From Gemmobacter lanyuensis (GTDB taxonomy: Bacteria; Pseudomonadota; Alphaproteobacteria; Rhodobacterales; Rhodobacteraceae), in the NCBI RefSeq assembly GCF_014652355.1, contig NZ_BMYQ01000001.1, positions 866,180 through 930,179 on the forward strand: a stretch of DNA of 64,000 nt, given 5' to 3'. The position numbers were made by a program, and so were the translations under genes. The notes beneath the pieces were generated by a model. The model ran no database searches. It saw only the letters and a list, made by a program, of their open reading frames with translations, and was not told the DNA's origin. Below, in pieces: positions 1 to 64,000 of the stretch (within the stretch, counting starts at the first letter, position 1; each line of letters starts with the position of its first letter).

Positions 1-213
1 TTGGGGATGCCCACGGTCTTTGGCGGCGCCATCGTGACCGAGCAGATCTTCAAGATCAATGGCATCGGTGCGGCGCTGATCGGCGCCATCCATGTCAGCG
101 ACCTGCCCACGGTGCAGACCATCACCTTTATCTTTGCCGTGCTGATCGTCGTCTTCAACCTGATTGCCGATATCCTCTACGGCATCCTTGATCCGCGGAT
201 CCGCTATGACTGA
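1..213 (+). CDS. ABC transporter permease, DppB/OppB family (3' end only)
   Basis: The gene enters from the left edge, so only the last 70 or so residues are visible. They show two hydrophobic segments and the ending typical of binding-protein-dependent permeases of the dipeptide/oligopeptide class (a G-A-I-V-x-E stretch, then a final helix, then L-D-P-R-I-R). It would form half of the inner-membrane channel of a peptide or nickel-type importer. Its stop codon overlaps the ATG of the next permease, the usual DppB-DppC arrangement, so the two subunits are probably translationally coupled. The substrate cannot be told from this fragment. The binding protein and the ATPases must lie upstream of the window, because none follows. 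Confidence 0.85.
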   Translation: MGMPTVFGGAIVTEQIFKINGIGAALIGAIHVSDLPTVQTITFIFAVLIVVFNLIADILYGILDPRIRYD

Positions 214-1126
214 TGCCCCCCGCCTTGAAAAACCCCGCAGCCAATGGCGTGATGTCTGGGTGCAGTTCCGGCAGCACCGCGGCGCGATGGCTGCGCTGTT
301 CCTGTTCCTGTTGCTGGCTGCCTTTGTGGTGGTCGGCCCGATGATCTGGCGGATTGATCCGAATTTCATCGATCCGGACCCGGTGAAGATGATCCGGCTG
401 CGGAACCGCCCGCCAAGCTGGGACCACCCGCTGGGCACCGATCAACTGGGGCGCGATATCCTGGCGCGGATGATGTTCGGGGGGCGGATTTCGCTCGCCG
501 TAGGCACGGTAGCCATGCTGGTCGCCATCTTCATCGGCACCACCATCGGGGTGCTGGCGGGTTATTTCCGCCGGGCCGACGGGCTGTTGATGCGGCTGAC
601 GGACATGTTCCTTGCGCTGCCGCTGCTGCCGCTGCTGTTGGTGATGATGATGCTTTTTGCCGAGGCGACGGCCGCGGTGGTCGGCCCGCGTCTGGGCACT
701 TTCCTGCTGATCGTGCTGGCGATCGGGGTGACAAGCTGGATGCATGCGGCCCGGATCGTGCGGGGCGAGGTGCTGGCGTTGAAAGAGCGGGAATTCGTTC
801 TGGCGGCCCGGTCCATCGGCACCCCCGCGCGGCGGATCATCCTGCGCCACATCCTGCCCAATGTGCTGTCGCCGGTGCTGGTGGCGGCGACGCTGGGGAT
901 TGCCGCGGCGATCATTACCGAAAGCGTGCTGAGCTTCCTCGGCCTTGGTTTCCCGCCGGATTTCCCGACTTGGGGGCGGCTTCTCTATGACGGGATCGAC
1001 GTGATCCGTACCTACCCCGAGCGGGTGATCTGGCCGGGTCTGGCGATCTCGCTCACGGTGCTGTCGGTCAATTATATCGGCGACGGGTTGCGCGATGCGC
1101 TGGACCCGCGCATCCGCGGACGCTGA
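206..1126 (+). CDS. ABC transporter permease, DppC/OppC family
   Basis: This 306-residue inner-membrane permease is the second channel subunit of a peptide-type importer. It has one N-terminal helix (about residues 26-48), then the family signature H-P-L-G-T-D-x-x-G-R-D near residue 73, then about five more helices. The cytoplasmic EAA loop (A-A-R-S-I-G-T ... I-L-P-N, about residues 200-220), which contacts the ATPase, is intact. The ATG at 206 is preferred over an in-frame ATG at 164 because it overlaps the stop of the upstream DppB-like gene, as is usual for coupled subunits, and because it gives the normal N-terminus. The gene is the last of its operon: 76 bases downstream lies a converging DUF3422 gene with an intergenic repeat between them. 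Confidence 0.9.
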   Translation: MTDAPRLEKPRSQWRDVWVQFRQHRGAMAALFLFLLLAAFVVVGPMIWRIDPNFIDPDPVKMIRLRNRPPSWDHPLGTDQLGRDILARMMFGGRISLAVGTVAMLVAIFIGTTIGVLAGYFRRADGLLMRLTDMFLALPLLPLLLVMMMLFAEATAAVVGPRLGTFLLIVLAIGVTSWMHAARIVRGEVLALKEREFVLAARSIGTPARRIILRHILPNVLSPVLVAATLGIAAAIITESVLSFLGLGFPPDFPTWGRLLYDGIDVIRTYPERVIWPGLAISLTVLSVNYIGDGLRDALDPRIRGR

Positions 1127-1146
1127 ACGCGGATGGTGGCCTTGGG

Positions 1147-1200
1147 CCGGGGGTTTCACACCCCCGGACCCCCGTGGGATATTTCCACAACGGGAAGCAG
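1147..1200 (+). repeat. Intergenic stem-loop repeat, copy 1
   Basis: A perfect CCGGGGG / CCCCCGG stem with a 7-base loop (1147-1167) is followed by a conserved tail CCCCCGTGGGATATTT and then ACAACGGGAAG. The same arrangement occurs at 24821, 35672, 39604 and 61999. It fills the space between two converging genes, so it may also act as a transcription terminator, although no T-run follows. Confidence 0.75.
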
Positions 1201-1202
1201 GA

Positions 1203-2504
1203 TCAGTGGCCCATGCTGCGTTTGATGCGCCGCAGCATGAGCCAGACGCCCGCGATGACGGGTGGGACCAGGAGTGCCATCATCGCCTCTTTCGACAGAT
1301 GCGCGGCCTTGGCGAGCGGATAGGCGGCATAAGAAGCGAGGCTGACGGCATAGTAGCTGATTGCCACGACCGAGAGGCCTTCAACCGTGTGTTGCAGCCG
1401 CAGCTGCAGGTCGGCGCGGCGGTCCATGCTTTCGAGGAGCCGCTGGTTTTGTGCGCTGCGTTCCACATCGACGCGGGTTCTTAGCAGCTCGGCCGCGCGG
1501 GCGGCGCGTTCCAGCATGGTCTTGAGCCGGGTTTCGGTCGATTTCACCGTGCGCATGGCCGGATCGTAACGGCGCATCATGAATTCGGAGAAGGTCTGGC
1601 GACCATCGATGCGTTCTTCGCGCAGGACGGAAATGCGCTGGTTCACCAGTGCCTCGTAGGCGCCGGTTGCACCGAAGCGGAAGGCGCAGCGGACGGCGAG
1701 GCTTTCGAGTTCGGCCGAGATCTTGAGGAGATCATCCAGCAGCACCTCGGGCGAGCGGTCCATCACGTCAAGCGCGGAGACGAGGTCCGAGAGACGGGGG
1801 TCGAGCGCGTTCAGGCGACCCGAAAGATCGCGCGCGCGGTTGAGGCCCAGCATGGACATGGCGCGGTAGGTCTCGATCTCGCAGAGGCGCTGGACGATGC
1901 GGCCGATCCGCCTTTGGCCCACCCCGTCGCGGACGAAGACGGCAAAGCGCATTTGACCCGCGGGATCAATGCGGAAATCGCCGGCAATCACTGCAGCGCC
2001 GTCAACGACTGCCGAAACCGCAAGGCTTTCGGCCACGAACCAATCGTCAATGGCGGCCAGCATGTCGTCATGGCTGGCAGGCATCCGTTCCACCCGCACG
2101 AGCAGCGAAACCATCCGTTTTCCCGGTGCGGCGGCGATCCAGTCGGCAGGAAAGACGCCCGATTCCGCCGGATCGAAGGGCCGGACCGAGACGCCGGGGC
2201 TGAAGGCGGAATAGGTCACGAACTCGGTGTGGCTTTCCCATTTCAATTCCGCCCGGCCGATGGGGCCGGAGAAATGGGTGGCCTCGGGCTGGGGATGGGC
2301 AGAGCCGTGCCGGTCGAGCAGCGCGATGAGATGCGCCCGGTCGCGGCCGCGGTCGCGGTTCTGTGCTTCGACCGGTTCCTTGATGGCGACATAGGCGGCC
2401 ATGCAGGGGGCAGCCAGCGCCGGAAAGGGCCGGGCGTGCAATTCGTTGACAAGCGCATAGCGCAGCGGATGGTCGGCAATGGCGGGCATGGGGAACCAAG
2501 ACAT
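1203..2504 (-). CDS. DUF3422 family membrane-anchored protein
   Basis: This 433-residue protein begins with the DUF3422 hallmark H-P-L-R-x-x-L-V-N-E-L-H-A-R-P-F near residue 12. The family is widespread in proteobacteria and has no established biochemical function. The body is mostly soluble and helix-rich, with a long coiled region around residues 250-360. It ends with two hydrophobic segments (about 375-395 and 405-422) that would anchor it in the inner membrane. It is transcribed alone, divergently from a carbonic anhydrase and converging with the peptide permease genes. I chose the first ATG; a second in-frame ATG five codons later is possible and neither has a strong ribosome binding site. 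Confidence 0.85.
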   Translation of the reverse strand: MSWFPMPAIADHPLRYALVNELHARPFPALAAPCMAAYVAIKEPVEAQNRDRGRDRAHLIALLDRHGSAHPQPEATHFSGPIGRAELKWESHTEFVTYSAFSPGVSVRPFDPAESGVFPADWIAAAPGKRMVSLLVRVERMPASHDDMLAAIDDWFVAESLAVSAVVDGAAVIAGDFRIDPAGQMRFAVFVRDGVGQRRIGRIVQRLCEIETYRAMSMLGLNRARDLSGRLNALDPRLSDLVSALDVMDRSPEVLLDDLLKISAELESLAVRCAFRFGATGAYEALVNQRISVLREERIDGRQTFSEFMMRRYDPAMRTVKSTETRLKTMLERAARAAELLRTRVDVERSAQNQRLLESMDRRADLQLRLQHTVEGLSVVAISYYAVSLASYAAYPLAKAAHLSKEAMMALLVPPVIAGVWLMLRRIKRSMGH

Positions 2505-2568
2505 GCAGGGCTTTGGCGGACCTTAACGAGGGGATGACAGATTTATATGCCTTTTCAGCCGCTTGACG

Positions 2569-2584
2569 GTATGCCTGCGCATAC
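2569..2584. promoter_or_regulatory. Inverted repeat GTATGC-N4-GCATAC, possible operator
   Basis: A perfect 6-base inverted repeat with a 4-base spacer lies immediately after a TTGACG that could be a -35 element (2563-2568), in the intergenic region between the divergent DUF3422 and carbonic anhydrase genes. It may bind a regulator of the carbonic anhydrase gene. No binding protein is identified. Confidence 0.3.
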
Positions 2585-2676
2585 TTGTTTTTACGCAACA
2601 TGCCGGGGGCGCTCAAACTTTGCGGGATTGGGGCCGTTATGGGCAGGAAAGCCCCCTGCCCGAGCCGGAGCCCCCC

Positions 2677-3471
2677 ATGTGTGACAGCTGTCTTCCCCCG
2701 CCCCCCGCCGCGCGTCTGATGCGCCCAAATCGGCGGCATCTGCTGGCGCTTGGTTTGGGCGGGGTGGTGCTGGGGGCGCCGCTGCGCGCCTTTGCCGAAG
2801 GGGGCGCCCCCGAGGCCGCCGCGCTGACCGGCGATGAATGCGCGCCCTTCAACGCGGGCATGCAGGCGGTGATGACACCGGATGAGGCGGTGGAGCGGCT
2901 GATCGCGGGGCATCAGCGCTTTCAGGCCGGGGCAAGCCTGCAATGCGACCTGCGGGCTGAGGCGCTGGCCACGGCGGAAAAGCAGACACCTTTTGCCTGC
3001 ATTCTCAGTTGCATTGATTCCCGCGTGGCGCCCGAGCTGATCTTCAACCAGCAGATCGGAGACATCTTCTGCGCCCGTGTGGCCGGAAACGTCCCCACAA
3101 CCGAGATCGTGGGCAGCTTTGAATATGCCACCAAGGTAGCCGGGGCAAAGGCGATCATGGTCCTGGGGCATAGCCACTGCGGCGCGGTCAAGGGCGCCAT
3201 TGACGAGGCCGAGGTGGGCGACAATCTGACCGATCTGCTGCGCCTGATGGAACCCGCGATCCAGGTCACGCCCCTTGAGGGGGAGCGGTCGTCGCACAAT
3301 CACCCTTTCGTGGAGGCGGTGGCCCAGGCCAATGTGCGCGTCGGTGTGCAGACACTGCTGATGATGAGTGCGGTCATCCGCGAGTTGGTCGAGGCCGGAG
3401 AACTGCGCCTCGTTGGCGCCTATTATGACATCGACACGCTGGAGCTGCGGCTACTGGAGACCGGCACATAA
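2677..3471 (+). CDS. Beta-class carbonic anhydrase with twin-arginine signal
   Basis: This protein is predicted to interconvert CO2 and bicarbonate. The zinc-site pattern of beta-carbonic anhydrases is complete: C112-x-D114-x-R116 and H165-x-x-C168. The 264-residue form starts at the ATG at 2677. Before the enzyme domain it carries R19-R20 followed by a hydrophobic stretch and A-F-A, which looks like a Tat signal peptide with cleavage near residue 40, so the enzyme is probably periplasmic. The first residues (M-C-D-S-C then a proline run) are odd for a signal peptide. A longer in-frame ORF from 2563 exists but would bury the signal. The gene is transcribed alone and ends at a strong hairpin shared with pntB. 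Confidence 0.85.
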   Translation: MCDSCLPPPPAARLMRPNRRHLLALGLGGVVLGAPLRAFAEGGAPEAAALTGDECAPFNAGMQAVMTPDEAVERLIAGHQRFQAGASLQCDLRAEALATAEKQTPFACILSCIDSRVAPELIFNQQIGDIFCARVAGNVPTTEIVGSFEYATKVAGAKAIMVLGHSHCGAVKGAIDEAEVGDNLTDLLRLMEPAIQVTPLEGERSSHNHPFVEAVAQANVRVGVQTLLMMSAVIRELVEAGELRLVGAYYDIDTLELRLLETGT

Positions 3472-3476
3472 GAAAA

Positions 3477-3498
3477 CGGGCGGGGTTTCCCCCGCCCG
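3477..3498. terminator. Bidirectional hairpin between carbonic anhydrase gene and pntB
   Basis: CGGGCGGGG and CCCCGCCCG form a 9-base GC stem with a 4-base loop between converging genes. On the minus strand the stem is followed by TTTTC, so it should end pntAB transcripts; on the plus strand a weaker pyrimidine tract follows. Confidence 0.7.
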
Positions 3499-3522
3499 CT
3501 TCCTTGCATTCCTGCGCCCGGA

Positions 3523-4971
3523 TCAGTCGATCATGGGGAGGAGCTGGTCGATGCTCTTTTTGGCGTCGCCATAGAACATGCGGGTGTTTTCCTTGTAGAA
3601 GAGCGGGTTCTCGATGCCCGAATAGCCGGTGCCCTGACCGCGCTTGGACACGAAGACCTGCTTGGCCTTCCAGCATTCCAGCACCGGCATGCCGGCGATG
3701 GGGCTGTTGGGGTCTTCCTGTGCGGCGGGGTTCACGATGTCATTCGAGCCGATGACGATGGCGATATCGGTTTCGGGGAAGTCCTCGTTGATCTCGTCCA
3801 TCTCCAGCACGATGTCATAGGGCACCTTCGCCTCGGCCAGCAGCACGTTCATGTGCCCCGGCAGACGGCCCGCCACAGGGTGAATGGCAAAGCGCACATT
3901 CTTGCCCTTGGCGCGCAGCTTGCGCGTCAGTTCCGACACGCTTTGCTGGGCCTGCGCCACCGCCATGCCGTAGCCCGGGATGATGATGATGCTGTCGGCA
4001 TCATTCAGCGCCGCCGCCACGCCATCGGCGTCGATCGCGATCTGTTCACCCGTGACCTCCATCGCGGGGCCCGTCGTGCCGCCGAAGCCGCCGAGGATCA
4101 CGCTGATGAAGCTGCGGTTCATCGCCTTGCACATGATGTAGCTGAGGATCGCACCCGACGAACCCACAAGCGCGCCCACCACGATCAGCAGGTCGTTCGA
4201 GAGCGAGAAGCCGATGGCCGCCGCTGCCCAGCCGGAATAGCTGTTCAGCATCGACACCACGACCGGCATGTCGGCGCCGCCGATGCCCATGATCAGGTGA
4301 TAGCCGATGAAGAGCGCGGCCAGCGTCATCACCAGAAGCGCCAGCGTCGAGCCGCTTTGCAGATAGACCACCAGAAGCGCGATCGAGATCAGCGCCGCGC
4401 CCGCGTTCAGCACATGGCCGCCCGGCAGTTTCTTGGCCTTGCCATCCACCTTGCCCGCGAGTTTGCCGAAGGCGATGACCGAGCCGGTGAAGGTGACGGC
4501 CCCGATGAAGACGCCGAGGAAGGTTTCCACCCGCAGAATGGAAATCAGCGCCCCGGCCATCGGATCATGCAGCTTGTGCGCCAAGGTGGCGGCAAAGCCC
4601 GTCGCCGCCTCTTGCGCCGCCGCATCCATGCCTTGGACGACGGCGAGTTCGATATGGGTGTTGTAACCGATGAACACCGCCGCAAGGCCGACAAGGCTGT
4701 GCATGGCAGCAACCAGTTGCGGCATCTCGGTCATCTGCACGCGCTGTGCGACATACCAGCCGATCACGCCCCCCACGACGATCATCACGACCGACACGAG
4801 CCAGTTGCCCGCCCCGGGGCCGTAAAGCGTGGCCGCCACCGCCAGCGCCATGCCGACAATGCCATACCACACCGCGCGCTTGGCGCTTTCCTGGCCGGAA
4901 AGCCCGCCCAGCGATTGAATGAACAGAACTGCCGCAACGACATAGGCGGCCGTGGTGAATCCGTATTCCAT
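3523..4971 (-). CDS. pntB: NAD(P) transhydrogenase subunit beta
   Basis: This is the beta subunit of the proton-translocating transhydrogenase, which uses the proton gradient to pass hydride from NADH to NADP+ and is a main NADPH source. The 482 residues are of normal length. The N-terminal half contains about nine membrane helices, and the C-terminal domain III binds NADP(H); its G-Y-G-M-A-V-A-Q-A motif (about residue 333) and the late G-x-N-D-x-V-N-P-A (about residue 435) are both visible. The start lies 15 bases after the pntA stop, so the two are one operon in the order pntA-pntB. It converges with the carbonic anhydrase gene. Confidence 0.97.
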
Positions 4972-4986
4972 TGCTCGGCCTCCCCC

Positions 4987-6561
4987 TTACGACTTCTGGA
5001 ACATGGCGAGCATCCGCCGGGTGACCATGAAGCCACCGAAGATGTTGATCCCGGCCATGAAGACCGACAGCGCCGCAAGGATCACGACCAGCCAGTTTCC
5101 CGACCCGATCTGCATCAGCGCGCCCAGGATGATGATCGACGAGATCGCATTCGTGACCGCCATCAGCGGCGTGTGCAGGCTGTGCGAGACATTCCAGATC
5201 ACCTGCACGCCGACATAGACCGACAGCACGAAGACGATGAAATGCGACATGAAGCTTGCAGGCGCGTAAAGACCGGCCAGCAGGATCAGCCCGCCGCCGA
5301 TCAGCAGCATTGCCACCTGATTGCGGGTCTGTGCCTTGAAGGCCGCGGTCTCCTTGGCGCGCTTCTCCTCGGGCGTCAGCTCCTTGGGCTTTTCCTTGGG
5401 CTTTTGCGCGGCGATGGCGGCCACCTTGGGCGGCGGCGGCGGGAAGGTGATCGCGCCTTCATGCGTCACGGTCGCGCCACGGATCACGTCATCTTCCATG
5501 TTGTGGAAGATCACACCGTCCTTCTTGGGCGTAAGATCCGTCAGCATATGGCGGATATTGGTGGCATAAAGCGTCGAGGCCTGCGCCGCCATCCGGCTGG
5601 GGAAATCGGTGTAACCCACGATGGTCACGCCATTTTCCGTGACGATCTTCTGGTCGGGCACCGTCAGGTCGCAGTTGCCGCCGCGTTCGGCCGCAAGGTC
5701 CACGATGACCGAGCCGGGCTTCATCATGGCCACCATGTCCTCGGTCCACAGCTTGGGTGCCGGGCGGCCGGGGATCAGCGCGGTGGTGATGACGATATCC
5801 ATGTCGGGCGCAAGTTCGCGGAACTTCTTGAGCTGCGCGTCACGGAATTCCGGGCTGGAGGGGGCCGCATAGCCGCCCGTCGCCGCGCCGTCCTGCACCT
5901 GATCGGCGAAGTCGAGATAGACGAACTCGGCGCCCATGCTCTCGATCTGTTCGGCCACTTCGGGGCGCACGTCGAAGGCCAGCGTGATGGCGCCAAGGCT
6001 CGTCGAGGTGCCGATGGCGGCAAGACCCGCCACGCCTGCGCCCACGATCAGCACCTTGGCCGGGGGCACCTTGCCCGCTGCCGTCACCTGACCGGTAAAG
6101 AAGCGACCAAAGTTGTTGCCCGCCTCGATCACCGCGCGGTAGCCCGCGATATTGGCCATCGAGGACAGCGCGTCCATCTTCTGCGCGCGGCTGATGCGCG
6201 GCACCATGTCCATCGCCACCACGGTCGCACCGCGGGCCTTGGCCGCCTCGAGCAGATCCGGGTTCTGTGCCGGCCAGAAGAAGCTGATCAGCGTCTGGCC
6301 CTGACGCAGCAGCGCCACTTCCGACGGCTCGGGGCCGCGCACCTTCACCACGACATCCGCCGCCGCAAAGACCGCCTCGGCCGAGGGCAGAACCTCGACC
6401 CCCGCCTTGGCATAGGTCTCGTCCGAGAACCCGGCCTTCAGACCCGCCCCGGTCTCCACCACGCAAGTGTGACCCAGTTTCTGCAGCTGAACCGCCGAAT
6501 CCGGCGTCAGCGCGACCCGGTTCTCCCCGGCATATATCTCTCTCGGTGCCCCGATCTTCAC
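4987..6561 (-). CDS. pntA: NAD(P) transhydrogenase subunit alpha
   Basis: This 524-residue subunit carries the NAD(H)-binding domain I and the first membrane helices of the transhydrogenase. The start has the family's E-x-Y-A-G-E-x-R-V-A pattern, and a Rossmann G-A-G-V-A-G-L-A lies near residue 175. The C-terminus has about four hydrophobic helices. Between the two parts is a proline- and lysine-rich linker (about residues 370-405), a common variable hinge. It is the single-chain (E. coli-like) alpha form, not the split PntAA/PntAB form found in some alphaproteobacteria such as Rhodospirillum. First gene of pntAB; its promoter must lie in the long gap upstream (6562-7142). Confidence 0.97.
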
Positions 6562-7142
6562 GGACTCTCCCCCGTTCTCAGGCGCCTTTCGGCGCGGCTT
6601 GTCCCATACTCGTTACCCGAGCGCGCAAGAATCGTATCCGTCGCGCAAGAAAATTTCAAAGCCTACTTTCTGCCATGCAGCAATCTTGCCGCTGCGTCTT
6701 TTGCCGCAGCAGAATCGCCCGCCCCGGCGACCGGACGGCCCCCGACACGACATGGCCACCGGGGGCAGCGCAGAGCTGCGCTTGCCCAATCTGCAGCGCC
6801 CGCCCCACGGCCCGCACGACAACCGGGCGCACCCGCTGCGCGCCCGGCCTGAACGACCGTTTGGGGTGATTCTGCAAATTCAGCAAAGCTGACACCCGTT
6901 CCTTTCTTTTCCCCCGTCACACCGGCGCCCCGACCGTGGAAAATGGTCCATTCGCCCGCGCAACTGCGACCTTCCGTCGCTTGTGAACGGCATCATCCGC
7001 GCGATTTGCAGCTTTGCAACCTCCAAAACCCCTTGGCGAATAAATCATTTTCTCTGCGCTTCCCTTAGGTCACGCCACACGCGGGCCTTGCAGCGCGCCC
7101 GCGCCCGTCGCACCCTGCGCGCCACGAAGGAGGACGCGCCCC
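6562..7142. other. 581-base gene-free region between pntA and kynU
   Basis: This divergent intergenic region is the longest in the window. It holds several short open frames on both strands (for example 6599-6892 plus and 6656-6895 minus), but none has a convincing ribosome binding site, codon pattern or recognisable product. It must contain the promoters of pntAB and kynU. The only clear element is the kynU ribosome binding site (GAAGGAGG, about 7126-7133). The part next to kynU (about 7000-7060) is richer in A and T and is the likely promoter region. I see no tRNA or riboswitch. Confidence 0.5.
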
Positions 7143-8339
7143 ATGACCACCGATTTCACCGCGACCCGCAGCCTGTTCGACCTGCCCGAAGGCGTTATTT
7201 ACCTGGATGGCAACTCGCTTGGCCCCCTGCCCCGCGCGACCGCCGCCCGTGTCGCCCGCACCGTGACCGAGGAATGGGGCCAGATGCTGATCACCGGCTG
7301 GAACAAGGCAGGCTGGATGGAGATGCCGCGCGCCATCGGTGACCGCATCGGCCGCCTGATCGGGGCCGAAAAAGGGACCGTGGTCATGGGCGATACGCTC
7401 TCGATCAAGGTCTATCAGGCCCTCGCCTCCGCGCTGGAAATGCGGCCGGGGCGGAAAGTGATCCTGTCCGATACCGGAAACTTCCCTTCCGACCTTTACA
7501 TGGCGCAGGGCCTGTGCCGGACGCTTGGGCCAGAGTATGAACTGCGCACCGTCGCGCCCGAAGCGGTGATGGAGGCGCTGGACGAAACCGTCGCCGTGAT
7601 GATGGTGACCGAGGTCGATTACCGCACCGGGCGTCGGCATGACATGGCCGCGCTGACGGCGCGCGCGCATGCGGTGGGGGCGCTGGCGATCTGGGATCTG
7701 GCCCATAGCGCAGGCGCCCTGCCGGTCGAGGTGGCCGCCGGTGGCGCCGATTTTGCCGTGGGCTGCACCTACAAATATCTGAACTCCGGCCCCGGCGGCC
7801 CGGCCTTCATCTATGTCGCCCCCCGTCATGCCGAGGTGGCTCGGCCCGCGCTGTCGGGCTGGCTGGGCCATGCCGCGCCCTTTGCCTTCGACATGGAGTA
7901 TCGCCCCGGCGCGGGGATTGAACGGATGCGCGTCGGCACCCCGCCGATCCTGCAGCTTGCCGCGCTGGAAGCCTCGCTCGACATCTGGGACCAGGTCGAG
8001 ATGTCCGAGATCCGCGCAGCCTCGCTGGCGCTGACCGACCGTTTCATCGCGGGGGTCGAGGCCGCCTGCCCGGATCTGGAGCTTGCCACCCCGCGCGACC
8101 ATGCCAACCGTGGCAGCCAGGTGTCCTTCCGCCACCCCGAAGGCTATGCCATCATGCAGGCGCTGATTGCGCGCGGCGTGATCGGCGATTTCCGCGCCCC
8201 TGATATCCTGCGCTTCGGCTTTACCCCGCTCTTCATCGGCCCCGAAGATGTGGATGCCGCGGTGGTGATTCTGGCCGATGTCATGGCAAACCGCCTGTGG
8301 GACCGTCCCGAATACCACGCCCGCGCCCGCGTGACCTGA
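7143..8339 (+). CDS. kynU: Kynureninase
   Basis: This cytosolic PLP enzyme hydrolyses kynurenine (or 3-hydroxykynurenine) to anthranilate and alanine in tryptophan degradation. The N-terminus has Y-L-D-G-N-S-L-G-P-L, typical of kynureninases. The PLP lysine is K211 in the pattern C-T-Y-K-Y-L-N-S-G-P-G, and the fold-type-I aspartate lies upstream in W-D-L-A-H-S-A-G. The length of 398 is normal. The ATG has an excellent ribosome binding site (GAAGGAGG). No kynA or kynB is adjacent, so it is a stand-alone gene here. The anthranilate produced could feed either catabolism or the trp genes found at 43.7-46.8 kb, but that link is only inference. Confidence 0.95.
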   Translation: MTTDFTATRSLFDLPEGVIYLDGNSLGPLPRATAARVARTVTEEWGQMLITGWNKAGWMEMPRAIGDRIGRLIGAEKGTVVMGDTLSIKVYQALASALEMRPGRKVILSDTGNFPSDLYMAQGLCRTLGPEYELRTVAPEAVMEALDETVAVMMVTEVDYRTGRRHDMAALTARAHAVGALAIWDLAHSAGALPVEVAAGGADFAVGCTYKYLNSGPGGPAFIYVAPRHAEVARPALSGWLGHAAPFAFDMEYRPGAGIERMRVGTPPILQLAALEASLDIWDQVEMSEIRAASLALTDRFIAGVEAACPDLELATPRDHANRGSQVSFRHPEGYAIMQALIARGVIGDFRAPDILRFGFTPLFIGPEDVDAAVVILADVMANRLWDRPEYHARARVT

Positions 8340-8345
8340 ACCCAC

Positions 8346-8370
8346 CGCCCCCCTGCCGGCGCGGGGGGCG
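8346..8370 (+). terminator. GC hairpin after kynU, possible terminator
   Basis: CGCCCCCC and GGGGGGCG form an 8-base stem with a 9-base loop seven bases after the kynU stop. No T-run follows on the plus strand, so intrinsic termination would be weak. Confidence 0.4.
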
Positions 8371-8519
8371 AAAACATTCCCGTGATCCGGCGCAATGTTG
8401 CCGCCGCGCCCCGGCGCCGGATCTTTTCAGATGTGGACGAATATGGAACCCTCGCCTAAGCGATGGGTTGGTGTATTTGGGATGACAGGTCCTTTGAGGA
8501 TTACCGGGAGACGTTTGAA

Positions 8520-9761
8520 ATGCTTCGCACTGTAATGGGCATCGTGATGGGCGGCGTGCTGATCGGCACGCTTTCGGCCTGCGTGCCCACGGACACGACT
8601 CCGGCGCTGACCGGGGCGACCAAAGCCCCTGAACCGCAATTGCCGCCTCCGGTTCCCGCAGACGTCGTGCAGGCCTATTCGGCCAAGCAGGACGGCAGCT
8701 TTGTCGTGCCCGCCGTGCCTGCGGACAAGGTTCCCGCCCATCTGCGCCGCCAGGAGGTGGAATACGCCAGCACCGACCCCGTCGGCACGATCATCATCGA
8801 CCCGACGGCCAAGACCCTGCATCTGGTCACCGCGCCGGGCAAGGCGATGCGCTACGGCATCGCGGTCGGCAAGGACGGCTTCCAATGGGCGGGTGAGGCG
8901 ATGATCACCAACCGCCGCCACTGGCCGACCTGGACCCCGCCGCCGGAAATGATCGCCCGCAAGCCCGAGCTGTCGAAATGGGAAAACGGCCAGCCCGGCG
9001 GCCCGACCAACCCGCTGGGCGCGCGCGCGCTCTATCTGACGACGAATGGTGTCGACTACGGGTTCCGCATCCACGGCACGCCGGAGTGGCAGTCGATCGG
9101 GCGCAACGCTTCGTCGGGCTGTTTCCGCATGATCAACCAGGACGTGATGGACCTGTATGAACGCGTGCCGAACGGCGTGAAGGTCGTGGTGCTGAACGCT
9201 GACGGGACACGGCCGACCAAGCTGAAGCTGCCGCCGCCCGCGCCGAAGAAAAGCTCGCCCAAGCCCGCGCCGAAGCCGGAAACGCCTGCGGCAGCGACCA
9301 CCCCGGCGACGCCCGAAACCGCACCCGCAGGCGTGACGCCCGCGCCCACCCCGGCAACCCCGGCCCTGCCCGCCGCCCCTGCGGCACCGCTGGCAGGTGT
9401 GACGACGCCCGGCGCGCTGACCACCCCGGCGACCCCGCCTGCCATTGCGGTAACCCCAGCGCCCGCGGTGATCCCCGCGACGCCCGCCCCGGCAGCCCCC
9501 GCGCCGCTGGTCGCGCCGACCGCAACGCCCGTTGTTCCGGCCCCCGCAGCCCCGGTCGCAACCGCGCCGGTGGTGCAGCCGATGACGCCCGCGGCCCCGG
9601 CTCCTGCAACTCCGGCCCCGGCTCCTGCAACTCCGGCGCCTGCTCCGGCAGCGACGCCTGCGCCGGTTGCCCCGGCCAACCCGGCCCCGGCAGCCGCCAC
9701 GACCGCGGCACCGGCCGCCAGCGGCGCCTGTGTGCCGACGGCTGAAAAGCCCTGCCCCTGA
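8520..9761 (+). CDS. L,D-transpeptidase (YkuD domain) lipoprotein with Ala/Pro-rich tail
   Basis: The product is a likely cell-envelope enzyme forming L,D-crosslinks in peptidoglycan or attaching proteins to it. From the ATG at 8520 (GGGAGA upstream) the 413-residue protein begins with a lipoprotein signal ending L-S-A-C near residue 21. The YkuD domain spans about residues 85-225 with H185-G-T-P-E and the catalytic C201 in S-S-G-C-F-R-M; the usual S-H-G-C has serine instead of histidine, a variant known in alphaproteobacterial members. The last 180 or so residues are low-complexity Ala-Pro-Thr repeats, probably a flexible wall-spanning stalk. An in-frame ATG at 8463 would hide the lipobox and is not favoured. 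Confidence 0.88.
   Translation: MLRTVMGIVMGGVLIGTLSACVPTDTTPALTGATKAPEPQLPPPVPADVVQAYSAKQDGSFVVPAVPADKVPAHLRRQEVEYASTDPVGTIIIDPTAKTLHLVTAPGKAMRYGIAVGKDGFQWAGEAMITNRRHWPTWTPPPEMIARKPELSKWENGQPGGPTNPLGARALYLTTNGVDYGFRIHGTPEWQSIGRNASSGCFRMINQDVMDLYERVPNGVKVVVLNADGTRPTKLKLPPPAPKKSSPKPAPKPETPAAATTPATPETAPAGVTPAPTPATPALPAAPAAPLAGVTTPGALTTPATPPAIAVTPAPAVIPATPAPAAPAPLVAPTATPVVPAPAAPVATAPVVQPMTPAAPAPATPAPAPATPAPAPAATPAPVAPANPAPAAATTAAPAASGACVPTAEKPCP
9593..9634 (+). repeat. Two tandem 21-bp units in the Ala/Pro-rich tail
   Basis: GGCCCCGG followed by CTCCTGCAACTCC occurs twice in direct succession inside the L,D-transpeptidase gene, each copy adding seven residues of the A-P-A-P-A-T type. This is a likely source of length variation between strains. 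Confidence 0.8.
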
Positions 9762-9827
9762 ACGGGCGCAGCCATGAAATGAGAAATGGTGGCCCCACAA
9801 GGGCCGCCCTTTTCCTCATCTGGCCAC

Positions 9828-10616
9828 TCAGGCGACAGAGCGCGCCCTGCCCCCAGATCGTGCGGCCCATTCCCGCGCCGCAGCGCCGAAGGCGGTGAAC
9901 AGCGGCCGCGAGACCGGATCGCCCGCCGCATTCCACTCTGGGTGCCACTGCACCGACAGGGTAAAGCCCGGAGCATCCTTCACATAGATCGCCTCTGGCG
10001 TGCCATCTGGGGCATGACCCTCGATCACGATACGCGGGCCGGGACGGTTGATGCCCTGCCCATGCAGGGTATTCGTCATCACCTCTTCGGCGCCAAACAG
10101 CCGCGCAAATACCCCGCCCGGGGTAAAGCGCACCGGATGGCGCAGGGCGAACTTTTCTTCCAGCGATCCATCAGGCGGCATCCGGTGGTTCATCCGCCCC
10201 GGCAGATCGCGGATCTCGGGGTAAAGCGTGCCACCCATGGCGACGTTCACCTCTTGGAACCCGCGGCAGATGCCCAGAAACGGCTGACCGCGTTCAACAC
10301 AGGCGCGGATCAACGGCAGCGTCACCGCATCGCGGCAGCGGTCGAAATCGCCATGCGCGGGCGTCGGCTCTTCGCCATATTCATTCGGATGGACATTCGG
10401 CCGCCCCCCCGTCAGCAGAAAGCCGTCGCAAAGCTCCAGCAGCTCATTCACGCAGACGAAACGCGGGTCCGAGGGGATGATCAGCGGCAGACAGCCCGAA
10501 ACCTGGGCCACCGCTTCGGAGTTCATGGTGCCCCCGGCATGGACCGGGTAGCTTTCATTCAAGAGCGACATATTGCCGATGATGCCCACGACGGGGCGAC
10601 GGGGTTCTCTGGTCAT
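9828..10616 (-). CDS. Gamma-glutamyl-gamma-aminobutyrate hydrolase family protein (peptidase C26)
   Basis: This 262-residue class-I glutamine-amidotransferase-like hydrolase resembles PuuD. The nucleophile is the cysteine in G-I-C-R-G-F-Q-E (about residue 115), and the partner His-Glu is in Q-W-H-P-E-W (about residue 225). PuuD-type enzymes release GABA from gamma-glutamyl-GABA in putrescine breakdown. That would fit the polyamine genes elsewhere in this window, but this gene is 20 kb away and family members have other substrates, so the role is inferred. A good ribosome binding site (GGAAGGAAG) precedes the ATG. Its 3' end converges with the L,D-transpeptidase gene. Confidence 0.85.
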   Translation of the reverse strand: MTREPRRPVVGIIGNMSLLNESYPVHAGGTMNSEAVAQVSGCLPLIIPSDPRFVCVNELLELCDGFLLTGGRPNVHPNEYGEEPTPAHGDFDRCRDAVTLPLIRACVERGQPFLGICRGFQEVNVAMGGTLYPEIRDLPGRMNHRMPPDGSLEEKFALRHPVRFTPGGVFARLFGAEEVMTNTLHGQGINRPGPRIVIEGHAPDGTPEAIYVKDAPGFTLSVQWHPEWNAAGDPVSRPLFTAFGAAAREWAARSGGRARSVA

Positions 10617-10807
10617 GGTGGCGCTTCCTTCCGCCTGCTGAATCTATGCTGCTCTGCCGCGCGTTTGAAGGGGGTTTCCCCGGCGGCGGGGTGCATCCGC
10701 GCAGGGACGGCGTGCAAAATGGGCAGATCCGCCGCTCACGCCCAGTTGACTTGCCCTTCCCCCACTGGAACCTGCCAGACTGTGGGCGCAAGAAAGAGGA
10801 GAACCCC

Positions 10808-11173
10808 ATGAAAAAGCTTCTGCTGACCGCCGTCCTTTTGGCCGCGACCCCTGCGCTGGCACAGGAAGACATGGACCACGGCGCCCATACGGGGCATGGG
10901 ATGGGCGGGGCCGAGGGTCCCTCGACCGAAGCCTATCGCGCCGCGAACGACCGGATGCATGCGGGCATGGGCGGCATGGCCTATACCGGCAATGCCGATG
11001 TCGATTTCATTACCGGGATGATCCCGCACCATCAGGGCGCGGTCGATATGGCGAAGATCGTGCTGGAACATGGCACAGACCCCGAGGTGCGCGCCTTAGC
11101 CGAAAAGGTGATTGCGGCGCAAGAGGCCGAAATCAAGTGGATGCAGGACTGGCTTGCCCGCCAGCCAAAGTAA
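10808..11173 (+). CDS. Periplasmic CopM/DUF305-type small protein
   Basis: This 121-residue protein has a clear Sec signal peptide (M-K-K-L-L-L ... A-L-A, about 18 residues). A His/Met-rich stretch (M-D-H-G-A-H-T-G-H-G-M) follows, then the DUF305 core with M-I-P-H-H-Q-G-A-V-D-M. DUF305 proteins such as CopM bind copper in the periplasm, and the exposed His and Met residues fit metal binding here. The ribosome binding site AGAAAGAGGAG is strong and decides the start at 10808; the upstream in-frame extension is not coding in character. Both neighbours are transcribed on the opposite strand, so it is a single-gene unit. No copper regulator or ATPase is nearby. Confidence 0.85.
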   Translation: MKKLLLTAVLLAATPALAQEDMDHGAHTGHGMGGAEGPSTEAYRAANDRMHAGMGGMAYTGNADVDFITGMIPHHQGAVDMAKIVLEHGTDPEVRALAEKVIAAQEAEIKWMQDWLARQPK

Positions 11174-11205
11174 ACCCGCGCCGCCCGGAACTGGCGCCTG
11201 CCCCG

Positions 11206-13035
11206 TCAGGGTGCGGGCGCCGCCTCCAGCACCCGCAGCAGCTCGGCCTCAAGGTCCACACGGCTGAACGGCTTGCCAAGGTGGCCGTCAAACCCTTGTC
11301 GCCGCATCTCTTGCACCTGATCGGCCATCGCAAAGGCCGTCACCGCCAGCACCGGAGGCATCCGCCCGCGCTGGCGCCGCATCTCCTGCAAGGCTTCGAC
11401 GCCGCTCATCCGCGGCATCGAAATATCGAGAAGGATGATGTCGAAATCCTCGGATACTGCCGCCTCGACCGCGCGGACACCGTCTTCGACCATGGTGCAT
11501 TGCAGGCCCAGCTTCGTCAGGAATCCCCCCAAAATCTCGCGGTTGACGAAATTGTCGTCAGCCACCAGCGCGCGCATGCCGCGCAAGGATTTGCGCTGCT
11601 GGTCGCGCCGGGCCTCGAGCGCGTCTTGCGCATCGACCGCCCTTGGAAGGGGCAAAACCACGCGGAACCTTGTCCCGATGCCGGGGGCGCTGTCCACCGT
11701 CATGCCACCACCGCAGGCGCGCAGGATATGGCCCACGATTGCCATGCCCAGCCCGGTGCCGCCGAAGCGCCGCGCAATGGTGGCATCGGCCTGCTGAAAC
11801 GGGGCTGAAAGCTGGGCCACCTGTTCGGCCGTCATGCCGATGCCGCTGTCCTGCACCTCGATCACCAGGCCGCCTTCCTCCTGATTGGCGATGGTGATGC
11901 GGACCACACCGCGTTCGGTGAACTTCACGGCATTCGACACCAGATTGTCCACGACCTGCCCCACGCGCAGCGGATCACCCAGACGGCGCAGGCCGGGGGT
12001 GCCCTCCCAGATCACGTCAAGCGCAAGCCCCTTGCCATGGGCCTGATAGTCGTGCCGCATCAGGATGGGGCGCAGCACATCATCGGGCGTAAAAGGAATG
12101 CTTTCCAGCCGCAGCCGCCCCGCCTCGATCTTGGCCACATCCAGCACATCGTTCACAATGCCCAGAAGGGTTCGCCCCGAGGCACGGATCGTTTCCAGCA
12201 TCTCGGTCTGACGGTTGGGGTCGGGCTCTTCCGACATGAGGTCGATCATCCCGAGAATCCCGGTCAGGGGGGTGCGGATCTCATGGCTCATATGCGACAG
12301 GAAGGCGGATTTGGCGGCGCTCGCTTCGACCGCGGCCTTGTGATCCTGCGCGAGGCGCGTGACAACCGCATGAATGCCCACAATCCCGCCCGAGGGCAGG
12401 CGGCGTTCCTTGATGATCTCGACCGTCCCGTCCGGCAGTTCCTGCACCAGATCGCCATCCGCGCGACGATGGGCACTGATGCGGCGCGTCAGATAATCGG
12501 GATCAAGCCGTTCAGCCCCACGATACAGCCCCATGTCAAAGCAAAGCTGGGCAATATCGTCAAAGCGCATCCCTTCCAGCCGGGGGGTGGGATGCCCCTC
12601 GAAGATCTGGAGGTAACGGGCATTCCACAGCACCAGCCGGTCGTCGGGGTCGAACAGGGCAAAACCATCGGGCAGCGCGCCGATGGCCTCGCGCAGAAGA
12701 GCCGCCTTTACCTCATCATGCGCGCCCTCGGCCTGCACGGCCTGCCCGATGACAATCCCGCCCACCGCGGTGCACAGGCACCAGTCCAGTGCCGCCCATC
12801 CGCCCCCGGCCGTGGCATGGACCAACCTCAGACGCTGGACAGGATGGGTGGCATCCAACCGGGCACGGGCCGCCGCCAGCTGTGTCCAGCCTTCGGTCGC
12901 AAGCCCCAGCAGCGGATCATCGGATACAAGCGCCATCACCCCGGCGCTCGCCCCCAGAAAATCGCCGTTTTCGTCCCAGATTGCGAGAAGATCGGTCGAG
13001 GCGCGCAGCGCCCGCAGTTGGTCTGTGTCTGTCAT
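11206..13035 (-). CDS. Hybrid sensor histidine kinase with PAS and receiver domains
   Basis: This soluble-looking hybrid kinase has 609 residues. In order it has PAS-like regions (about 10-90 and 115-220), a HisKA dimerisation domain with the phosphorylated histidine in S-H-E-I-R-T-P-L (about residue 248), a HATPase domain with N-L-V-S-N-A-V-K-F and D-S-G-I-G-M, and a C-terminal receiver with the acceptor aspartate D537 in L-L-D-I-S-M-P. There are no membrane helices, so it senses a cytoplasmic signal, and a PAS cofactor is possible. The start at 13035 is supported by GGAGG seven bases upstream; a longer frame to 13128 has none. No response regulator is adjacent, so it probably passes phosphate to a phosphotransfer protein encoded elsewhere. 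Confidence 0.92.
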   Translation of the reverse strand: MTDTDQLRALRASTDLLAIWDENGDFLGASAGVMALVSDDPLLGLATEGWTQLAAARARLDATHPVQRLRLVHATAGGGWAALDWCLCTAVGGIVIGQAVQAEGAHDEVKAALLREAIGALPDGFALFDPDDRLVLWNARYLQIFEGHPTPRLEGMRFDDIAQLCFDMGLYRGAERLDPDYLTRRISAHRRADGDLVQELPDGTVEIIKERRLPSGGIVGIHAVVTRLAQDHKAAVEASAAKSAFLSHMSHEIRTPLTGILGMIDLMSEEPDPNRQTEMLETIRASGRTLLGIVNDVLDVAKIEAGRLRLESIPFTPDDVLRPILMRHDYQAHGKGLALDVIWEGTPGLRRLGDPLRVGQVVDNLVSNAVKFTERGVVRITIANQEEGGLVIEVQDSGIGMTAEQVAQLSAPFQQADATIARRFGGTGLGMAIVGHILRACGGGMTVDSAPGIGTRFRVVLPLPRAVDAQDALEARRDQQRKSLRGMRALVADDNFVNREILGGFLTKLGLQCTMVEDGVRAVEAAVSEDFDIILLDISMPRMSGVEALQEMRRQRGRMPPVLAVTAFAMADQVQEMRRQGFDGHLGKPFSRVDLEAELLRVLEAAPAP

Positions 13036-13205
13036 TGTCGACCTCCGGTCTTGCAACCAAAGGGAATTGTCCTTGAATTGGATACAGAATGAGGCACAGC
13101 AATAACTTTCAATAAAATCGGCCAACAAGCCGCGTGCCTCATACCAACGTCAGTAAGGGCATAAATCAATCATTTACTTTCCTGTCATCTTTCTCAAACG
13201 GGGAC

Positions 13206-14414
13206 TTATGCTCCGGCCGCCTCGGCCACCACCGCGGCCGCTGCCGACAGGGCGCCCTCGCCATGCGGCACCCCCAGGGCCTTCAGGCCTGCCTCCATCG
13301 TGGCCAGCACCCCAAGCGTCATATGGGCGTTCACGTGGCCCATATGTGCGACCCGCAAAAAGCCGTGATAAGCCGGGTCATCGGGCGCGGCCATGCCCAG
13401 ACCGATGCCCAATGTCACCCCGGCGCGGGTTTCCAGCCAATCGCGCAGCCGCGTGGCATGGGGCGCCCCCAGCCGCGCCGCGGTGACCGCATGGCCCCGG
13501 TGGGCCGGGTCCGCCACGTTCAGCGCGATGTCGGGGTTTCCGGCCCCCCAGACGTCAAACGCGGTCCAGACCGCGCGGGCCAGCGCCGCATGGCGCGCCC
13601 AGACGGCGGGCAGACCCTCTTCATGGATCATGGTCAGGCTTTCGCGCAGCCCGAACAGGTGATGCGTCGGCGCCGTCCCGCACCAGAGCTGCCAGAATTC
13701 GCGCCCTGTCAGGCGCGGCGTCCAGTCCCAATAGGGGGTACGAAGGTCACTGTCCCGGCACCGCGCCAAAGCCCGGTCCGACACCCAGAGGATGCCCAAC
13801 CCCGGCGGCACCATCAGCCCCTTCTGGCTGGCCCCCACGATGACATCGACACCCCAGTCATCCATCCGCATTTCATCGCAGCCCATGGCGGCAATTGCAT
13901 CGACGCACAGCAGCGCCGGGTGGCCCACCGCATCCAGAACGCCGCGGATGGCCGCGATGTCGTTCTTCACGCTCGACGCCGTATCGACATGCGTGACCAT
14001 CACCGCCCGCAGCCTATGGGCAGGGTCGGCCCGCAGCGCCTCGGCCAGCCGGTCCAGATCGACCGGCGCGGATTTCCCGAAATCCAGCAGTTCGACCGCC
14101 ACCCCCATGGCCTGCGCACTTTCTGCCCAGCCGTGACCAAACCGCCCCGTCGCCAGCACCAGCGCGCGGTCGCCGCGGGAAAAGAGGTTGGCATTCGCCG
14201 CCTCCCAGGCGCCATGGCCGTTCACGATGTAGATGGCGGCATGGTGCTGCGTGCCCGCAAGGCGCTTCAGGTCGGGCCAGATCGTCTCGACCATCTCGGG
14301 CAGCGCCCCGGCATAGATGTTGGGCGAGGCGCGGTGCATCGCGGCCAACACCCGATCCGGGATGACCGATGGACCGGGAATGGCAAGATAGGGGCGACCG
14401 TTGGCAAGGCTCAT
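13206..14414 (-). CDS. Class V aminotransferase (serine/alanine-glyoxylate type)
   Basis: This is a PLP enzyme of about 402 residues in the serine-glyoxylate, alanine-glyoxylate or serine-pyruvate aminotransferase group. The PLP lysine is K198 in G-A-S-Q-K-G-L-M-V-P-P, and the cofactor aspartate is in C-V-D-A-I-A-A-M-G-C. The G-P-S-V-I-P ... A-M-H-R-A-S-P start is typical. The ATG at 14414 has GGAG upstream; the frame extends to a TTG at 14441, which is less likely. It is a single gene between two divergent neighbours. The exact amino-group donor is not decidable by eye, but a role in glyoxylate or one-carbon metabolism is plausible. It ends close to the upstream region of the hybrid kinase. 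Confidence 0.88.
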   Translation of the reverse strand: MSLANGRPYLAIPGPSVIPDRVLAAMHRASPNIYAGALPEMVETIWPDLKRLAGTQHHAAIYIVNGHGAWEAANANLFSRGDRALVLATGRFGHGWAESAQAMGVAVELLDFGKSAPVDLDRLAEALRADPAHRLRAVMVTHVDTASSVKNDIAAIRGVLDAVGHPALLCVDAIAAMGCDEMRMDDWGVDVIVGASQKGLMVPPGLGILWVSDRALARCRDSDLRTPYWDWTPRLTGREFWQLWCGTAPTHHLFGLRESLTMIHEEGLPAVWARHAALARAVWTAFDVWGAGNPDIALNVADPAHRGHAVTAARLGAPHATRLRDWLETRAGVTLGIGLGMAAPDDPAYHGFLRVAHMGHVNAHMTLGVLATMEAGLKALGVPHGEGALSAAAAVVAEAAGA

Positions 14415-14574
14415 CTGCGGCTCCGCGACTGTTGCCCCCAATGGCTAGGCCCGGCCGGGGCAGAGGTCAACAAACCGGGCTGCATTCCGCCATGCCCACC
14501 CGGCGTTCTGCCTGTCCCTTGCCCAGCCGCGCCGCGCAAGCTATCCCGAAGAGCAACAACACCGGGAGCCCGCC

Positions 14575-16329
14575 TTGCCCAAAACGCCGCAAGACCCGCG
14601 CTATACCTCGCGTCGCCTGTTCGGGCGTCTCTGGTCTGGCTATCTGCGCCGCCATGCGCCGCTGATGATGGTGGCCTTCCTGCTGATGACAATCGAAGGG
14701 GCGACGCTGGGCGCGCTGTCCTGGCTGCTGGAGCCCTTGTTCGACAAGGTCTTTGCCCCCGGCGGGTCGGATATGCTGATCTGGGTCGGCACGGCGATCT
14801 TCGGGCTGTTTCTGGTGCGGGCCGTCACCTCGGTGTCCTCGAAAAGCCTGATGACGCTGATTTCACAGCGTAGCTCGACCGCGATGCAGACCGACCTTCT
14901 GGCCCATATCCTGCGGCTGGACGGGCGCTTCTTCCAGGACAATCCCCCCGGCGCGCTGATGGAGCGTGTGGTCGGTGACACCGCTGCGGTGCAGGGGGTC
15001 TGGACGGCCATCATCACCGGGGCCGGACGGGATCTGATCGCCCTGATTTCGCTCTTCGTGGTGGCCCTGTCGATTGATGTGCATTGGACGCTGGCCGCGC
15101 TGGTGGGCGCGCCGGTACTGATCGCGCCCGCCGCCATCGTGCAGCGCTATATCCGGCGCAAGACCATGCAGATGCGCGCGCAGGCGGGGCGTCGCGCCAC
15201 GCGGCTCGATGAAATCTTTCACGGCATTCAGGCGATCAAGCTGAACCGGATGGAGGGCTACCAGACCGACCGGTTCCGCAGCATCGTGGATGTCATCGTC
15301 CGGGCCGAAGTCCGCACCATGATGGGCCGCGCCACGGTGCCCGCGCTGATCGACATTGTCACCGGGGTGGGGTTCTTCACCGTCCTCATGCTGGCCGGGG
15401 GCGAGATTTCGGAAGGCGCCCGCACCACGGGCGAGTTCATGTCCTTCTTCACCGCCATGGCGCTGACCTTCCAGCCGATCCGCCGTCTGGGCGATCAGGC
15501 AGGCGTCTGGCAGATCGCGGCGGCCAGCCTTGAACGCATCTTCCGCCTGTTTGACACCCTGCCCGCCCCCCGCCCCAAGGCAGGCAGCGCGACCCTGCCC
15601 AAGGCGGTGCCCGACATTACCCTGCGCGACGTGCATTTTTCTTATGGGGAGGTGCCGGTGCTGCGCGGCGTCACCTTCACGGCCAAGGCGGGCGCCATGA
15701 CCGCGCTTGTCGGCGCCTCGGGCGCGGGGAAATCCACGGTCTTTCACCTGCTGACCGGCATGGCCGAGCCGACCTCGGGCGAGATTTGCCTGAATGGCGT
15801 CGATATCGCGTCGCTCTCGCTGCCGGACTTGAGGGCGCAGTTTGCGGTCGTGTCGCAGGATGCGATGCTCTTTGACGAAACCATCCGCGAAAATGTGACG
15901 CTGGGGCGCGACCTTCCGGCGGACCGGCTGTCCGCGGCGCTGGATGCCGCCCATGTCACCGATTTCGTGCAACGCCTGCCGCAAGGGGTGGAGACCCCCG
16001 CAGGCCCGCGCGGATCGGCCCTGTCGGGTGGGCAGCGGCAGCGCGTGGCCATTGCGCGGGCGCTGATTGCCGGCGCGCCGGTCCTGCTGCTGGATGAAGC
16101 GACCTCTGCCCTTGATGCCGCGTCCGAGGCGGTGGTCTCTGAGGCGCTGGCGCGTCTGGGCGAAGGCCGCACCACGCTTGTCATTGCCCACCGCCTTGCC
16201 ACCGTGCGCGAGGCTGACCATATCGTCGTGATGGACCGTGGCCGCGTGGTCGAGGAAGGCACCCATCTGGGCCTTCTGGCGCAGGGCGGCCTTTATGCCG
16301 ATCTCTATCGCCTGCAATTCAAGGACTGA
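14575..16329 (+). CDS. ABC exporter, MsbA-like (fused membrane and ATPase domains)
   Basis: This 584-residue half-transporter would work as a homodimer in the inner membrane, flipping lipid or exporting a hydrophobic compound. The N-terminal half has six membrane helices (about residues 25-310). The ATPase half carries Walker A G-A-S-G-A-G-K-S-T (380-388), the signature L-S-G-G-Q-R-Q-R, and Walker B V-L-L-L-D-E-A-T-S-A-L-D. The N-terminus (L-F-G-R-L-W-S-G-Y-L ... A-L-S-W-L-L-E-P-L-F-D) resembles MsbA of lipid A transport. The start is a TTG preceded by GGGAG; no ATG lies in the appropriate place. It is followed after three bases by ygfZ, so the two form an operon. Confidence 0.9.
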   Translation: MPKTPQDPRYTSRRLFGRLWSGYLRRHAPLMMVAFLLMTIEGATLGALSWLLEPLFDKVFAPGGSDMLIWVGTAIFGLFLVRAVTSVSSKSLMTLISQRSSTAMQTDLLAHILRLDGRFFQDNPPGALMERVVGDTAAVQGVWTAIITGAGRDLIALISLFVVALSIDVHWTLAALVGAPVLIAPAAIVQRYIRRKTMQMRAQAGRRATRLDEIFHGIQAIKLNRMEGYQTDRFRSIVDVIVRAEVRTMMGRATVPALIDIVTGVGFFTVLMLAGGEISEGARTTGEFMSFFTAMALTFQPIRRLGDQAGVWQIAAASLERIFRLFDTLPAPRPKAGSATLPKAVPDITLRDVHFSYGEVPVLRGVTFTAKAGAMTALVGASGAGKSTVFHLLTGMAEPTSGEICLNGVDIASLSLPDLRAQFAVVSQDAMLFDETIRENVTLGRDLPADRLSAALDAAHVTDFVQRLPQGVETPAGPRGSALSGGQRQRVAIARALIAGAPVLLLDEATSALDAASEAVVSEALARLGEGRTTLVIAHRLATVREADHIVVMDRGRVVEEGTHLGLLAQGGLYADLYRLQFKD

Positions 16330-16332
16330 CCG

Positions 16333-17082
16333 ATGCGCCGCCTGATCGCCCTGACCGGACCGGATGCCCTGCCCTTCCTCCAAGGCCTTGTCAGCAATGA
16401 CGTGCTGCGCCTTGCCGTGCCGGGGCTGGTCTACGCCGCGCTGCTGACACCGCAGGGCAAATATCTGGCGGATTTCTTTGTGGTGAACACCGGGCAGGCC
16501 CTGCTTCTGGATCTGCCCGAGGCGCTGGCGGACGCGACGCTGCGGCGCCTGACCATGTATCGCCTGCGCGCGCAGGTTCAGCTGACGCCCAGCCCCTTGG
16601 GCGTGGTGCGCGGGCTTGGCCCGGCGCCTGACGGCGCCCTGCCCGATCCGCGCCACCCCGCGCTTGGCTGGCGGCTTTATGGCGAAATCCCCGCCGATCT
16701 GGTCGCAGCCGAGGCCGCAATCGACTGGGACGCCCTCCGCGTGGAGCATCTGATCCCCGAAAGCGGGGTTGAACTGGTGCCGGATGACAGCTTCATCCTT
16801 GAGGCCGGGTTTGAACGGCTGCACGGGGTCGATTTCCGCAAGGGCTGTTACGTCGGGCAGGAAGTCACCGCGCGGATGAAGCACAAGACCGAGCTGCGAA
16901 AGGGCCTGGTCCGGCTGCGGATCAGCGGTGCCGCGCCGATCGGCACCCCGATCTTGATGGCGGACGGGCGCGAGGCTGGGGTTTTGTTCACCCAGTCAGG
17001 CGGGCGGGCCTTGGCCCATATGCGCTTTGACCGCATGGATGGCCCGCTAACCGCCGGAAGCGCCACCCTGTTGGCGGAATGA
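16333..17082 (+). CDS. ygfZ: Folate-binding Fe-S cluster repair protein YgfZ
   Basis: This 249-residue GcvT-like protein has the signature K-G-C-Y-V-G-Q-E-V-T-A-R (about residues 174-185), which defines YgfZ/IBA57 proteins. These use tetrahydrofolate to help maintain certain iron-sulfur enzymes, such as MiaB. The cysteine of the motif is present. The chain is shorter than E. coli YgfZ but normal for alphaproteobacteria. It starts three bases after the MsbA-like gene and shares its transcript. A strong hairpin separates it from the converging efp gene. Confidence 0.92.
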   Translation: MRRLIALTGPDALPFLQGLVSNDVLRLAVPGLVYAALLTPQGKYLADFFVVNTGQALLLDLPEALADATLRRLTMYRLRAQVQLTPSPLGVVRGLGPAPDGALPDPRHPALGWRLYGEIPADLVAAEAAIDWDALRVEHLIPESGVELVPDDSFILEAGFERLHGVDFRKGCYVGQEVTARMKHKTELRKGLVRLRISGAAPIGTPILMADGREAGVLFTQSGGRALAHMRFDRMDGPLTAGSATLLAE

Positions 17083-17108
17083 AAAAGGCCGCCCGGCGAG
17101 GGGCGGCC
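17082..17108. terminator. Hairpin between ygfZ and efp
   Basis: GGCCGCCC (17087-17094) and GGGCGGCC (17101-17108) form an 8-base stem with a 6-base loop. On the minus strand it is followed directly by TTTTT, making a canonical intrinsic terminator for efp; the A-run before it lets it act partly in the other direction too. Confidence 0.8.
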
Positions 17109-17121
17109 CATCCGGAGGCGC

Positions 17122-17685
17122 TCAGGCGCGCTCGGAATATTCCATCAATTCGGTGTGAACGATGATATCCTCATCCTGGTTGATGAAGGGCGGAACCATG
17201 ATCCGCACGCCATTGTCCAGCACGGCCGGCTTGAAGCTTTTGGACGCGGTCTGACCGCTGATCACCGGCTCTGCCTCAACCACGCGGCATTTCACCTTCT
17301 GCGGGATCTTCACGCTCAGCGGCTCTTCGCCATAGAACAGCACCGTCGCGGTCATGCCGTCCTGCAGGAAGGGGCGGCGGTCGCCCAGCAGTTCGGCGTC
17401 GATCTCGATCTGTTCATAGGTTTCCGCATCCATGAACACCAGACGCCCGTCGGTTTCATAGAGGAATTGCTGGTCCTTGTTTTCCAGCGTCACCTCATCA
17501 ACCTTGTCTTCAGACCGGAAGCGTTCATTGAGCTTGCGGCCGTCGCGCAGGTTCTTGAGTTCGACCTGTGCAAAGGCGCCCCCCTTCCCCGGCTTGACGT
17601 GGTTGACCTTAACGGCAGCCCAAAGACCCCCGTCATGTTCCAGGATGACACCCGGACGGATTTCATTTCCGTTGATCTTCGGCAT
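17122..17685 (-). CDS. efp: Translation elongation factor P
   Basis: EF-P relieves ribosome stalling at proline runs by entering the E site. The protein is 187 residues, the normal length, with the N-terminal KOW-like domain and two OB-fold domains. The modification loop reads [10 protein letters not shown] near residue 30, so the lysine that EpmA-type enzymes lysylate is present. This matters here because several neighbours (the L,D-transpeptidase, the polysaccharide deacetylase-like protein) are very proline-rich. Single-gene unit, with its own terminator. Confidence 0.97.
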
Positions 17686-17790
17686 TGTGGCTGAACCTTG
17701 ACGAAAGCTTGATTATCCAAGAGGCGCACCTATATCTTGGCGGCGTCCTCGTGGCAACTCGACTAGATCCTGTAGACAGCTTAGGCAAGG

Positions 17791-17807
17791 CATGCGCATA
17801 ACGCATG
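17791..17807. promoter_or_regulatory. Inverted repeat CATGCG-N5-CGCATG
   Basis: A perfect 6-base inverted repeat with a 5-base spacer lies in the divergent region between efp and the DUF6280 gene, about 95 bases before the DUF6280 start. It could be an operator; no regulator is known from the sequence. Confidence 0.3.
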
Positions 17808-17900
17808 GCAATTATGCAAAAGCTGGAATACCGAATCGCCACGAAAGCGTCATATTCCGCGGGCGCCGGAATACGCAAGAGCAAGAACAGGAAGACGGAA

Positions 17901-18227
17901 ATGGCTGATTTCATCGACAGCACCGCATTCAACTACGAGCAGGGTCAGCGGGCCCGCAAGCTCTTTGCGGCTGTCGTTCTGGCTGCTCTGGATGATGCCA
18001 TTGCCGATGACAAGAAATATGGCAACGGTCCCGAACAGATCGCGCGTTGGGCGCGGTCGCGGGATGGCCGTGAAGTCTTGTCCTGCGCGGGCATCGATCC
18101 GAACGAGCGTGTCGTCAAAGGCCTGATGGAATTCGTGGCCAAAGGGGTTCGCACCTCTGTTGCGCTGTCGCGCGAAGAAAGCGAACGTCGCCACGCCGCC
18201 GAGCTGGAACACGCCGAAGCCGCCTGA
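17901..18227 (+). CDS. Small conserved protein, probable DUF6280 family
   Basis: This 108-residue, highly charged protein has no signal or membrane segment. The sequence (E-Q-G-Q-R-A-R-K-L-F-A-A-V-V-L-A-A-L-D-D-A-I, then Y-G-N-G-P-E-Q-I-A-R-W-A-R-S-R-D-G-R-E-V-L) matches my memory of a small protein conserved in Rhodobacterales and labelled DUF6280. Function is unknown. A purine-rich GAAGACGGA precedes the ATG at 17901; the longer frame from 17805 runs through non-coding-looking sequence. It is a single-gene unit with a strong terminator behind it. Confidence 0.75.
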   Translation: MADFIDSTAFNYEQGQRARKLFAAVVLAALDDAIADDKKYGNGPEQIARWARSRDGREVLSCAGIDPNERVVKGLMEFVAKGVRTSVALSREESERRHAAELEHAEAA

Positions 18228-18249
18228 GCGAAAGCCGGGATGTGAACGA

Positions 18250-18280
18250 AAAAACGCGCCGCAAGGCGCGTTTTTCTTTT
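18250..18280. terminator. Bidirectional intrinsic terminator
   Basis: AAAAACGCGCC, a GCAA tetraloop and GGCGCGTTTTT form an 11-base stem with T-runs on both strands, between the converging DUF6280 and PopZ-like genes. Confidence 0.9.
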
Positions 18281-18302
18281 CGGGTCAGACAGGTGGTACA
18301 GA

Positions 18303-19211
18303 TCAGCCCAGATCGCGGGTGGCCAGCGCGCGGTTGATTTCCGCCCGCACCAGCTTGCGGACATTGCGGGTGATCCGTTCCCCAAGGGCGCCCTGCAGCT
18401 CTTCCCGGATGATGTCGCGCACCACTTCGCGCAATGCCTCTTCATCGAAATCATCGGCGGCGTCGGGGGCAAAGATGCCCGCAGCAGCGGTGGCCTCGGT
18501 CACGCGATCCTCGGCGGCGGCAATCTCGGCCAAGGCTGCCGCTTCGGCCAGATCGGCCAGCGCGGGGTCCACCTCGGCGACCGGGGCTTCGGCCTCGGGC
18601 GTCTCCGGCTCGGCCGGGGCGGCGTGCAGTTCGGCATCCTCGGCCCAGGCGCCATCGCGCCAGGCCTCTTCCAGCCGGGCTTCCTCGGGCGAGGTGAATT
18701 GCACCACCTCGGCCTCTTCGATGCGGTCCAGATCGACCTCAACGATCTCAGGCTCCCAGTTGGGGGCGCCCCAGGCACGGGCCGTACCTTCAGCCAGATC
18801 CTGTGACCAGTCCTCGGTGCTGGGATCGTCAGCCACCTTCGCCCCGAGCGTGTTCACCAGATCGGCGATTGGCGGCAATACCCCCAGACCGGCATCTTCC
18901 GCGGGGTCCGGCAACAGATCATCGGGCTGCGTGTCGCGCGCCATGGCATCCCCCTCGCCCACCAGTTTCAACACCCCGGCCAAAGAGTCGCGCGGCGGGG
19001 CGGCCGCGGGTTCCTCTTCAGCGGCCGGAACACGCAAAGCGGGCGTCAGCAACAGCGCAGGCGTCAAAAGCAAAGGGGCCTTTGCAGGGCTGGCCACAGG
19101 GGAAGGTGCAGCTATGGGCGCGGGTGCCGCAGGGCGCAAATCCTCTGCCACCAGCCGCCGGATGGAGGACAAGACGTCTTCAATTTCGACCGAGGTCATG
19201 GGTTCGCTCAT
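18303..19211 (-). CDS. PopZ-like / DUF2497-type acidic protein
   Basis: This 302-residue protein has two conserved ends and a long, low-complexity middle very rich in Glu, Asp, Ala and Pro. The N-terminus (S-V-E-I-E-D-V-L-S-S-I-R-R-L-V) and the C-terminal helix region (V-R-D-I-I-R-E-E-L-Q-G and L-V-R-A-E-I-N-R-A-L) match the layout of DUF2497/PopZ proteins, which build a polar hub that tethers the chromosome origin in Caulobacter. As in other alphaproteobacteria it lies with pcm and tolC, which supports the call; valS, often next in that block, is 40 kb away here. Polar function in this organism is inferred. GAAAGAGG precedes the start; an ATG four codons later is also possible. Confidence 0.65.
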   Translation of the reverse strand: MSEPMTSVEIEDVLSSIRRLVAEDLRPAAPAPIAAPSPVASPAKAPLLLTPALLLTPALRVPAAEEEPAAAPPRDSLAGVLKLVGEGDAMARDTQPDDLLPDPAEDAGLGVLPPIADLVNTLGAKVADDPSTEDWSQDLAEGTARAWGAPNWEPEIVEVDLDRIEEAEVVQFTSPEEARLEEAWRDGAWAEDAELHAAPAEPETPEAEAPVAEVDPALADLAEAAALAEIAAAEDRVTEATAAAGIFAPDAADDFDEEALREVVRDIIREELQGALGERITRNVRKLVRAEINRALATRDLG

Positions 19212-19247
19212 CCGCGCGCCTCTTTCGCTTGCACCCTCACAGTAACG

Positions 19248-19281
19248 ACAGCGCCCCCGTCCTGCAAGACGGAGGCGCTGT
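19248..19281. terminator. Long stem-loop between tolC and the PopZ-like gene
   Basis: A 14-base stem with one mismatch and a 6-base loop (ACAGCGCC...CGTC / GACGG...GGCGCTGT) lies between the tolC stop and the next start on the same strand. It lacks a T-run, so it may reduce read-through or protect the tolC transcript rather than end it completely. Confidence 0.55.
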
Positions 19282-19330
19282 GACCGTTAACAATCTGCTG
19301 CGCCCTCAAGGCCTTGGCGCGGCAGGCGGA

Positions 19331-20740
19331 TCAGTTCTTGCCCAGAGATTTCAGCACGCGGTCCAGCTGTTCCCCCTGGAAGCTGACCACCGGGGCATCC
19401 TTGACGAAGTTGTAATACCCCGTCACGTCATAGGTCGGAATGCCAAGGTTCAGGTCTTTGGCCGTGAGCTTGCCCATGGTTGCCAGCACCTGATAGACCG
19501 CGAAATAGCGCTCAGCCTCAGATTGCACGCGGGCCGCGCGGGCGTTCAGCACGTCCTGTTCGGCATCCAGCACTTCAAGCGTGGTGCGCGCACCCAGCTT
19601 CGCCTCTTCGCGCAGCCCTTCAAAGGCCACGCGGGCAGCTTCGATCTGACGGTTATTGGCGTCAATCTGCGCGGCCGAAACATCCAGCTGGGCCCAGGCA
19701 TTGCCAAGGTTCTGCTCGATCGTCACGGCAGTCTGGTGCAGGGCGGCGCGTTCGGCCTCGCGCTGCATCTGGGCCTGACGCAGCTGCGAAGACAGCCTGC
19801 CGCCCGCGTAAAGTGTCTGGCTCATGCTCAGGCCCAGCGTCTGGGAATTGTAATCCAGATTGCTGCCCGCCCCGCCAGAGGCGCCCAGTGTCCCACTCAC
19901 GCCGACGGTGGGACGCATGTTCGCCTTGGCCAGTTCAATGTTCAAATCGGCGGCCTTCACCGTGTGCTGCTGCGCAATGATGCTGGGATGTTCGCGACGG
20001 GCCACCGAAAGGGCCGCATCAAGCGAGCCCGGAAGCGATGGCGCCTTCGGCGGCGCCGACAGCACCGCCGGATAGTGGCCCACGGCAGCCTTGTAGGCCT
20101 CGCGCGCAACCAGCACATCGCCTTCGGCGGCAGCCAGAGCCGCGCGGGCTTCGGCCAGGGTGGCCTCGGCCAGCGCGACGTCAGTGCGCGTCACCTCACC
20201 CACATCGAAGCGGTCCTTGGTGGCGCGCAGCTCTTCACTGATCACATTGACATAGTTCTGGCGCAGGTTCTGGATTTCCAGCGTCAGGCGCACATTCACA
20301 TAGGCCTGCACGGCCTTGAGCAGCACATCCTGTTCCACCCCGACCAGACCCGCGCGGGTGGCAAGGACGGCCTCTTTCGCCGCCTCGGTCCGGGCCTTGC
20401 TGCGGCCGAAATCCAGCAGCGTCAGTTCGATCGCAAGGCTGACCGTCGCCTGTTCGCGAAAGCTTTCCCGCCCGGTCAGATCGGTCAGCGCGGTCGGGTC
20501 CGCAAGGGTGCGCGTCTTGCCATATTCCGCGATGAAATTGATCACAGGCCGCAGGGCCGCGATATTCTGGGCCACGCCCTCATCCGCAACGGCCAGAAGG
20601 GCGCGGTTCTGTTCCAGCAGATGCGAGGTCTTGTAGGCCGAAACCAGCGCGTCCCCCAGCGTCTCTGCCTGCGCCTGCGGGGCGAACGCCATCACCGCAA
20701 CCGCCGCCGTTCCTGCCATCCAACGCTTCAGTCCGAACAT
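19331..20740 (-). CDS. tolC: TolC family outer membrane efflux channel
   Basis: This is an outer membrane channel protein with a long periplasmic helical tunnel, used by type I secretion and multidrug efflux. The 469-residue form starts at the ATG at 20740 with GAGGAGCAGG upstream and carries a Sec signal (W-M-A-G-T-A-A-V-A-V-M-A-F-A ... A-Q-A). It shows the internally duplicated structure of the OEP family: Y-G-K-T-R-T-L in the first half, a D-V-G-E-V-T-R-T-D-V-A-L-A-E-A motif, and L-Y-A-G-G-R-L-S-S-Q-L-R-Q-A in the second half. No inner-membrane pump is adjacent. It follows pcm by about 110 bases on the same strand, a conserved alphaproteobacterial pairing. Confidence 0.93.
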   Translation of the reverse strand: MFGLKRWMAGTAAVAVMAFAPQAQAETLGDALVSAYKTSHLLEQNRALLAVADEGVAQNIAALRPVINFIAEYGKTRTLADPTALTDLTGRESFREQATVSLAIELTLLDFGRSKARTEAAKEAVLATRAGLVGVEQDVLLKAVQAYVNVRLTLEIQNLRQNYVNVISEELRATKDRFDVGEVTRTDVALAEATLAEARAALAAAEGDVLVAREAYKAAVGHYPAVLSAPPKAPSLPGSLDAALSVARREHPSIIAQQHTVKAADLNIELAKANMRPTVGVSGTLGASGGAGSNLDYNSQTLGLSMSQTLYAGGRLSSQLRQAQMQREAERAALHQTAVTIEQNLGNAWAQLDVSAAQIDANNRQIEAARVAFEGLREEAKLGARTTLEVLDAEQDVLNARAARVQSEAERYFAVYQVLATMGKLTAKDLNLGIPTYDVTGYYNFVKDAPVVSFQGEQLDRVLKSLGKN

Positions 20741-20853
20741 CGCCTGCTCCTCGTGTGTTCTGTCTGCCGCCTGTGCCCGTGCCTCTGCGGGCCGCCGCCT
20801 TGTGGCGGTCATACGTCCGGGCGCGGCGGTTCCGTCGCGCACGGATCAATCTG

Positions 20854-21507
20854 TCAGAGCGCGAAGGCGCGGGACTTGGCAAAACCCGGCAGGACGGGGG
20901 CGGAAGCGTTGAAAGCAAAGCGCCAAGTCACGGCACCCTCACGCTTGTAGCCCACGCGCACCACACCGAGGGTGCCTTCCATGAACAGGCAACCGATCCG
21001 GCCACCTTCCTTCAGCTGGGCCAAAAGCCCCTCGGGCACCACCTCGGCGGCGCCTTGCACGGTGATCACATCATAGGGCCCCGCCTTGGCCGCGCCTTCG
21101 GCCAGCTTGCCCACCACAACGGCCGCATTATCCACGCCCTGCGCCGAAAGGGTGCGCTGCGCCTCGGCGGCCAGCCCCTCATCTTCTTCGACGGCGACCA
21201 CAGCTTCGGCCATCCGCGCGATGACGGCGGTCGAATAGCCAAGGCCGCAGCCCAGATCCAGCACGGTCTCGCCCGGCTGGATGTCCAAAGCGTCCAGCAT
21301 CTTGGCGAGTGTGCGCGGGTCCATCAGCACCCGGCCCTGCCCCAGCGGGACATGCTCACCCATATAGGCGGCCTCGCGCTTGTCCGCGGGCACATAGACC
21401 TCACGCGGGACCGAGAGCATCGCTTCAATGATCGTGAATTTGGTGACGTCCGAGGGGCGGACCTGAGTGTCGACCATCATGGTGCGGCGGGTGGCGAAGT
21501 CGGTCAT
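20854..21507 (-). CDS. pcm: Protein-L-isoaspartate O-methyltransferase family protein
   Basis: This 217-residue SAM-dependent methyltransferase belongs to the family that starts repair of isoaspartyl damage in aged proteins. SAM motif I is [14 protein letters not shown] (about residues 83-96), preceded by the family's [16 protein letters not shown]. It belongs to the alphaproteobacterial branch encoded next to tolC, whose substrate has not been firmly shown to be isoaspartate. First gene of the pcm-tolC-PopZ-like series; the upstream 448 bases hold no other convincing gene. Confidence 0.88.
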
Positions 21508-21696
21508 GCTGAACTCGTCAGTCTTGTTTCAATCCTTGTCGTCATGCCACAGAAACCTGCCTACGGCAACACGGCTTCGCGGATGCGGCAAAGGACGCAT
21601 TCCGTTTTCAATATATTATCTTGATCGGCGCACAAGACCGTCGTTGCGTCACCGCGCCATCCGCGCGGGTCTGTGGCGCAGCCAACATGGCCGATG

Positions 21697-21711
21697 TTAG
21701 GTAATACCTAA
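21697..21711. promoter_or_regulatory. Inverted repeat TTAGGTA-TACCTAA, candidate operator
   Basis: The sequence TTAGGTAATACCTAA is a near-perfect 15-base palindrome in the AT-rich part of the region upstream of the Rieske operon. It resembles a dimeric repressor or activator site. The LysR protein at the end of the operon is an obvious candidate ligand, but that is inference. Confidence 0.5.
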
Positions 21712-21714
21712 TCA

Positions 21715-21736
21715 AAAGTAAGACATCGGTTACTTT
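21715..21736. promoter_or_regulatory. Inverted repeat AAAGTAA-N8-TTACTTT, candidate operator
   Basis: Perfect 7-base arms are separated by 8 bases, starting four bases after the previous palindrome. The spacing of about 15 between arm centres is compatible with a LysR-type or similar dimer site. Together the two elements form a compact control region upstream of the Rieske gene. Confidence 0.5.
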
Positions 21737-21790
21737 ATTCCTAATGCGACCTGCGACATTCTGACCCAAGACCCACGACAGGAGCCCCCG

Positions 21791-21922
21791 ATGACCCGGA
21801 CCCGAGACAGTTTCCATGCCGCCCGGCGGCAGGTCTGTCCCACGGCGCCGGTCCCGCGTCGGTCTGCGCCCCTGGGGCAGGCAGGATGTCAACCGAAGCC
21901 CTGCCATTTCCTCCCGCATTGA
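21791..21922 (+). CDS. Possible 43-residue leader peptide before the Rieske gene
   Basis: An ATG preceded by AGGAGCCCCCG opens a 43-codon frame ending 33 bases before the Rieske oxygenase start. The product would be basic, with three cysteines and several prolines, and has no recognised relative. The ribosome binding site is its only real support; it may be an untranslated leader instead. Confidence 0.25.
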   Translation: MTRTRDSFHAARRQVCPTAPVPRRSAPLGQAGCQPKPCHFLPH

Positions 21923-21955
21923 TCACCCTTTACCCGACCTGACAGGACCCCGGCC

Positions 21956-23089
21956 ATGAACAAGCACGATCCGCTCAGCCCTGCTGCCGCCTTGCATGCC
22001 AATGTCTCCGTTCCCTTCGAACGCGCCTATGCCATGCCGAAATCGGTCTATACCTCTGCCGAGTTTCTGGCGCAGGAACAGAAACACGTCTTTGCCCATG
22101 ACTGGCTGTGCGCGGGCCGGGCTGAAAGCCTCGCCACCCCCGGTGACTACCTGACGATGGAAATTGCGGGCGAACCCGTCGTCGTGCTGCGCGACCGCGA
22201 CGGCCAGCTGCGCGCGATGTCGAACGTCTGCCGCCACCGCATGTCCACCCTGCTGCAGGGTCGCGGCAATGTGCGCGCCATTACCTGCCCCTATCATGCC
22301 TGGACCTACAACCTCGACGGCTCGCTTCGCGGCGCCCCGGCGATGACGTTGAACGAAAGCTTCTGCAAAGAGGCGCTCGGCCTGCCCGCCATCCGCTGCG
22401 AGATATGGCAAGGCTGGATCATGGTCACGCTGAACCCCGACGCCCCGCCCCCCTCCGAGGCATTGGCCGAGGTGACGCGCCTCATCGCGCCCTTTGACAT
22501 GACCAATTATCAGGAGAAATTCCGCGAAACCTTCCGCTGGGCGACCAACTGGAAGGTGCTGGCCGAGAATTTCATGGAAAGCTACCACCTGCCCATGTGC
22601 CACGCCGGCACCATCGGCGGCGCCTCGCGCCTTGAAGAGATGGTCTGCCCCACCGGGGGGGAAACCTTCAACTACCACTGGATCCTGAAGAACGACACCG
22701 TGCCGCTGGCGCTGGCCCATCCCAGCAATACGGTTCTGGAAGGCGACGACCGCCGCAAGACCTGGCTTCTGGCGATCTACCCGTCGCTGCTGATCACACT
22801 GACGCCGGGCTATTTCTGGTATCTCTCGCTGACCCCCGATGGGCCGGGGCACGTGAATGTGCTGTTCGGGGGCGGCATGTCCGAAGACTGGCTGGCCGAT
22901 CCGGCCGCGGATGCCCATCTCGCCGCCGTGCGCGCGCTGCTTGATGACGTGAATGTGGAAGACAAGGGCTGTACCGAAAAGGTCTACCGTGGTCTTCTTT
23001 CGGACATGGCGCAGCCCGGCCCCCTGTCGCATCTGGAGCGTCCGAATTTCGAATTCGCCCAATACCTTGCCAGCCGCATCCCGGCCTGA
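21956..23089 (+). CDS. Rieske [2Fe-2S] ring-hydroxylating-type oxygenase, alpha subunit
   Basis: This 377-residue Rieske non-heme iron oxygenase has its cluster ligands at C92-x-H94 and C111-x-x-H114. The mononuclear iron site is H211 and H216 in E-S-Y-H-L-P-M-C-H. The residue that relays electrons between the two sites is glutamate (E208) where aromatic dioxygenases have aspartate; glutamate at this place is known from the carnitine oxygenase CntA, so a quaternary or N-substituted amine substrate is possible. No ferredoxin or reductase subunit is encoded beside it. It leads an operon with a flavin oxidoreductase 15 bases downstream, then RidA and, after a repeat, DUF1028 and LysR genes. The substrate is unknown. 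Confidence 0.9.
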   Translation: MNKHDPLSPAAALHANVSVPFERAYAMPKSVYTSAEFLAQEQKHVFAHDWLCAGRAESLATPGDYLTMEIAGEPVVVLRDRDGQLRAMSNVCRHRMSTLLQGRGNVRAITCPYHAWTYNLDGSLRGAPAMTLNESFCKEALGLPAIRCEIWQGWIMVTLNPDAPPPSEALAEVTRLIAPFDMTNYQEKFRETFRWATNWKVLAENFMESYHLPMCHAGTIGGASRLEEMVCPTGGETFNYHWILKNDTVPLALAHPSNTVLEGDDRRKTWLLAIYPSLLITLTPGYFWYLSLTPDGPGHVNVLFGGGMSEDWLADPAADAHLAAVRALLDDVNVEDKGCTEKVYRGLLSDMAQPGPLSHLERPNFEFAQYLASRIPA

Positions 23090-23104
23090 GACAGGAGGAA
23101 CCCG

Positions 23105-24382
23105 ATGACCATCGAAAAGATCGAGGCCGTGGTGGTGGGGGCCGGTCAGGCCGGCATCGCCATGAGCGAACACCTCAGCCGCGCGGGCGTGCCCCACCTG
23201 GTGCTGGAACGCGGCCGCATCGCGGAACGCTGGCGCAGCGCGCGCTGGGATTCGCTGGTCGCGAATGGGCCAGCCTGGCATGACCGCTTTCCCGGCCTGG
23301 AATTCGACGGCGACCCCGATGCCTTCGTCGGCAAAGAGGCCGTGGCGGATTACTTTGTCGCCTATGCCGAAAAGTTCCACGCCCCCGTCCGCTGCGGGGT
23401 CGAAGTGACGCGCGTCACCCGCAATGATCGGGGCGCAGGTTTCCACATCGCCACCAGCACGGGCGACATCGAGGCGCGCTATGTCATTGCCGCAACCGGC
23501 GCCTTCCAGAACCCGCTGATGCCGGATCTGGTGCCGCAGTCCGACGGGCTGATGCAGATCCATTCGAACAGCTACCGCAACCCCGGACAGCTGCCTCCCG
23601 GTTCGGTGCTGGTGGTCGGGGCGGGGTCGTCCGGCGCCCAGATCGCGGAAGAACTGATGGAGGCGGGCCGCACCGTCTATCTCTCGGTCGGGCCGCATGA
23701 CCGCCCGCCGCGCGCCTATCGCGGGCGCGACTTCGTTTGGTGGCTGGGCGTGCTGAACAAATGGGATGCCGACGCGCCCAAGAACGCCGAACATACCACC
23801 ATCGCCGTCAGCGGCGCCCATGGCGGCAAGACGGTCGATTTCCGCAAGCTCGCCGCCCGCGGGATGCGCCTGGTTGGCCGGACGGAACGCTACGACAACG
23901 GCACCCTGCATTTCGCCAATGACCTGGCGACCAATATCCGCCGGGGCGACGCCAATTACCTGTCGGTGCTGGATGAGGCCGACGCCTGGCTTGCCCGGAA
24001 CGGGATGGAGCTGCCGCCGGAGCCGGAGGCGCGCGTCATCGACGCCGACCCCGCCTGCATGACCGACCCGACCCTCACGCTCGATCTGGCAGCGGCGGGT
24101 GTCACCTCAATCATCTGGGCCACGGGATTTACGCAGGATTACAGCTGGCTCGCGGTCGATGCCCTGACGGATGAGGGCCGCCCGCGCCACCAGCGCGGCG
24201 TGTCCTCGGAACCGGGGGTCTATTTCCTCGGCCTGCCCTATCAGTCGCGCCGTGGATCGTCCTTCATCTGGGGCGTCTGGCATGATGCGAAATTCGTGGC
24301 CGATCACATCGCGAAACAAAGAACCTATCTGGCCTATCGCGGACCCGGCGAAGATACCGCCACCGCAACCGCCGCAGAATGA
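23105..24382 (+). CDS. FAD/NAD(P)-dependent oxidoreductase, flavin monooxygenase-like (CzcO type)
   Basis: This 425-residue cytosolic flavoprotein has two Rossmann motifs: V-V-V-G-A-G-Q-A-G-I-A near the N-terminus for FAD, and V-L-V-V-G-A-G-S-S-G-A-Q (about residue 172) for NAD(P)H. Between them lies M-Q-I-H-S-N-S-Y-R-N-P, like the family motif of flavin-containing and Baeyer-Villiger monooxygenases. A late A-T-G-F motif is also present. It has a strong ribosome binding site (AGGAGG) 15 bases after the Rieske gene and is followed 11 bases later by ridA. It may oxygenate nitrogen or a carbonyl in the same pathway, or supply electrons to the Rieske enzyme; the sequence does not decide between these. 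Confidence 0.88.
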   Translation: MTIEKIEAVVVGAGQAGIAMSEHLSRAGVPHLVLERGRIAERWRSARWDSLVANGPAWHDRFPGLEFDGDPDAFVGKEAVADYFVAYAEKFHAPVRCGVEVTRVTRNDRGAGFHIATSTGDIEARYVIAATGAFQNPLMPDLVPQSDGLMQIHSNSYRNPGQLPPGSVLVVGAGSSGAQIAEELMEAGRTVYLSVGPHDRPPRAYRGRDFVWWLGVLNKWDADAPKNAEHTTIAVSGAHGGKTVDFRKLAARGMRLVGRTERYDNGTLHFANDLATNIRRGDANYLSVLDEADAWLARNGMELPPEPEARVIDADPACMTDPTLTLDLAAAGVTSIIWATGFTQDYSWLAVDALTDEGRPRHQRGVSSEPGVYFLGLPYQSRRGSSFIWGVWHDAKFVADHIAKQRTYLAYRGPGEDTATATAAE

Positions 24383-24393
24383 AGGAGAGGCCC

Positions 24394-24810
24394 ATGGCCC
24401 ATACCCGCTACCGCAAGTTCAACACCAAGGACACCTACCCCGAACAGCGTCTCGACAATGACCTTTGCCAGGCGGTGGCAACCCGCGGGGGGACCACGCT
24501 CTGGATGCGCGGCCAATGCCCGCAGGATCTGGATACCGCCAAGAACATCGCCTCTTCCGATCCGGTGGAACAGACCCACAAGGTGATGCAGAACATCCGC
24601 CAGCTGGTCGAGGAAGCGGGCGGCAAGATGGAGCATGTTGTCAAGCTCGTGGTCTATCTGACCGATGTCCGCCACCGTGAGGCGGTCTACCGTACCATGG
24701 GCGAATACATCAAAGGCGTGCATCCGGTCTGCACCGGTCTGACCGTGGTAGCGCTGGCACGGCCCGAATGGCTGGTCGAAATAGACGCCACTGCCGTCAT
24801 TCCTGATTGA
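24394..24810 (+). CDS. RidA family protein (enamine/imine deaminase-like)
   Basis: This 138-residue YjgF/YER057c/UK114 protein would hydrolyse reactive imines or enamines and form a trimer in the cytosol. The key arginine is R123 in A-L-A-R-P-E-W-L-V-E-I-D-A, matching the position that binds the substrate carboxylate in RidA, with the E-I-D-A following. The ATG at 24394 has AAGGAGAGG in front; the frame reaches back to 24379 but without benefit. As the third gene of the Rieske operon it probably clears an imine made by oxidative removal of an amine group, an inference from family and context. Confidence 0.88.
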   Translation: MAHTRYRKFNTKDTYPEQRLDNDLCQAVATRGGTTLWMRGQCPQDLDTAKNIASSDPVEQTHKVMQNIRQLVEEAGGKMEHVVKLVVYLTDVRHREAVYRTMGEYIKGVHPVCTGLTVVALARPEWLVEIDATAVIPD

Positions 24811-24820
24811 TCCCGCAGTG

Positions 24821-24931
24821 CCGGGGGTTTCACACCCCCGGACCCCCGTGGGATATTTGGACAACGGGAAGCGGATCCGTTTTCATCTTGGTCCAAATAT
24901 CCTCGGGGGTCCGGGGGCAGACAGCCCCCGG
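24821..24931. repeat. Intergenic repeat, copies 2 and 3 head-to-head
   Basis: Two copies face each other between ridA and the DUF1028 gene. The left copy has a CCGGGGG-N7-CCCCCGG stem (24821-24841) and the tail GGGATATTTGGACAACGGGAAG. The right copy is inverted: CATCTTGGTCCAAATATCC, CTCGGGGG, then CCGGGGG-CAGACAG-CCCCCGG (24911-24931). The whole can fold as one long palindrome and would separate ridA from DUF1028 expression. Confidence 0.8.
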
Positions 24932-24953
24932 CCTTTGACGAAAGAGCTACGTC

Positions 24954-25628
24954 ATGACCTTTTCGCTTGTCGCGCGCTGCGCCCGGACCGGGCAGTTCGG
25001 TATGGTGATTTCTTCCTCATCGCCCGCGGTGGCGGCGCGGTGTTCGCATCTGCGCGCGGGTGTGGGCGGGGTGGCCAGCCAGAATGTGACCGACCCCGCG
25101 CTGGGGCCGCTGGTGTTGGATGCGCTGGCCGAGGGGCTGTCGGCGCCCGAGGCGCTGGGGCGGGTGACCAGGGGGCGCGCGCATATCGACTATCGTCAGT
25201 TGCTGGTGGTGGACGCGGCGGGGCATGTGGCGATCCATTCCGGTGGGCAGGTTTTGGGCGTCTGGGCCGAGGCGCAGGGGCGGGACTGTGCCGCGGGGGG
25301 CAATCTGCTGGCGAGCCCGGGCGTTCCGGCGGCGATGGTTGCGGCGTTCGAGGCATCGACCGGGCATCTGGGAGATCGACTGATGGCGGCCTTGCAGGCG
25401 GGTCTTGCTGCCGGGGGCGAGGCGGGGCCTGTGCATTCGGCGGGGCTGAAGGTTGTGGACCGGCTCTCCTGGCCGCTGGTCGATCTGCGGTGTGACTGGA
25501 CCGAGGACTGCCCGATTGCGGCGGTTCAGACCGCCTGGGAGGTCTACAAGCCGCAGATGGCGGCCTATGTCCAGCGGGCCGAAGATCCGACCCAAGCGCC
25601 GTCCTACGGGGTGCCGGGGGATGAGTGA
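24954..25628 (+). CDS. DUF1028 family protein (Ntn-hydrolase-like)
   Basis: This 224-residue protein begins M-T-F-S-L-V-A-R and has the DUF1028 pattern of alternating strands (G-M-V-I-S-S-S-S-P-A-V-A-A-R, G-G-V-A-S-Q-N-V-T-D). The family is thought to adopt an Ntn-hydrolase fold and is often found beside amidases, RidA proteins and peptide transporters; no activity is established. It ends with the family's D-C-P-I-A ... W-x-x-Y-x-P-Q-M. It follows ridA on the same strand but is separated by a repeat pair, and is followed by a LysR gene. An amide-hydrolysing role in the same pathway is a guess. Confidence 0.85.
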   Translation: MTFSLVARCARTGQFGMVISSSSPAVAARCSHLRAGVGGVASQNVTDPALGPLVLDALAEGLSAPEALGRVTRGRAHIDYRQLLVVDAAGHVAIHSGGQVLGVWAEAQGRDCAAGGNLLASPGVPAAMVAAFEASTGHLGDRLMAALQAGLAAGGEAGPVHSAGLKVVDRLSWPLVDLRCDWTEDCPIAAVQTAWEVYKPQMAAYVQRAEDPTQAPSYGVPGDE

Positions 25629-25701
25629 ATGCGGGGGGGCCTTGGCCTGGCGCCGGTCCTGACTTAGGTTTTTCAAAAGCCCTGTGTCGGATTGCCCTGC
25701 C

Positions 25702-26655
25702 ATGCCTCTTCGTTTCAGCCTGCGCCAACTGGAATATCTGGTCGCCGTGGGCGAGGCCGGGTCGATTGCGCAGGCGGCGGAGCGGGTCAATGTCTCTTCG
25801 CCCTCGATCTCGGCCGCGATTTCGCAACTGGAGGAGGCCTTTGGCCTGCCCCTTTTCGTGCGCCGCCACGCCCATGGGCTGTCGCTGACGCAGGGGGGGA
25901 AGCAGTTTGTCGAACAGGCCAAGCTGGTGCTGGCCGAGGCCGCGCGACTGAATGACCTGGCCAATACCATCACCGGAAAGGTGCGTGGTCCGCTGAACGT
26001 GGGCTGCCTTTTGACCTTCGCGCAGGTCGTCTTGCCGCAGTTGCGGCGCAGCTTTGTCGATGCCCATCCCGAGGTCGACTTCCATCAGTTCGAGCGGAAC
26101 CAATCGGAGATCTTTGAGGGGCTGCGGAACGCCGCGCTGGACCTTGCACTGAGCTATGAGATGAATATCCCAGCGGATCTGGAGTTCGTGCCGCTGGCGA
26201 GCCTGCCGCCCTATGCCGTCCTGCCAGAGGCGCATCCGCTGGCCCATCTGCCGGCGGTGTCGGCGGCAGAGCTGGCGGATCACCCGATGATCCTGCTCGA
26301 TCTGCCGATTTCGGTTGATTATTTCATGTCCTTCTTCACTGGCCTTGGGCTGCGGCCTCGCATTGCCGAGCGCACGCGCGACATGGCGGTGATGCAAAGC
26401 CTCGTCGGTCAGGGCTTTGGCTATTCCATCGCCAATATCCGCCCCTGGAGCGACCGCAGCCCCGATGGCGCGCGGCTGCGCTATGTGCCGCTGAGGGGGC
26501 CGGTGCGGCCGATGCGGCTGGGGTTGGTTCTGTCCGAGGGGGCGCGGGCGTCACAGACGGTGCGGGCCTTTGTGGACCATTGTCAGGCGGCAGTCGCGCC
26601 CGAGGGGACGCAAGGGGTGAAGCTGCGGATCGACAGGCCGCCGCGGGACTTCTGA
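25702..26655 (+). CDS. LysR family transcriptional regulator
   Basis: This 317-residue regulator has the N-terminal winged helix-turn-helix (L-R-Q-L-E-Y-L-V-A-V-G-E-A-G-S-I-A-Q-A-A, residues 5-24, then S-S-P-S-I-S-A-A-I-S-Q-L-E) and a periplasmic-binding-protein-like effector domain from about residue 90. The ATG at 25702 fits the family start; the frame also allows a GTG at 25684. No clear ribosome binding site is seen for either. It is the last gene of the Rieske-flavin-RidA-DUF1028 series on the same strand, so it probably controls that operon in response to its substrate, perhaps through the inverted repeats at 21697-21736. Confidence 0.92.
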   Translation: MPLRFSLRQLEYLVAVGEAGSIAQAAERVNVSSPSISAAISQLEEAFGLPLFVRRHAHGLSLTQGGKQFVEQAKLVLAEAARLNDLANTITGKVRGPLNVGCLLTFAQVVLPQLRRSFVDAHPEVDFHQFERNQSEIFEGLRNAALDLALSYEMNIPADLEFVPLASLPPYAVLPEAHPLAHLPAVSAAELADHPMILLDLPISVDYFMSFFTGLGLRPRIAERTRDMAVMQSLVGQGFGYSIANIRPWSDRSPDGARLRYVPLRGPVRPMRLGLVLSEGARASQTVRAFVDHCQAAVAPEGTQGVKLRIDRPPRDF

Positions 26656-26657
26656 CC

Positions 26658-27326
26658 TTATGGCATTGGACTGACGCCGATCACCGGCAGATGCAGGTGC
26701 AGAAGGCCGATCCAGACCCCCGCCGCCAGTGCGATGCGCCAGAGCGCGGGGCGGTAGCAATGCCAATTGCCATGGAACGGCAGGTTCGAGGTGCCCGAGG
26801 CACGGGTGATCCACAGCCCCTCGCCCCAGAGGCGGCGGTTGCGGCGATCGATCATCCGCATCCCCAGCACGGCATAAAGCGCGAAAAGGCCAAAGAGCAT
26901 CACATGCGCCAGATCGCCATTGACCAGAAGATGCACGCCGGACCAGATCAGCAGCGCCCAGAGCAGCGGATGGCGCACCACGCCTGCGATGCCCGGGCGG
27001 GCCGGATCAAACCCCGTGGCGCGGCCCCCGAAGGAGAGCGGATTAGGCGCCCCCAGCGCCAGCACGATCAGAGTGGCCGCCACCGGCATGGCCAGATTGG
27101 CAAGCCAGCGCATCCAGAGCGTCTGGTCCCAGATCACCACGAACGGGGCGCGGCCTGCCGCGCCGATCACCCAGACCAGCAGCAGCAAGGACAGCCCGCC
27201 ATAGGCCATGCCGTAGCCCGCCCGCCCCAGTCGTGCGACCAGCGCCCCCTTCAGCCCGGGGCGCGAGGGCAGGATATGGCTGCCCAGAAACGCCGCCAGT
27301 GCCAGCCCGAATTCCAGCCAGTCCAT
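26658..27326 (-). CDS. nnrU: NnrU family membrane protein
   Basis: This 222-residue inner-membrane protein has about six hydrophobic segments. The family signature around R-H-P-L-L-W-A-L-L-I-W-S-G-V-H (residues 114-128) is clear, and this region resembles isoprenylcysteine methyltransferase-like folds. NnrU is linked to expression of nitrite and nitric oxide reductases in Rhodobacter and relatives; the mechanism is not known. The start at 27326 has a perfect AAGAAGGAG upstream, whereas the frame extends to 27572 through non-coding sequence. It is the only denitrification-linked gene I see here, and it diverges from a CbiX-like gene. Confidence 0.85.
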   Translation of the reverse strand: MDWLEFGLALAAFLGSHILPSRPGLKGALVARLGRAGYGMAYGGLSLLLLVWVIGAAGRAPFVVIWDQTLWMRWLANLAMPVAATLIVLALGAPNPLSFGGRATGFDPARPGIAGVVRHPLLWALLIWSGVHLLVNGDLAHVMLFGLFALYAVLGMRMIDRRNRRLWGEGLWITRASGTSNLPFHGNWHCYRPALWRIALAAGVWIGLLHLHLPVIGVSPMP

Positions 27327-27420
27327 CCGCTGCTCCTTCTTTACGGGCAGGCTATCGCTGCGGCGGGGGGTGGACAAGCGCCGACCCCGCCCTATCCTGC
27401 CCGGTGCGACGGAGAGCCTC

Positions 27421-28113
27421 ATGCACAGCACACCGACCCCTTCGGCCATTCTGGTGGCCCACGGATCCCCCGCCGACCCGGTTCCGCAACAGGCCTGGAT
27501 GCAGGCACTGGCGGTGCGGGTGCGGTTCTGGCTTGGCCCCGGCTGGCAGGTGCGCGGCACGACGCTGGCCATGCCCGGCGCGCTGGAGGCAGCGGTGGCA
27601 GCCCTGCCCGGCGCGTTGATCTATCCATTCTTCATGGCCGAAGGGTTCTTCACCCGCCGTCAGTTGCCCAAGCGGCTGGCCGAGGCAGGGGTCAGCGCGC
27701 CGCGACAATTGCCCGCCTTCGGGCATGATCCGGGGATGCCCGCGCTGCTTGCCCGCGTGGTCCGCGACGCCGGATTGACCGATGGTGCGACAGTGGTCTT
27801 GGCCGCGCATGGCAGCCAGGTTTCGCGCGCCTCGGCCACCATCACCGAGGAAATGGCCGAGCATCTGCGCCGCGACACCGGGATGACGGTCCGCACCGGC
27901 TATGTCGAGGAAGACCCCTTCCTGCAGGACGCCGCGCGGGGCATCGCGGGGCCATCGCTCTGCCTGCCCTTCTTTGCCACCCGCGCGGGCCACGTGGCCG
28001 AGGACGTTCCCGCCGCGCTGGCGGAAGCGGGTTTCACCGGCAAACTGCTGCCCGCCATCGGGGAACATGCCGATGCCGCGCGGCTGATCGCCGCGGCGCT
28101 GCAACGCGCCTGA
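27421..28113 (+). CDS. CbiX/sirohydrochlorin chelatase-like protein
   Basis: This 230-residue cytosolic protein has two similar halves, each beginning with the A-H-G-S motif of the CbiX/SirB chelatase family: V-A-H-G-S-P-A-D-P near residue 13 and A-A-H-G-S-Q-V near residue 143. These enzymes insert cobalt or iron into sirohydrochlorin. In this divergent subfamily the metal and substrate are not clear. The ATG at 27421 is favoured over an in-frame start at 27370. It diverges from nnrU and converges with mog, so the context (nitrite/NO metabolism, molybdenum cofactor) would fit siroheme supply, but that is inference. Confidence 0.75.
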   Translation: MHSTPTPSAILVAHGSPADPVPQQAWMQALAVRVRFWLGPGWQVRGTTLAMPGALEAAVAALPGALIYPFFMAEGFFTRRQLPKRLAEAGVSAPRQLPAFGHDPGMPALLARVVRDAGLTDGATVVLAAHGSQVSRASATITEEMAEHLRRDTGMTVRTGYVEEDPFLQDAARGIAGPSLCLPFFATRAGHVAEDVPAALAEAGFTGKLLPAIGEHADAARLIAAALQRA

Positions 28114-28119
28114 CCGGGA

Positions 28120-28647
28120 TCACGCCTTGGGGCGGAAGGCCTTGCAAATGGCCGGGTCGGTTTCGATCCGCCCCCCGCCCATCAGATCAAGACAATAGGG
28201 CACCGCCGGAAAGACCGCATCCAGACAGGTGTCAATCGCCGTGGGCTTGCCCGGCAGGGTGATGATCAGCGTCTTGCCCCGCGTCCCTGCCCCCTGCCGC
28301 GACAGGATCGCGGTCGGCACCTCGCGCAGCGAGACCGCGCGCATCAGTTCACCAAAGCCGGGGAAATGACGCTCGACCACGTCATCCATCGCCTCGGGCG
28401 TCAGATCGCGCGGGCTGGGTCCGGTGCCCCCGGTGGCCAGAATCAGATCGGCGCCACCGTCATCGGCCCAGCGGCGGAAGGCGCCCGCCACGATCTCGCG
28501 CCCGTCGGGGATGATCTCGCGGTGAACTTCGACCGGGCTGGTAATGGCGCGGCGAAGCCAGGCCTCGATCGCGGGACCGCCGCGGTCTTCGTAAACGCCT
28601 TGCGAGGCGCGGTCAGAGACGGTCAGAACAGCGATGCGCGCGGTCAT
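28120..28647 (-). CDS. mog: Molybdopterin adenylyltransferase / MoaB-Mog family
   Basis: This 175-residue enzyme of molybdenum cofactor synthesis adenylates molybdopterin before metal insertion. It has the MoCF domain features V-S-D-R-A-S-Q-G near the N-terminus, L-I-L-A-T-G-G-T-G-P-S-P-R-D (about residues 75-88) and L-P-G-K-P-T-A (about 140). The start at 28647 overlaps the stop of the upstream DUF2478 gene by four bases, showing translational coupling. The partner enzymes moaC and moeA are at 46.8-48.5 kb. Confidence 0.92.
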   Translation of the reverse strand: MTARIAVLTVSDRASQGVYEDRGGPAIEAWLRRAITSPVEVHREIIPDGREIVAGAFRRWADDGGADLILATGGTGPSPRDLTPEAMDDVVERHFPGFGELMRAVSLREVPTAILSRQGAGTRGKTLIITLPGKPTAIDTCLDAVFPAVPYCLDLMGGGRIETDPAICKAFRPKA

Positions 28648-29147
28648 TCTGCCCCCTCGGCCATGGCGGCCAGAACCCAATCTTCAGCCCCGTCCACTGG
28701 CACTTCCTGCGCCAGATCGCCCGCAAAATCAAAGAACGCCTGCCGGTTCATGGTATTGATGCCGATCAGCACGGGGATGCCCGCGCCCGCAGCCTCGGCC
28801 AGCAACTGACGGAACCCGCGGCCTTCGGATTCGTGCTTGCCGAATTTGTTGATGATCACAAGCCGCGCGCCCTCCATCCGGCGTGCAACCTCCATCACCG
28901 CCACCTCAAGCGCGCCGGCATCGAGCCTGCAGCCCGAAGACGCAGCACCAAGGTTCTGGCTGATCCGCACCACTGGACCATCGGGCAGCACCTGCAGGTC
29001 CATGTCGCAGTGCTGCGGGTCGCAGCCGGTGTTCGACTGCACCGCCCCCGCCACGGGCAAACCCCGTTCGATCAGACGCTGCGCCAGACCCGCCAAAAGC
29101 TGATCTGTTGCGCCCCTTTCGGGCTGAAACACATATCCGATCTGCAT
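28644..29147 (-). CDS. DUF2478 family protein, probably molybdenum-linked NTP-binding protein
   Basis: This 167-residue cytosolic protein matches DUF2478, which commonly sits with molybdate transport or molybdenum cofactor genes and is thought to bind nucleotide. It begins M-Q-I-G-Y-V-F-Q-P-E-R-G and contains I-I-N-K-F-G-K-H-E-S-E-G-R-G (about residues 105-118), a family feature. Its ATG overlap with mog makes the molybdenum link stronger here. The start at 29147 has GCGGAGGCAG upstream. Three cysteines around residues 40-75 could bind metal; that is inference. Confidence 0.8.
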   Translation of the reverse strand: MQIGYVFQPERGATDQLLAGLAQRLIERGLPVAGAVQSNTGCDPQHCDMDLQVLPDGPVVRISQNLGAASSGCRLDAGALEVAVMEVARRMEGARLVIINKFGKHESEGRGFRQLLAEAAGAGIPVLIGINTMNRQAFFDFAGDLAQEVPVDGAEDWVLAAMAEGAE

Positions 29148-29243
29148 GCTGCCTCCGCTTTGCGGACACCATGGCGCGAAGTGGCGGCGGGGGCAACGGG
29201 CCATTAGCCCCCTGCCCCCGCTGTGGCGCCGGGTCGCAGGCGA

Positions 29244-30251
29244 TCAGCCCAGCGGGATAAGGTCGCGCGACGAAAGGCTCAGCTCCACATCCGTGCCGAT
29301 GGCGGGCGGCGGAACATCGGGGCGGTTGAAGGTATCCAGCGACACGCGCGCCCCCGCGGCATCTGCTGTCAGGCGAATGACGGAGCCGAGGAAATGCACC
29401 TCGCTGATGCGGGCGGGCAGCACGATGTCGGTGCCGGGCGCCCGGCCCAGATGCAGCGCCTCGGGCCGGGCCGCGAAATCGCGGCCTGCGCCCAACTGCA
29501 CCCCGGCAAGATTACCGGCCCCATCGGTCGAGAACACATTCAGTTGCCCCACGAAATGCGCGACAAAGCGGGTCGAGGGGCGGTTATAGATCTCGAACGG
29601 GGTGCCGACCTGATCGGCGATGCCGCCATTCATCACGACGATGCGGTCCGAAATCGACAGCGCCTCTTCCTGATCATGGGTCACGAAGATGGTGGTGATG
29701 CCCAGCTCGCGCTGAATGGCGCGGATTTCATTGCGCAGCGAGACACGCACCTTCGCATCCAGCGCCGAAAGCGGTTCGTCCAGCAGTAGGACCTGCGGTT
29801 TGGGCGCAAGCGCGCGGGCCAGCGCGACACGCTGCTGCTGCCCGCCCGAAAGCTGGAACGGATAGCGACCGCCCAGATCGGGAAGCCCGATCAGGGCCAG
29901 CATCTCGGCCACGCGGCGGTCGATCTCGGCCCGCGGGGCGCCCTTGATCTTCAGGCCAAAGCCCACATTTTCCGCCACCGTCAGGTTCGGGAACAGCGCA
30001 TAGGCCTGAAACACCATGCCGATATTGCGCTGGTTGGGACGCTTGCCCACCAGATCGGTGCCGCCGATGCGGATCGCGCCAGAAGAGGGGTTTTCAAACC
30101 CCGCCACCATCCGAAGCACCGTGGTCTTGCCGCAGCCCGACGGCCCCAGCAACGAGATGAATTCGCCCTTGTCCACGTCAAGGTTGAAATCCTTGACCAC
30201 ACGGTTCGCACCGAAGGACTTTTCCAGATGAGAGATTTCAAGAAAGGCCAT
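29244..30251 (-). CDS. ABC importer ATPase, PotA/FbpC type
   Basis: This 335-residue ATPase powers the importer encoded with it. Walker A is G-P-S-G-C-G-K-T-T (about residues 36-44), the signature is L-S-G-G-Q-Q-Q-R, and Walker B is V-L-L-L-D-E-P-L-S-A-L-D followed by the switch histidine in F-V-T-H-D-Q-E-E-A. A C-terminal TOBE regulatory domain follows. The start overlaps the permease stop by one base. The type fits polyamine, ferric iron or phosphonate uptake. Confidence 0.92.
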   Translation of the reverse strand: MAFLEISHLEKSFGANRVVKDFNLDVDKGEFISLLGPSGCGKTTVLRMVAGFENPSSGAIRIGGTDLVGKRPNQRNIGMVFQAYALFPNLTVAENVGFGLKIKGAPRAEIDRRVAEMLALIGLPDLGGRYPFQLSGGQQQRVALARALAPKPQVLLLDEPLSALDAKVRVSLRNEIRAIQRELGITTIFVTHDQEEALSISDRIVVMNGGIADQVGTPFEIYNRPSTRFVAHFVGQLNVFSTDGAGNLAGVQLGAGRDFAARPEALHLGRAPGTDIVLPARISEVHFLGSVIRLTADAAGARVSLDTFNRPDVPPPAIGTDVELSLSSRDLIPLG

Positions 30252-31042
30252 CAGTTCTGCGCCCTCGTATGTTTCGAAAACCGGGTGACAAGCTGGATGA
30301 GCCCCATGCAGGCCCAGGTGATCCCGAAGGAGATCACCGCGAGCGCGAAGGGTTCATAGGGTTTGTTGGCGCCAATGCGCTGAAGATAGGGGCCGAAGGC
30401 CGGACGGTCGAGCAGCGCCGCCAGCGTGAATTCCCCGATCACGATGGCAAAGGTCAGGAAAGCCCCCGACAGCACCGCCACCAGCACATTCGGCAGGATG
30501 ATGCGGCCAAGGATCGTTCCCCACCCTGCCCCAAGGCTTTGGGCGGCTTCGGTCAGTGTGGCCACATCGATGGTCCGCAAGCCGGTATCGACGGCGCGAT
30601 ACATGTAAGGCAGCGCCAGCACGGTATATCCAAAGGCGAGCAAGATATTGGTGCCCATGACCGACCCGGTCATCGGCAGCCAGCTTGAGGTATTGTAAAG
30701 CCGGATATAGCCAAAGACGATCACGATGGCCGGGATGACAAGCGGCAGCAGGGTGATGAATTCCACATAGGGCCGCGCCCAGGGCATCTTGAGCCGCACC
30801 CAGAACGCCGTCGGAACCACGATCAGCACCCCGATCACGATCGTCACCAGCGCCATCAGCACCGAATAGCCGAAGGTCGCCTGAAACTCCGGGTCGCCGA
30901 TGACCTTGGCATAGGCGTCAAGGCTATAGACCCCCCGCCGCGCCTTGAGCGAAAACTCCACCAGTCCGGTGAGCGGAATGAAGAAGTAAAGCAGGCCAAA
31001 GACCAGCGCGGCCCAGCCGAAAAGACGTGCAATCGGGTTCAT
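30251..31042 (-). CDS. ABC importer permease, PotC-like
   Basis: This 263-residue inner-membrane subunit has six hydrophobic helices and the EAA loop (E-A-A-Q-S-L-G-A-G-W-G-T-I-L-G-R-I-I-L-P, about residues 160-180). The ATG at 31042 is chosen because it overlaps the stop of the upstream permease by four bases; a GTG at 31051 is also in frame. It pairs with the next permease to form the channel. Confidence 0.9.
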   Translation of the reverse strand: MNPIARLFGWAALVFGLLYFFIPLTGLVEFSLKARRGVYSLDAYAKVIGDPEFQATFGYSVLMALVTIVIGVLIVVPTAFWVRLKMPWARPYVEFITLLPLVIPAIVIVFGYIRLYNTSSWLPMTGSVMGTNILLAFGYTVLALPYMYRAVDTGLRTIDVATLTEAAQSLGAGWGTILGRIILPNVLVAVLSGAFLTFAIVIGEFTLAALLDRPAFGPYLQRIGANKPYEPFALAVISFGITWACMGLIQLVTRFSKHTRAQN

Positions 31043-31926
31043 TTCAGCCACCGTTCCGCGCGGATACGCAGCCAGATGTAGATCAGATTGGCAATCGCGG
31101 TGACCACGATCATGCCGAAGGCCATGGCATAGCCGAGATTGGGGTTCCCCAGCACATCACCGCGGATCTGGGCATAGAGCTGGATCGGCACGATGTTTAG
31201 CGACGACCCGGTCAGCGCAATGGCGGTCGCGACAGCGCCGAAGGCATTGGCAAAGAGAAGCGCGAAAGTCCCCAGAAGCGACGGAAACAGGATCGGCAGC
31301 GCGATCATGCGCCAGTATTGCGTGCCGGTGGCGCCCAGAACCTCGGCCGCCTCGCGCCATTCACGGCGCAGCCCCTCAAGCGCGGGGGTGATGATCAGGA
31401 TCATCAGGGGGATCTGGAAGAACAGATAGGTGATCGTCAGCCCCCAGAAGGACAGGATGTTGAAGCCCAGATCCCGCTGCAGCACGATGCCAAAGTTGTT
31501 CCGCAGGAAAACCGTCACCAGACCCACTGGCCCGAAGGTGGCTAGAAAGGCAAAGGCCAACGGCACGCCCGCGAAGTTCGACGCCACGCCAGAAAAGGTC
31601 ATCAGCGGCGCCTTGATCCAGCGCGGCACGGCGCCGAAGGTCACCGCCGCGGCCATGGCAAAGCCGATCAGACACCCCAAAGCGGCCGAGGCGACGGAAA
31701 TCTTCACAGAGATCCAATAGCTTGACGGGATGGTCCCCGTATTCAGATCCCGAATGTTCTGCAGCGTGAAGGCCCCGCTGCGATCCTGAAAGGCCCCGAT
31801 CACGATATGGGCCGTGGGCAGGATCAGGAACAGCGTCACGAAAATCAGGAATGGCAGGATGCCCAGCCACGTCAGCGGCAGGCGCCGCGGCGGTCTGGTA
31901 CCGGGGGCGGGGGTCGCAGGGGTCAT
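31039..31926 (-). CDS. ABC importer permease, PotB-like
   Basis: This 295-residue inner-membrane subunit starts with a cytoplasmic basic segment and has about six to seven helices. The EAA loop is E-A-A-E-V-L-G-A-T-G-T-Q-Y-W-R near residue 200. It begins 85 bases after the binding-protein gene, with a stem-loop in between, and overlaps the second permease. Sequence type agrees with spermidine/putrescine or related importers. Confidence 0.9.
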   Translation of the reverse strand: MTPATPAPGTRPPRRLPLTWLGILPFLIFVTLFLILPTAHIVIGAFQDRSGAFTLQNIRDLNTGTIPSSYWISVKISVASAALGCLIGFAMAAAVTFGAVPRWIKAPLMTFSGVASNFAGVPLAFAFLATFGPVGLVTVFLRNNFGIVLQRDLGFNILSFWGLTITYLFFQIPLMILIITPALEGLRREWREAAEVLGATGTQYWRMIALPILFPSLLGTFALLFANAFGAVATAIALTGSSLNIVPIQLYAQIRGDVLGNPNLGYAMAFGMIVVTAIANLIYIWLRIRAERWLK

Positions 31927-31963
31927 GCGCGCGGGTCGTCCCTATCGTTATTATGATTGTTGA

Positions 31964-31992
31964 ACCCCGGCCCGCGCGTGGCAGGCCGGGGT
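31964..31992. terminator. Stem-loop between binding-protein and permease genes
   Basis: ACCCCGGCC and GGCCGGGGT form a 9-base stem with an 11-base loop, with no T-run. Such stem-loops after binding-protein genes usually keep the upstream message stable and lower permease expression, which fits the need for excess binding protein. Confidence 0.6.
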
Positions 31993-32011
31993 CGGTCAGT
32001 CTCAGGTCCGG

Positions 32012-33115
32012 TTACTGGACGTTGGCGCCCACGACCGCATCCCATCCCCCGGTGACGGCGGCCTTGTTGGCGTCGACCTCTTCCAGCGTCGGGAAATAGG
32101 CGGCCTCATAGCTTTCGGCCGGCGGCAGTTTCGACATGGCCTCGGCATCCAGCTTGCCCGCGGCCGACATCGCGTTGAAGCGGGCCGGGTGGCAATAGCC
32201 CTTCAGCCAGAGGTTCTGGCCTTCATCCGAATAGAGGTATTCCATCCACAGCTTCGCGGCGTTCGGGTGCGGCGCATAGGCGCTGATGCCCTGCACATAA
32301 ACCCCGGCCAGAACGCCCGACTTCGGCACCACGACCTCGACCGGCGGGTTGCCCGCCAGCTCATCGCGCCAGGCAAGGGCGTTATAGTCCCATGCGATGG
32401 CGATCGGGGTCGCGCCCTGGGCAATGGTGCCCGCCTTGGCGATGACCGGCACGAAGTTCCCGGCCTTGTTCATCTCGGCGAAATAGTCGAGCCCGGCCTT
32501 GCCAGCAGCCTCACCCGCGGCAGCGCCGGTCGAAAGGCCCGCGGCCAGAACCCCCAGAATCGCCTGGTTCGAGGCGCGCGGATCGCCTGCCAGCGCAACC
32601 TGACCGGCATATTCCGGCTTGAGCAGATCCGACCAGTCGGCCGGGGTATTGGCGACCAGATCCTTGTTCACGATGAAGGACATGACGCCGTAATAGTCGC
32701 CATACCAATAGCCTTCGGCATCCTTGATGCTCTCGGGGATCTCATCCCAGGTCGAAACCTTGTAGGGTTGCAGCAGCCCCTCGGCCTTCATCTGCGGACC
32801 GAAGGCCAGGCCCACGTCCACCACATCGGGGGCCTGCGGGCCCTTGTTGTCCTTGTTGGCCTTAATGGCCTCGACCTCATCGGCCGAACCGGCATCGGGG
32901 TTCAGCTCGTTCACGGCGATGTCGGGATACTTGGCCTTGAACCCGGCGATCACATCGCCGTAGCCACACCAGCTGTGCGGCAGCGCGATCACCGTCAGGT
33001 TGCCCTCGGCCTTGGCGGCCGCCTCGATCTCAGCCAGCGACTGCGCGCTGACCATGCCCGTCGAGGCGAGCAGCGCCGCAAGCGTCACGGCGACGGTGGA
33101 TTTCTTCATCGTCAT
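32012..33115 (-). CDS. ABC importer substrate-binding protein (PotD/AfuA-like)
   Basis: This periplasmic binding protein of about 367 residues has a Sec signal (M-K-K-S-T-V-A-V-T-L-A-A-L-L-A ... V-S-A). The mature part has the family-1 layout, with V-N-K-D-L-V ... W-S-D-L-L-K-P-E-Y-A-G-Q-V-A-L near residue 155 and a late Y-L-Y-S-D-E-G-Q. Three ATGs lie at 33121, 33115 and 33109; AAGGGAG abuts the first, so the second has the better spacing and I use it. The nearest enzyme, a putrescine-type aminotransferase, favours a polyamine or related amine as ligand, but iron and phosphonate cannot be excluded. Confidence 0.88.
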   Translation of the reverse strand: MTMKKSTVAVTLAALLASTGMVSAQSLAEIEAAAKAEGNLTVIALPHSWCGYGDVIAGFKAKYPDIAVNELNPDAGSADEVEAIKANKDNKGPQAPDVVDVGLAFGPQMKAEGLLQPYKVSTWDEIPESIKDAEGYWYGDYYGVMSFIVNKDLVANTPADWSDLLKPEYAGQVALAGDPRASNQAILGVLAAGLSTGAAAGEAAGKAGLDYFAEMNKAGNFVPVIAKAGTIAQGATPIAIAWDYNALAWRDELAGNPPVEVVVPKSGVLAGVYVQGISAYAPHPNAAKLWMEYLYSDEGQNLWLKGYCHPARFNAMSAAGKLDAEAMSKLPPAESYEAAYFPTLEEVDANKAAVTGGWDAVVGANVQ

Positions 33116-33314
33116 CTTCATCTCCCTTGGGCCACTTCGGCCCCGTTGGTGACTGAGGCGTCTTATTCTTGTCGTGCAACGGTTTCGTGCATCTTTCGTG
33201 ACACCAGAATGTAAGCGCGGATTTCGTGATGGCGCAACGACTCTGTCACGCTTTCGTTACGTTTTCTTCATCGAAACTTCACAGGAATGAATGGTTACAG
33301 CAGCGCGATGACAA

Positions 33315-33350
33315 AAAGAAAGCGGACGCAAATATTGCGCCCGCTTTTTT
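33315..33350 (-). terminator. Terminator after the omega-aminotransferase gene
   Basis: An 11-base stem (AGCGGACGCAA / TTGCGCCCGCT, one mismatch) with a 3-base loop is followed on the minus strand by TTCTTTTT. It separates the aminotransferase transcript from the ABC transporter genes on the same strand. Confidence 0.85.
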
Positions 33351-33377
33351 CTTCGTTTCGGTGCGGTTTGGCGCGAA

Positions 33378-34775
33378 TCACGCCTCTTGCCACAGACCCT
33401 CTTCGCGGACCTGCTTATAGGCTTCGTCCAGCGACAGCCGCGCCCGTGCGATCAGCACATCGATCTCTTCCGGCGTGATCACCAGCGGCGGCGAGATGAT
33501 CATGCGATCATAAACATGGCGCATGACCAGATTGTTGCGGAAGCAGCGTTCGCGCGTCCGCAGGCCCACCGTGCCGGGTTTGGCCGCGAATTTCGCCCGC
33601 TTTTCCTTGTTCGGGGTCAGTTGCAGCGCCCCCATCAGCCCCACCAGCTTGGTTTCGCCCACCATCGGGTGATCGGCCAGCGCGTGCCAGCGTTCGGCCA
33701 GATAGGGATGGGCCACGTCGCGCACGTGATCGATGACCCCGTCCTCTTCGATGATCCGCAGATTTTCCAGCGCGACGGCCGCCGCCACCGGATGGCCGGA
33801 ATAGGTATAGCCGTGGTTGAAATCGTCATCCGCGCTGCCCACGACATGGGCGATCTCGTCGCAGACAATCGACCCGCCGATCGGCTGATAGCCCGAGGAC
33901 AGCCCCTTGGCGATGGTCATGATATGCGGCTTGATCCCGAAGGTCTGGCTCCCAAACCAGTTGCCAGTGCGGCCAAAGCCGGTGATGACCTCGTCCACGA
34001 TCAGCAGAATGCCATATTTGTCGCAGATGCGCTGGATTTCCGGCCAATAGGTGCTGGGCGGCACGATCACGCCCCCCGCGCCCTGGATCGGCTCGCCGAT
34101 GAAGGCCGCAACCTTTTCGACACCCAGCTCAAGGATCTTCTCCTCCAGCTCGCGCGCGCGCATCAGGCCGAATTCTTCGGGGGTCATGTCCCCGCCCTCG
34201 GCCCACCAATGCGGCTGGCCGATATGCTCGATCCCGTCGATCTTGCCGCCGGCGGCATGGATATAGGTCATGCCCCCCAGGCTGCCGCCACCCATGGTCG
34301 ACCCGTGATAGCCGTTGCGGCGCGCGATGATCACGCGCTTCTCTGGCTGGCCCTTGATGTCCCAATAACGGCGCACAAGGCGGATATTGGTGTCATTGGC
34401 CTCCGACCCGGAGGACGCGAAGAACACATGGTTCAGATCGCCCGGCGCCAACTGGGCCAGCTTTGCCGCCAGCGCGATCGCCGGCACATGGGTCGTCATG
34501 AAGAAGGTGTTGTAATAGCTCAGCTCGCGGATCTGCCGCGCCGCCGCCTCGGCCAGCTCCTCGCGGCCATAGCCCACATTCACACACCAGAGCCCCGCCA
34601 TGCCATCGATGATGCGGTTGCCCTCGCTGTCCGTCAGCCAGACGCCCTTGGCCGCGGTGATGACGCGCGCGCCCCGCTTGGCCAGCGCCGCATCCGAGGT
34701 GAAGGGATGCATGTGATGGGCGGCGTCCAGCGCCTGCAGCTCTGCCGTGGGCAGGTGATTGGTGATCTTGTTCAT
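33378..34775 (-). CDS. Class III omega-aminotransferase, polyamine:pyruvate (SpuC) type
   Basis: This 465-residue PLP aminotransferase closely follows the N-terminal pattern of SpuC-like putrescine or omega-amino acid:pyruvate transaminases (H-H-M-H-P-F-T, M-A-G-L-W-C-V-N-V-G-Y-G-R-E-E-L). The class III signature is L-I-V-D-E-V-I-T-G-F-G-R-T-G, and the PLP lysine is in T-I-A-K-G-L-S-S-G-Y-Q-P-I-G-G. It would transfer the terminal amine of putrescine, cadaverine, beta-alanine or a similar compound to pyruvate. The gene follows a GntR regulator on the same strand, and a perfect palindrome (34872-34885) lies about 100 bases upstream of its ATG. The transporter genes follow. Exact substrate is not decidable here. 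Confidence 0.88.
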   Translation of the reverse strand: MNKITNHLPTAELQALDAAHHMHPFTSDAALAKRGARVITAAKGVWLTDSEGNRIIDGMAGLWCVNVGYGREELAEAAARQIRELSYYNTFFMTTHVPAIALAAKLAQLAPGDLNHVFFASSGSEANDTNIRLVRRYWDIKGQPEKRVIIARRNGYHGSTMGGGSLGGMTYIHAAGGKIDGIEHIGQPHWWAEGGDMTPEEFGLMRARELEEKILELGVEKVAAFIGEPIQGAGGVIVPPSTYWPEIQRICDKYGILLIVDEVITGFGRTGNWFGSQTFGIKPHIMTIAKGLSSGYQPIGGSIVCDEIAHVVGSADDDFNHGYTYSGHPVAAAVALENLRIIEEDGVIDHVRDVAHPYLAERWHALADHPMVGETKLVGLMGALQLTPNKEKRAKFAAKPGTVGLRTRERCFRNNLVMRHVYDRMIISPPLVITPEEIDVLIARARLSLDEAYKQVREEGLWQEA

Positions 34776-34871
34776 ATTGGCCTCGACACGGGGATAGGGG
34801 CAGATCGAACGCCGACAAGCCGGATTCGACGCCTTTCCCCCACTCTAGGCCCTTCTCGACCGCAGCGCAAG

Positions 34872-34885
34872 AATTTGATCAAATT
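34872..34885. promoter_or_regulatory. Palindrome AATTTGATCAAATT upstream of the aminotransferase
   Basis: This perfect 14-base palindrome lies between the GntR stop and the aminotransferase start. Its core ATTTGATCAA recurs upstream of the GntR gene (35620) and of the amidase gene (55823). Short palindromes of this sort are typical FadR/FCD-GntR operators, so the adjacent GntR protein is the likely ligand. Confidence 0.6.
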
Positions 34886-34898
34886 AAAGCGCAGCCCG

Positions 34899-35576
34899 TC
34901 AGATCGCCTCATCCGCCAGCGCCGCACGCACCTGATCCACCCCCTGGGCAATGTCTTCGCGGATCGCCGTGGCCAGCGCCGCCGCATCCCCTGCCCGCAA
35001 GGCCGCCAGGGCCTCGGCATGGCGATCCGGCAATCCCAGCGCGATATAGCGCGACAGGATCACCCGCAGCGACGGCCCGAACCGCAGCCAGACCGACCGC
35101 GCAATGTCCTCCAGCACGGTCGCCCCCGCCGCCTCGTAAAGCGCAAAGTGGAAGGCATGGTTCAGCCGCAGATAGGTAGTCACATCCGCCGCCCGGATCG
35201 CAGGCTCGATCCCGGCATCAATCTCCTCCAGCCGCGCCAGCAGCGCGGGCGTCACCTGCGGACAGGCCAGCTCCGCCAGCTTCGGCTCCACTGCCTCGCG
35301 CACATGCACAAGCTGCTCCAGCAGCTGCGGCGTCATCTTCGGCACGCTGACACGGCGGTTGTCATGCAGGACCAACGCCCCCTCGGCCGTCAGCCGTCGG
35401 ATCGCCTCGCGCACCGGGGTCATGCCCGCCTCCAGATCGCGGATCAGCCCCTGAATCGTCACCGGTTGCCCCGGCGCCAGCACGCCAAACAACACCATGT
35501 CCCGCAGCCGCAGATAGGTCAGCTCATGGGTGGGCACCTTGCGCGTTTCTGCCTGCCCCTGCCCGTTCTCGTCCAT
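34899..35576 (-). CDS. GntR family regulator, FCD (FadR) subgroup
   Basis: This 225-residue regulator has an N-terminal winged helix-turn-helix (T-Y-L-R-L-R-D-M-V-L-F-G ... T-P-V-R-E-A-I-R-R-L, about residues 18-60) and an all-helical FCD effector domain. The metal-site histidines of this domain class are seen in N-H-A-F-H-F-A-L-Y (about 145) and in D-R-H-A-E-A-L-A-A-L near the C-terminus. The start at 35576 has GGGGAGGTG upstream; the frame extends further but through a repeat. Adjacent aminotransferase and transporter genes are the probable targets, and a candidate operator sits 44 bases upstream of its own start, suggesting autoregulation. Confidence 0.9.
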   Translation of the reverse strand: MDENGQGQAETRKVPTHELTYLRLRDMVLFGVLAPGQPVTIQGLIRDLEAGMTPVREAIRRLTAEGALVLHDNRRVSVPKMTPQLLEQLVHVREAVEPKLAELACPQVTPALLARLEEIDAGIEPAIRAADVTTYLRLNHAFHFALYEAAGATVLEDIARSVWLRFGPSLRVILSRYIALGLPDRHAEALAALRAGDAAALATAIREDIAQGVDQVRAALADEAI

Positions 35577-35619
35577 GCACACCTCCCCGGCTTTCCGGCA
35601 CCATAGGCACCACGGCCGG

Positions 35620-35629
35620 ATTTGATCAA
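35620..35629. promoter_or_regulatory. ATTTGATCAA site upstream of the GntR gene
   Basis: The same core as at 34873-34882 lies 44 bases before the GntR ATG, flanked by GG and GT, so it is less symmetrical outside the core. Likely an autoregulatory site. Confidence 0.5.
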
Positions 35630-35671
35630 GTAGCCCCGCACCCGGTCCCGAACGACCCGACACCGCTGCAA

Positions 35672-35737
35672 CTTCCCGTTGTTGAAATATCCTCGGGGGA
35701 AGGCGCCAAAGGCGCCGCGGGGGCAGACAGCCCCCGC
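35672..35737 (-). repeat. Intergenic stem-loop repeat, copy 4
   Basis: Read on the minus strand it runs: stem GCGGGGG-N7-CCCCCGC, an inserted small palindrome (GGCGCC), then CCCCCGAGGATATTT and ACAACGGGAAG. It fills the gap between olsA and the GntR gene. The inner GGCGCC insert distinguishes it from the other copies. Confidence 0.75.
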
Positions 35738-35749
35738 CTTCTGCCCCGC

Positions 35750-36577
35750 TCAGCCCTGCTCCAGCACCAGGGGATGGGCGGTGCGGATCACCCGCTCGCA
35801 ATAGGCCGCCAGCTCCTTTCGGCCGGGAAATCCGTCAACCGGCACGGGGGGGTGAAAGATCACCTCGATCCGCCCCTGCCGCGGCGTCGCCAGCACCTGC
35901 ATCAGATGCCCGGCAAAGCTCATGTCTGCCCACCAGCCATAGAACCGCGGATCCCGCCCCTTGGGTGCATGATAGACCACCGTCACCGGCTGGATCTGCA
36001 GCACCCGGTCCATGCCATGGGTGAAAAACGCCTGAAACAGCGGTGTCTTGAAGGGCAGCACGTGCAGCGTATCTGTCGATGTGCCCTCCGGGAAGAACAG
36101 CAGACGATGGCCCGCACGCAGACGCTCTTCCATCATCTCCTGCTGGCGCTTGGCCTCGGTCCCCTTGCGCGCGATGAACATCGTCCCCGTCACCCGCGCC
36201 AGAACCCCGATGGCGGGCCAGCCCGCGACATCATCCTTCGACACAAAGTAAACCCGGTCCGCCGCATTCAGCGAAAAGATGTCGATCCAGCCCGCGTGAT
36301 TGGCGACAATCGCCCCCTGCCCCTGCATCGGCCGGCCCTTGCGGTGATAGCGGAACCCCATGATCGCCAGCGCGGCCCGACACACCCCCTGCGTGATCCA
36401 GGGCGTCCAGGGGCGGTTGACACCATAAAGCGGCCGCTCGATCCCCCGCAACAGCAGGAACACCAGCAGCGCCCCATAGGTCACGCATGCCAGCAGCGGC
36501 GCGCGCAGCACCACCAGCGCCCATCCCAGCGGGCCAATGCGCGGCATCTCCATCCGCTCGTGCTGCCAGTCGCTCAC
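35750..36577 (-). CDS. olsA: Lyso-ornithine lipid O-acyltransferase (PlsC family)
   Basis: This 275-residue membrane-associated acyltransferase would add the second acyl chain to lyso-ornithine lipid, or act as a PlsC making phosphatidic acid; R. capsulatus OlsA can do both. The catalytic motif is N-H-A-G-W-I-D (the family's N-H-x-x-x-x-D, about residue 90), and a later F-P-E-G-T-S-T-D motif is present. A hydrophobic segment lies at about 20-45. The start is a GTG at 36577 that overlaps the olsB stop by four bases with GGAGAGG upstream; this coupling and the pairing with olsB support the ornithine lipid role. Confidence 0.88.
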   Translation of the reverse strand: MSDWQHERMEMPRIGPLGWALVVLRAPLLACVTYGALLVFLLLRGIERPLYGVNRPWTPWITQGVCRAALAIMGFRYHRKGRPMQGQGAIVANHAGWIDIFSLNAADRVYFVSKDDVAGWPAIGVLARVTGTMFIARKGTEAKRQQEMMEERLRAGHRLLFFPEGTSTDTLHVLPFKTPLFQAFFTHGMDRVLQIQPVTVVYHAPKGRDPRFYGWWADMSFAGHLMQVLATPRQGRIEVIFHPPVPVDGFPGRKELAAYCERVIRTAHPLVLEQG

Positions 36578-37371
36578 GCGCCCTCTCCATGTTTGCGGAC
36601 ATAGTAATCGCGGTGCCGGGCCGACATCCGCGCGGTATCCATCAGCAACAGCACATCTACCGTGTTGAAGGCATGGTCGATCCAGGCGCCATCGCCCACC
36701 ATGCCCCCCAGCCGCAGATAGGCCTTGATCAGCGCGGGCGTCGCCTGCATGGCGGCGCGCCGCTCGACCGCCTCGGGCGGCAGCATGGCCATTTCGGCCC
36801 GATGCGGCGGCAGGGCCACGGGCCGTAGCGCCGCGGGCGCCAGATGGTGATGGTGCAGATAGGACAGGGGCTGCGCCAGCGTCGCCACATCCGTGCCGGG
36901 GAAGGACGCCGTGCCGAACATCAGCTCCACCTCCCGCTCCAGCACATAATCGGCCAGCCGGTTCCACATCAGCATCATCGCCGCCCCGCCGCGAAAGTCG
37001 GGATGCACGCAAGACCGCCCCAGTTCCAGCAGCCGCCGCCCGCTGGCGCGCAGCGCGGTCAGGTCATATTCCCCTTCGGAATAAAAACGTTGTCCAGCCG
37101 CCAGCCGATCCCCCGGCAGCAGCCGGTAGACCCCCACCACATCCTCCAGCGCCTCTGCATCGCGCCGCCGGTCGATCAGCAGAAGATGGTCGCAGATCGG
37201 ATCGAAGGCATCACATTCCAGCCGCGCCGCATGATCCACCAGCGCCCCGTCGCTGCCCATCTCTTCGACAAAGACGGCATAGCGCAGCCGCTGCGCCGCC
37301 CGCAGATCGCGCGCATCCGCCGCCAGACGCAGCTCGAAGGCGCCATCCTCGTCGGTCCGGCTCTCGGTCAT
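36574..37371 (-). CDS. olsB: L-ornithine N-alpha-acyltransferase
   Basis: OlsB transfers a 3-hydroxy fatty acid from acyl carrier protein to ornithine, the first step of ornithine lipid synthesis, a phosphorus-free membrane lipid. The 265-residue protein has the family's L-R-Y-A-V-F-V-E-E-M-G (about residue 30), E-C-D-A-F-D-x-x-C-D-H-L-L (about 55) and G-R-S-C-V-H-P-D-F-R (about 120) motifs of this GNAT-like family. The ATG at 37371 is preferred over the frame extension to 37449. It is coupled to olsA. Confidence 0.92.
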   Translation of the reverse strand: MTESRTDEDGAFELRLAADARDLRAAQRLRYAVFVEEMGSDGALVDHAARLECDAFDPICDHLLLIDRRRDAEALEDVVGVYRLLPGDRLAAGQRFYSEGEYDLTALRASGRRLLELGRSCVHPDFRGGAAMMLMWNRLADYVLEREVELMFGTASFPGTDVATLAQPLSYLHHHHLAPAALRPVALPPHRAEMAMLPPEAVERRAAMQATPALIKAYLRLGGMVGDGAWIDHAFNTVDVLLLMDTARMSARHRDYYVRKHGEGA

Positions 37372-37500
37372 GCCCTCATCCCTCTTGCCTGCACGCCCCC
37401 GGCCCCGCCCTGGCCCGAAAGGCCCAAGCCCACGCCCCGGCCCGCGCAAGGTAGCGCAATCTCAGGTTGCAATTCTGCCCCGCTGCCCCATAGTCGGGCC

Positions 37501-37686
37501 TCAGGTATCGAAGATCCGTGTCAGGGCAATCTGCGCCCCGTCGATGACGACCTTGCCACGATGTTCGAAGTTCACGGTGATGCGGTTGCCGATGTTGGAT
37601 TGCACCTGCCCCAGGCCCCAGTCGGGTTCCTGCGGGTGGCGGACCAGCATCCCCGGCTCCAGCAGTGCGTTCAATCCAAGGCTCAT
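37501..37686 (-). CDS. DUF3553 family small protein
   Basis: This 61-residue protein reads like one SH3-like beta barrel (E-P-G-M-L-V-R-H-P ... W-G-L-G-Q-V-Q-S-x-x-G ... V-N-F-E-H-R-G-K). That resembles the small domain found at the C-terminus of some UvrD/CarD-type nucleic acid proteins and fits DUF3553. No function is known. It has a good ribosome binding site (AAGGAAACGGG). Its start is only 35 bases from the divergent chpT start. Confidence 0.75.
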   Translation of the reverse strand: MSLGLNALLEPGMLVRHPQEPDWGLGQVQSNIGNRITVNFEHRGKVVIDGAQIALTRIFDT

Positions 37687-37721
37687 CCCGTTTCCTTCCT
37701 CATGCGGCCCCATCAGCAACC

Positions 37722-38318
37722 ATGACCGATCGACCCGACATCCTTGCCCTACTCGGCTCCCGAATCTGCCACGACCTTATCAGCCCCATCGGCGCCATCG
37801 GCAATGGGGTCGAGCTTCTGATGATGGAGGGGGCAAGCCCCGGCCCCGAAATGGCGCTGATCGCGGAAAGCGTGGCCAATGCCAATGCGCGCATCCGCTT
37901 CTTCCGCATCGGCTTTGGCGCGGCGGGTGCGGAACAGCGCATCGGCCGGACCGAGGTTCTGGCGCTGTTCGCCGATCTCATGCGCGGCGGGCGGCTCAGC
38001 CTCGACTGGTCCAGCCCCGCCGACCTTCCCCGACGCGAGGTGAAGCTCGCCTTCCTTCTGGTCATGTGCCTTGAAACCGCGATGGCCTTCGGCGGCAAGA
38101 TCAGCGTCAGCGTGGTGGACGGCCGCTGGCATGTCACCGGCCGCGCCCCCCGTCTGCGCATCGACCCCGACCTGTGGGAGGTGCTTTCGAACCCCGCCGC
38201 CCGGCATGAGGTGACGCCTGCGCAGGTCCATTTCGCCCTGATCCCGGAAGAAATGGCCCGCCTCGGACGCCAACTGGTGGTCGAGATCCGGGAAGAGGAA
38301 CTGCGCCTTTCGTTTTGA
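37722..38318 (+). CDS. chpT: Histidine phosphotransferase ChpT
   Basis: ChpT passes phosphate from the hybrid kinase CckA to CtrA and CpdR, which control flagella, gene transfer agent and cell cycle genes in alphaproteobacteria. The 198-residue protein has the phosphorylated histidine in S-R-I-C-H-D-L-I-S-P-I-G-A-I-G-N-G (about residue 15), followed by a degenerate ATPase-like domain. The ATG at 37722 has no clear ribosome binding site; an upstream in-frame start at 37665 would overlap the divergent DUF3553 gene. Single gene, with proA converging 14 bases downstream. Confidence 0.9.
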   Translation: MTDRPDILALLGSRICHDLISPIGAIGNGVELLMMEGASPGPEMALIAESVANANARIRFFRIGFGAAGAEQRIGRTEVLALFADLMRGGRLSLDWSSPADLPRREVKLAFLLVMCLETAMAFGGKISVSVVDGRWHVTGRAPRLRIDPDLWEVLSNPAARHEVTPAQVHFALIPEEMARLGRQLVVEIREEELRLSF

Positions 38319-38332
38319 AACCGGCCGGGCGC

Positions 38333-39589
38333 TCAGGCCCGGCAGGTGCCATCCCCGGTCACAAGGTATTTGAAGCTGGTCAGCTGCTCGGCCCCGACCG
38401 GCCCGCGCGCATGCATCTTGCCCGTGGCGATGCCGATCTCGGCCCCCATGCCGAACTCGCCCCCATCAGCAAACTGGGTCGAGGCATTGCGCATCAGAAT
38501 CGCCGAATCAAGCCGCTGGAAGAACCGCGCCGCAGTGGCGTCATTCTCGGTCAGGATGCTTTCCGTATGGCTCGAACCATGGCGGCGGATATGGGCGATG
38601 GCCTCATCGACCCCATCGACCAGCTTGGCCGCGATGATCATGTCCAGAAACTCGCGCCCGAAATCCTCGGGCTTGGCCGGAACGGTGCCCGGCACCCGCG
38701 CCAGCTCACCCTCGGCGCGCACTTCCACGCCCTTGGCCAGCAGATCCTCGATCAGCACCGCACCATGCCGGGCATAGAAGGCCCGATCGATCAGCAGACA
38801 TTCGGCCGAGCCGCAAATCCCGGTGCGGCGGGTCTTGGCGTTGATCACCACCCGACGCGCCTTTTCCAGATCGGCATCACCATCGGCGTAAACGTGGCAG
38901 ATGCCCTCGAGATGCGCGAAGACCGGCACGCGCGCCTCTTTCTGCACAAGGCCCACCAGCCCCTTGCCCCCGCGCGGCACGATCACGTCGATATGCTCCA
39001 CCGCCTGCAACATGGCCGACACCGCGGCGCGGTCGCGCGTCGGCACCAGCTGGATCGCGGCCTCGGGCAGCCCGGCCTGCCGCAGCCCTTCCACCATGCA
39101 GGCATGGATCGCAGCCGAGGAATGGAAGCTCTCCGATCCCCCGCGCAGAATGACGGCGTTCCCCGCCTTCAGGCACAGCGCCCCGGCATCCGCCGTCACA
39201 TTGGGACGGCTTTCATAGATCACGCCCACCACGCCAAGGGGGGTCGCCACACGCTGGATATGCAGCCCCGTGGGACGATCCCATTCCGCCAGAATCCGCC
39301 CCACCGGATCAGCCTGCGCCGCAATCGCACGCAAACCTTCGACAATCCCGCCGATCCGGCCCGCATCCAGCATCAGCCGGTCCATCATCGACGGCGACAG
39401 CCCCTTGTCGCGCCCATAGGCCAGATCCTCGGCATTGGCCGCAATGATCGCGTCCTGCCGCGCCAGCACGACCTCGGCCGCCGCCTCCAGCGCCGCGCGC
39501 TTGGCCTCCGATGGGGCAAAGGCCAGCTCCGCCGCCGCCTCGCGGGCTTTCGCCCCGATCCCGCGCATCAGCTCGCCCACATCTTCCAT
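38333..39589 (-). CDS. proA: Gamma-glutamyl phosphate reductase
   Basis: ProA reduces gamma-glutamyl phosphate to glutamate semialdehyde in proline synthesis. The 418-residue protein has the aldehyde dehydrogenase fold with the catalytic cysteine in [10 protein letters not shown] and an R-G-G-S-E stretch near residue 140. I choose the ATG at 39589 because AAGAGG lies six bases before it and M-E-D-V-G-E-L-M is the usual ProA start. The ATG at 39604, five codons earlier, is part of an intergenic repeat copy (39604-39652) that runs straight into the gene. It follows proB on the same strand, so proB and proA share a transcript unless the repeat interrupts it. Confidence 0.95.
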
Positions 39590-39603
39590 CGTCAGCCTCT
39601 TCA

Positions 39604-39652
39604 TCTTGGCTCAAATATCCTCGGGGGGTCTGGGGGGCAGACAGCCCCCCAG
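39604..39652 (-). repeat. Intergenic stem-loop repeat, copy 5, abutting proA
   Basis: On the minus strand it reads stem CTGGGGGG-N7-CCCCCCAG, then ACCCCCCGAGGATATTT, GAGCCAAG and ATGA. The last part matches copy 3 (CCAAGATGAAAA), so the repeat supplies the ATG at 39604 just before the proA ribosome binding site. It lies between proB and proA. Confidence 0.8.
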
Positions 39653-39672
39653 CCTTCTTCCTTCCGGCCGTC

Positions 39673-43515
<3,843 letters not shown>

Positions 43516-43672
43516 TGCTGCCTCCACACGTTCCGACGGTTTCCCCGCCGTTTGCCTTCTGGTTCCGCGGGGCGGTTTGACTTGACCTCGCCGCGCGGCT
43601 GGCCCCATGTATAGCGCGACGATGCGCGGGGATGCACCCCCTTTAGCGCCCCCAACTGCAAGGCCCGCCCCG

Positions 43673-44250
<578 letters not shown>

Positions 44251-44254
<4 letters not shown>

Positions 44255-45264
44255 GCGACCGGCTGAAACCGCTGATCGGTGTCGCCGCCACCCGCCCGCT
44301 GACCCAAGCCGAGGCCGAAAGTGCCTTCGAGGCGCTGTTCGAGGGTGAGGCCACGCCCGCCCAGATGGGCGGTTTCCTGATGGCGCTGCGGACGCGGGGC
44401 GAAACCGTGGCCGAATATGCGGCTGCGGCGGGCGTGATGCGCGCGAAATGCAATGCGGTGCGCGCGCCTGCGGGGGCCATGGATATTGTCGGCACCGGGG
44501 GCGATGGCAAAGGCACGCTGAACATCTCCACCGCGACGGCCTTTGTCGTGGCGGGCGCGGGCGTCGTGGTCGCCAAACACGGGAACCGCAACCTTTCGTC
44601 CAAATCCGGCTCGGCCGACGCGCTGACGGAAATGGGCCTGAACGTGATGATCGGGGTCGAGCAGGTCGAACGCTGCCTGGCAGAAGCCGGGATCGGCTTC
44701 ATGATGGCACCGATGCACCACCCGGCCATGCGCCATGTTGGCCCGGTCCGGACGGAACTGGGCACCCGCACCATCTTCAACATCCTTGGCCCGCTGACCA
44801 ACCCGGCAGGGGCCAAGCGGCAGCTGACCGGCACCTTCAGCGATGCGCTGATCCGGCCCATGGCCGAAACGCTGCGCGTGCTGGGGTCGGAAAAGGCGTG
44901 GCTCGTGCATGGCGGCGACGGGACGGATGAAATCTCGATCGCGGCGCCCACCAAGGTGGCGGCGCTGGCGGCGGGCGAGATCACCGAATTCACCGTGACG
45001 CCCGAAGACGCAGGCCTGCCCTTCCATCCGTTCGAGGCGATCATCGGCGGCACCCCGCAGGAAAACGGCGCAGCCTTCCGCCGCCTGCTGGAAGGGGAGA
45101 CCGGCGCCTATCGGGATGCGGTGCTGCTCAATTCCGCGGCGGCGCTGGTGGTGGCGGATCGGGCAGCGAACCTTGCCGAAGGGGCCGAGATCGCGCGCCA
45201 GTCGATCGACAGCGGGGCTGCCCTTGCCAAGGTCGAGGCGCTGGTGGCGCTGACCCGGGCGTGA
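44251..45264 (+). CDS. trpD: Anthranilate phosphoribosyltransferase
   Basis: TrpD joins anthranilate and PRPP in tryptophan synthesis. The 337-residue enzyme has the PRPP site [14 protein letters not shown] (about residues 80-93) and the K-H-G-N-R motif (about 110). It is coupled to trpG by an ATGA overlap and to the downstream uracil-DNA glycosylase gene, whose ATG overlaps its TGA. Confidence 0.96.
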
Positions 45265-45917
45265 TGCTGCCCCCGCCCCCCCGCGATTGGGCCGATCTGC
45301 CCTTTTTCCGCACCGATTGGCCCGCGCTGGCCGCCCGGCTTGCTGAAACGCCGGACTGGCAGCCCGCGCAGATCTTTCGCGCGCTGGACCTGACGCCGCG
45401 CGCCAAGGTGCGGGCGGTGATCCTGGGCCAGGACCCCTATCCCACGCCGGGCCGGGCCACGGGCCTCGCCTTCAGCTTTCCGCCCGGTGAACGCCCGCAG
45501 GATTCGCTGCGCAATATCCTGACGGAACTGCGCCACGATCTGGGCGTTGAAAAAACCGACGGAGACCTGACCGGCTGGGCCGAACAGGGGGTGCTGCTGC
45601 TGAACGCGGTGCTGACCGTGCCGGTCGGGCTGTCCAACGGCCACAAGGGCTGGGGTTGGGAGCGGTTGGTGGCGCAGGTTCTGGGCGCAGTGGCCGCCGA
45701 CGGGCCGCGGGCCTTCCTGCTCTGGGGGCGACCGGCGCAAAAGCTTTGCGCGAAGCTGCCGCGCCACGCAGGCGCATTGGGCGACCATCTGTTCCTTGAA
45801 TCGCCGCATCCCTCGCCGCTTTCGGTGCATCGCGGCTTTTACGGATCGAAACCCTTTTCTAAGGTCAATGACTGGCTGGTCGCCCGTGGCGAAAGCCCGA
45901 TCGACTGGTCACACTGA
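45264..45917 (+). CDS. ung: Uracil-DNA glycosylase, family 1
   Basis: Ung removes uracil from DNA and starts base-excision repair. The 217-residue enzyme has the catalytic aspartate D57 in G-Q-D-P-Y-P, a G-V-L-L-L-N motif and H182 in H-P-S-P-L-S. The ATG at 45264 overlaps the trpD stop by one base; a GTG at 45261 is also in frame. It sits inside the tryptophan operon between trpD and trpC, with only 68 bases before trpC, so it is probably transcribed with them. Confidence 0.93.
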
Positions 45918-45985
45918 CCACAGGTCGGGTTTTCAAACCCGTCGCCAGACGCTACGGCAAACCGACAGACGCGCAGGAGGCAGAC

Positions 45986-46798
45986 ATGAGCACCATTCTC
46001 GACCGGATCAAGGCTTACAAGCTTGAGGATGTCGCCGCGCGAAAGGCGGCCCGGCCCCTTGCCGATCTGGAAGATGCCGCCCGCGCGGCGCCTGCCCCGC
46101 GCGGCTTTGCCAAGGCGCTGCGACAGGCCGCTGCTGCCGGCTATGGCCTGATTGCCGAGATCAAGAAGGCCAGCCCGTCCAAAGGCCTGATCCGCCCCGA
46201 TTTCGATCCGCCCGCGCTGGCCCGCGCCTATGAGGCGGGCGGCGCCACCTGCCTTTCCGTGCTGACCGACGGGCCGTCGTTCCAGGGGGCGGACGAATAT
46301 CTGGTGCAGGCACATGATGCGACGAACCTGCCCTGCCTCCGCAAGGACTTCGTCTATGACGCCTATCAGATCGTCGAGGCGCGCGCGCTCAAGGCCGATT
46401 GCATCCTGCTGATCATGGCCTCGCTTGATGACGTTCAGGCCGCCGAGCTGGAGCAGGTCGCACTGGATTTGGGCATGGATGTGCTGATCGAGGTGCATGA
46501 CCGCGCCGAGCTGGACCGTGCCGCCAAGCTGAAATCGCCGCTTCTGGGCATCAACAACCGCAATCTGCATACCTTCGACGTGACCTTGGACACGACCCGC
46601 GATCTGGCCCGCCGCGCGCCGGAGGACCGGCTGATCGTGTCGGAAAGCGGTCTTTTCACCCCCGCCGATCTGGCGGATATGGCGCAATATGGCGCGCGCT
46701 GCTTCCTCATTGGCGAAAGCCTGATGCGTCAGGCCGATGTAACGGCGGCAACGCGCGCGATCCTCGCGCAGCCGCTGACGGCGCAAGGGGGGGCGTAA
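45986..46798 (+). CDS. trpC: Indole-3-glycerol phosphate synthase
   Basis: TrpC closes the indole ring in tryptophan synthesis. The 270-residue TIM-barrel enzyme shows [12 protein letters not shown] (about residues 54-65), C-L-R-K-D-F (about 117) and G-I-N-N-R-N-L near 190. It has a good ribosome binding site (GGAGG) and its stop abuts moaC (one base apart). Confidence 0.96.
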
Positions 46799-46799
46799 G

Positions 46800-47279
46800 A
46801 TGTCGGGCCTCACGCATTTCGACGCAGCCGGCCATGCCCATATGGTCGATGTTTCCGACAAGCCCGTGACGGCGCGCATCGCCGTGGCGCGGGGCGTGGT
46901 CCGTATGTCGGCGGAAACGCTTGCCATGATCACCGAAGGGCGCGCGAAGAAGGGCGATGTGCTGTCTGTCGCGCGACTTGCCGCGATCATGGGGGCCAAG
47001 CGCGCCGCCGATCTCATCCCGCTCTGCCATCCGCTGCCGATCACCAAGGTTGCGGTTGACCTGACCGCCGACCCCGATCTGCCCGGCGTGGTGGTTGAGG
47101 CGACGGTCAAGACCGGCGGTCAGACGGGGGTCGAGATGGAGGCGCTGACCGCCGTATCGGTCGCCTGCCTGACAATCTACGACATGGTGAAAGCGGTCGA
47201 GAAATCCATGACCATTGAAGGCATCCGGCTTGTCCTGAAGGACGGCGGCAAATCCGGCCGGTATGAGGCCGAAGCATGA
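46800..47279 (+). CDS. moaC: Cyclic pyranopterin monophosphate synthase
   Basis: MoaC works with MoaA in the first step of molybdenum cofactor synthesis. The 159-residue protein starts with L-T-H-F-D and has the conserved [11 protein letters not shown] (about residues 73-83) and [20 protein letters not shown] (about 111-130). Directly after trpC and overlapping moeA, so it is part of the long plus-strand operon. Confidence 0.96.
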
Positions 47280-48451
47280 TCACTGTCGAAGACGCGCTGG
47301 CCCGCGTTCTCGATCTGGCCACCCCTATGCCCGCTGAAACCGTCGCGCTGGCCTCGGCCGCGGGGCGCTGGATGGCGGAACCCGCAACGGCGCGGCGCGA
47401 TCAGCCGCCCTTCCCCGCCTCGGCAATGGATGGCTATGCCGTGGGCGACAGCGCCCCCTTGGGCCAGACCTACCGCGTCATCGGTGAAGCGGGCGCAGGG
47501 CACGGCTTTGCCGGAAAGATTGGCCCGGGCGAGGCGCTGCGGATCTTCACCGGCGCCCCGGTGCCCCCCGGCGCAACCCGCGTGATCCTGCAGGAAAACA
47601 CCCGGCGCGAAGGCGATGTGGTGACGGTGACCGAGGTCTCCGACAATGCCAATATCCGCGCGCGCGGCGATGATTTCGCGCTTGGCGCGCAGGTGCCGCC
47701 GAAACGTCTGGGCGCGAATGACCTTGCGCTGCTGGCGGCGATGAATGTGCCGCAGGTCGCGGTGCGCCGCCGCCCCGTGGTGGCCATCTTGGCCACCGGG
47801 GATGAGCTGGTGATGCCGGGCGAAGACCCCGGCCCGGACCAGATCATCGCCTCGAACTCTTTCGCGATCAAAGCCTTGGTCGAGGCAGAGGGGGCCGAGG
47901 CGCGCCTTCTGCCCATCGCCCGCGACACCGAGGCCAGCCTGCGCGCGGCCTTTGATCTGGCCGAAGGGGCCGATGTGATCGTGACGATCGGGGGCGCCTC
48001 GGTCGGGGATCATGACGTGGTGGCGCGTCTGGCCGAAAGCATGGGGCTGGAGCGCAGCTTCTACAAGCTCGCCATGCGGCCTGGAAAACCGCTGATGGCA
48101 GGGCGTCTGCGCGGGGCGGCAATGCTGGGCCTGCCGGGCAATCCGGTGTCGGCCATCGTCTGCGCGCATCTCTTCCTGCTGCCACTGGTGCGGGCGATGC
48201 TGGGCGACCCGGCGCCGCAGCCCAAGGTGCTGCAGGCGGTTCTGGGATGCGATGTCGCCGCCACCGGCCCCCGCACGCATTACATGCGCGCGCGCCTTTC
48301 GCCCGGTGAAAGCCTGCCGCAGATCACCCCGTTCGGGCGGCAGGATTCGGCGCTGCTGACCGTTCTGTGCGCGGCTGACGCCCTGCTGATCCGCCCGCTG
48401 GGCGATGGGCCGCGTCGGGCCGGTGAGCGCGCGGCATACCTCGCGCTCTGA
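47276..48451 (+). CDS. moeA: Molybdopterin molybdenumtransferase
   Basis: MoeA inserts molybdate into adenylylated molybdopterin, using the product of Mog. The 391-residue enzyme has the typical P[12 protein letters not shown] near residue 45, I-L-A-T-G-D-E-L-V (about 170) and G-L-P-G-N-P-V-S (about 285). Its start overlaps the moaC stop by four bases. Confidence 0.96.
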
Positions 48452-48475
48452 TCGAAACGGCTTGACACAAAAGGG

Positions 48476-48490
48476 GAACACGGGCAGAAC
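48476..48490. promoter_or_regulatory. SOS box upstream of lexA
   Basis: GAAC-N7-GAAC, the complement of the alphaproteobacterial GTTC-N7-GTTC LexA site, lies 43 bases before the lexA ATG and just after a TTGACA (48462-48467) that fits a -35 element. Binding there would give LexA autorepression. Confidence 0.85.
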
Positions 48491-48533
48491 ATAGGGCAAA
48501 CACCCCGGCTGACCTGCGAAAGGGTTTTGCGGC

Positions 48534-49226
48534 ATGCTGACGCGCAAGCAACTGGAACTGCTCGATTTCATCCGCACCCGCATGGACCGTGACGGTGTTC
48601 CCCCTTCCTTCGACGAAATGAAGGAGGCGCTCGACCTGCGGTCGAAATCGGGCATCCATCGCCTGATCACTGCGCTGGAAGAACGCGGCTTCATCCGCAG
48701 GTTGGCCCATCGCGCCCGCGCCATTGAAATCGTCAAACTGCCCGAGGCGATGGAGAAACCGGGTTTCAGCCCGCGCGTCATCGCAGGCGACCGCCCGCAG
48801 GCCGATCCTCCGCGCAGCGCAATGCCGGTGCAGGCGATCCATGCGCTGGAATTGCCGGTCATGGGCCGCATCGCCGCCGGTGTGCCGATTGAGGCGATTT
48901 CCGAAATTTCCCACCACATCGCCGTGCCGGGGACCATGCTTTCGGGTCAGGGCCAGCACTATGCACTGGAGGTGCGGGGGGATTCGATGATCGACGCCGG
49001 GATCAATGATGGCGACATCGTCGTGATCCGCGAACAGGCCACGGCGAATAACGGCGATATCGTTGTGGCGCTGGTCGATGACAGCGAGGCGACGTTGAAA
49101 CGCTATCGCCGCAAGGGCAGCATGATCGCGCTTGAGGCCGCAAACCCCGCCTACGAACCCCGTGTCCTGCCAGAAGCGCGGGTCAAGGTGCAGGGGCGGC
49201 TTGTCGGGCTGATCCGCAGCTATTGA
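48534..49226 (+). CDS. lexA: SOS repressor LexA
   Basis: LexA represses DNA damage genes and cleaves itself when RecA filaments form. The 230-residue protein has the winged helix start [10 protein letters not shown], the cleavage site A115-G116, catalytic S151 in G-D-S-M-I and K189 in A-T-L-K-R. It follows moeA by 82 bases but has its own promoter with an SOS box. Its last seven bases overlap the 3' end of the converging comEC gene. Confidence 0.97.
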
Positions 49227-51313
49227 TCCGGGTGCCAGCGGCGGTGGCCGGGATAGGCCACTTCAACCCGCAGGCCATCGGGGTTCGCCCAGATGGCCAT
49301 GGCCCCTGACCGTGCAAGATCAGCCTGATCAATCAGAAGGCAGCCCTGCGGGCGCTGCGTCAGACGTGCGGCCACAATCACCAATGCCGCTTCTGCGCAG
49401 GCGCGCGATACCTCTGCCTCGGCCCCTTTTCCTTTCAGGTGGATGCCGGTCAACTGGCCCAATTGAAAGCGATGCAGACGCCCCTCGGCGCGAAAACCGG
49501 GACGGTCCGCTGCGGTGCGTTGATCTGCCAGATCGCCATCATCCTCCAGCCAGCTTTGGGCGACGAAGCCCGCCCCTTTCGGATGGGAAATCGCCCGTCC
49601 TTCCGCGCTGTCCAGACCCAGAATGGCGGCGTCCGGCGCGATCAGAAGATCGGGCCGTCGCTCCTGTGACCAGATCCCGATCGCAACAGCGACGGGAAGA
49701 AACCCGATCAGCCGCCAGCGGCCGAGGCAAGCACAGATCCAGATCCCACCGACCGAGATCAGCGGCAAAACCCAAGGCCCCGGCGCGATGATGGCCGTAA
49801 CCGCGCCCTCGCGTTCGGCCACCTTTCCGGCGACGAACAAGATCCATTCACACCCAAGGCCCATGATCCGAAGCGGCAGATCCTCCAAATCCAAAGGCGC
49901 GGCAAGCGCGGCAACCGCCCCCGCCGGCATGACCACCGCCCCCATCACCGGCACGGTCAATAGATTGGCAACAAAGCCGAAATCGGCAAAGCGGTTGAAA
50001 TGTGCCGCCCCGAATGGGGCCGTCGCCACCCCGGCCACCGCGGAAGACAGCACCAAGGTCACCGCCGGCATCACCCATCCCGGCACCCGCCCCCCCAGAA
50101 GCAGCGGCTCGGCAATCCGGAAGCCTGCAATCAGGGCGGTGGTCGCGGCAAAGGACATCTGGAAGCCGGGATCGAGCAAGCTTTCGGGGCGCAGCACCAG
50201 CAAGACCACTGCCGCCAGCGCCACGGACCGCAGGCTTATCGCGCGGCGGTCCAGCACCACCCCCCCCAGCATGACACAGACCATGATGAAGGCGCGCTCC
50301 GTGGCGACATTCGCACCCGAGAGCAGCAAGTAGAACCAGGCCACGCCAAAGGACAACACCGCCGCGATCTTCTTGGCATTGACGCGCAGCGCCAACGGCG
50401 GGACCAGCGCGATACCTGTCCGCACCAGCGCGAACACGAATCCGACCAGAAATGCCATGTTCATCCCTGAAATCGCCAGGAGATGCGCGAGGCTTGAATC
50501 CCGCAGGGCGCTTACGGCCTCAAGGCTCAGGCCCGATCGGTCGCCGGTCATCACCCCGGCCGCAAAGGCCCCGGGATCCCCCGGCACATGGGATGTGATC
50601 CCGCGTGCAAGCGCCGTCCGCGTGCGGTTCACCCATTGCTCGGCGCCTGTGGGCTCTGCCACCAGAAGAACGGGGTGGCGCGTGTAGCCCACCGCGCCCA
50701 GGCCCTGAAACCAGGCAACACGCCGGAAATCAAAGCCCCCCGGCGCGACTGGCCCTTCGGCGGCCGCCAGATGCGCGGTCATCTGCACGGTCTGCCCCGG
50801 CGCGGGGTCGAGCCATGGCCAATCCCCATGCAGGGACAGCCGCACCCGCAGCGGCGTTCGCGCGGGTGGCACATCGGCCAGCACCACCTGATCCAGTGTC
50901 AGGCGCAGTGCATCGGTTTGCGAGCGGTCGATGTCGACAATGCGCCCCTGCACCGGGCCGTAATAACGGAACGACAGCACCGGCGCGGCCACCAGACGCG
51001 ACCGCAGATCCGCCGCCAGAAAGCCTGCGCCCAGCAGCGCCGCGGCGATCACCACCGGGTGCAGCCATTCCGGCCCCCAGAGCCGCACGGCAGCCAGCGC
51101 CAGCACCGCCGCCGCGACCGCCACCAGCACCATCCCGCCCGGATCATCGGGCCGCAGGAACCACAGACCGGTGCCCGTGCCCAACCAGACCGGCACCCAA
51201 GGGAACAGCCGCCCCCGCGCCTCCGTCAGCCGGTCGAAGGGCCATGCCACGACCCGGACCAGCCCCTGCGCCCTGCCCGCCACCTTGTTTCCGCGCCTCC
51301 GCTCGCCTATCAC
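49220..51313 (-). CDS. comEC: ComEC/Rec2 family DNA uptake channel
   Basis: This 697-residue inner-membrane protein would carry single-stranded DNA into the cytoplasm during natural transformation or gene-transfer-agent uptake. It has an N-terminal DUF4131 region with helices, a periplasmic OB-like segment, and the Competence domain with L-L-A-I-S-G-M-N-M (about residue 285) and about eight helices. The C-terminal segment is short and lacks an obvious full beta-lactamase domain metal motif, as in many alphaproteobacteria. The start is a GTG at 51313 without a clear ribosome binding site; a GTG at 51283 is an alternative. It diverges from gltX. Confidence 0.88.
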
Positions 51314-51358
51314 ACGGCAAAGGCTAGCGCCGTCAAGGTTTCCGAAAGGTTAACATCC

Positions 51359-52768
51359 ATGAACACTGCCCCGAAGCAGGTCGTCACCCGTTTTGCCCCC
51401 TCGCCCACCGGCTATCTGCACATCGGCGGCGGCCGCACGGCGCTGTTCAACTGGCTGTTTGCCCGCGGCCGGGGCGGCAAGTTCCTGCTGCGGATCGAAG
51501 ATACCGACCGCGAGCGTTCAACCCCCGAAGCCACCGCCGCCATCCTGCGCGGGCTGGAGTGGCTGGGCCTCGACTGGGACGGCGACGTGATCAGCCAGTT
51601 CGCCCGCCGCGACCGCCATGCCGAGGTCGCGCATGAGATGCTGGCCCGCGGCACGGCCTACAAGTGCTTTGCCACCAAGGAAGAAATTGACGCCTTCCGC
51701 GCCGAAGCCGAGGCGAAGGGCACCTATGCCCTGTTCCAGAGCCCATGGCGCGATGCCGACCCCGCCACCCACCCCGATGCGCCCTATGCCATCCGCATGA
51801 AGGCCCCGCGCGACGGCGAGACGGTGATCGACGATCAGGTTCAGGGCAAGGTGACGATCAAGAACGAAACGCTTGACGACATGATCGTGCTGCGGTCGGA
51901 CGGGACGCCGACCTATATGCTTGCCGTGGTCGTCGATGATCACGATATGGGCGTGACCCATGTCATCCGGGGCGACGACCATCTGGTGAACGCCGCCCGC
52001 CAGCAGATGATCTATGACGCGATGGGGTGGGACATCCCGGTCTGGGCGCATATCCCGCTGATCCACGGGCCGGATGGCAAGAAGCTGTCCAAACGGCATG
52101 GCGCGCTCGGGGTCGAGGAATATCAGGTCATGGGCTATCCGGCGGCAGGGATGCGCAACTACCTGACGCGTCTGGGCTGGGCGCATGGCGATGCCGAATT
52201 CTTCACCAGTGCGCAGGCCATGGAGTGGTTCGACCTCAAGGGAATCGGTCGCGCCCCGGCCCGGCTGGATTTCAAGAAGCTCGAGAATCTCTGCGGCCAG
52301 CACATCGCGGCGGCCGAGGATGCTGCGCTGCTGCATGAACTTGAGGCGTTTTTGGCCGCCTCGGGCCAGTCTGCCCTGACGCAGACCCAATCTGCGCTGA
52401 TGCTCAAAGGTATGGGTGGGCTGAAGGAACGGGCCAAGACCTTCCCGGAACTGCTTGAAAAAGCCCGTTATATCCTTGTTTCGCGGCCGATTTCGCGGGA
52501 CGAGGCAGCGGAAAAGGCGCTTGATACGGTATCCCGTGGTATACTGAAATCATTGACGCCGCGCCTGCGAGATGCTAGCTGGACGAAGAACGATCTGGAG
52601 GCCATCCTCACCGCGGCCGCTGCCGAACACGGCATGGGCTTTGGCAAGCTGGCCGCCCCCTTGCGCGCGGCGCTGGCCGGGCGCACGGTAAGCCCCAGCG
52701 TCTATGACATGATGCTTGTCATCGGTCAGGACGAGACGATAGCGCGGCTGGAGGATGCCGCGGCCTGA
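51359..52768 (+). CDS. gltX: Glutamate-tRNA ligase
   Basis: GltX charges tRNA-Glu (and in many alphaproteobacteria tRNA-Gln, which is then corrected by GatCAB; gatB is at the right edge of this window). The 469-residue class I synthetase has the HIGH-type motif [11 protein letters not shown] (about residues 15-25) and the KMSKS-type K-K-L-S-K-R-H (about 241-247). The ATG at 51359 has AAAGG upstream. Citrate synthase follows on the same strand. Confidence 0.96.
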
Positions 52769-52840
52769 TCGCCGCGCCTCTGCCGGAACCATTCGCGCAG
52801 CGCCGTTTCGGCGCTGCATGCCAACGCAGAGGGACGTGAT

Positions 52841-54136
52841 ATGGCAGAACCGACCAGGACCGCGAAGCTGACCATCGACGACAAGGTCATCGAATTGCCC
52901 ATCCAGTCTGGCAGCATCGGTCCCGATGTTCTGGACATCCGCAAACTCTATGGCCAGGCCGATGTCTTCACCTTCGACCCCGGCTTCACCTCGACCGCCG
53001 CCTGCGAAAGCGCCATCACCTATATCGATGGCGACAAGGGCGAGTTGCTGCACCGCGGCTACCCGATCGACCAACTGGCCGAGAAGTCGCATTACCTCGA
53101 GGTCTGCTACCTGCTGCTTTACGGGGAACTGCCGACCGCCGTTCAGCTGTCGGATTTCGTGGGGCGCGTGACGCGGCACACCATGCTGCACGAACAGATC
53201 CACAACTTCTTCCGTGGCTTCCGTCGTGACGCCCACCCGATGGCCACCATGGTGGGTGTCGTGGGTGCCCTGTCGGCCTTCTACCACGATTCGACCGATA
53301 TCAACGACGCCTGGCACCGCGAGGTTTCGGCGATCCGCATGATCGCCAAGCTGCCGACCATCGCTGCGATGGCTTACAAATACTCGATCGGTCAGCCCTT
53401 CGTTTACCCGAAGAACTCGCTCTCTTATGCGGGGAACTTCCTGCACATGTGCTTTGCCGTTCCGGCCGAAGACTATGTGGTGAACCCGATCCTCGAAAAG
53501 GCCATGGATCGCATCATGATGCTCCATGCTGACCATGAACAGAACGCCTCGACCTCGACGGTGCGTCTGGCCGGGTCTTCGGGTGCGAACCCCTTTGCCT
53601 GCATCGCCGCCGGCATCGCTTGCCTCTGGGGCCCGGCCCATGGCGGCGCCAACCAGGCCTGCCTGGAAATGCTGCGCGAAATCGGCACCGTGGATCGCAT
53701 CCCGGAATTCATCGCCCGCGCCAAGGACAAGAACGACCCGTTCCGCCTGATGGGCTTTGGCCACCGCGTCTACAAGAACTTTGACCCGCGCGCCAAGGTG
53801 ATGAAGGAATCGGCGGACGAGGTTCTGGGCCTGCTCGGCATCGAGAACAACCCGACCCTGCAGGTCGCCAAAGAGCTGGAACGCATCGCCCTGTCCGACC
53901 CCTATTTCGTCGAGAAGAAGCTCTACCCGAACGTCGATTTCTATTCGGGCATCATCCTCGATGCGATGGGCTTCCCGACCTCGATGTTCACGCCGATCTT
54001 TGCGCTGTCGCGCACCGTGGGCTGGATCAGCCAGTGGAAAGAGATGATCGACGATCCGACCCAGAAGATCGGCCGTCCGCGCCAGCTCTATACCGGGCCG
54101 CAGCGCCGCGATTACCCGGATATGCGTCACCGCTGA
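52841..54136 (+). CDS. gltA: Citrate synthase
   Basis: GltA condenses oxaloacetate and acetyl-CoA, the entry of the TCA cycle. The 431-residue protein is of the hexameric type II (NADH-regulated) length. It has the motif Y-R-G-Y-P-I-like [10 protein letters not shown], the catalytic histidines in [12 protein letters not shown] and [25 protein letters not shown] precedes the ATG. A strong terminator follows. Confidence 0.97.
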
Positions 54137-54154
54137 TCGCGGATCACTTTGCAG

Positions 54155-54183
54155 AAAGGGCAGCCCTCGGGCTGCCCTTTTTC
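54155..54183 (+). terminator. Intrinsic terminator after gltA
   Basis: AAAGGGCAGCC and GGCTGCCCTTT form an 11-base stem with a 4-base loop, followed by T's. It is a classical terminator for gltA. Confidence 0.9.
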
Positions 54184-54238
54184 ATTGCGCGGGCGGGCCG
54201 GGCGGGGGCAGATGGGGCAAAACGGCAGGAGGCAGGGA

Positions 54239-54946
54239 ATGGCAGGGCGGATCTGGCTGATCGATGTGGCGCGGACATTGGCGCTGATCGGGATGGTGGC
54301 GTTTCACCTGGTCTTTGATCTGCAGCTTTTCGGCTTTCTGCCGCCCGGCACCTCGGTCAATGGGGTGTTCTACTGGCATGCGCGGATGGTGGCGGGCAGC
54401 TTCCTGTTTCTGGCGGGGGTGTCGCTCTGGCTTGCGCATGGGCAGGGGGTGCGGTGGGGTGCCTTCTGGCGGCGGTGGCTGCGGCTTGCGCTGGCGGCGG
54501 CGTTGGTATCGGCGGCCACGCGCGTGGCAATGGGTGAGGCCTGGGTCTTTTTCGGCATCCTGCACAGCATCGCCCTGAGCAGCCTGCTGGGGCTCGCCTT
54601 CCTGCGCCTGCCTGCGGCGCTGACGCTTTTGCTGGGGGGCGCGGTGATGGCCGCATCCTATGTTCTGCCGGGGCTGCTGCAGCTGGATGCGCCCGCCCTG
54701 CGGTTTCTGGGTCTAAGCCTGCTTCCCACCTATACCGTGGATTTTGAACCGCTCTTTCCCTGGTTCGGGCCGTTCCTGCTGGGCCTTGGTCTTGCGCGGC
54801 TGGCAGGGCCGCTCTGGCCGCGTCTGGCGGCGCTGCGCGGCCCGGCAAGCCTAGGCTGGCCGGGGCGGCATTCGCTGGCGATTTACCTGATCCACCAGCC
54901 GGTGCTGATGGCGCTGGTCTGGGCTGCCGCAGCGCTTATGCGCTGA
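54239..54946 (+). CDS. DUF1624 membrane protein (heparan-alpha-glucosaminide N-acetyltransferase-like)
   Basis: This 235-residue inner-membrane protein has about seven hydrophobic helices. The N-terminus W-L-I-D-V-A-R-T-L-A-L-I-G-M-V-A-F-H identifies the DUF1624 family, whose members resemble acyltransferase-3 type enzymes. The substrate in bacteria is not known. The ATG at 54239 has GGAGGCAGGGA upstream; the frame from 54149 overlaps the gltA terminator and is not used. It converges with and overlaps the 3' end of the aguB-like gene. Confidence 0.82.
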   Translation: MAGRIWLIDVARTLALIGMVAFHLVFDLQLFGFLPPGTSVNGVFYWHARMVAGSFLFLAGVSLWLAHGQGVRWGAFWRRWLRLALAAALVSAATRVAMGEAWVFFGILHSIALSSLLGLAFLRLPAALTLLLGGAVMAASYVLPGLLQLDAPALRFLGLSLLPTYTVDFEPLFPWFGPFLLGLGLARLAGPLWPRLAALRGPASLGWPGRHSLAIYLIHQPVLMALVWAAAALMR

Positions 54947-55814
54947 GCCCGTCCAACCCCCGCAGGGGTGTGTAAAGATCGGGCCGGCGGTCGCGGAACA
55001 CGCCCCAGCTGCGACGCAGCGCGGCGATCTCGTCCAGATCGACGGTGGCGGTCAGCACCTCTTCACCATCGCGGCTGGCCTTGGCCAGAAGATCGCCCGA
55101 AGGCCCGGCAATGAAGCTGGAGCCGTAGAAGGTGACATCCCGCCCCTCGGGCGCGACCTCGCGGCCGATGCGGTTCGAGGCGACCAGCGGCATGACATTG
55201 GCCGCCGCATGGCCGCGCTGCGTCATCTCCCAATGGGGTTGGCTGTCATAGGCGGGGTTCGGCGGTTCCGATCCGATGGCCGTCGGGTAAAGCAGCACCT
55301 CGGCCCCCAACAAGGCCATGCTGCGCGCCGATTCAGGGAACCACTGGTCCCAGCAGATCCCAACGCCCACGCGCCCCGCCGCCGTTTCCCAGACGCGGAA
55401 CCCGGTATCACCGGGCGAGAAATAGAACTTCTCCTCATACCCCGGACCCTGGGGGATGTGGCTTTTGCGATAGACGCCCAAGACACGTCCATCGGCATCG
55501 ACCATCGCGACCGAGTTGAAGAAGGCCTGCCCCGCCCGTTCGAAGAACGACACCGGCAGCACCACCCCCAGCTCGCGCGCAAGATCGGCAAAACGCGCAA
55601 TCAGCGGATGCCCCGCAGCGGGCGCCGCAAGGTCGAAATATTCAGGCCGTTGGGTGATGCAGAAATAGGGGGTCGCGAACAGCTCTTGCAGCAGGATCAG
55701 GCCCGCCCCCTGCCCCGCCGCCGCGCGGACCAGCACCTCGGCCCGGTCGGCATTGGCGGGCAAATCCCAGGAACAGGCGAATTGCGTGGCGGCAAGTGTC
55801 AGGTGGCGCATCAT
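54936..55814 (-). CDS. aguB: N-carbamoylputrescine amidase
   Basis: This 292-residue cytosolic nitrilase-superfamily enzyme would hydrolyse N-carbamoylputrescine to putrescine, CO2 and ammonia in the agmatine route. The Glu-Lys-Cys triad is visible in L-L-Q-E-L-F (about residue 43), Y-R-K-S-H-I-P (about 118) and G-I-C-W-D-Q-W (about 155). The features F-A-T-P-Y-F-C and P-G-Y-x-E-K-F-Y-F-S-P-G-D-T-G-F are typical of AguB. No agmatine deiminase (aguA) is adjacent. A TTTGATCAAA palindrome lies ten bases before its ATG pair, matching sites near the GntR and aminotransferase genes at 35 kb. Confidence 0.9.
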   Translation of the reverse strand: MMRHLTLAATQFACSWDLPANADRAEVLVRAAAGQGAGLILLQELFATPYFCITQRPEYFDLAAPAAGHPLIARFADLARELGVVLPVSFFERAGQAFFNSVAMVDADGRVLGVYRKSHIPQGPGYEEKFYFSPGDTGFRVWETAAGRVGVGICWDQWFPESARSMALLGAEVLLYPTAIGSEPPNPAYDSQPHWEMTQRGHAAANVMPLVASNRIGREVAPEGRDVTFYGSSFIAGPSGDLLAKASRDGEEVLTATVDLDEIAALRRSWGVFRDRRPDLYTPLRGLDGLSA

Positions 55815-55822
55815 GACCCCTC

Positions 55823-55832
55823 ATTTGATCAA
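55823..55832. promoter_or_regulatory. ATTTGATCAA site upstream of aguB
   Basis: The same 10-base core as at 34873 and 35620 lies eight bases before the first ATG of aguB. A bound protein here would block transcription or initiation. Confidence 0.5.
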
Positions 55833-55877
55833 ACACAGCGCAAGGTGCCCCGCCCCGCTGCGTTTGAAAAGCCCCGA

Positions 55878-56966
55878 TCACGCCCGCCGGGCCCGCGCAG
55901 GGGATTTGGGCAGCCAACGGTCAGGCTCGGCCTCAACTGCGCTGGGGTGGATATGCTCTGACCGGTCCTGCCCGATACGGCGCGCACGGCGCAGGATGAA
56001 TGCCGCACCGAAGCCGCGCATGGTCCCCACCATGGGCGCCCGCGGATCACAAGGAAAACGGTCCCGCCAGCCGGACGGCAATACAAGGCCGCAGGTTTCC
56101 GCATGGGCCAGCATCCAGACTAAGGGAATATTCGCAAGCGGCCGCGCGGCCTCAAAATTGCCAAGCTGCCCGCCGATGTCGCCATGCGCCCCGCGGAACC
56201 AGACCTGTTCGATATTCGCCTGCCACGAGGCCGGACAGTCCCACAGCACGGGGGCAAAAACCTCGCGCGTTTCATGAAGCGCCAAGGCCTGAAACCCATG
56301 CAGCACATTGCGCCCAAGATGGTGGTTGTGGAAGGCATGGCGCCCCTCGGTCATCTTCCACAACAGCGGCAGCCGCAGCCCCAGCGCCTTGACCGTATCC
56401 CAGACCCCGATCATCTGGATCGGGGTTTCCGCGTGGCAGTAGCGGTCCGCAAAGGCCTGGGCCGCGGGCGAATCGGGCGCGCGTTCGTAATGGCGATAGG
56501 CCAGCACCACATGGCGTTCGGTTGCCATGTCGTGCCGCAGCAGGCCCACCCGATCAATCACTCCGGCCAGGCTGCGTACCGCATAGGCCCCGCGGGAATA
56601 GCCGAACAGAAAGATCCGGTCGCCGGGGCGGTAATGACTGGCCAGATGGCCATAGGCGCGACGGATCTGGCGGTTGATCCCGCGCCCCTGCATCACGTCC
56701 AGCGTGTCGCGCCAGCCTTCCCATTGCAGACCGGGCTCATAGTAAAGGCTGCGCCGGGCCGCCCCCGGCATCCGTTCACACAGCAACTGATAGGCGCGGC
56801 CGGCGTTGCTTTCATGCCCCGGCCGCAGCGATGCCAGCGTCCCGTCCAGCACGATGACATGATCGACCGGCGCGCGCCGCACAGCGGGGGGCGGCACATC
56901 GCCCGGATCGCTGCGGACCACCGGGCGACCACGCAACCAGTGGCGCAGAAGGTCAGCAACCGACAT
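55878..56966 (-). CDS. DUF2235 alpha/beta hydrolase-like protein
   Basis: This 362-residue protein has the DUF2235 layout also found in phospholipase effectors of the Tle1 group. The N-terminus has V-I-V-L-D-G-T, the nucleophile serine sits in F-G-Y-S-R-G-A-Y (a G-x-S-x-G elbow, about residue 123), and a later aspartate and histidine occur in G-V-W-D-T-V-K and F-R-G-A-H-G-D-I-G-G. There is no signal peptide and no type VI secretion gene nearby, so an effector role is not supported; a housekeeping lipid or ester hydrolase is equally possible. The ATG at 56966 has AAGGGGGCGG upstream. Confidence 0.82.
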   Translation of the reverse strand: MSVADLLRHWLRGRPVVRSDPGDVPPPAVRRAPVDHVIVLDGTLASLRPGHESNAGRAYQLLCERMPGAARRSLYYEPGLQWEGWRDTLDVMQGRGINRQIRRAYGHLASHYRPGDRIFLFGYSRGAYAVRSLAGVIDRVGLLRHDMATERHVVLAYRHYERAPDSPAAQAFADRYCHAETPIQMIGVWDTVKALGLRLPLLWKMTEGRHAFHNHHLGRNVLHGFQALALHETREVFAPVLWDCPASWQANIEQVWFRGAHGDIGGQLGNFEAARPLANIPLVWMLAHAETCGLVLPSGWRDRFPCDPRAPMVGTMRGFGAAFILRRARRIGQDRSEHIHPSAVEAEPDRWLPKSPARARRA

Positions 56967-57059
56967 GCCGCCCCCTTTGCCCTTCCCGGATGCTGCGCGC
57001 GTTCCAGCCCATGCCATCCCCCCATGCCCCACTCTGATTAGAGCATGCCCCCAAATGGT

Positions 57060-57093
57060 AAACGCCCGGTGGAGCCTGTCCAGCCGGGCGTTT
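57060..57093 (-). terminator. Terminator after the ornithine-type decarboxylase gene
   Basis: AAACGCCCGG and CCGGGCGTTT form a 10-base stem with a 14-base loop; on the minus strand it is followed by a T-containing ACCATTT. It separates the decarboxylase from the DUF2235 gene. Confidence 0.75.
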
Positions 57094-57112
57094 CCATTTC
57101 AGGTCCGGATGA

Positions 57113-58258
57113 TCAAACCTTGAGCGAGAGGACCGTGGCGATGGTCAGTTCGCCAAAGCCATTGAAACGGGTGTTGGTGGCAATCGAATAGGCCCCCATC
57201 CCATGGATGACGAGGAAGTCGCCCTCGGACACGCCTTCATCAAGCATCAGCTCACCGGGGATACGGTCCACCGAATCGCAGGTCGGGCCAAAGACGATGC
57301 GGGATTCGAGCGCGCCATTGCGCTTGCGGCCTTCGCTGTCCACCACCTCGATGCGGTCGATGATCCCCACCAGCGGCAGTTCCGCCAGCGCGCCATAGAC
57401 GCCGTCGTTCAGGAACACATGCTGCCCGTCGCGCACGGCCTTGACCTTGGCGATATGGGTGAAGGCATCCCCGCAAAGACCCCGGCCCGGTTCGCACACG
57501 AGAAGCGGGCGCTGGTCCCCGAAGGCTTCGGTTGCAACGCGGTCGATCAGGGCGAAGGTATCCTCGATCTGCGGCACCACGGCCTGCAGGCGGTGGTTCG
57601 GGAAGCCGCCGCCGACGTTCAGCCGCGCCACCGTCACACCGGCCAGCTGGGCGATTTCGGCGCCCGCACGGATATAGGATTCCCAGGCATGGGGATCGGT
57701 GCATTGCGTGCCCGGATGGAAGGTGAGCGAGGGGATGAAGCCCGCTTCGGCCACGCGCTTGAGAAGCTGGGCCGAAAGCTCAACCGTCGCGCCGAACTTG
57801 GCGCCGAAATTATAGGCAGCCCCCGCCACCGGCAGCTTGAAGCGCACCGAGATTTCGCAGTTTTCCGCCGGAACCAGCTCGATCAGCTTTTCCAGCTCGG
57901 TCGCGGAATCGACGGAATAGGATTTCACGCCCAGTTCCACCGCCACGGCGATTTCCGCGCGCGACCGCACGGGGTTGTTGTAATGCATCGCCGCATCCGG
58001 GGCGAGACGGCGCACCAGACGCATTTCATTGGGCGAGGCCACGTCAAAGCCACGCACACCCGCCGCCGCGAGGTTCTCGATCACCACCTCGGACGGGTTG
58101 GTCTTGACCGCATAGGTCACCATGCCCGGAAAGCCGTCGATGAAGCGACGTGCCGCAGCCTGCAGAACGGCAGGCGAAAAGAAGATGACCGGATTTTCCG
58201 GTTTCACCGTGCGGATATATTCGGTCGGGTTGGACCAGATCGTTTTGGAAAGTCCCAT
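57113..58258 (-). CDS. Ornithine/lysine decarboxylase, alanine-racemase fold (type III PLP)
   Basis: This 381-residue PLP enzyme of the eukaryote-like ornithine decarboxylase group would make putrescine from ornithine (or cadaverine from lysine). The PLP lysine is K52 in Y-A-V-K-T-N, with H-P-G-T-Q in the middle, and the G-G-G-F-P and E-P-G-R motifs hold the phosphate. The active-site cysteine C327 in G-P-T-C-D-S-V-D is present. The ATG at 58258 has GAAGGAAC upstream; the longer frame to 58468 is not used. It is divergent from a Lrp/AsnC-type regulator, which may control it. A terminator follows. Confidence 0.9.
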   Translation of the reverse strand: MGLSKTIWSNPTEYIRTVKPENPVIFFSPAVLQAAARRFIDGFPGMVTYAVKTNPSEVVIENLAAAGVRGFDVASPNEMRLVRRLAPDAAMHYNNPVRSRAEIAVAVELGVKSYSVDSATELEKLIELVPAENCEISVRFKLPVAGAAYNFGAKFGATVELSAQLLKRVAEAGFIPSLTFHPGTQCTDPHAWESYIRAGAEIAQLAGVTVARLNVGGGFPNHRLQAVVPQIEDTFALIDRVATEAFGDQRPLLVCEPGRGLCGDAFTHIAKVKAVRDGQHVFLNDGVYGALAELPLVGIIDRIEVVDSEGRKRNGALESRIVFGPTCDSVDRIPGELMLDEGVSEGDFLVIHGMGAYSIATNTRFNGFGELTIATVLSLKV

Positions 58259-58473
58259 CGGCGTGTTCCTTCTGCCAACAAGACGCAAGCGGCCATTGCC
58301 CGGAACCCTTCCGGGAGCCAGCACCTGCGCGGTCATTACAACCAGGCCAGGTGCGTATGAGCCGCCCTTTTCCTGAAAACGTGGAATGCGCATATGGGAC
58401 CAAACTTCACCGATGAAAACCACAAAAATATAGTGTAGGGATGACAAAATGACGAAATAGGCGGGCACATTGC

Positions 58474-58905
58474 ATGGACGATTTGGACCGGAATATCATC
58501 GGCCTTCTGAGCGCGGATGCGCGCATGTCGGTGGCCACCCTGGCCCGGCGGATGAAGGTTGCGCGATCGACCGTGCAGGCCCGGCTGGAGCGGCTGGAGA
58601 CGACGGGCGTCATTGCCGGTTACACCTTGAAACTGGGGGAAAATGCGCGGCAAGGGCGGCTCAGGGCCTCGGTCCTTCTGACCATCGAACCCCGCGCGCA
58701 GGCCGCGATTCTGACGCGGCTGAAATCCATCGCCGAGATCGAAAAGGTCTTTACCACCTCCGGCCGCTATGACCTGCTGCTGCAGGTGGCCGCCCCCTCG
58801 ACGCAGGTGCTCGATCAGGTTCTGGACCAGATCGGGGCGCTGACGGGGGTTGTCAGTTCGGAAAGTCTGATCCACCTCTCGACGAAATTCGACCGTGCAG
58901 TCTGA
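58474..58905 (+). CDS. Lrp/AsnC family transcriptional regulator
   Basis: This 143-residue regulator has a helix-turn-helix N-terminus (L-D-R-N-I-I-G-L-L-S-A-D-A-R-M-S ... R-S-T-V-Q-A-R-L-E-R-L) and a C-terminal ligand-binding RAM domain (about residues 65-140). It is divergently transcribed from the ornithine decarboxylase gene across 215 bases, so it probably regulates polyamine synthesis in response to an amino acid. It precedes valS on the same strand by 117 bases. Confidence 0.9.
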   Translation: MDDLDRNIIGLLSADARMSVATLARRMKVARSTVQARLERLETTGVIAGYTLKLGENARQGRLRASVLLTIEPRAQAAILTRLKSIAEIEKVFTTSGRYDLLLQVAAPSTQVLDQVLDQIGALTGVVSSESLIHLSTKFDRAV

Positions 58906-59022
58906 CCGCTGACCACCGATTGGGGCCGAAAATATGGCCCCCGGCCGCCTTGGCGGGGGCGAAAGCCTTTCCCTTTGCCAAGGCATTGGCTAAACCCGAC
59001 CGCGACGAAAAGGGGAACTCTC

Positions 59023-61992
59023 ATGCCGATGGAAAAGACCTTCAACGCCGCCGAGGCGGAAGCCCGGATCTCCAAACAGTGGATCGACGGCAAGGTCGGC
59101 CGCGCGGGCGCCAATGCCAAACCCGGCGCCGAGGCGTTCTCGATCATGATCCCGCCGCCGAACGTGACGGGCAGCCTGCATATGGGCCATGCCTTCAACA
59201 ACACCCTGCAGGACATTCTGGTGCGTTGGCACCGCATGCGCGGGTTTGACACGCTCTGGCAGCCCGGCACCGATCACGCGGGCATCGCCACGCAGATGGT
59301 GGTGGAACGCGAGCTTGCCAAGGCCCAGCAACCCTCGCGCCGCGAAATGGGCCGCGAGGCGTTTCTCGGCAAGGTGTGGGAGTGGAAAGAAAAGTCCGGC
59401 GGCACCATCATCAACCAGCTCAAGCGCCTTGGCGCGACCTGTGACTGGGACCGCGAAGCCTTTACCATGTCCGGCAACTTCCCCGAGGCCGTGATCAAGG
59501 TCTTTGTCGATATGTATGACAAGGGCCTGATCTACCGCGGCAAGCGGCTGGTGAACTGGGACCCCCATTTCGAAACCGCGATCTCGGACCTTGAGGTCGA
59601 ACAGGTCGAGGTGAACGGCGCCATGCACCGGCTGCGCTACAAGCTGGCCGATGGCGTGACCTATCAGCACCCGGTCGAGTTTGACGAAGAGGGCAAGCCC
59701 ACCGCCTATGAAACCCGCGACTATCTGGTCGTGGCCACCACCCGCCCCGAAACCATGCTGGGCGACACGGGCATCGCCGTGAACCCGGCCGACACCCGCT
59801 ATGCGGGCCTCGTGGGCAAAGAGGTGATCCTGCCGCTGGTCAACCGCCGCATCCCCATTGTGGCCGATGACTATGCCGACCTGACGAAGGGCACCGGCGC
59901 GGTGAAGATCACCCCGGCGCATGATTTCAACGACTGGGGCGTCGGTCAGCGCACCGGCCTGCGCGTCATCAATGTGATGGACACCAAGGCTGCGATCAAT
60001 ATCGACGGCAATGCCGATTTCCTGGAAGGCGCCGATCCGACCCCGGAATGCATGGCCCTGCACGGCATGGACCGCGCCGGCGCCCGGAAAGAAATTCTGG
60101 GTCTGGCCGAGGAACAGCACTGGCTCGACGGCATCGACGCCGACCGCCATTTCGTGCCCCATGGCGACCGTTCCAAAGTGGCCATTGAGCCGCTGCTGAC
60201 CGATCAATGGTTCGTGGATACCGCCAAGATCGTCGGCCCGGCCCTTGATGCCGTCCGCTCGGGCGAAACCCAGATCCTGCCGGAACGCGATGCCAAGGTC
60301 TATTTCCACTGGCTGGAAAACATTGAACCCTGGTGCATCTCACGCCAGCTCTGGTGGGGTCACCAGATCCCGGTGTGGTATGGGCTTGATATCTGGCCCA
60401 CCGGCTTCCGCGATGCGGAAGGCGACAATGCGCTGGATGAGGCGGAAATCTTCGCCCTCCTCGCCGATGGCGCCTTCAACCATGCCGATCCGGTCTATCA
60501 CTGTGCCGCCGATCTCGCCGCCGTCTCGGAGCGGTTCATGGATGATCTGGCACCCCTGCCCGCGCCCCTGAACCATGCCCGCATCGTCGAGGTCGCGGAC
60601 CGCGCCGCCGCCATCGAGGCGCTGGCCCGCGCGCTGGCCGATTACAACCTCAGCCAGGACCCGACGCATCTGGTCTATCCCGTGTGGCGTGATGCCGATG
60701 TGCTGGATACCTGGTTCTCCTCGGGCCTCTGGCCCATCGGCACGCTGGGCTGGCCGGAAAACACCCCCGAACTGCAACGCTATTTCCCCACCAGCGTGCT
60801 GGTCACCGGCTTTGACATCATCTTCTTCTGGGTCGCCCGGATGATGATGATGCAGCTGGCCGTGGTGGGTCAAAAGCCCTTCTCGACCGTCTATGTCCAT
60901 GCCCTCGTCCGTGACGAGAAGGGCAAGAAGATGTCGAAAAGCCTCGGCAATGTGCTCGACCCGCTCGACCTGATCGACGAATTCGGCGCCGATGCCGTGC
61001 GCTTCACCCTGACGGCCATGGCCGCCATGGGGCGTGACCTGAAGCTTTCGAAAGACCGCATCGCAGGCTATCGCAACTTCGGCACCAAGCTCTGGAACGC
61101 CTGCCGCTTCGCGGAAATGAACGGCGTCTGGGAAGGCCACAGCACGCAGGCGGCCGCCCCGCAAGCCACCGCCACGGCCAACACCTGGATCATCGGCGAA
61201 ACCGCCAAGGCCCTGGCCGAGGTGAACGCCGCCCTGACCGAATTCCGCTTCGATCAGGCCGCCAATGCGCTCTACGCCTTCGTCTGGGGCAAGGTCTGCG
61301 ACTGGTATGTCGAATTCGCCAAGCCGCTCTTTGATGGCGATCAGGCCGATGAGACCCGCAAGACCATGGCCTGGGTTCTGGACCAGTGCATGATCCTTCT
61401 GCATCCGATCATGCCCTTCGTCACAGAAGAGCTCTGGGCCACCACCGGCACCCGCGCCAAGATGCTCGTCCATACCGACTGGCCGAACTATGGGCCGGAA
61501 CTCATCGACACCGCCGCCGACCGTGAGATGACCTGGGTCACCGGGCTCATCGACGACATCCGCTCGGCCCGCGCGCAGATGCATGTGCCGGTGGGACTGA
61601 AGCTCGACATGGTCGCCACGGCGATGGACCCCGAGGCGCAAGAGGCCTGGATCCGGAATGAATCGCTCATCAAGCGCCTCGCCCGGATCGAAAGCCTGAC
61701 CGCCGCCGCCAGCGCCCCCAAAGGCGCAATCACCATCGCAGCCGAAGGCGCCAGCTTCGCAATCCCGCTGGAAGGCATCATCGACATCGCCGCCGAAAAA
61801 GCTCGCCTGTCGAAGACGCTCGAAAAGCTGGAAAAAGAGATCGCGGGCCTCACCACCCGCCTCTCGAACCCCAAGTTCATCGAAAGCGCCAAGGAAGAGG
61901 TCGTGGACGAAGCCCGCGCCAATCTCGAGGCCCGCACCGAGGAAGCCGACAAGATCCGCGCCGCCGTAACCCGGCTCGCCGAAATCGCCTGA
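59023..61992 (+). CDS. valS: Valine-tRNA ligase
   Basis: ValS charges tRNA-Val. The 989-residue class I synthetase has the HIGH-type motif [13 protein letters not shown] (about residues 44-56), an editing domain, the W-W-G-H-Q-I-P-V-W motif and K-K-M-S-K-S-L-G-N (about 639-647). A C-terminal coiled-coil arm (about 925-989) is intact. The ATG at 59023 follows AAAAGGGG; an ATG two codons later is possible. A repeat pair ending in a terminator-like stem follows. Confidence 0.97.
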
Positions 61993-61998
61993 CAGCGC

Positions 61999-62160
61999 CG
62001 GGGGCTGTCTGCCCCCGCGCCTCCCTGCGGGAGGCTCCCCCGAGGATATTTTCACAACGGGAAGAGGGGAACGCGCCGCGCCCTTCTTCCATTTTCTGTC
62101 TGAAAATATCCGCGGGGTGAATTGGCCGCAGGCCAAGAGGGGGCGGCGAGCCCCCTTTTT
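61999..62160. repeat. Intergenic repeat, copies 6 and 7 head-to-head, after valS
   Basis: The left copy has a CGGGGG-CTGTCTG-CCCCCG stem, an extra hairpin (GCCTCCC-TGC-GGGAGGC), then CCCCCGAGGATATTTT and CACAACGGGAAG. The right copy is inverted (CTGAAAATATCCGCGGGG) and ends in a GGGGGC-GGCGA-GCCCCC stem with a T-run. The pair has the same head-to-head plan as the one at 24821, though the details differ. Confidence 0.75.
62139..62160 (+). terminator. Intrinsic terminator of valS
   Basis: GGGGGC and GCCCCC form a 6-base GC stem with a 5-base loop, followed directly by TTTTT. It lies in the right half of the repeat pair. Confidence 0.75.
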
Positions 62161-62213
62161 CTTTGCCGCTTGATGGACTTGCGAATTGGGCCGTTTCGCT
62201 GTCAGATCACGGT

Positions 62214-63323
62214 ATGACAGAGACACCGCAATACACGCCGCTGATCCGTTCCCTGCCCGCCTCGGTGCCCTTTGTCGGGCCAGAAACCCAGGAGCGCAGT
62301 CGTGGCGCGCCGTTTACCGCGCGGTTGGGGGCGAATGAGAGCCTCTTTGGCCCTTCGCCCCGGGCCATTGCCGCGATGGAGGCGGCGGCAAGGTCAGTCT
62401 GGATGTATGGCGACCCGGAGGTGCATGAGCTGCGTGCCGCATTGGCGGCGCATCATGGGGTGAGCCCTGACCACATCGTGGTGGGCGAAGGAATTGACGG
62501 GTTGCTCGGTTATCTCGTGCGCCTGATGATTATTCCGGGCGATGTGGTGGTGACGTCGGATGGCGCTTACCCGACCTTCAACTTCCACGTCACCGGCCAT
62601 GGCGGAGTGTTGCACAAGGTGCCCTATCGCGGCGATCACGAAGACCCCGAGGCGCTGTTGGCCACGGCCGCTGGAGTGCGGCCCAAGCTGCTCTATATCG
62701 CCAATCCGGACAATCCGATGGGGTCGCACCATCCGGGCGCGACGATCGCTGCTATGCTCGACCGCCTGCCCCAGGGCACGCTTCTGGTGCTGGATGAGGC
62801 CTATGTCGATCTTGCGCCGCCCGGTACCGCGGCTGACATCGCGGCCGATGATCCGCGGGTGATCCGGCTGCGGACCTTTTCCAAGGGCTATGGTCTTGCG
62901 GGACTGCGGGTGGGTTATGCCATTGCCGCCCCTGGTCTGATTTCGGCCTTCAACAAGGTGCGCAACCATTTCGGTGTCGGGCGAATAGCCCAGGCCGGGG
63001 CGCTTGCGGCGCTACAGGATCAGGCCTGGCTGGATCAGGTTCGGGCCGAGGTCACCACCGCGCGGACGCACCTTGCGGCGATTGCGGTGGCGAACGGGCT
63101 TCGCCCCCTGCCCTCGGCCACGAATTTTGTCACCATGGACTGCGGGCGGGATGGCGATTTTGCCCGCGCGGTGCTGCGCGAGCTGGTCGCGCGGGGCATC
63201 TTTGTCCGCATGCCCTTTGTCGCGCCGCATGACCGCTGCATCCGGGTCAGCTGCGGGGATGCGGCGGCGCTGGGGGCTTTTGCCACAGCCCTGCCTCTGG
63301 CGCTGGCTGCGGCGCGGGGCTGA
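62214..63323 (+). CDS. HisC-like PLP aminotransferase (class I/II)
   Basis: This 369-residue PLP enzyme resembles histidinol-phosphate aminotransferases. The PLP lysine is K224 in R-T-F-S-K-G-Y-G-L-A-G-L-R-V-G, and the cofactor pocket shows N-P-D-N-P-M-G (about residues 164-170) and L-D-E-A-Y-V-D. It may act in histidine synthesis or on aromatic amino acids, because HisC paralogues are common; the context gives no further hint. The ATG at 62214 is the first sensible start, but the ribosome binding site is weak. It ends directly at the converging DUF4177 gene. Confidence 0.88.
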   Translation: MTETPQYTPLIRSLPASVPFVGPETQERSRGAPFTARLGANESLFGPSPRAIAAMEAAARSVWMYGDPEVHELRAALAAHHGVSPDHIVVGEGIDGLLGYLVRLMIIPGDVVVTSDGAYPTFNFHVTGHGGVLHKVPYRGDHEDPEALLATAAGVRPKLLYIANPDNPMGSHHPGATIAAMLDRLPQGTLLVLDEAYVDLAPPGTAADIAADDPRVIRLRTFSKGYGLAGLRVGYAIAAPGLISAFNKVRNHFGVGRIAQAGALAALQDQAWLDQVRAEVTTARTHLAAIAVANGLRPLPSATNFVTMDCGRDGDFARAVLRELVARGIFVRMPFVAPHDRCIRVSCGDAAALGAFATALPLALAAARG

Positions 63324-63689
63324 TCATTCGGCCCGGAGGCTCGCCTTCGGCAGATCCTGATCCGAGGGTGCAGGCCCGAGGGCCGGGGCCACCCCTTCCC
63401 CCGCGCGGGCCGAGCCGAGGCCGGGAATTGCCGGGGCGGCCGCCGTCACGGGCGCGGTTTTCACGCGGCGAAAGACAAGCAGGTTTTGGAAGGTCGTAGA
63501 CTTGCCGGTCAGGCCGCTGCGTTCCTCGCAGGGTAGCGTATCGGCGCGGAGGTATTCCCAGCCTTCGCGCGCGAGGTCATTCATCAGCTGCGTCAGCGCA
63601 TGGGCAAAGCGGTCTTCGGTGCTTTTGAGCCCGCGGGCCTTTTCGCCACGGCGCGGGGCCGGAACCACCCGATATTCAAAATGCTGCAT
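63324..63689 (-). CDS. DUF4177 domain protein
   Basis: This 121-residue soluble protein begins M-Q-H-F-E-Y-R-V-V-P-A-P and has the DUF4177 core (L-A-R-E-G-W-E-Y-L-R-A-D, L-L-V-F-R-R). The last 50 or so residues are Ala/Pro-rich and probably disordered. Function is unknown. The ATG at 63689 fits the family; the frame extends to 63836 through a hairpin region that looks non-coding. Confidence 0.8.
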   Translation of the reverse strand: MQHFEYRVVPAPRRGEKARGLKSTEDRFAHALTQLMNDLAREGWEYLRADTLPCEERSGLTGKSTTFQNLLVFRRVKTAPVTAAAPAIPGLGSARAGEGVAPALGPAPSDQDLPKASLRAE

Positions 63690-63819
63690 TGGTGCCTCTG
63701 CTGAAAATGCCCGCGGCCGACTGCGGCTGCGACCCGTCCTTCCGTCATAAAAAGCAACCCGCGGGCAAGCAACGCACGGCGGGACACGTCTGCGGCATCG
63801 CGCGCCACGGGAAGCGAAA

Positions 63820-63848
63820 GGCCGGCCCGCTGTCACGGTGGGCCGGCC
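63820..63848 (-). terminator. Terminator-like hairpin after gatB
   Basis: GGCCGGCCC and GGGCCGGCC form a 9-base stem with an 11-base loop seven bases beyond the gatB stop on the minus strand, followed by TTTCGCTT. It should end the gat transcript. Confidence 0.7.
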
Positions 63849-63854
63849 CTGAAA

Positions 63855-64000
63855 TCACAGACCCAGCTTCTGGGCCACCATCGCATTCACGACCGCCGGG
63901 TCCGCCTTGCCGCCGGTGGCCTTGAGGACCTGCCCGGTGAACCAGCCCGCGAGCTTCGCGTTGACCTTGGCCTTTTCCACCTGCGCGGGGTTGGCGGCGA
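63855..64000 (-). CDS. gatB: Aspartyl/glutamyl-tRNA amidotransferase subunit B (3' end only)
   Basis: The last 48 codons of a minus-strand gene are visible, reading A-N-P-A-Q-V-E-K, then [20 protein letters not shown] and ending [12 protein letters not shown]. This is the highly conserved C-terminal YqeY-like tail of GatB. GatCAB converts Glu-tRNA-Gln to Gln-tRNA-Gln, which fits the single gltX at 51 kb. The rest lies beyond the right edge. Confidence 0.9.

Follow-up and report, generated by a model that had tools for sequence, protein, structure and literature searches.

The five-gene operon examined here begins with a Rieske oxygenase gene and ends with a LysR-type regulator gene, raising the question of which nitrogen compound it degrades and what the Rieske enzyme contributes. 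A first-pass annotation of the window (the whole 64-kb stretch of Gemmobacter lanyuensis DNA that was analysed) regarded the set as uncharacterised, with no known substrate. ORF calls and Pfam matches place all five genes on the plus strand: a Rieske non-heme iron oxygenase alpha subunit (21956-23089; Rieske and Ring_hydroxyl_A domains), a FAD/NAD(P)H flavin oxidoreductase (23105-24382; Pyr_redox_3, FMO-like), a RidA-family protein (24394-24810; PF01042), a DUF1028 protein (24954-25628; PF06267, 217 bits) and a LysR-type regulator (25702-26655; HTH_1 and LysR_substrate). The RidA ORF is listed from 24379, but 24394 is the more likely start because relatives begin MAHTR, and the LysR ORF, listed from a GTG at 25684, more likely starts at the ATG at 25702 because its relatives begin MPLR. 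The gap between the Rieske and flavin genes is then 15 bases and that between the flavin and RidA genes 11, just as first described, with 143 bases between RidA and DUF1028 and 55-73 between DUF1028 and LysR. The absence of a Rieske reductase gene from the operon, also pointed out earlier, was borne out. An ABC transporter and a class III aminotransferase (29244-34775) were left out of the operon because they lie on the opposite strand, beyond three unrelated genes.

Genes two to four very probably form the hinF, hinL and hinH module of imidazole-4-acetate (ImAA) degradation, an assignment that rests on gene order, enzyme class and context, not on comparison with Pseudomonas Hin protein sequences. 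In Pseudomonas histamine catabolism HinF, HinL and HinH are described as carrying ImAA towards aspartate, and the hinFLHG module has been reported from Pseudomonas putida U and P. aeruginosa PAO1 (de la Torre 2018; Wang 2021; via PMC6467879 and PMC8231116). As described there, HinF is a FAD-monooxygenase (EC 1.14.13.5), HinL an enamine deaminase, and HinH and HinG amidases (PMC6467879), while PA5393-5390 of PAO1 correspond to hinF, hinL, hinH and hinG and are induced by histamine (PMC8231116). The window operon has the same order of FAD monooxygenase, RidA-family and DUF1028-type genes together with a LysR regulator, but differs in opening with a Rieske gene, in having its LysR gene last, and in lacking hinG: no M20/ArgE-type gene is present among its five genes, and M20 candidates elsewhere in the genome are 44, 38 and 37% identical. 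The Rieske gene is the new part of an operon of an otherwise already characterised type.

This arrangement recurs widely. Among the flavin-gene loci taken as the best 80 of at least 573 candidates from genomes, RidA is present in 67 and DUF1028 in 66, the tight one-strand F-L-H order seen in the window in 51, and hinG within the locus in 46, being otherwise unlinked. The F-L-H-G order of PAO1 was found in five of six Pseudomonas loci, and where the published order is kept, Pseudomonas loci give 785-801 bits with the flavin profile. Related loci elsewhere also co-locate with histamine dehydrogenase or amine oxidase, aldehyde dehydrogenase and aspartase genes; an Arthrobacter plasmid carries a primary-amine oxidase and an aldehyde dehydrogenase near its flavin gene, RidA, DUF1028, an M20 peptidase and aspartase. 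Pathways for homarine, pyridine, vitamin B6, thiamine and polyamines were weighed as well, and dropped once this plasmid had shown its amine oxidase, aldehyde dehydrogenase and aspartase around the module and the published hin order had proved to match; a search on homarine found nothing relevant. The idea that these genes break down a nitrogen compound as one unit under a LysR regulator holds, whereas the pairing of DUF1028 with RidA, taken at first to signal an N-substituted compound of unknown identity, here points to imidazoleacetate.

Both GxGxxG motifs and HSxxY are retained in 111 of 113 relatives of the flavin enzyme; its closest NCBIfam model, the MSMEG_0569 flavoprotein (TIGR04046), was rejected as an identity because its 363.2 bits fall short of the 498.35 cutoff. 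Archetypal RidA is a 2-aminoacrylate/iminobutanoate deaminase in which the PxR arginine has a functional role. In an alignment to solved RidA proteins the window protein has Cys at this position, and among 109 relatives S, C or F occupies it in the 80 displayed matches, with 27 unmatched by the pattern; by this alignment the protein belongs to the RidA family but is not archetypal. We propose that the DUF1028 protein is an Ntn-type amide hydrolase with Thr2 as its putative nucleophile, a residue invariant in a five-sequence alignment. Its sole solved relative is a hypothetical protein (2imh), and none of the papers in the collection searched names DUF1028.

The regulator and its candidate operators point to a link between the Rieske gene and this module. 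The LysR protein, 55-59% identical to its counterparts at three other Rieske/hin loci, is a putative HinK-like regulator, and HinK is described as responding to ImAA in P. aeruginosa PAO1 (PMC8231116). Of the two inverted repeats previously seen upstream of the operon, both are present: one at 21715-21736 (AAAGTAA/TTACTTT), and one at 21697-21711, TTAGGTAATACCTAA, a perfect 7-1-7 palindrome (TTAGGTA-A-TACCTAA) and proposed HinK-like binding site of the LysR-type operator form (T-N11-A palindrome). The latter is an exact copy of TTAGG-N5-CCTAA, and its 14-base palindrome occurs once in the window even when two mismatches are allowed. A second operator-like site, TTACTTTATTCCTAA (21730-21744), lies 33 bases downstream of the first with two mismatches, and is weak on its own because the window holds eight sites with up to two mismatches. 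At the same tolerance, TTAGG-N5-CCTAA was found upstream of hinF in 59 of 114 regions, of Rieske genes in 29 of 69, and of DUF1028 in 1 of 112, and its frequency upstream of relatives' hinF and Rieske genes is far above that of control palindromes; Rieske genes and hinF often share this operator. Rieske genes without hinF, RidA or DUF1028 in their locus showed no clear enrichment (6 of 25, equalled by 10 of 150 control palindromes), and the best M20 candidate and the histamine dehydrogenase region of this genome showed no good operator match.

Co-occurrence across genomes points the same way. Our survey of the order covered 292 genomes, 60 with the Rieske (61 genes; 61 genomes less one scoring 419 bits, and less a second copy in another at 426 bits) and 232 without. 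HinF is found in 53 of the 60 Rieske genomes and in 23 of the 232 others, which, together with the flavin, RidA and DUF1028 counts above, answers the first-pass call for a co-occurrence check; p values given below overstate independence because the genomes are related. Of the Rieske-HinF pairs, 24 lie within 5 kb, and the copies are unlinked in 29 of the 53 genomes. In seven genomes the sole HinH adjoins the Rieske gene and the sole HinF is encoded elsewhere, which reads as one split pathway, not two. Rieske genes lie before, after or divergent from the hin genes, or inserted between hinF and hinL, and the link is also found on Burkholderiaceae plasmids. On the other side, 25 of the 61 Rieske genes have no hinF or hinH closer than 5 kb, 20 of 60 fetched Rieske loci contain no hin gene, and 7 of the 60 Rieske genomes no HinF. 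Outside the order the link is seldom seen, some Burkholderiaceae plasmids apart: a class-level search of 385 genomes turned up the Rieske in just two, the window's genome not counted, and one of the two has HinF. Taken together, the Rieske enzyme probably acts in the same pathway as the hin module.

By sequence, the nearest characterised relatives of the Rieske protein are CntA, Stc2 and GbcA, enzymes that oxidise quaternary amines; its best PDB match is the carnitine monooxygenase CntA and its best NCBIfam match GbcA, an identity that was rejected (NF058607, 156.5 bits against a cutoff of 670). The CxH/CxxH and 2-His-1-Asp metal ligands are complete in 68 of 68 relatives (C92, H94, C111, H114, H211, H216 and D336 in the window protein, by alignment), and E208, within an ENFMESYH motif also present in 68 of 68, aligns with the bridging Glu of CntA, E205. 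Like group V enzymes (CntA, GbcA, Stc2, choline monooxygenase, OxyBAC), it is a single alpha-type subunit with no adjoining beta-subunit gene. Position 203 of group V is aromatic in clade Va and Asn in clade Vb, and F206 aligns with CntA Y203, a weak criterion because nearby aromatic residues may occur in other Rieske groups. The differences are that alignment to group V extends over only about the first 220 residues, that the CxxC pair which only some group V enzymes are described as having next to the iron site is absent (S209 and L212 stand there), that no CntB-type reductase is encoded in the operon, and that the gene is linked to ImAA rather than carnitine or betaine genes. An AlphaFold2 model from a four-sequence alignment was set aside (mean pLDDT 37.9).

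How the Rieske enzyme serves this pathway is a matter of graded likelihood. That the operon encodes the ImAA half of the histamine pathway plus the Rieske as a further entry enzyme is, in our judgment, about evenly balanced; somewhat more tentatively, we suggest that the Rieske is an entry N-demethylase of methylated imidazoleacetates, oxidising the N-methyl group of tele- or pros-methylimidazoleacetate to yield formaldehyde and ImAA. An entry role agrees with the 28 of 76 HinF genomes that have the Rieske without histamine dehydrogenase and with the scarcity of aldehyde dehydrogenase near HinF in Rieske loci (counts below), and amine chemistry with the CntA, Stc2 and GbcA relatives and with the bridging-Glu and aromatic positions shared with CntA. 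The electrons for the Rieske would come from a ferredoxin and a BphA4-type reductase whose genes lie outside the operon; such a reductase adjoins some Rieske relatives, and this genome has one, 72% identical, away from the operon. Following the published pathway, HinF would then oxygenate the ImAA ring, which would open towards formimino/formyl-aspartate, HinL, HinH and HinG would finish deamination and deformylation to aspartate, and accumulating ImAA would lead the LysR protein to turn the operon on. The module does not imply the scheme first offered, in which the Rieske oxidises the substrate to an imine for RidA to hydrolyse, because the ring is oxidised by HinF and followed up by HinL, HinH and HinG in genomes without the Rieske as well.

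The most serious rival, though an unlikely one, is that the Rieske provides an alternative first step, oxidising the carbon beside the side-chain nitrogen of histamine or a histamine amine to imidazole acetaldehyde and thence ImAA. Rhodobacterial loci carry a protein that matches histamine dehydrogenase best among PDB entries (1259 bits to 6de6), a context that also supports the hin assignment. All 40 genomes with this clade (6de6, 3k30; 66 genomes less 26 with only lower-scoring relatives below 990 bits, and one of the 40 truncated at a contig end) have HinF; the copy in the window's genome lies outside the operon, on another contig, at 66% identity. Among the 76 HinF genomes, 28 combine the Rieske with a lack of histamine dehydrogenase, which speaks for this rival as well as for the entry role above, and only 8 have neither; 25 have both, so strict either-or replacement was rejected (association given HinF, p 0.21). 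CntA is among the nearest relatives, choline monooxygenases fall in the same group and class III aminotransferase-like genes directly precede the Rieske gene in two loci; against this, CntA is described as active on quaternary ammonium compounds only (PMC7948474). This route also requires an aldehyde dehydrogenase, which is encoded close to HinF in 2 of 26 Rieske loci vs 29 of 69 others (p 0.0012, in related genomes); the corresponding counts for histamine dehydrogenase did not differ significantly (6 of 26 vs 25 of 69, p 0.33). The same scarcity weakens the improbable reading that the Rieske cleaves the C-N bond of an N-trimethylated histidine derivative (hercynine or histamine betaine), since the carbon chain of the product would still have to be oxidised before HinF could act. 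No trimethylamine-use gene was identified in the operon; membership of the carnitine monooxygenase group and the aromatic F206 speak for this reading.

It is slightly less improbable, while still less likely than an alternative first step, that the Rieske is a second ring oxygenase, replacing or complementing HinF for another imidazole and passing its product to the same RidA, DUF1028 and M20 enzymes. Twelve of the 61 Rieske genes lie near HinH with no HinF within 5 kb, one genome combines Rieske and HinH, with a flavin-reductase-like neighbour, while lacking HinF, and one hin locus holds an HpaB-type hydroxylase. However, the great majority of Rieske genomes keep HinF, including the seven in which it is split from HinH, and group V relatives are described as acting on N-alkyl or N-methyl groups, not rings. 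Least probable of all is that the Rieske is a passenger from an unrelated betaine or sarcosine pathway, riding with hin genes through shared transfer or ancestry. Sister genes 42% identical to it adjoin sarcosine oxidase and choline dehydrogenase genes, the 25 copies noted above lie apart from both HinF and HinH, and the genomes are related; yet the co-occurrence holds for unlinked copies, survives varied arrangements, Burkholderiaceae plasmids included, and is accompanied by an operator common to Rieske genes and hinF.

Also in favour of amine chemistry, and so of the preferred N-demethylase reading, 15 of 70 Rieske loci hold a second Rieske gene of another family, often in tandem. A more doubtful extension is that the two families form an N-demethylation branch, in which the window family would remove one methylimidazoleacetate N-methyl and the second family the other, both feeding the ImAA-sensing hin regulon; in two-Rieske genomes the substrate might be zooanemonin, the dimethylimidazolium betaine. 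The methylxanthine N-demethylases NdmA and NdmB likewise comprise two Rieske genes, act on heteroaromatic N-methyl substrates and share a reductase. The comparison concerns how such enzymes work only, as they belong to a different Rieske lineage (NdmA gives a weak 34.6-bit match to the window protein in a profile search). Histamine and its methylated products are animal signals and waste products, and imidazolium betaines are found in marine invertebrates. Should the Rieske make methylated imidazoles available to the hin enzymes, it would provide a microbial fate and a gene marker for such compounds, and a reason why DUF1028 and non-archetypal RidA proteins accompany flavin oxygenases in many bacteria. 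The two-family branch, if real, would be an imidazole counterpart of caffeine N-demethylation, a so far unrecognised way for bacteria to dispose of the main methylated metabolites of histamine, and would let genomes with both families break down zooanemonin and similar marine dimethylimidazolium betaines.

Finally, a long inverted repeat (24820-24932) lies between the RidA and DUF1028 genes and contains sequence present at four places in the genome.

The first-pass annotation described five plus-strand genes, the first three closely spaced, for a Rieske oxygenase (21956-23089, hereafter the Rieske), a flavin enzyme, a RidA protein, a DUF1028 protein and a LysR regulator, and their strand, order and spacing were confirmed. 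Its label of an uncharacterised operon does not hold for the core, which is the known hin (histamine catabolism) module for degradation of imidazole-4-acetate (ImAA), as assigned by gene class, order and context. With the flavin gene as query, at least 573 candidate loci were obtained from genomes, of which we kept the best 80. RidA was present in 67 of these, DUF1028 in 66, LysR in 57 and an M20/ArgE-type gene in 46. Four carried the Rieske, and 51 had consecutive flavin, RidA and DUF1028 genes on one strand, less than 400 bases apart. The expected co-occurrence of all five families thus stands in part: flavin, RidA and DUF1028 genes, joined by M20 and LysR, make up a core that is widely conserved and was seen in Alphaproteobacteria, Pseudomonas, Acetobacter and Actinobacteria. 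The Rieske is an addition to it, yet one that tracks the flavin gene within the Rhodobacterales.

The core was identified from an annotated Arthrobacter plasmid, where it is surrounded by genes for primary-amine oxidase, aldehyde dehydrogenase, M20 peptidase and aspartate ammonia-lyase; these are the genes that make up histamine catabolism. The published assignments are an FAD-monooxygenase (EC 1.14.13.5) for HinF, an enamine deaminase for HinL, amidases for both HinG and HinH, and an aspartase for HinI (PMC6467879). In Pseudomonas aeruginosa PAO1 the reported order is hinF (PA5393), hinL (PA5392), hinH (PA5391) and hinG (PA5390), all strongly induced by histamine, and HinK is an ImAA-responsive LysR protein (PMC8231116). 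The exact order flavin, RidA, DUF1028, M20 recurs in five of six fetched Pseudomonas loci, the sixth (L083) being rearranged; the likeness of our core to Pseudomonas hin is one of class, order and context rather than of comparison with Hin protein sequences. Independent support for the hin identity comes from an approximately 690-residue flavoprotein adjoining the module in rhodobacterial hin loci, whose best solved relative is histamine dehydrogenase (1259 bits to 6de6): its clade, defined at 990 bits or more, occurs in 40 of 292 Rhodobacterales genomes, and all 40 carry HinF. Gemmobacter lanyuensis has a clade member (66% identity) on another contig; its neighbours, judged by eye, are an ABC transporter and genes resembling aldehyde dehydrogenase and nitrilase. 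This genome therefore probably encodes every step from histamine to ImAA, with the ImAA part in the window. The window operon has no hinG; the best M20 candidate of the genome shares 44% identity with a hinG from a plasmid.

The hin core itself is ordinary. Its link to the Rieske is, as far as we can see, new; co-occurrence supports this link well, and a common operator supports it in part. A profile of six orthologues, searched against the same 292 genomes, found the Rieske in 60 (61 genes) after we set aside a genome whose relative scored lower and an extra copy that also scored lower; HinF was present in 76. Both occurred in 53 genomes, the Rieske alone in 7, HinF alone in 23 and neither in 209 (odds ratio 69, Fisher p 5e-32; the genomes are related, so p is indicative). 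Pairs at most 5 kb apart numbered 24, and within 5 kb of the 61 Rieske genes lay HinF and HinH in 23 cases, HinH only in 12, HinF only in 1 and neither in 25; at least one hin gene was present at 40 of 60 fetched Rieske loci and none at 20. In seven genomes the sole HinH sits beside the Rieske and the sole HinF elsewhere, which is what a single split pathway would look like. The link extends to Burkholderiaceae plasmids, where about 1.3 kb separates the Rieske and flavin genes in the five records common to both plasmid searches. At class level (385 genomes) the Rieske is rare, occurring in two genomes besides that of the window, one of them with HinF, and HinF occurs in 14 others. Among the open-licence papers listed by our searches, none placed a Rieske oxygenase in the histamine or ImAA pathway, which is not proof of absence.

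The operator core, TTAGG-N5-CCTAA, is a T-N11-A palindrome, a form typical of LysR regulators. The two upstream inverted repeats of the first-pass annotation are present, at 21697-21711 and 21715-21736, and the former, a perfect palindrome, matches the motif exactly and is a candidate operator, with a two-mismatch operator-like site 33 bases beyond it. Allowing up to two mismatches within 250 bases upstream of each gene, the motif occurred in 59 of 114 hinF, 29 of 69 Rieske and 23 of 83 hinG regions, and in 8 of 110 RidA, 1 of 112 DUF1028 and 6 of 96 LysR regions; its density per kb was 2.4 for hinF and 1.8 for the Rieske against a background of 0.125. Among 150 control palindromes, scanned in 300-base regions, none matched the hinF value and four reached that of hinG. 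For Rieske genes, no control was as high either where hinF was in the locus (17 of 32) or where RidA or DUF1028 was present without hinF (6 of 12); where all three were absent (6 of 25), enrichment was not clear, with 10 of 150 controls as high. The histamine dehydrogenase region and best hinG candidate of G. lanyuensis lack a good site, which argues against one simple regulon in this genome.

What the Rieske oxidises is suggested by its relatives. The full set of metal ligands is present in all 68 relatives compared, and the nearest characterised enzymes, carnitine monooxygenase CntA, stachydrine demethylase Stc2 and glycine betaine monooxygenase GbcA, are classed as group V Rieske oxygenases (PMC7948474). 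The bridging glutamate E205 and aromatic position 203 of CntA align with E208 and F206, respectively. The Rieske lacks the CxxC pair reported in some group V enzymes (PMC10952381). Sister genes (42% identity) adjoin sarcosine oxidase or choline dehydrogenase genes. Together, these relatives, aligned residues and neighbours suggest that an N-methyl or N-alkyl group is what the enzyme oxidises.

The hin context in turn suggests that the product is ImAA or a precursor leading there. Of the 76 HinF genomes, 28 have the Rieske without histamine dehydrogenase, 25 have both, 15 the dehydrogenase only and 8 neither. An aldehyde dehydrogenase, the step needed from histamine to ImAA, lies within 6 kb of HinF at 2 of 26 Rieske loci versus 29 of 69 others (p 0.0012); histamine dehydrogenase near HinF did not differ significantly between these groups (p 0.33). 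The Rieske could N-demethylate a methylated imidazoleacetate to ImAA, an aldehyde-free route, and the operon is best described as the known hin module in a new variant, with the Rieske as predicted entry enzyme for such a substrate. Methylimidazoleacetates are histamine metabolites of animals, and these, together with imidazolium betaines, would be the natural substrates. Zooanemonin is one such betaine. Norzooanemonin is confirmed to be a marine betaine (PMC11342128).

A second Rieske family (54-93% identity among members, about 33% to the first) occurs at 15 of 70 loci, the first being called at 68 of the 70. It is always on the same strand as the first and lies within 151 bases of it or overlaps it at 11 of the 15, with no gap at some; its best solved relative is also CntA. 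NdmA and NdmB are caffeine degradation enzymes, and two Rieske enzymes for two ring nitrogens would be a parallel. The window's genome has no second-family member, the best match being the first Rieske at 33%.

The operon encodes no reductase, as previously noted. A BphA4-type reductase (Pfam Reductase_C) adjoins the LysR-Rieske pair at three loci (L005, L194, L199), and since the window's genome has relatives at 72% identity on contig C6 and 62% on C11, the reductase that the operon lacks is probably encoded elsewhere in the genome.

The remaining proteins offer further detail. By alignment, the window RidA has Cys at the PxR arginine position of solved RidA proteins; the motifs displayed for 80 of 109 relatives have Ser, Cys or Phe, and 27 were unmatched by the pattern. 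An invariant N-terminal Met-Thr in five aligned DUF1028 sequences, and TFS after Met in 83 of 111 (28 unmatched by the pattern), fit an N-terminal-nucleophile amide hydrolase; no paper naming DUF1028 was found in the open-licence literature. Relatives suggest later starts than those listed for RidA (24394) and LysR (25702). Between RidA and DUF1028, 24820-24932 holds a long inverted repeat (32-base arms, 78% complementary). Since its core GGACCCCCGNGGGATATTTGG occurs at four genome places with at most one mismatch (control 0), it is more likely a dispersed repeat than a hairpin particular to this operon. Three genes downstream of the operon, 29244-34775 on the minus strand carries ABC transporter genes (SBP_bac_6 solute-binding protein), a class III aminotransferase and a regulator-like gene, which no test here ties to the operon.

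Other loci show variations on the core. In Parasedimentitalea (L102:10509-12038), an HpaB-type gene (4-hydroxyphenylacetate 3-hydroxylase family) lies between hinF and hinL, and candidate HpaB/flavin-reductase pairs may stand in for HinF elsewhere, for example at L184 and L201. In Shinella sp. WSC3-e (L099:9001-10236), a hinF-like gene without RidA or DUF1028 neighbours ABC transporter, D-amino acid dehydrogenase and alanine racemase genes. In Leisingera thetidis (L098:1-4058), hutI, hutH, hutG and hutU adjoin hin genes, with an LLM-type flavin monooxygenase, a flavin reductase and a DUF1185-type gene between the two sets.
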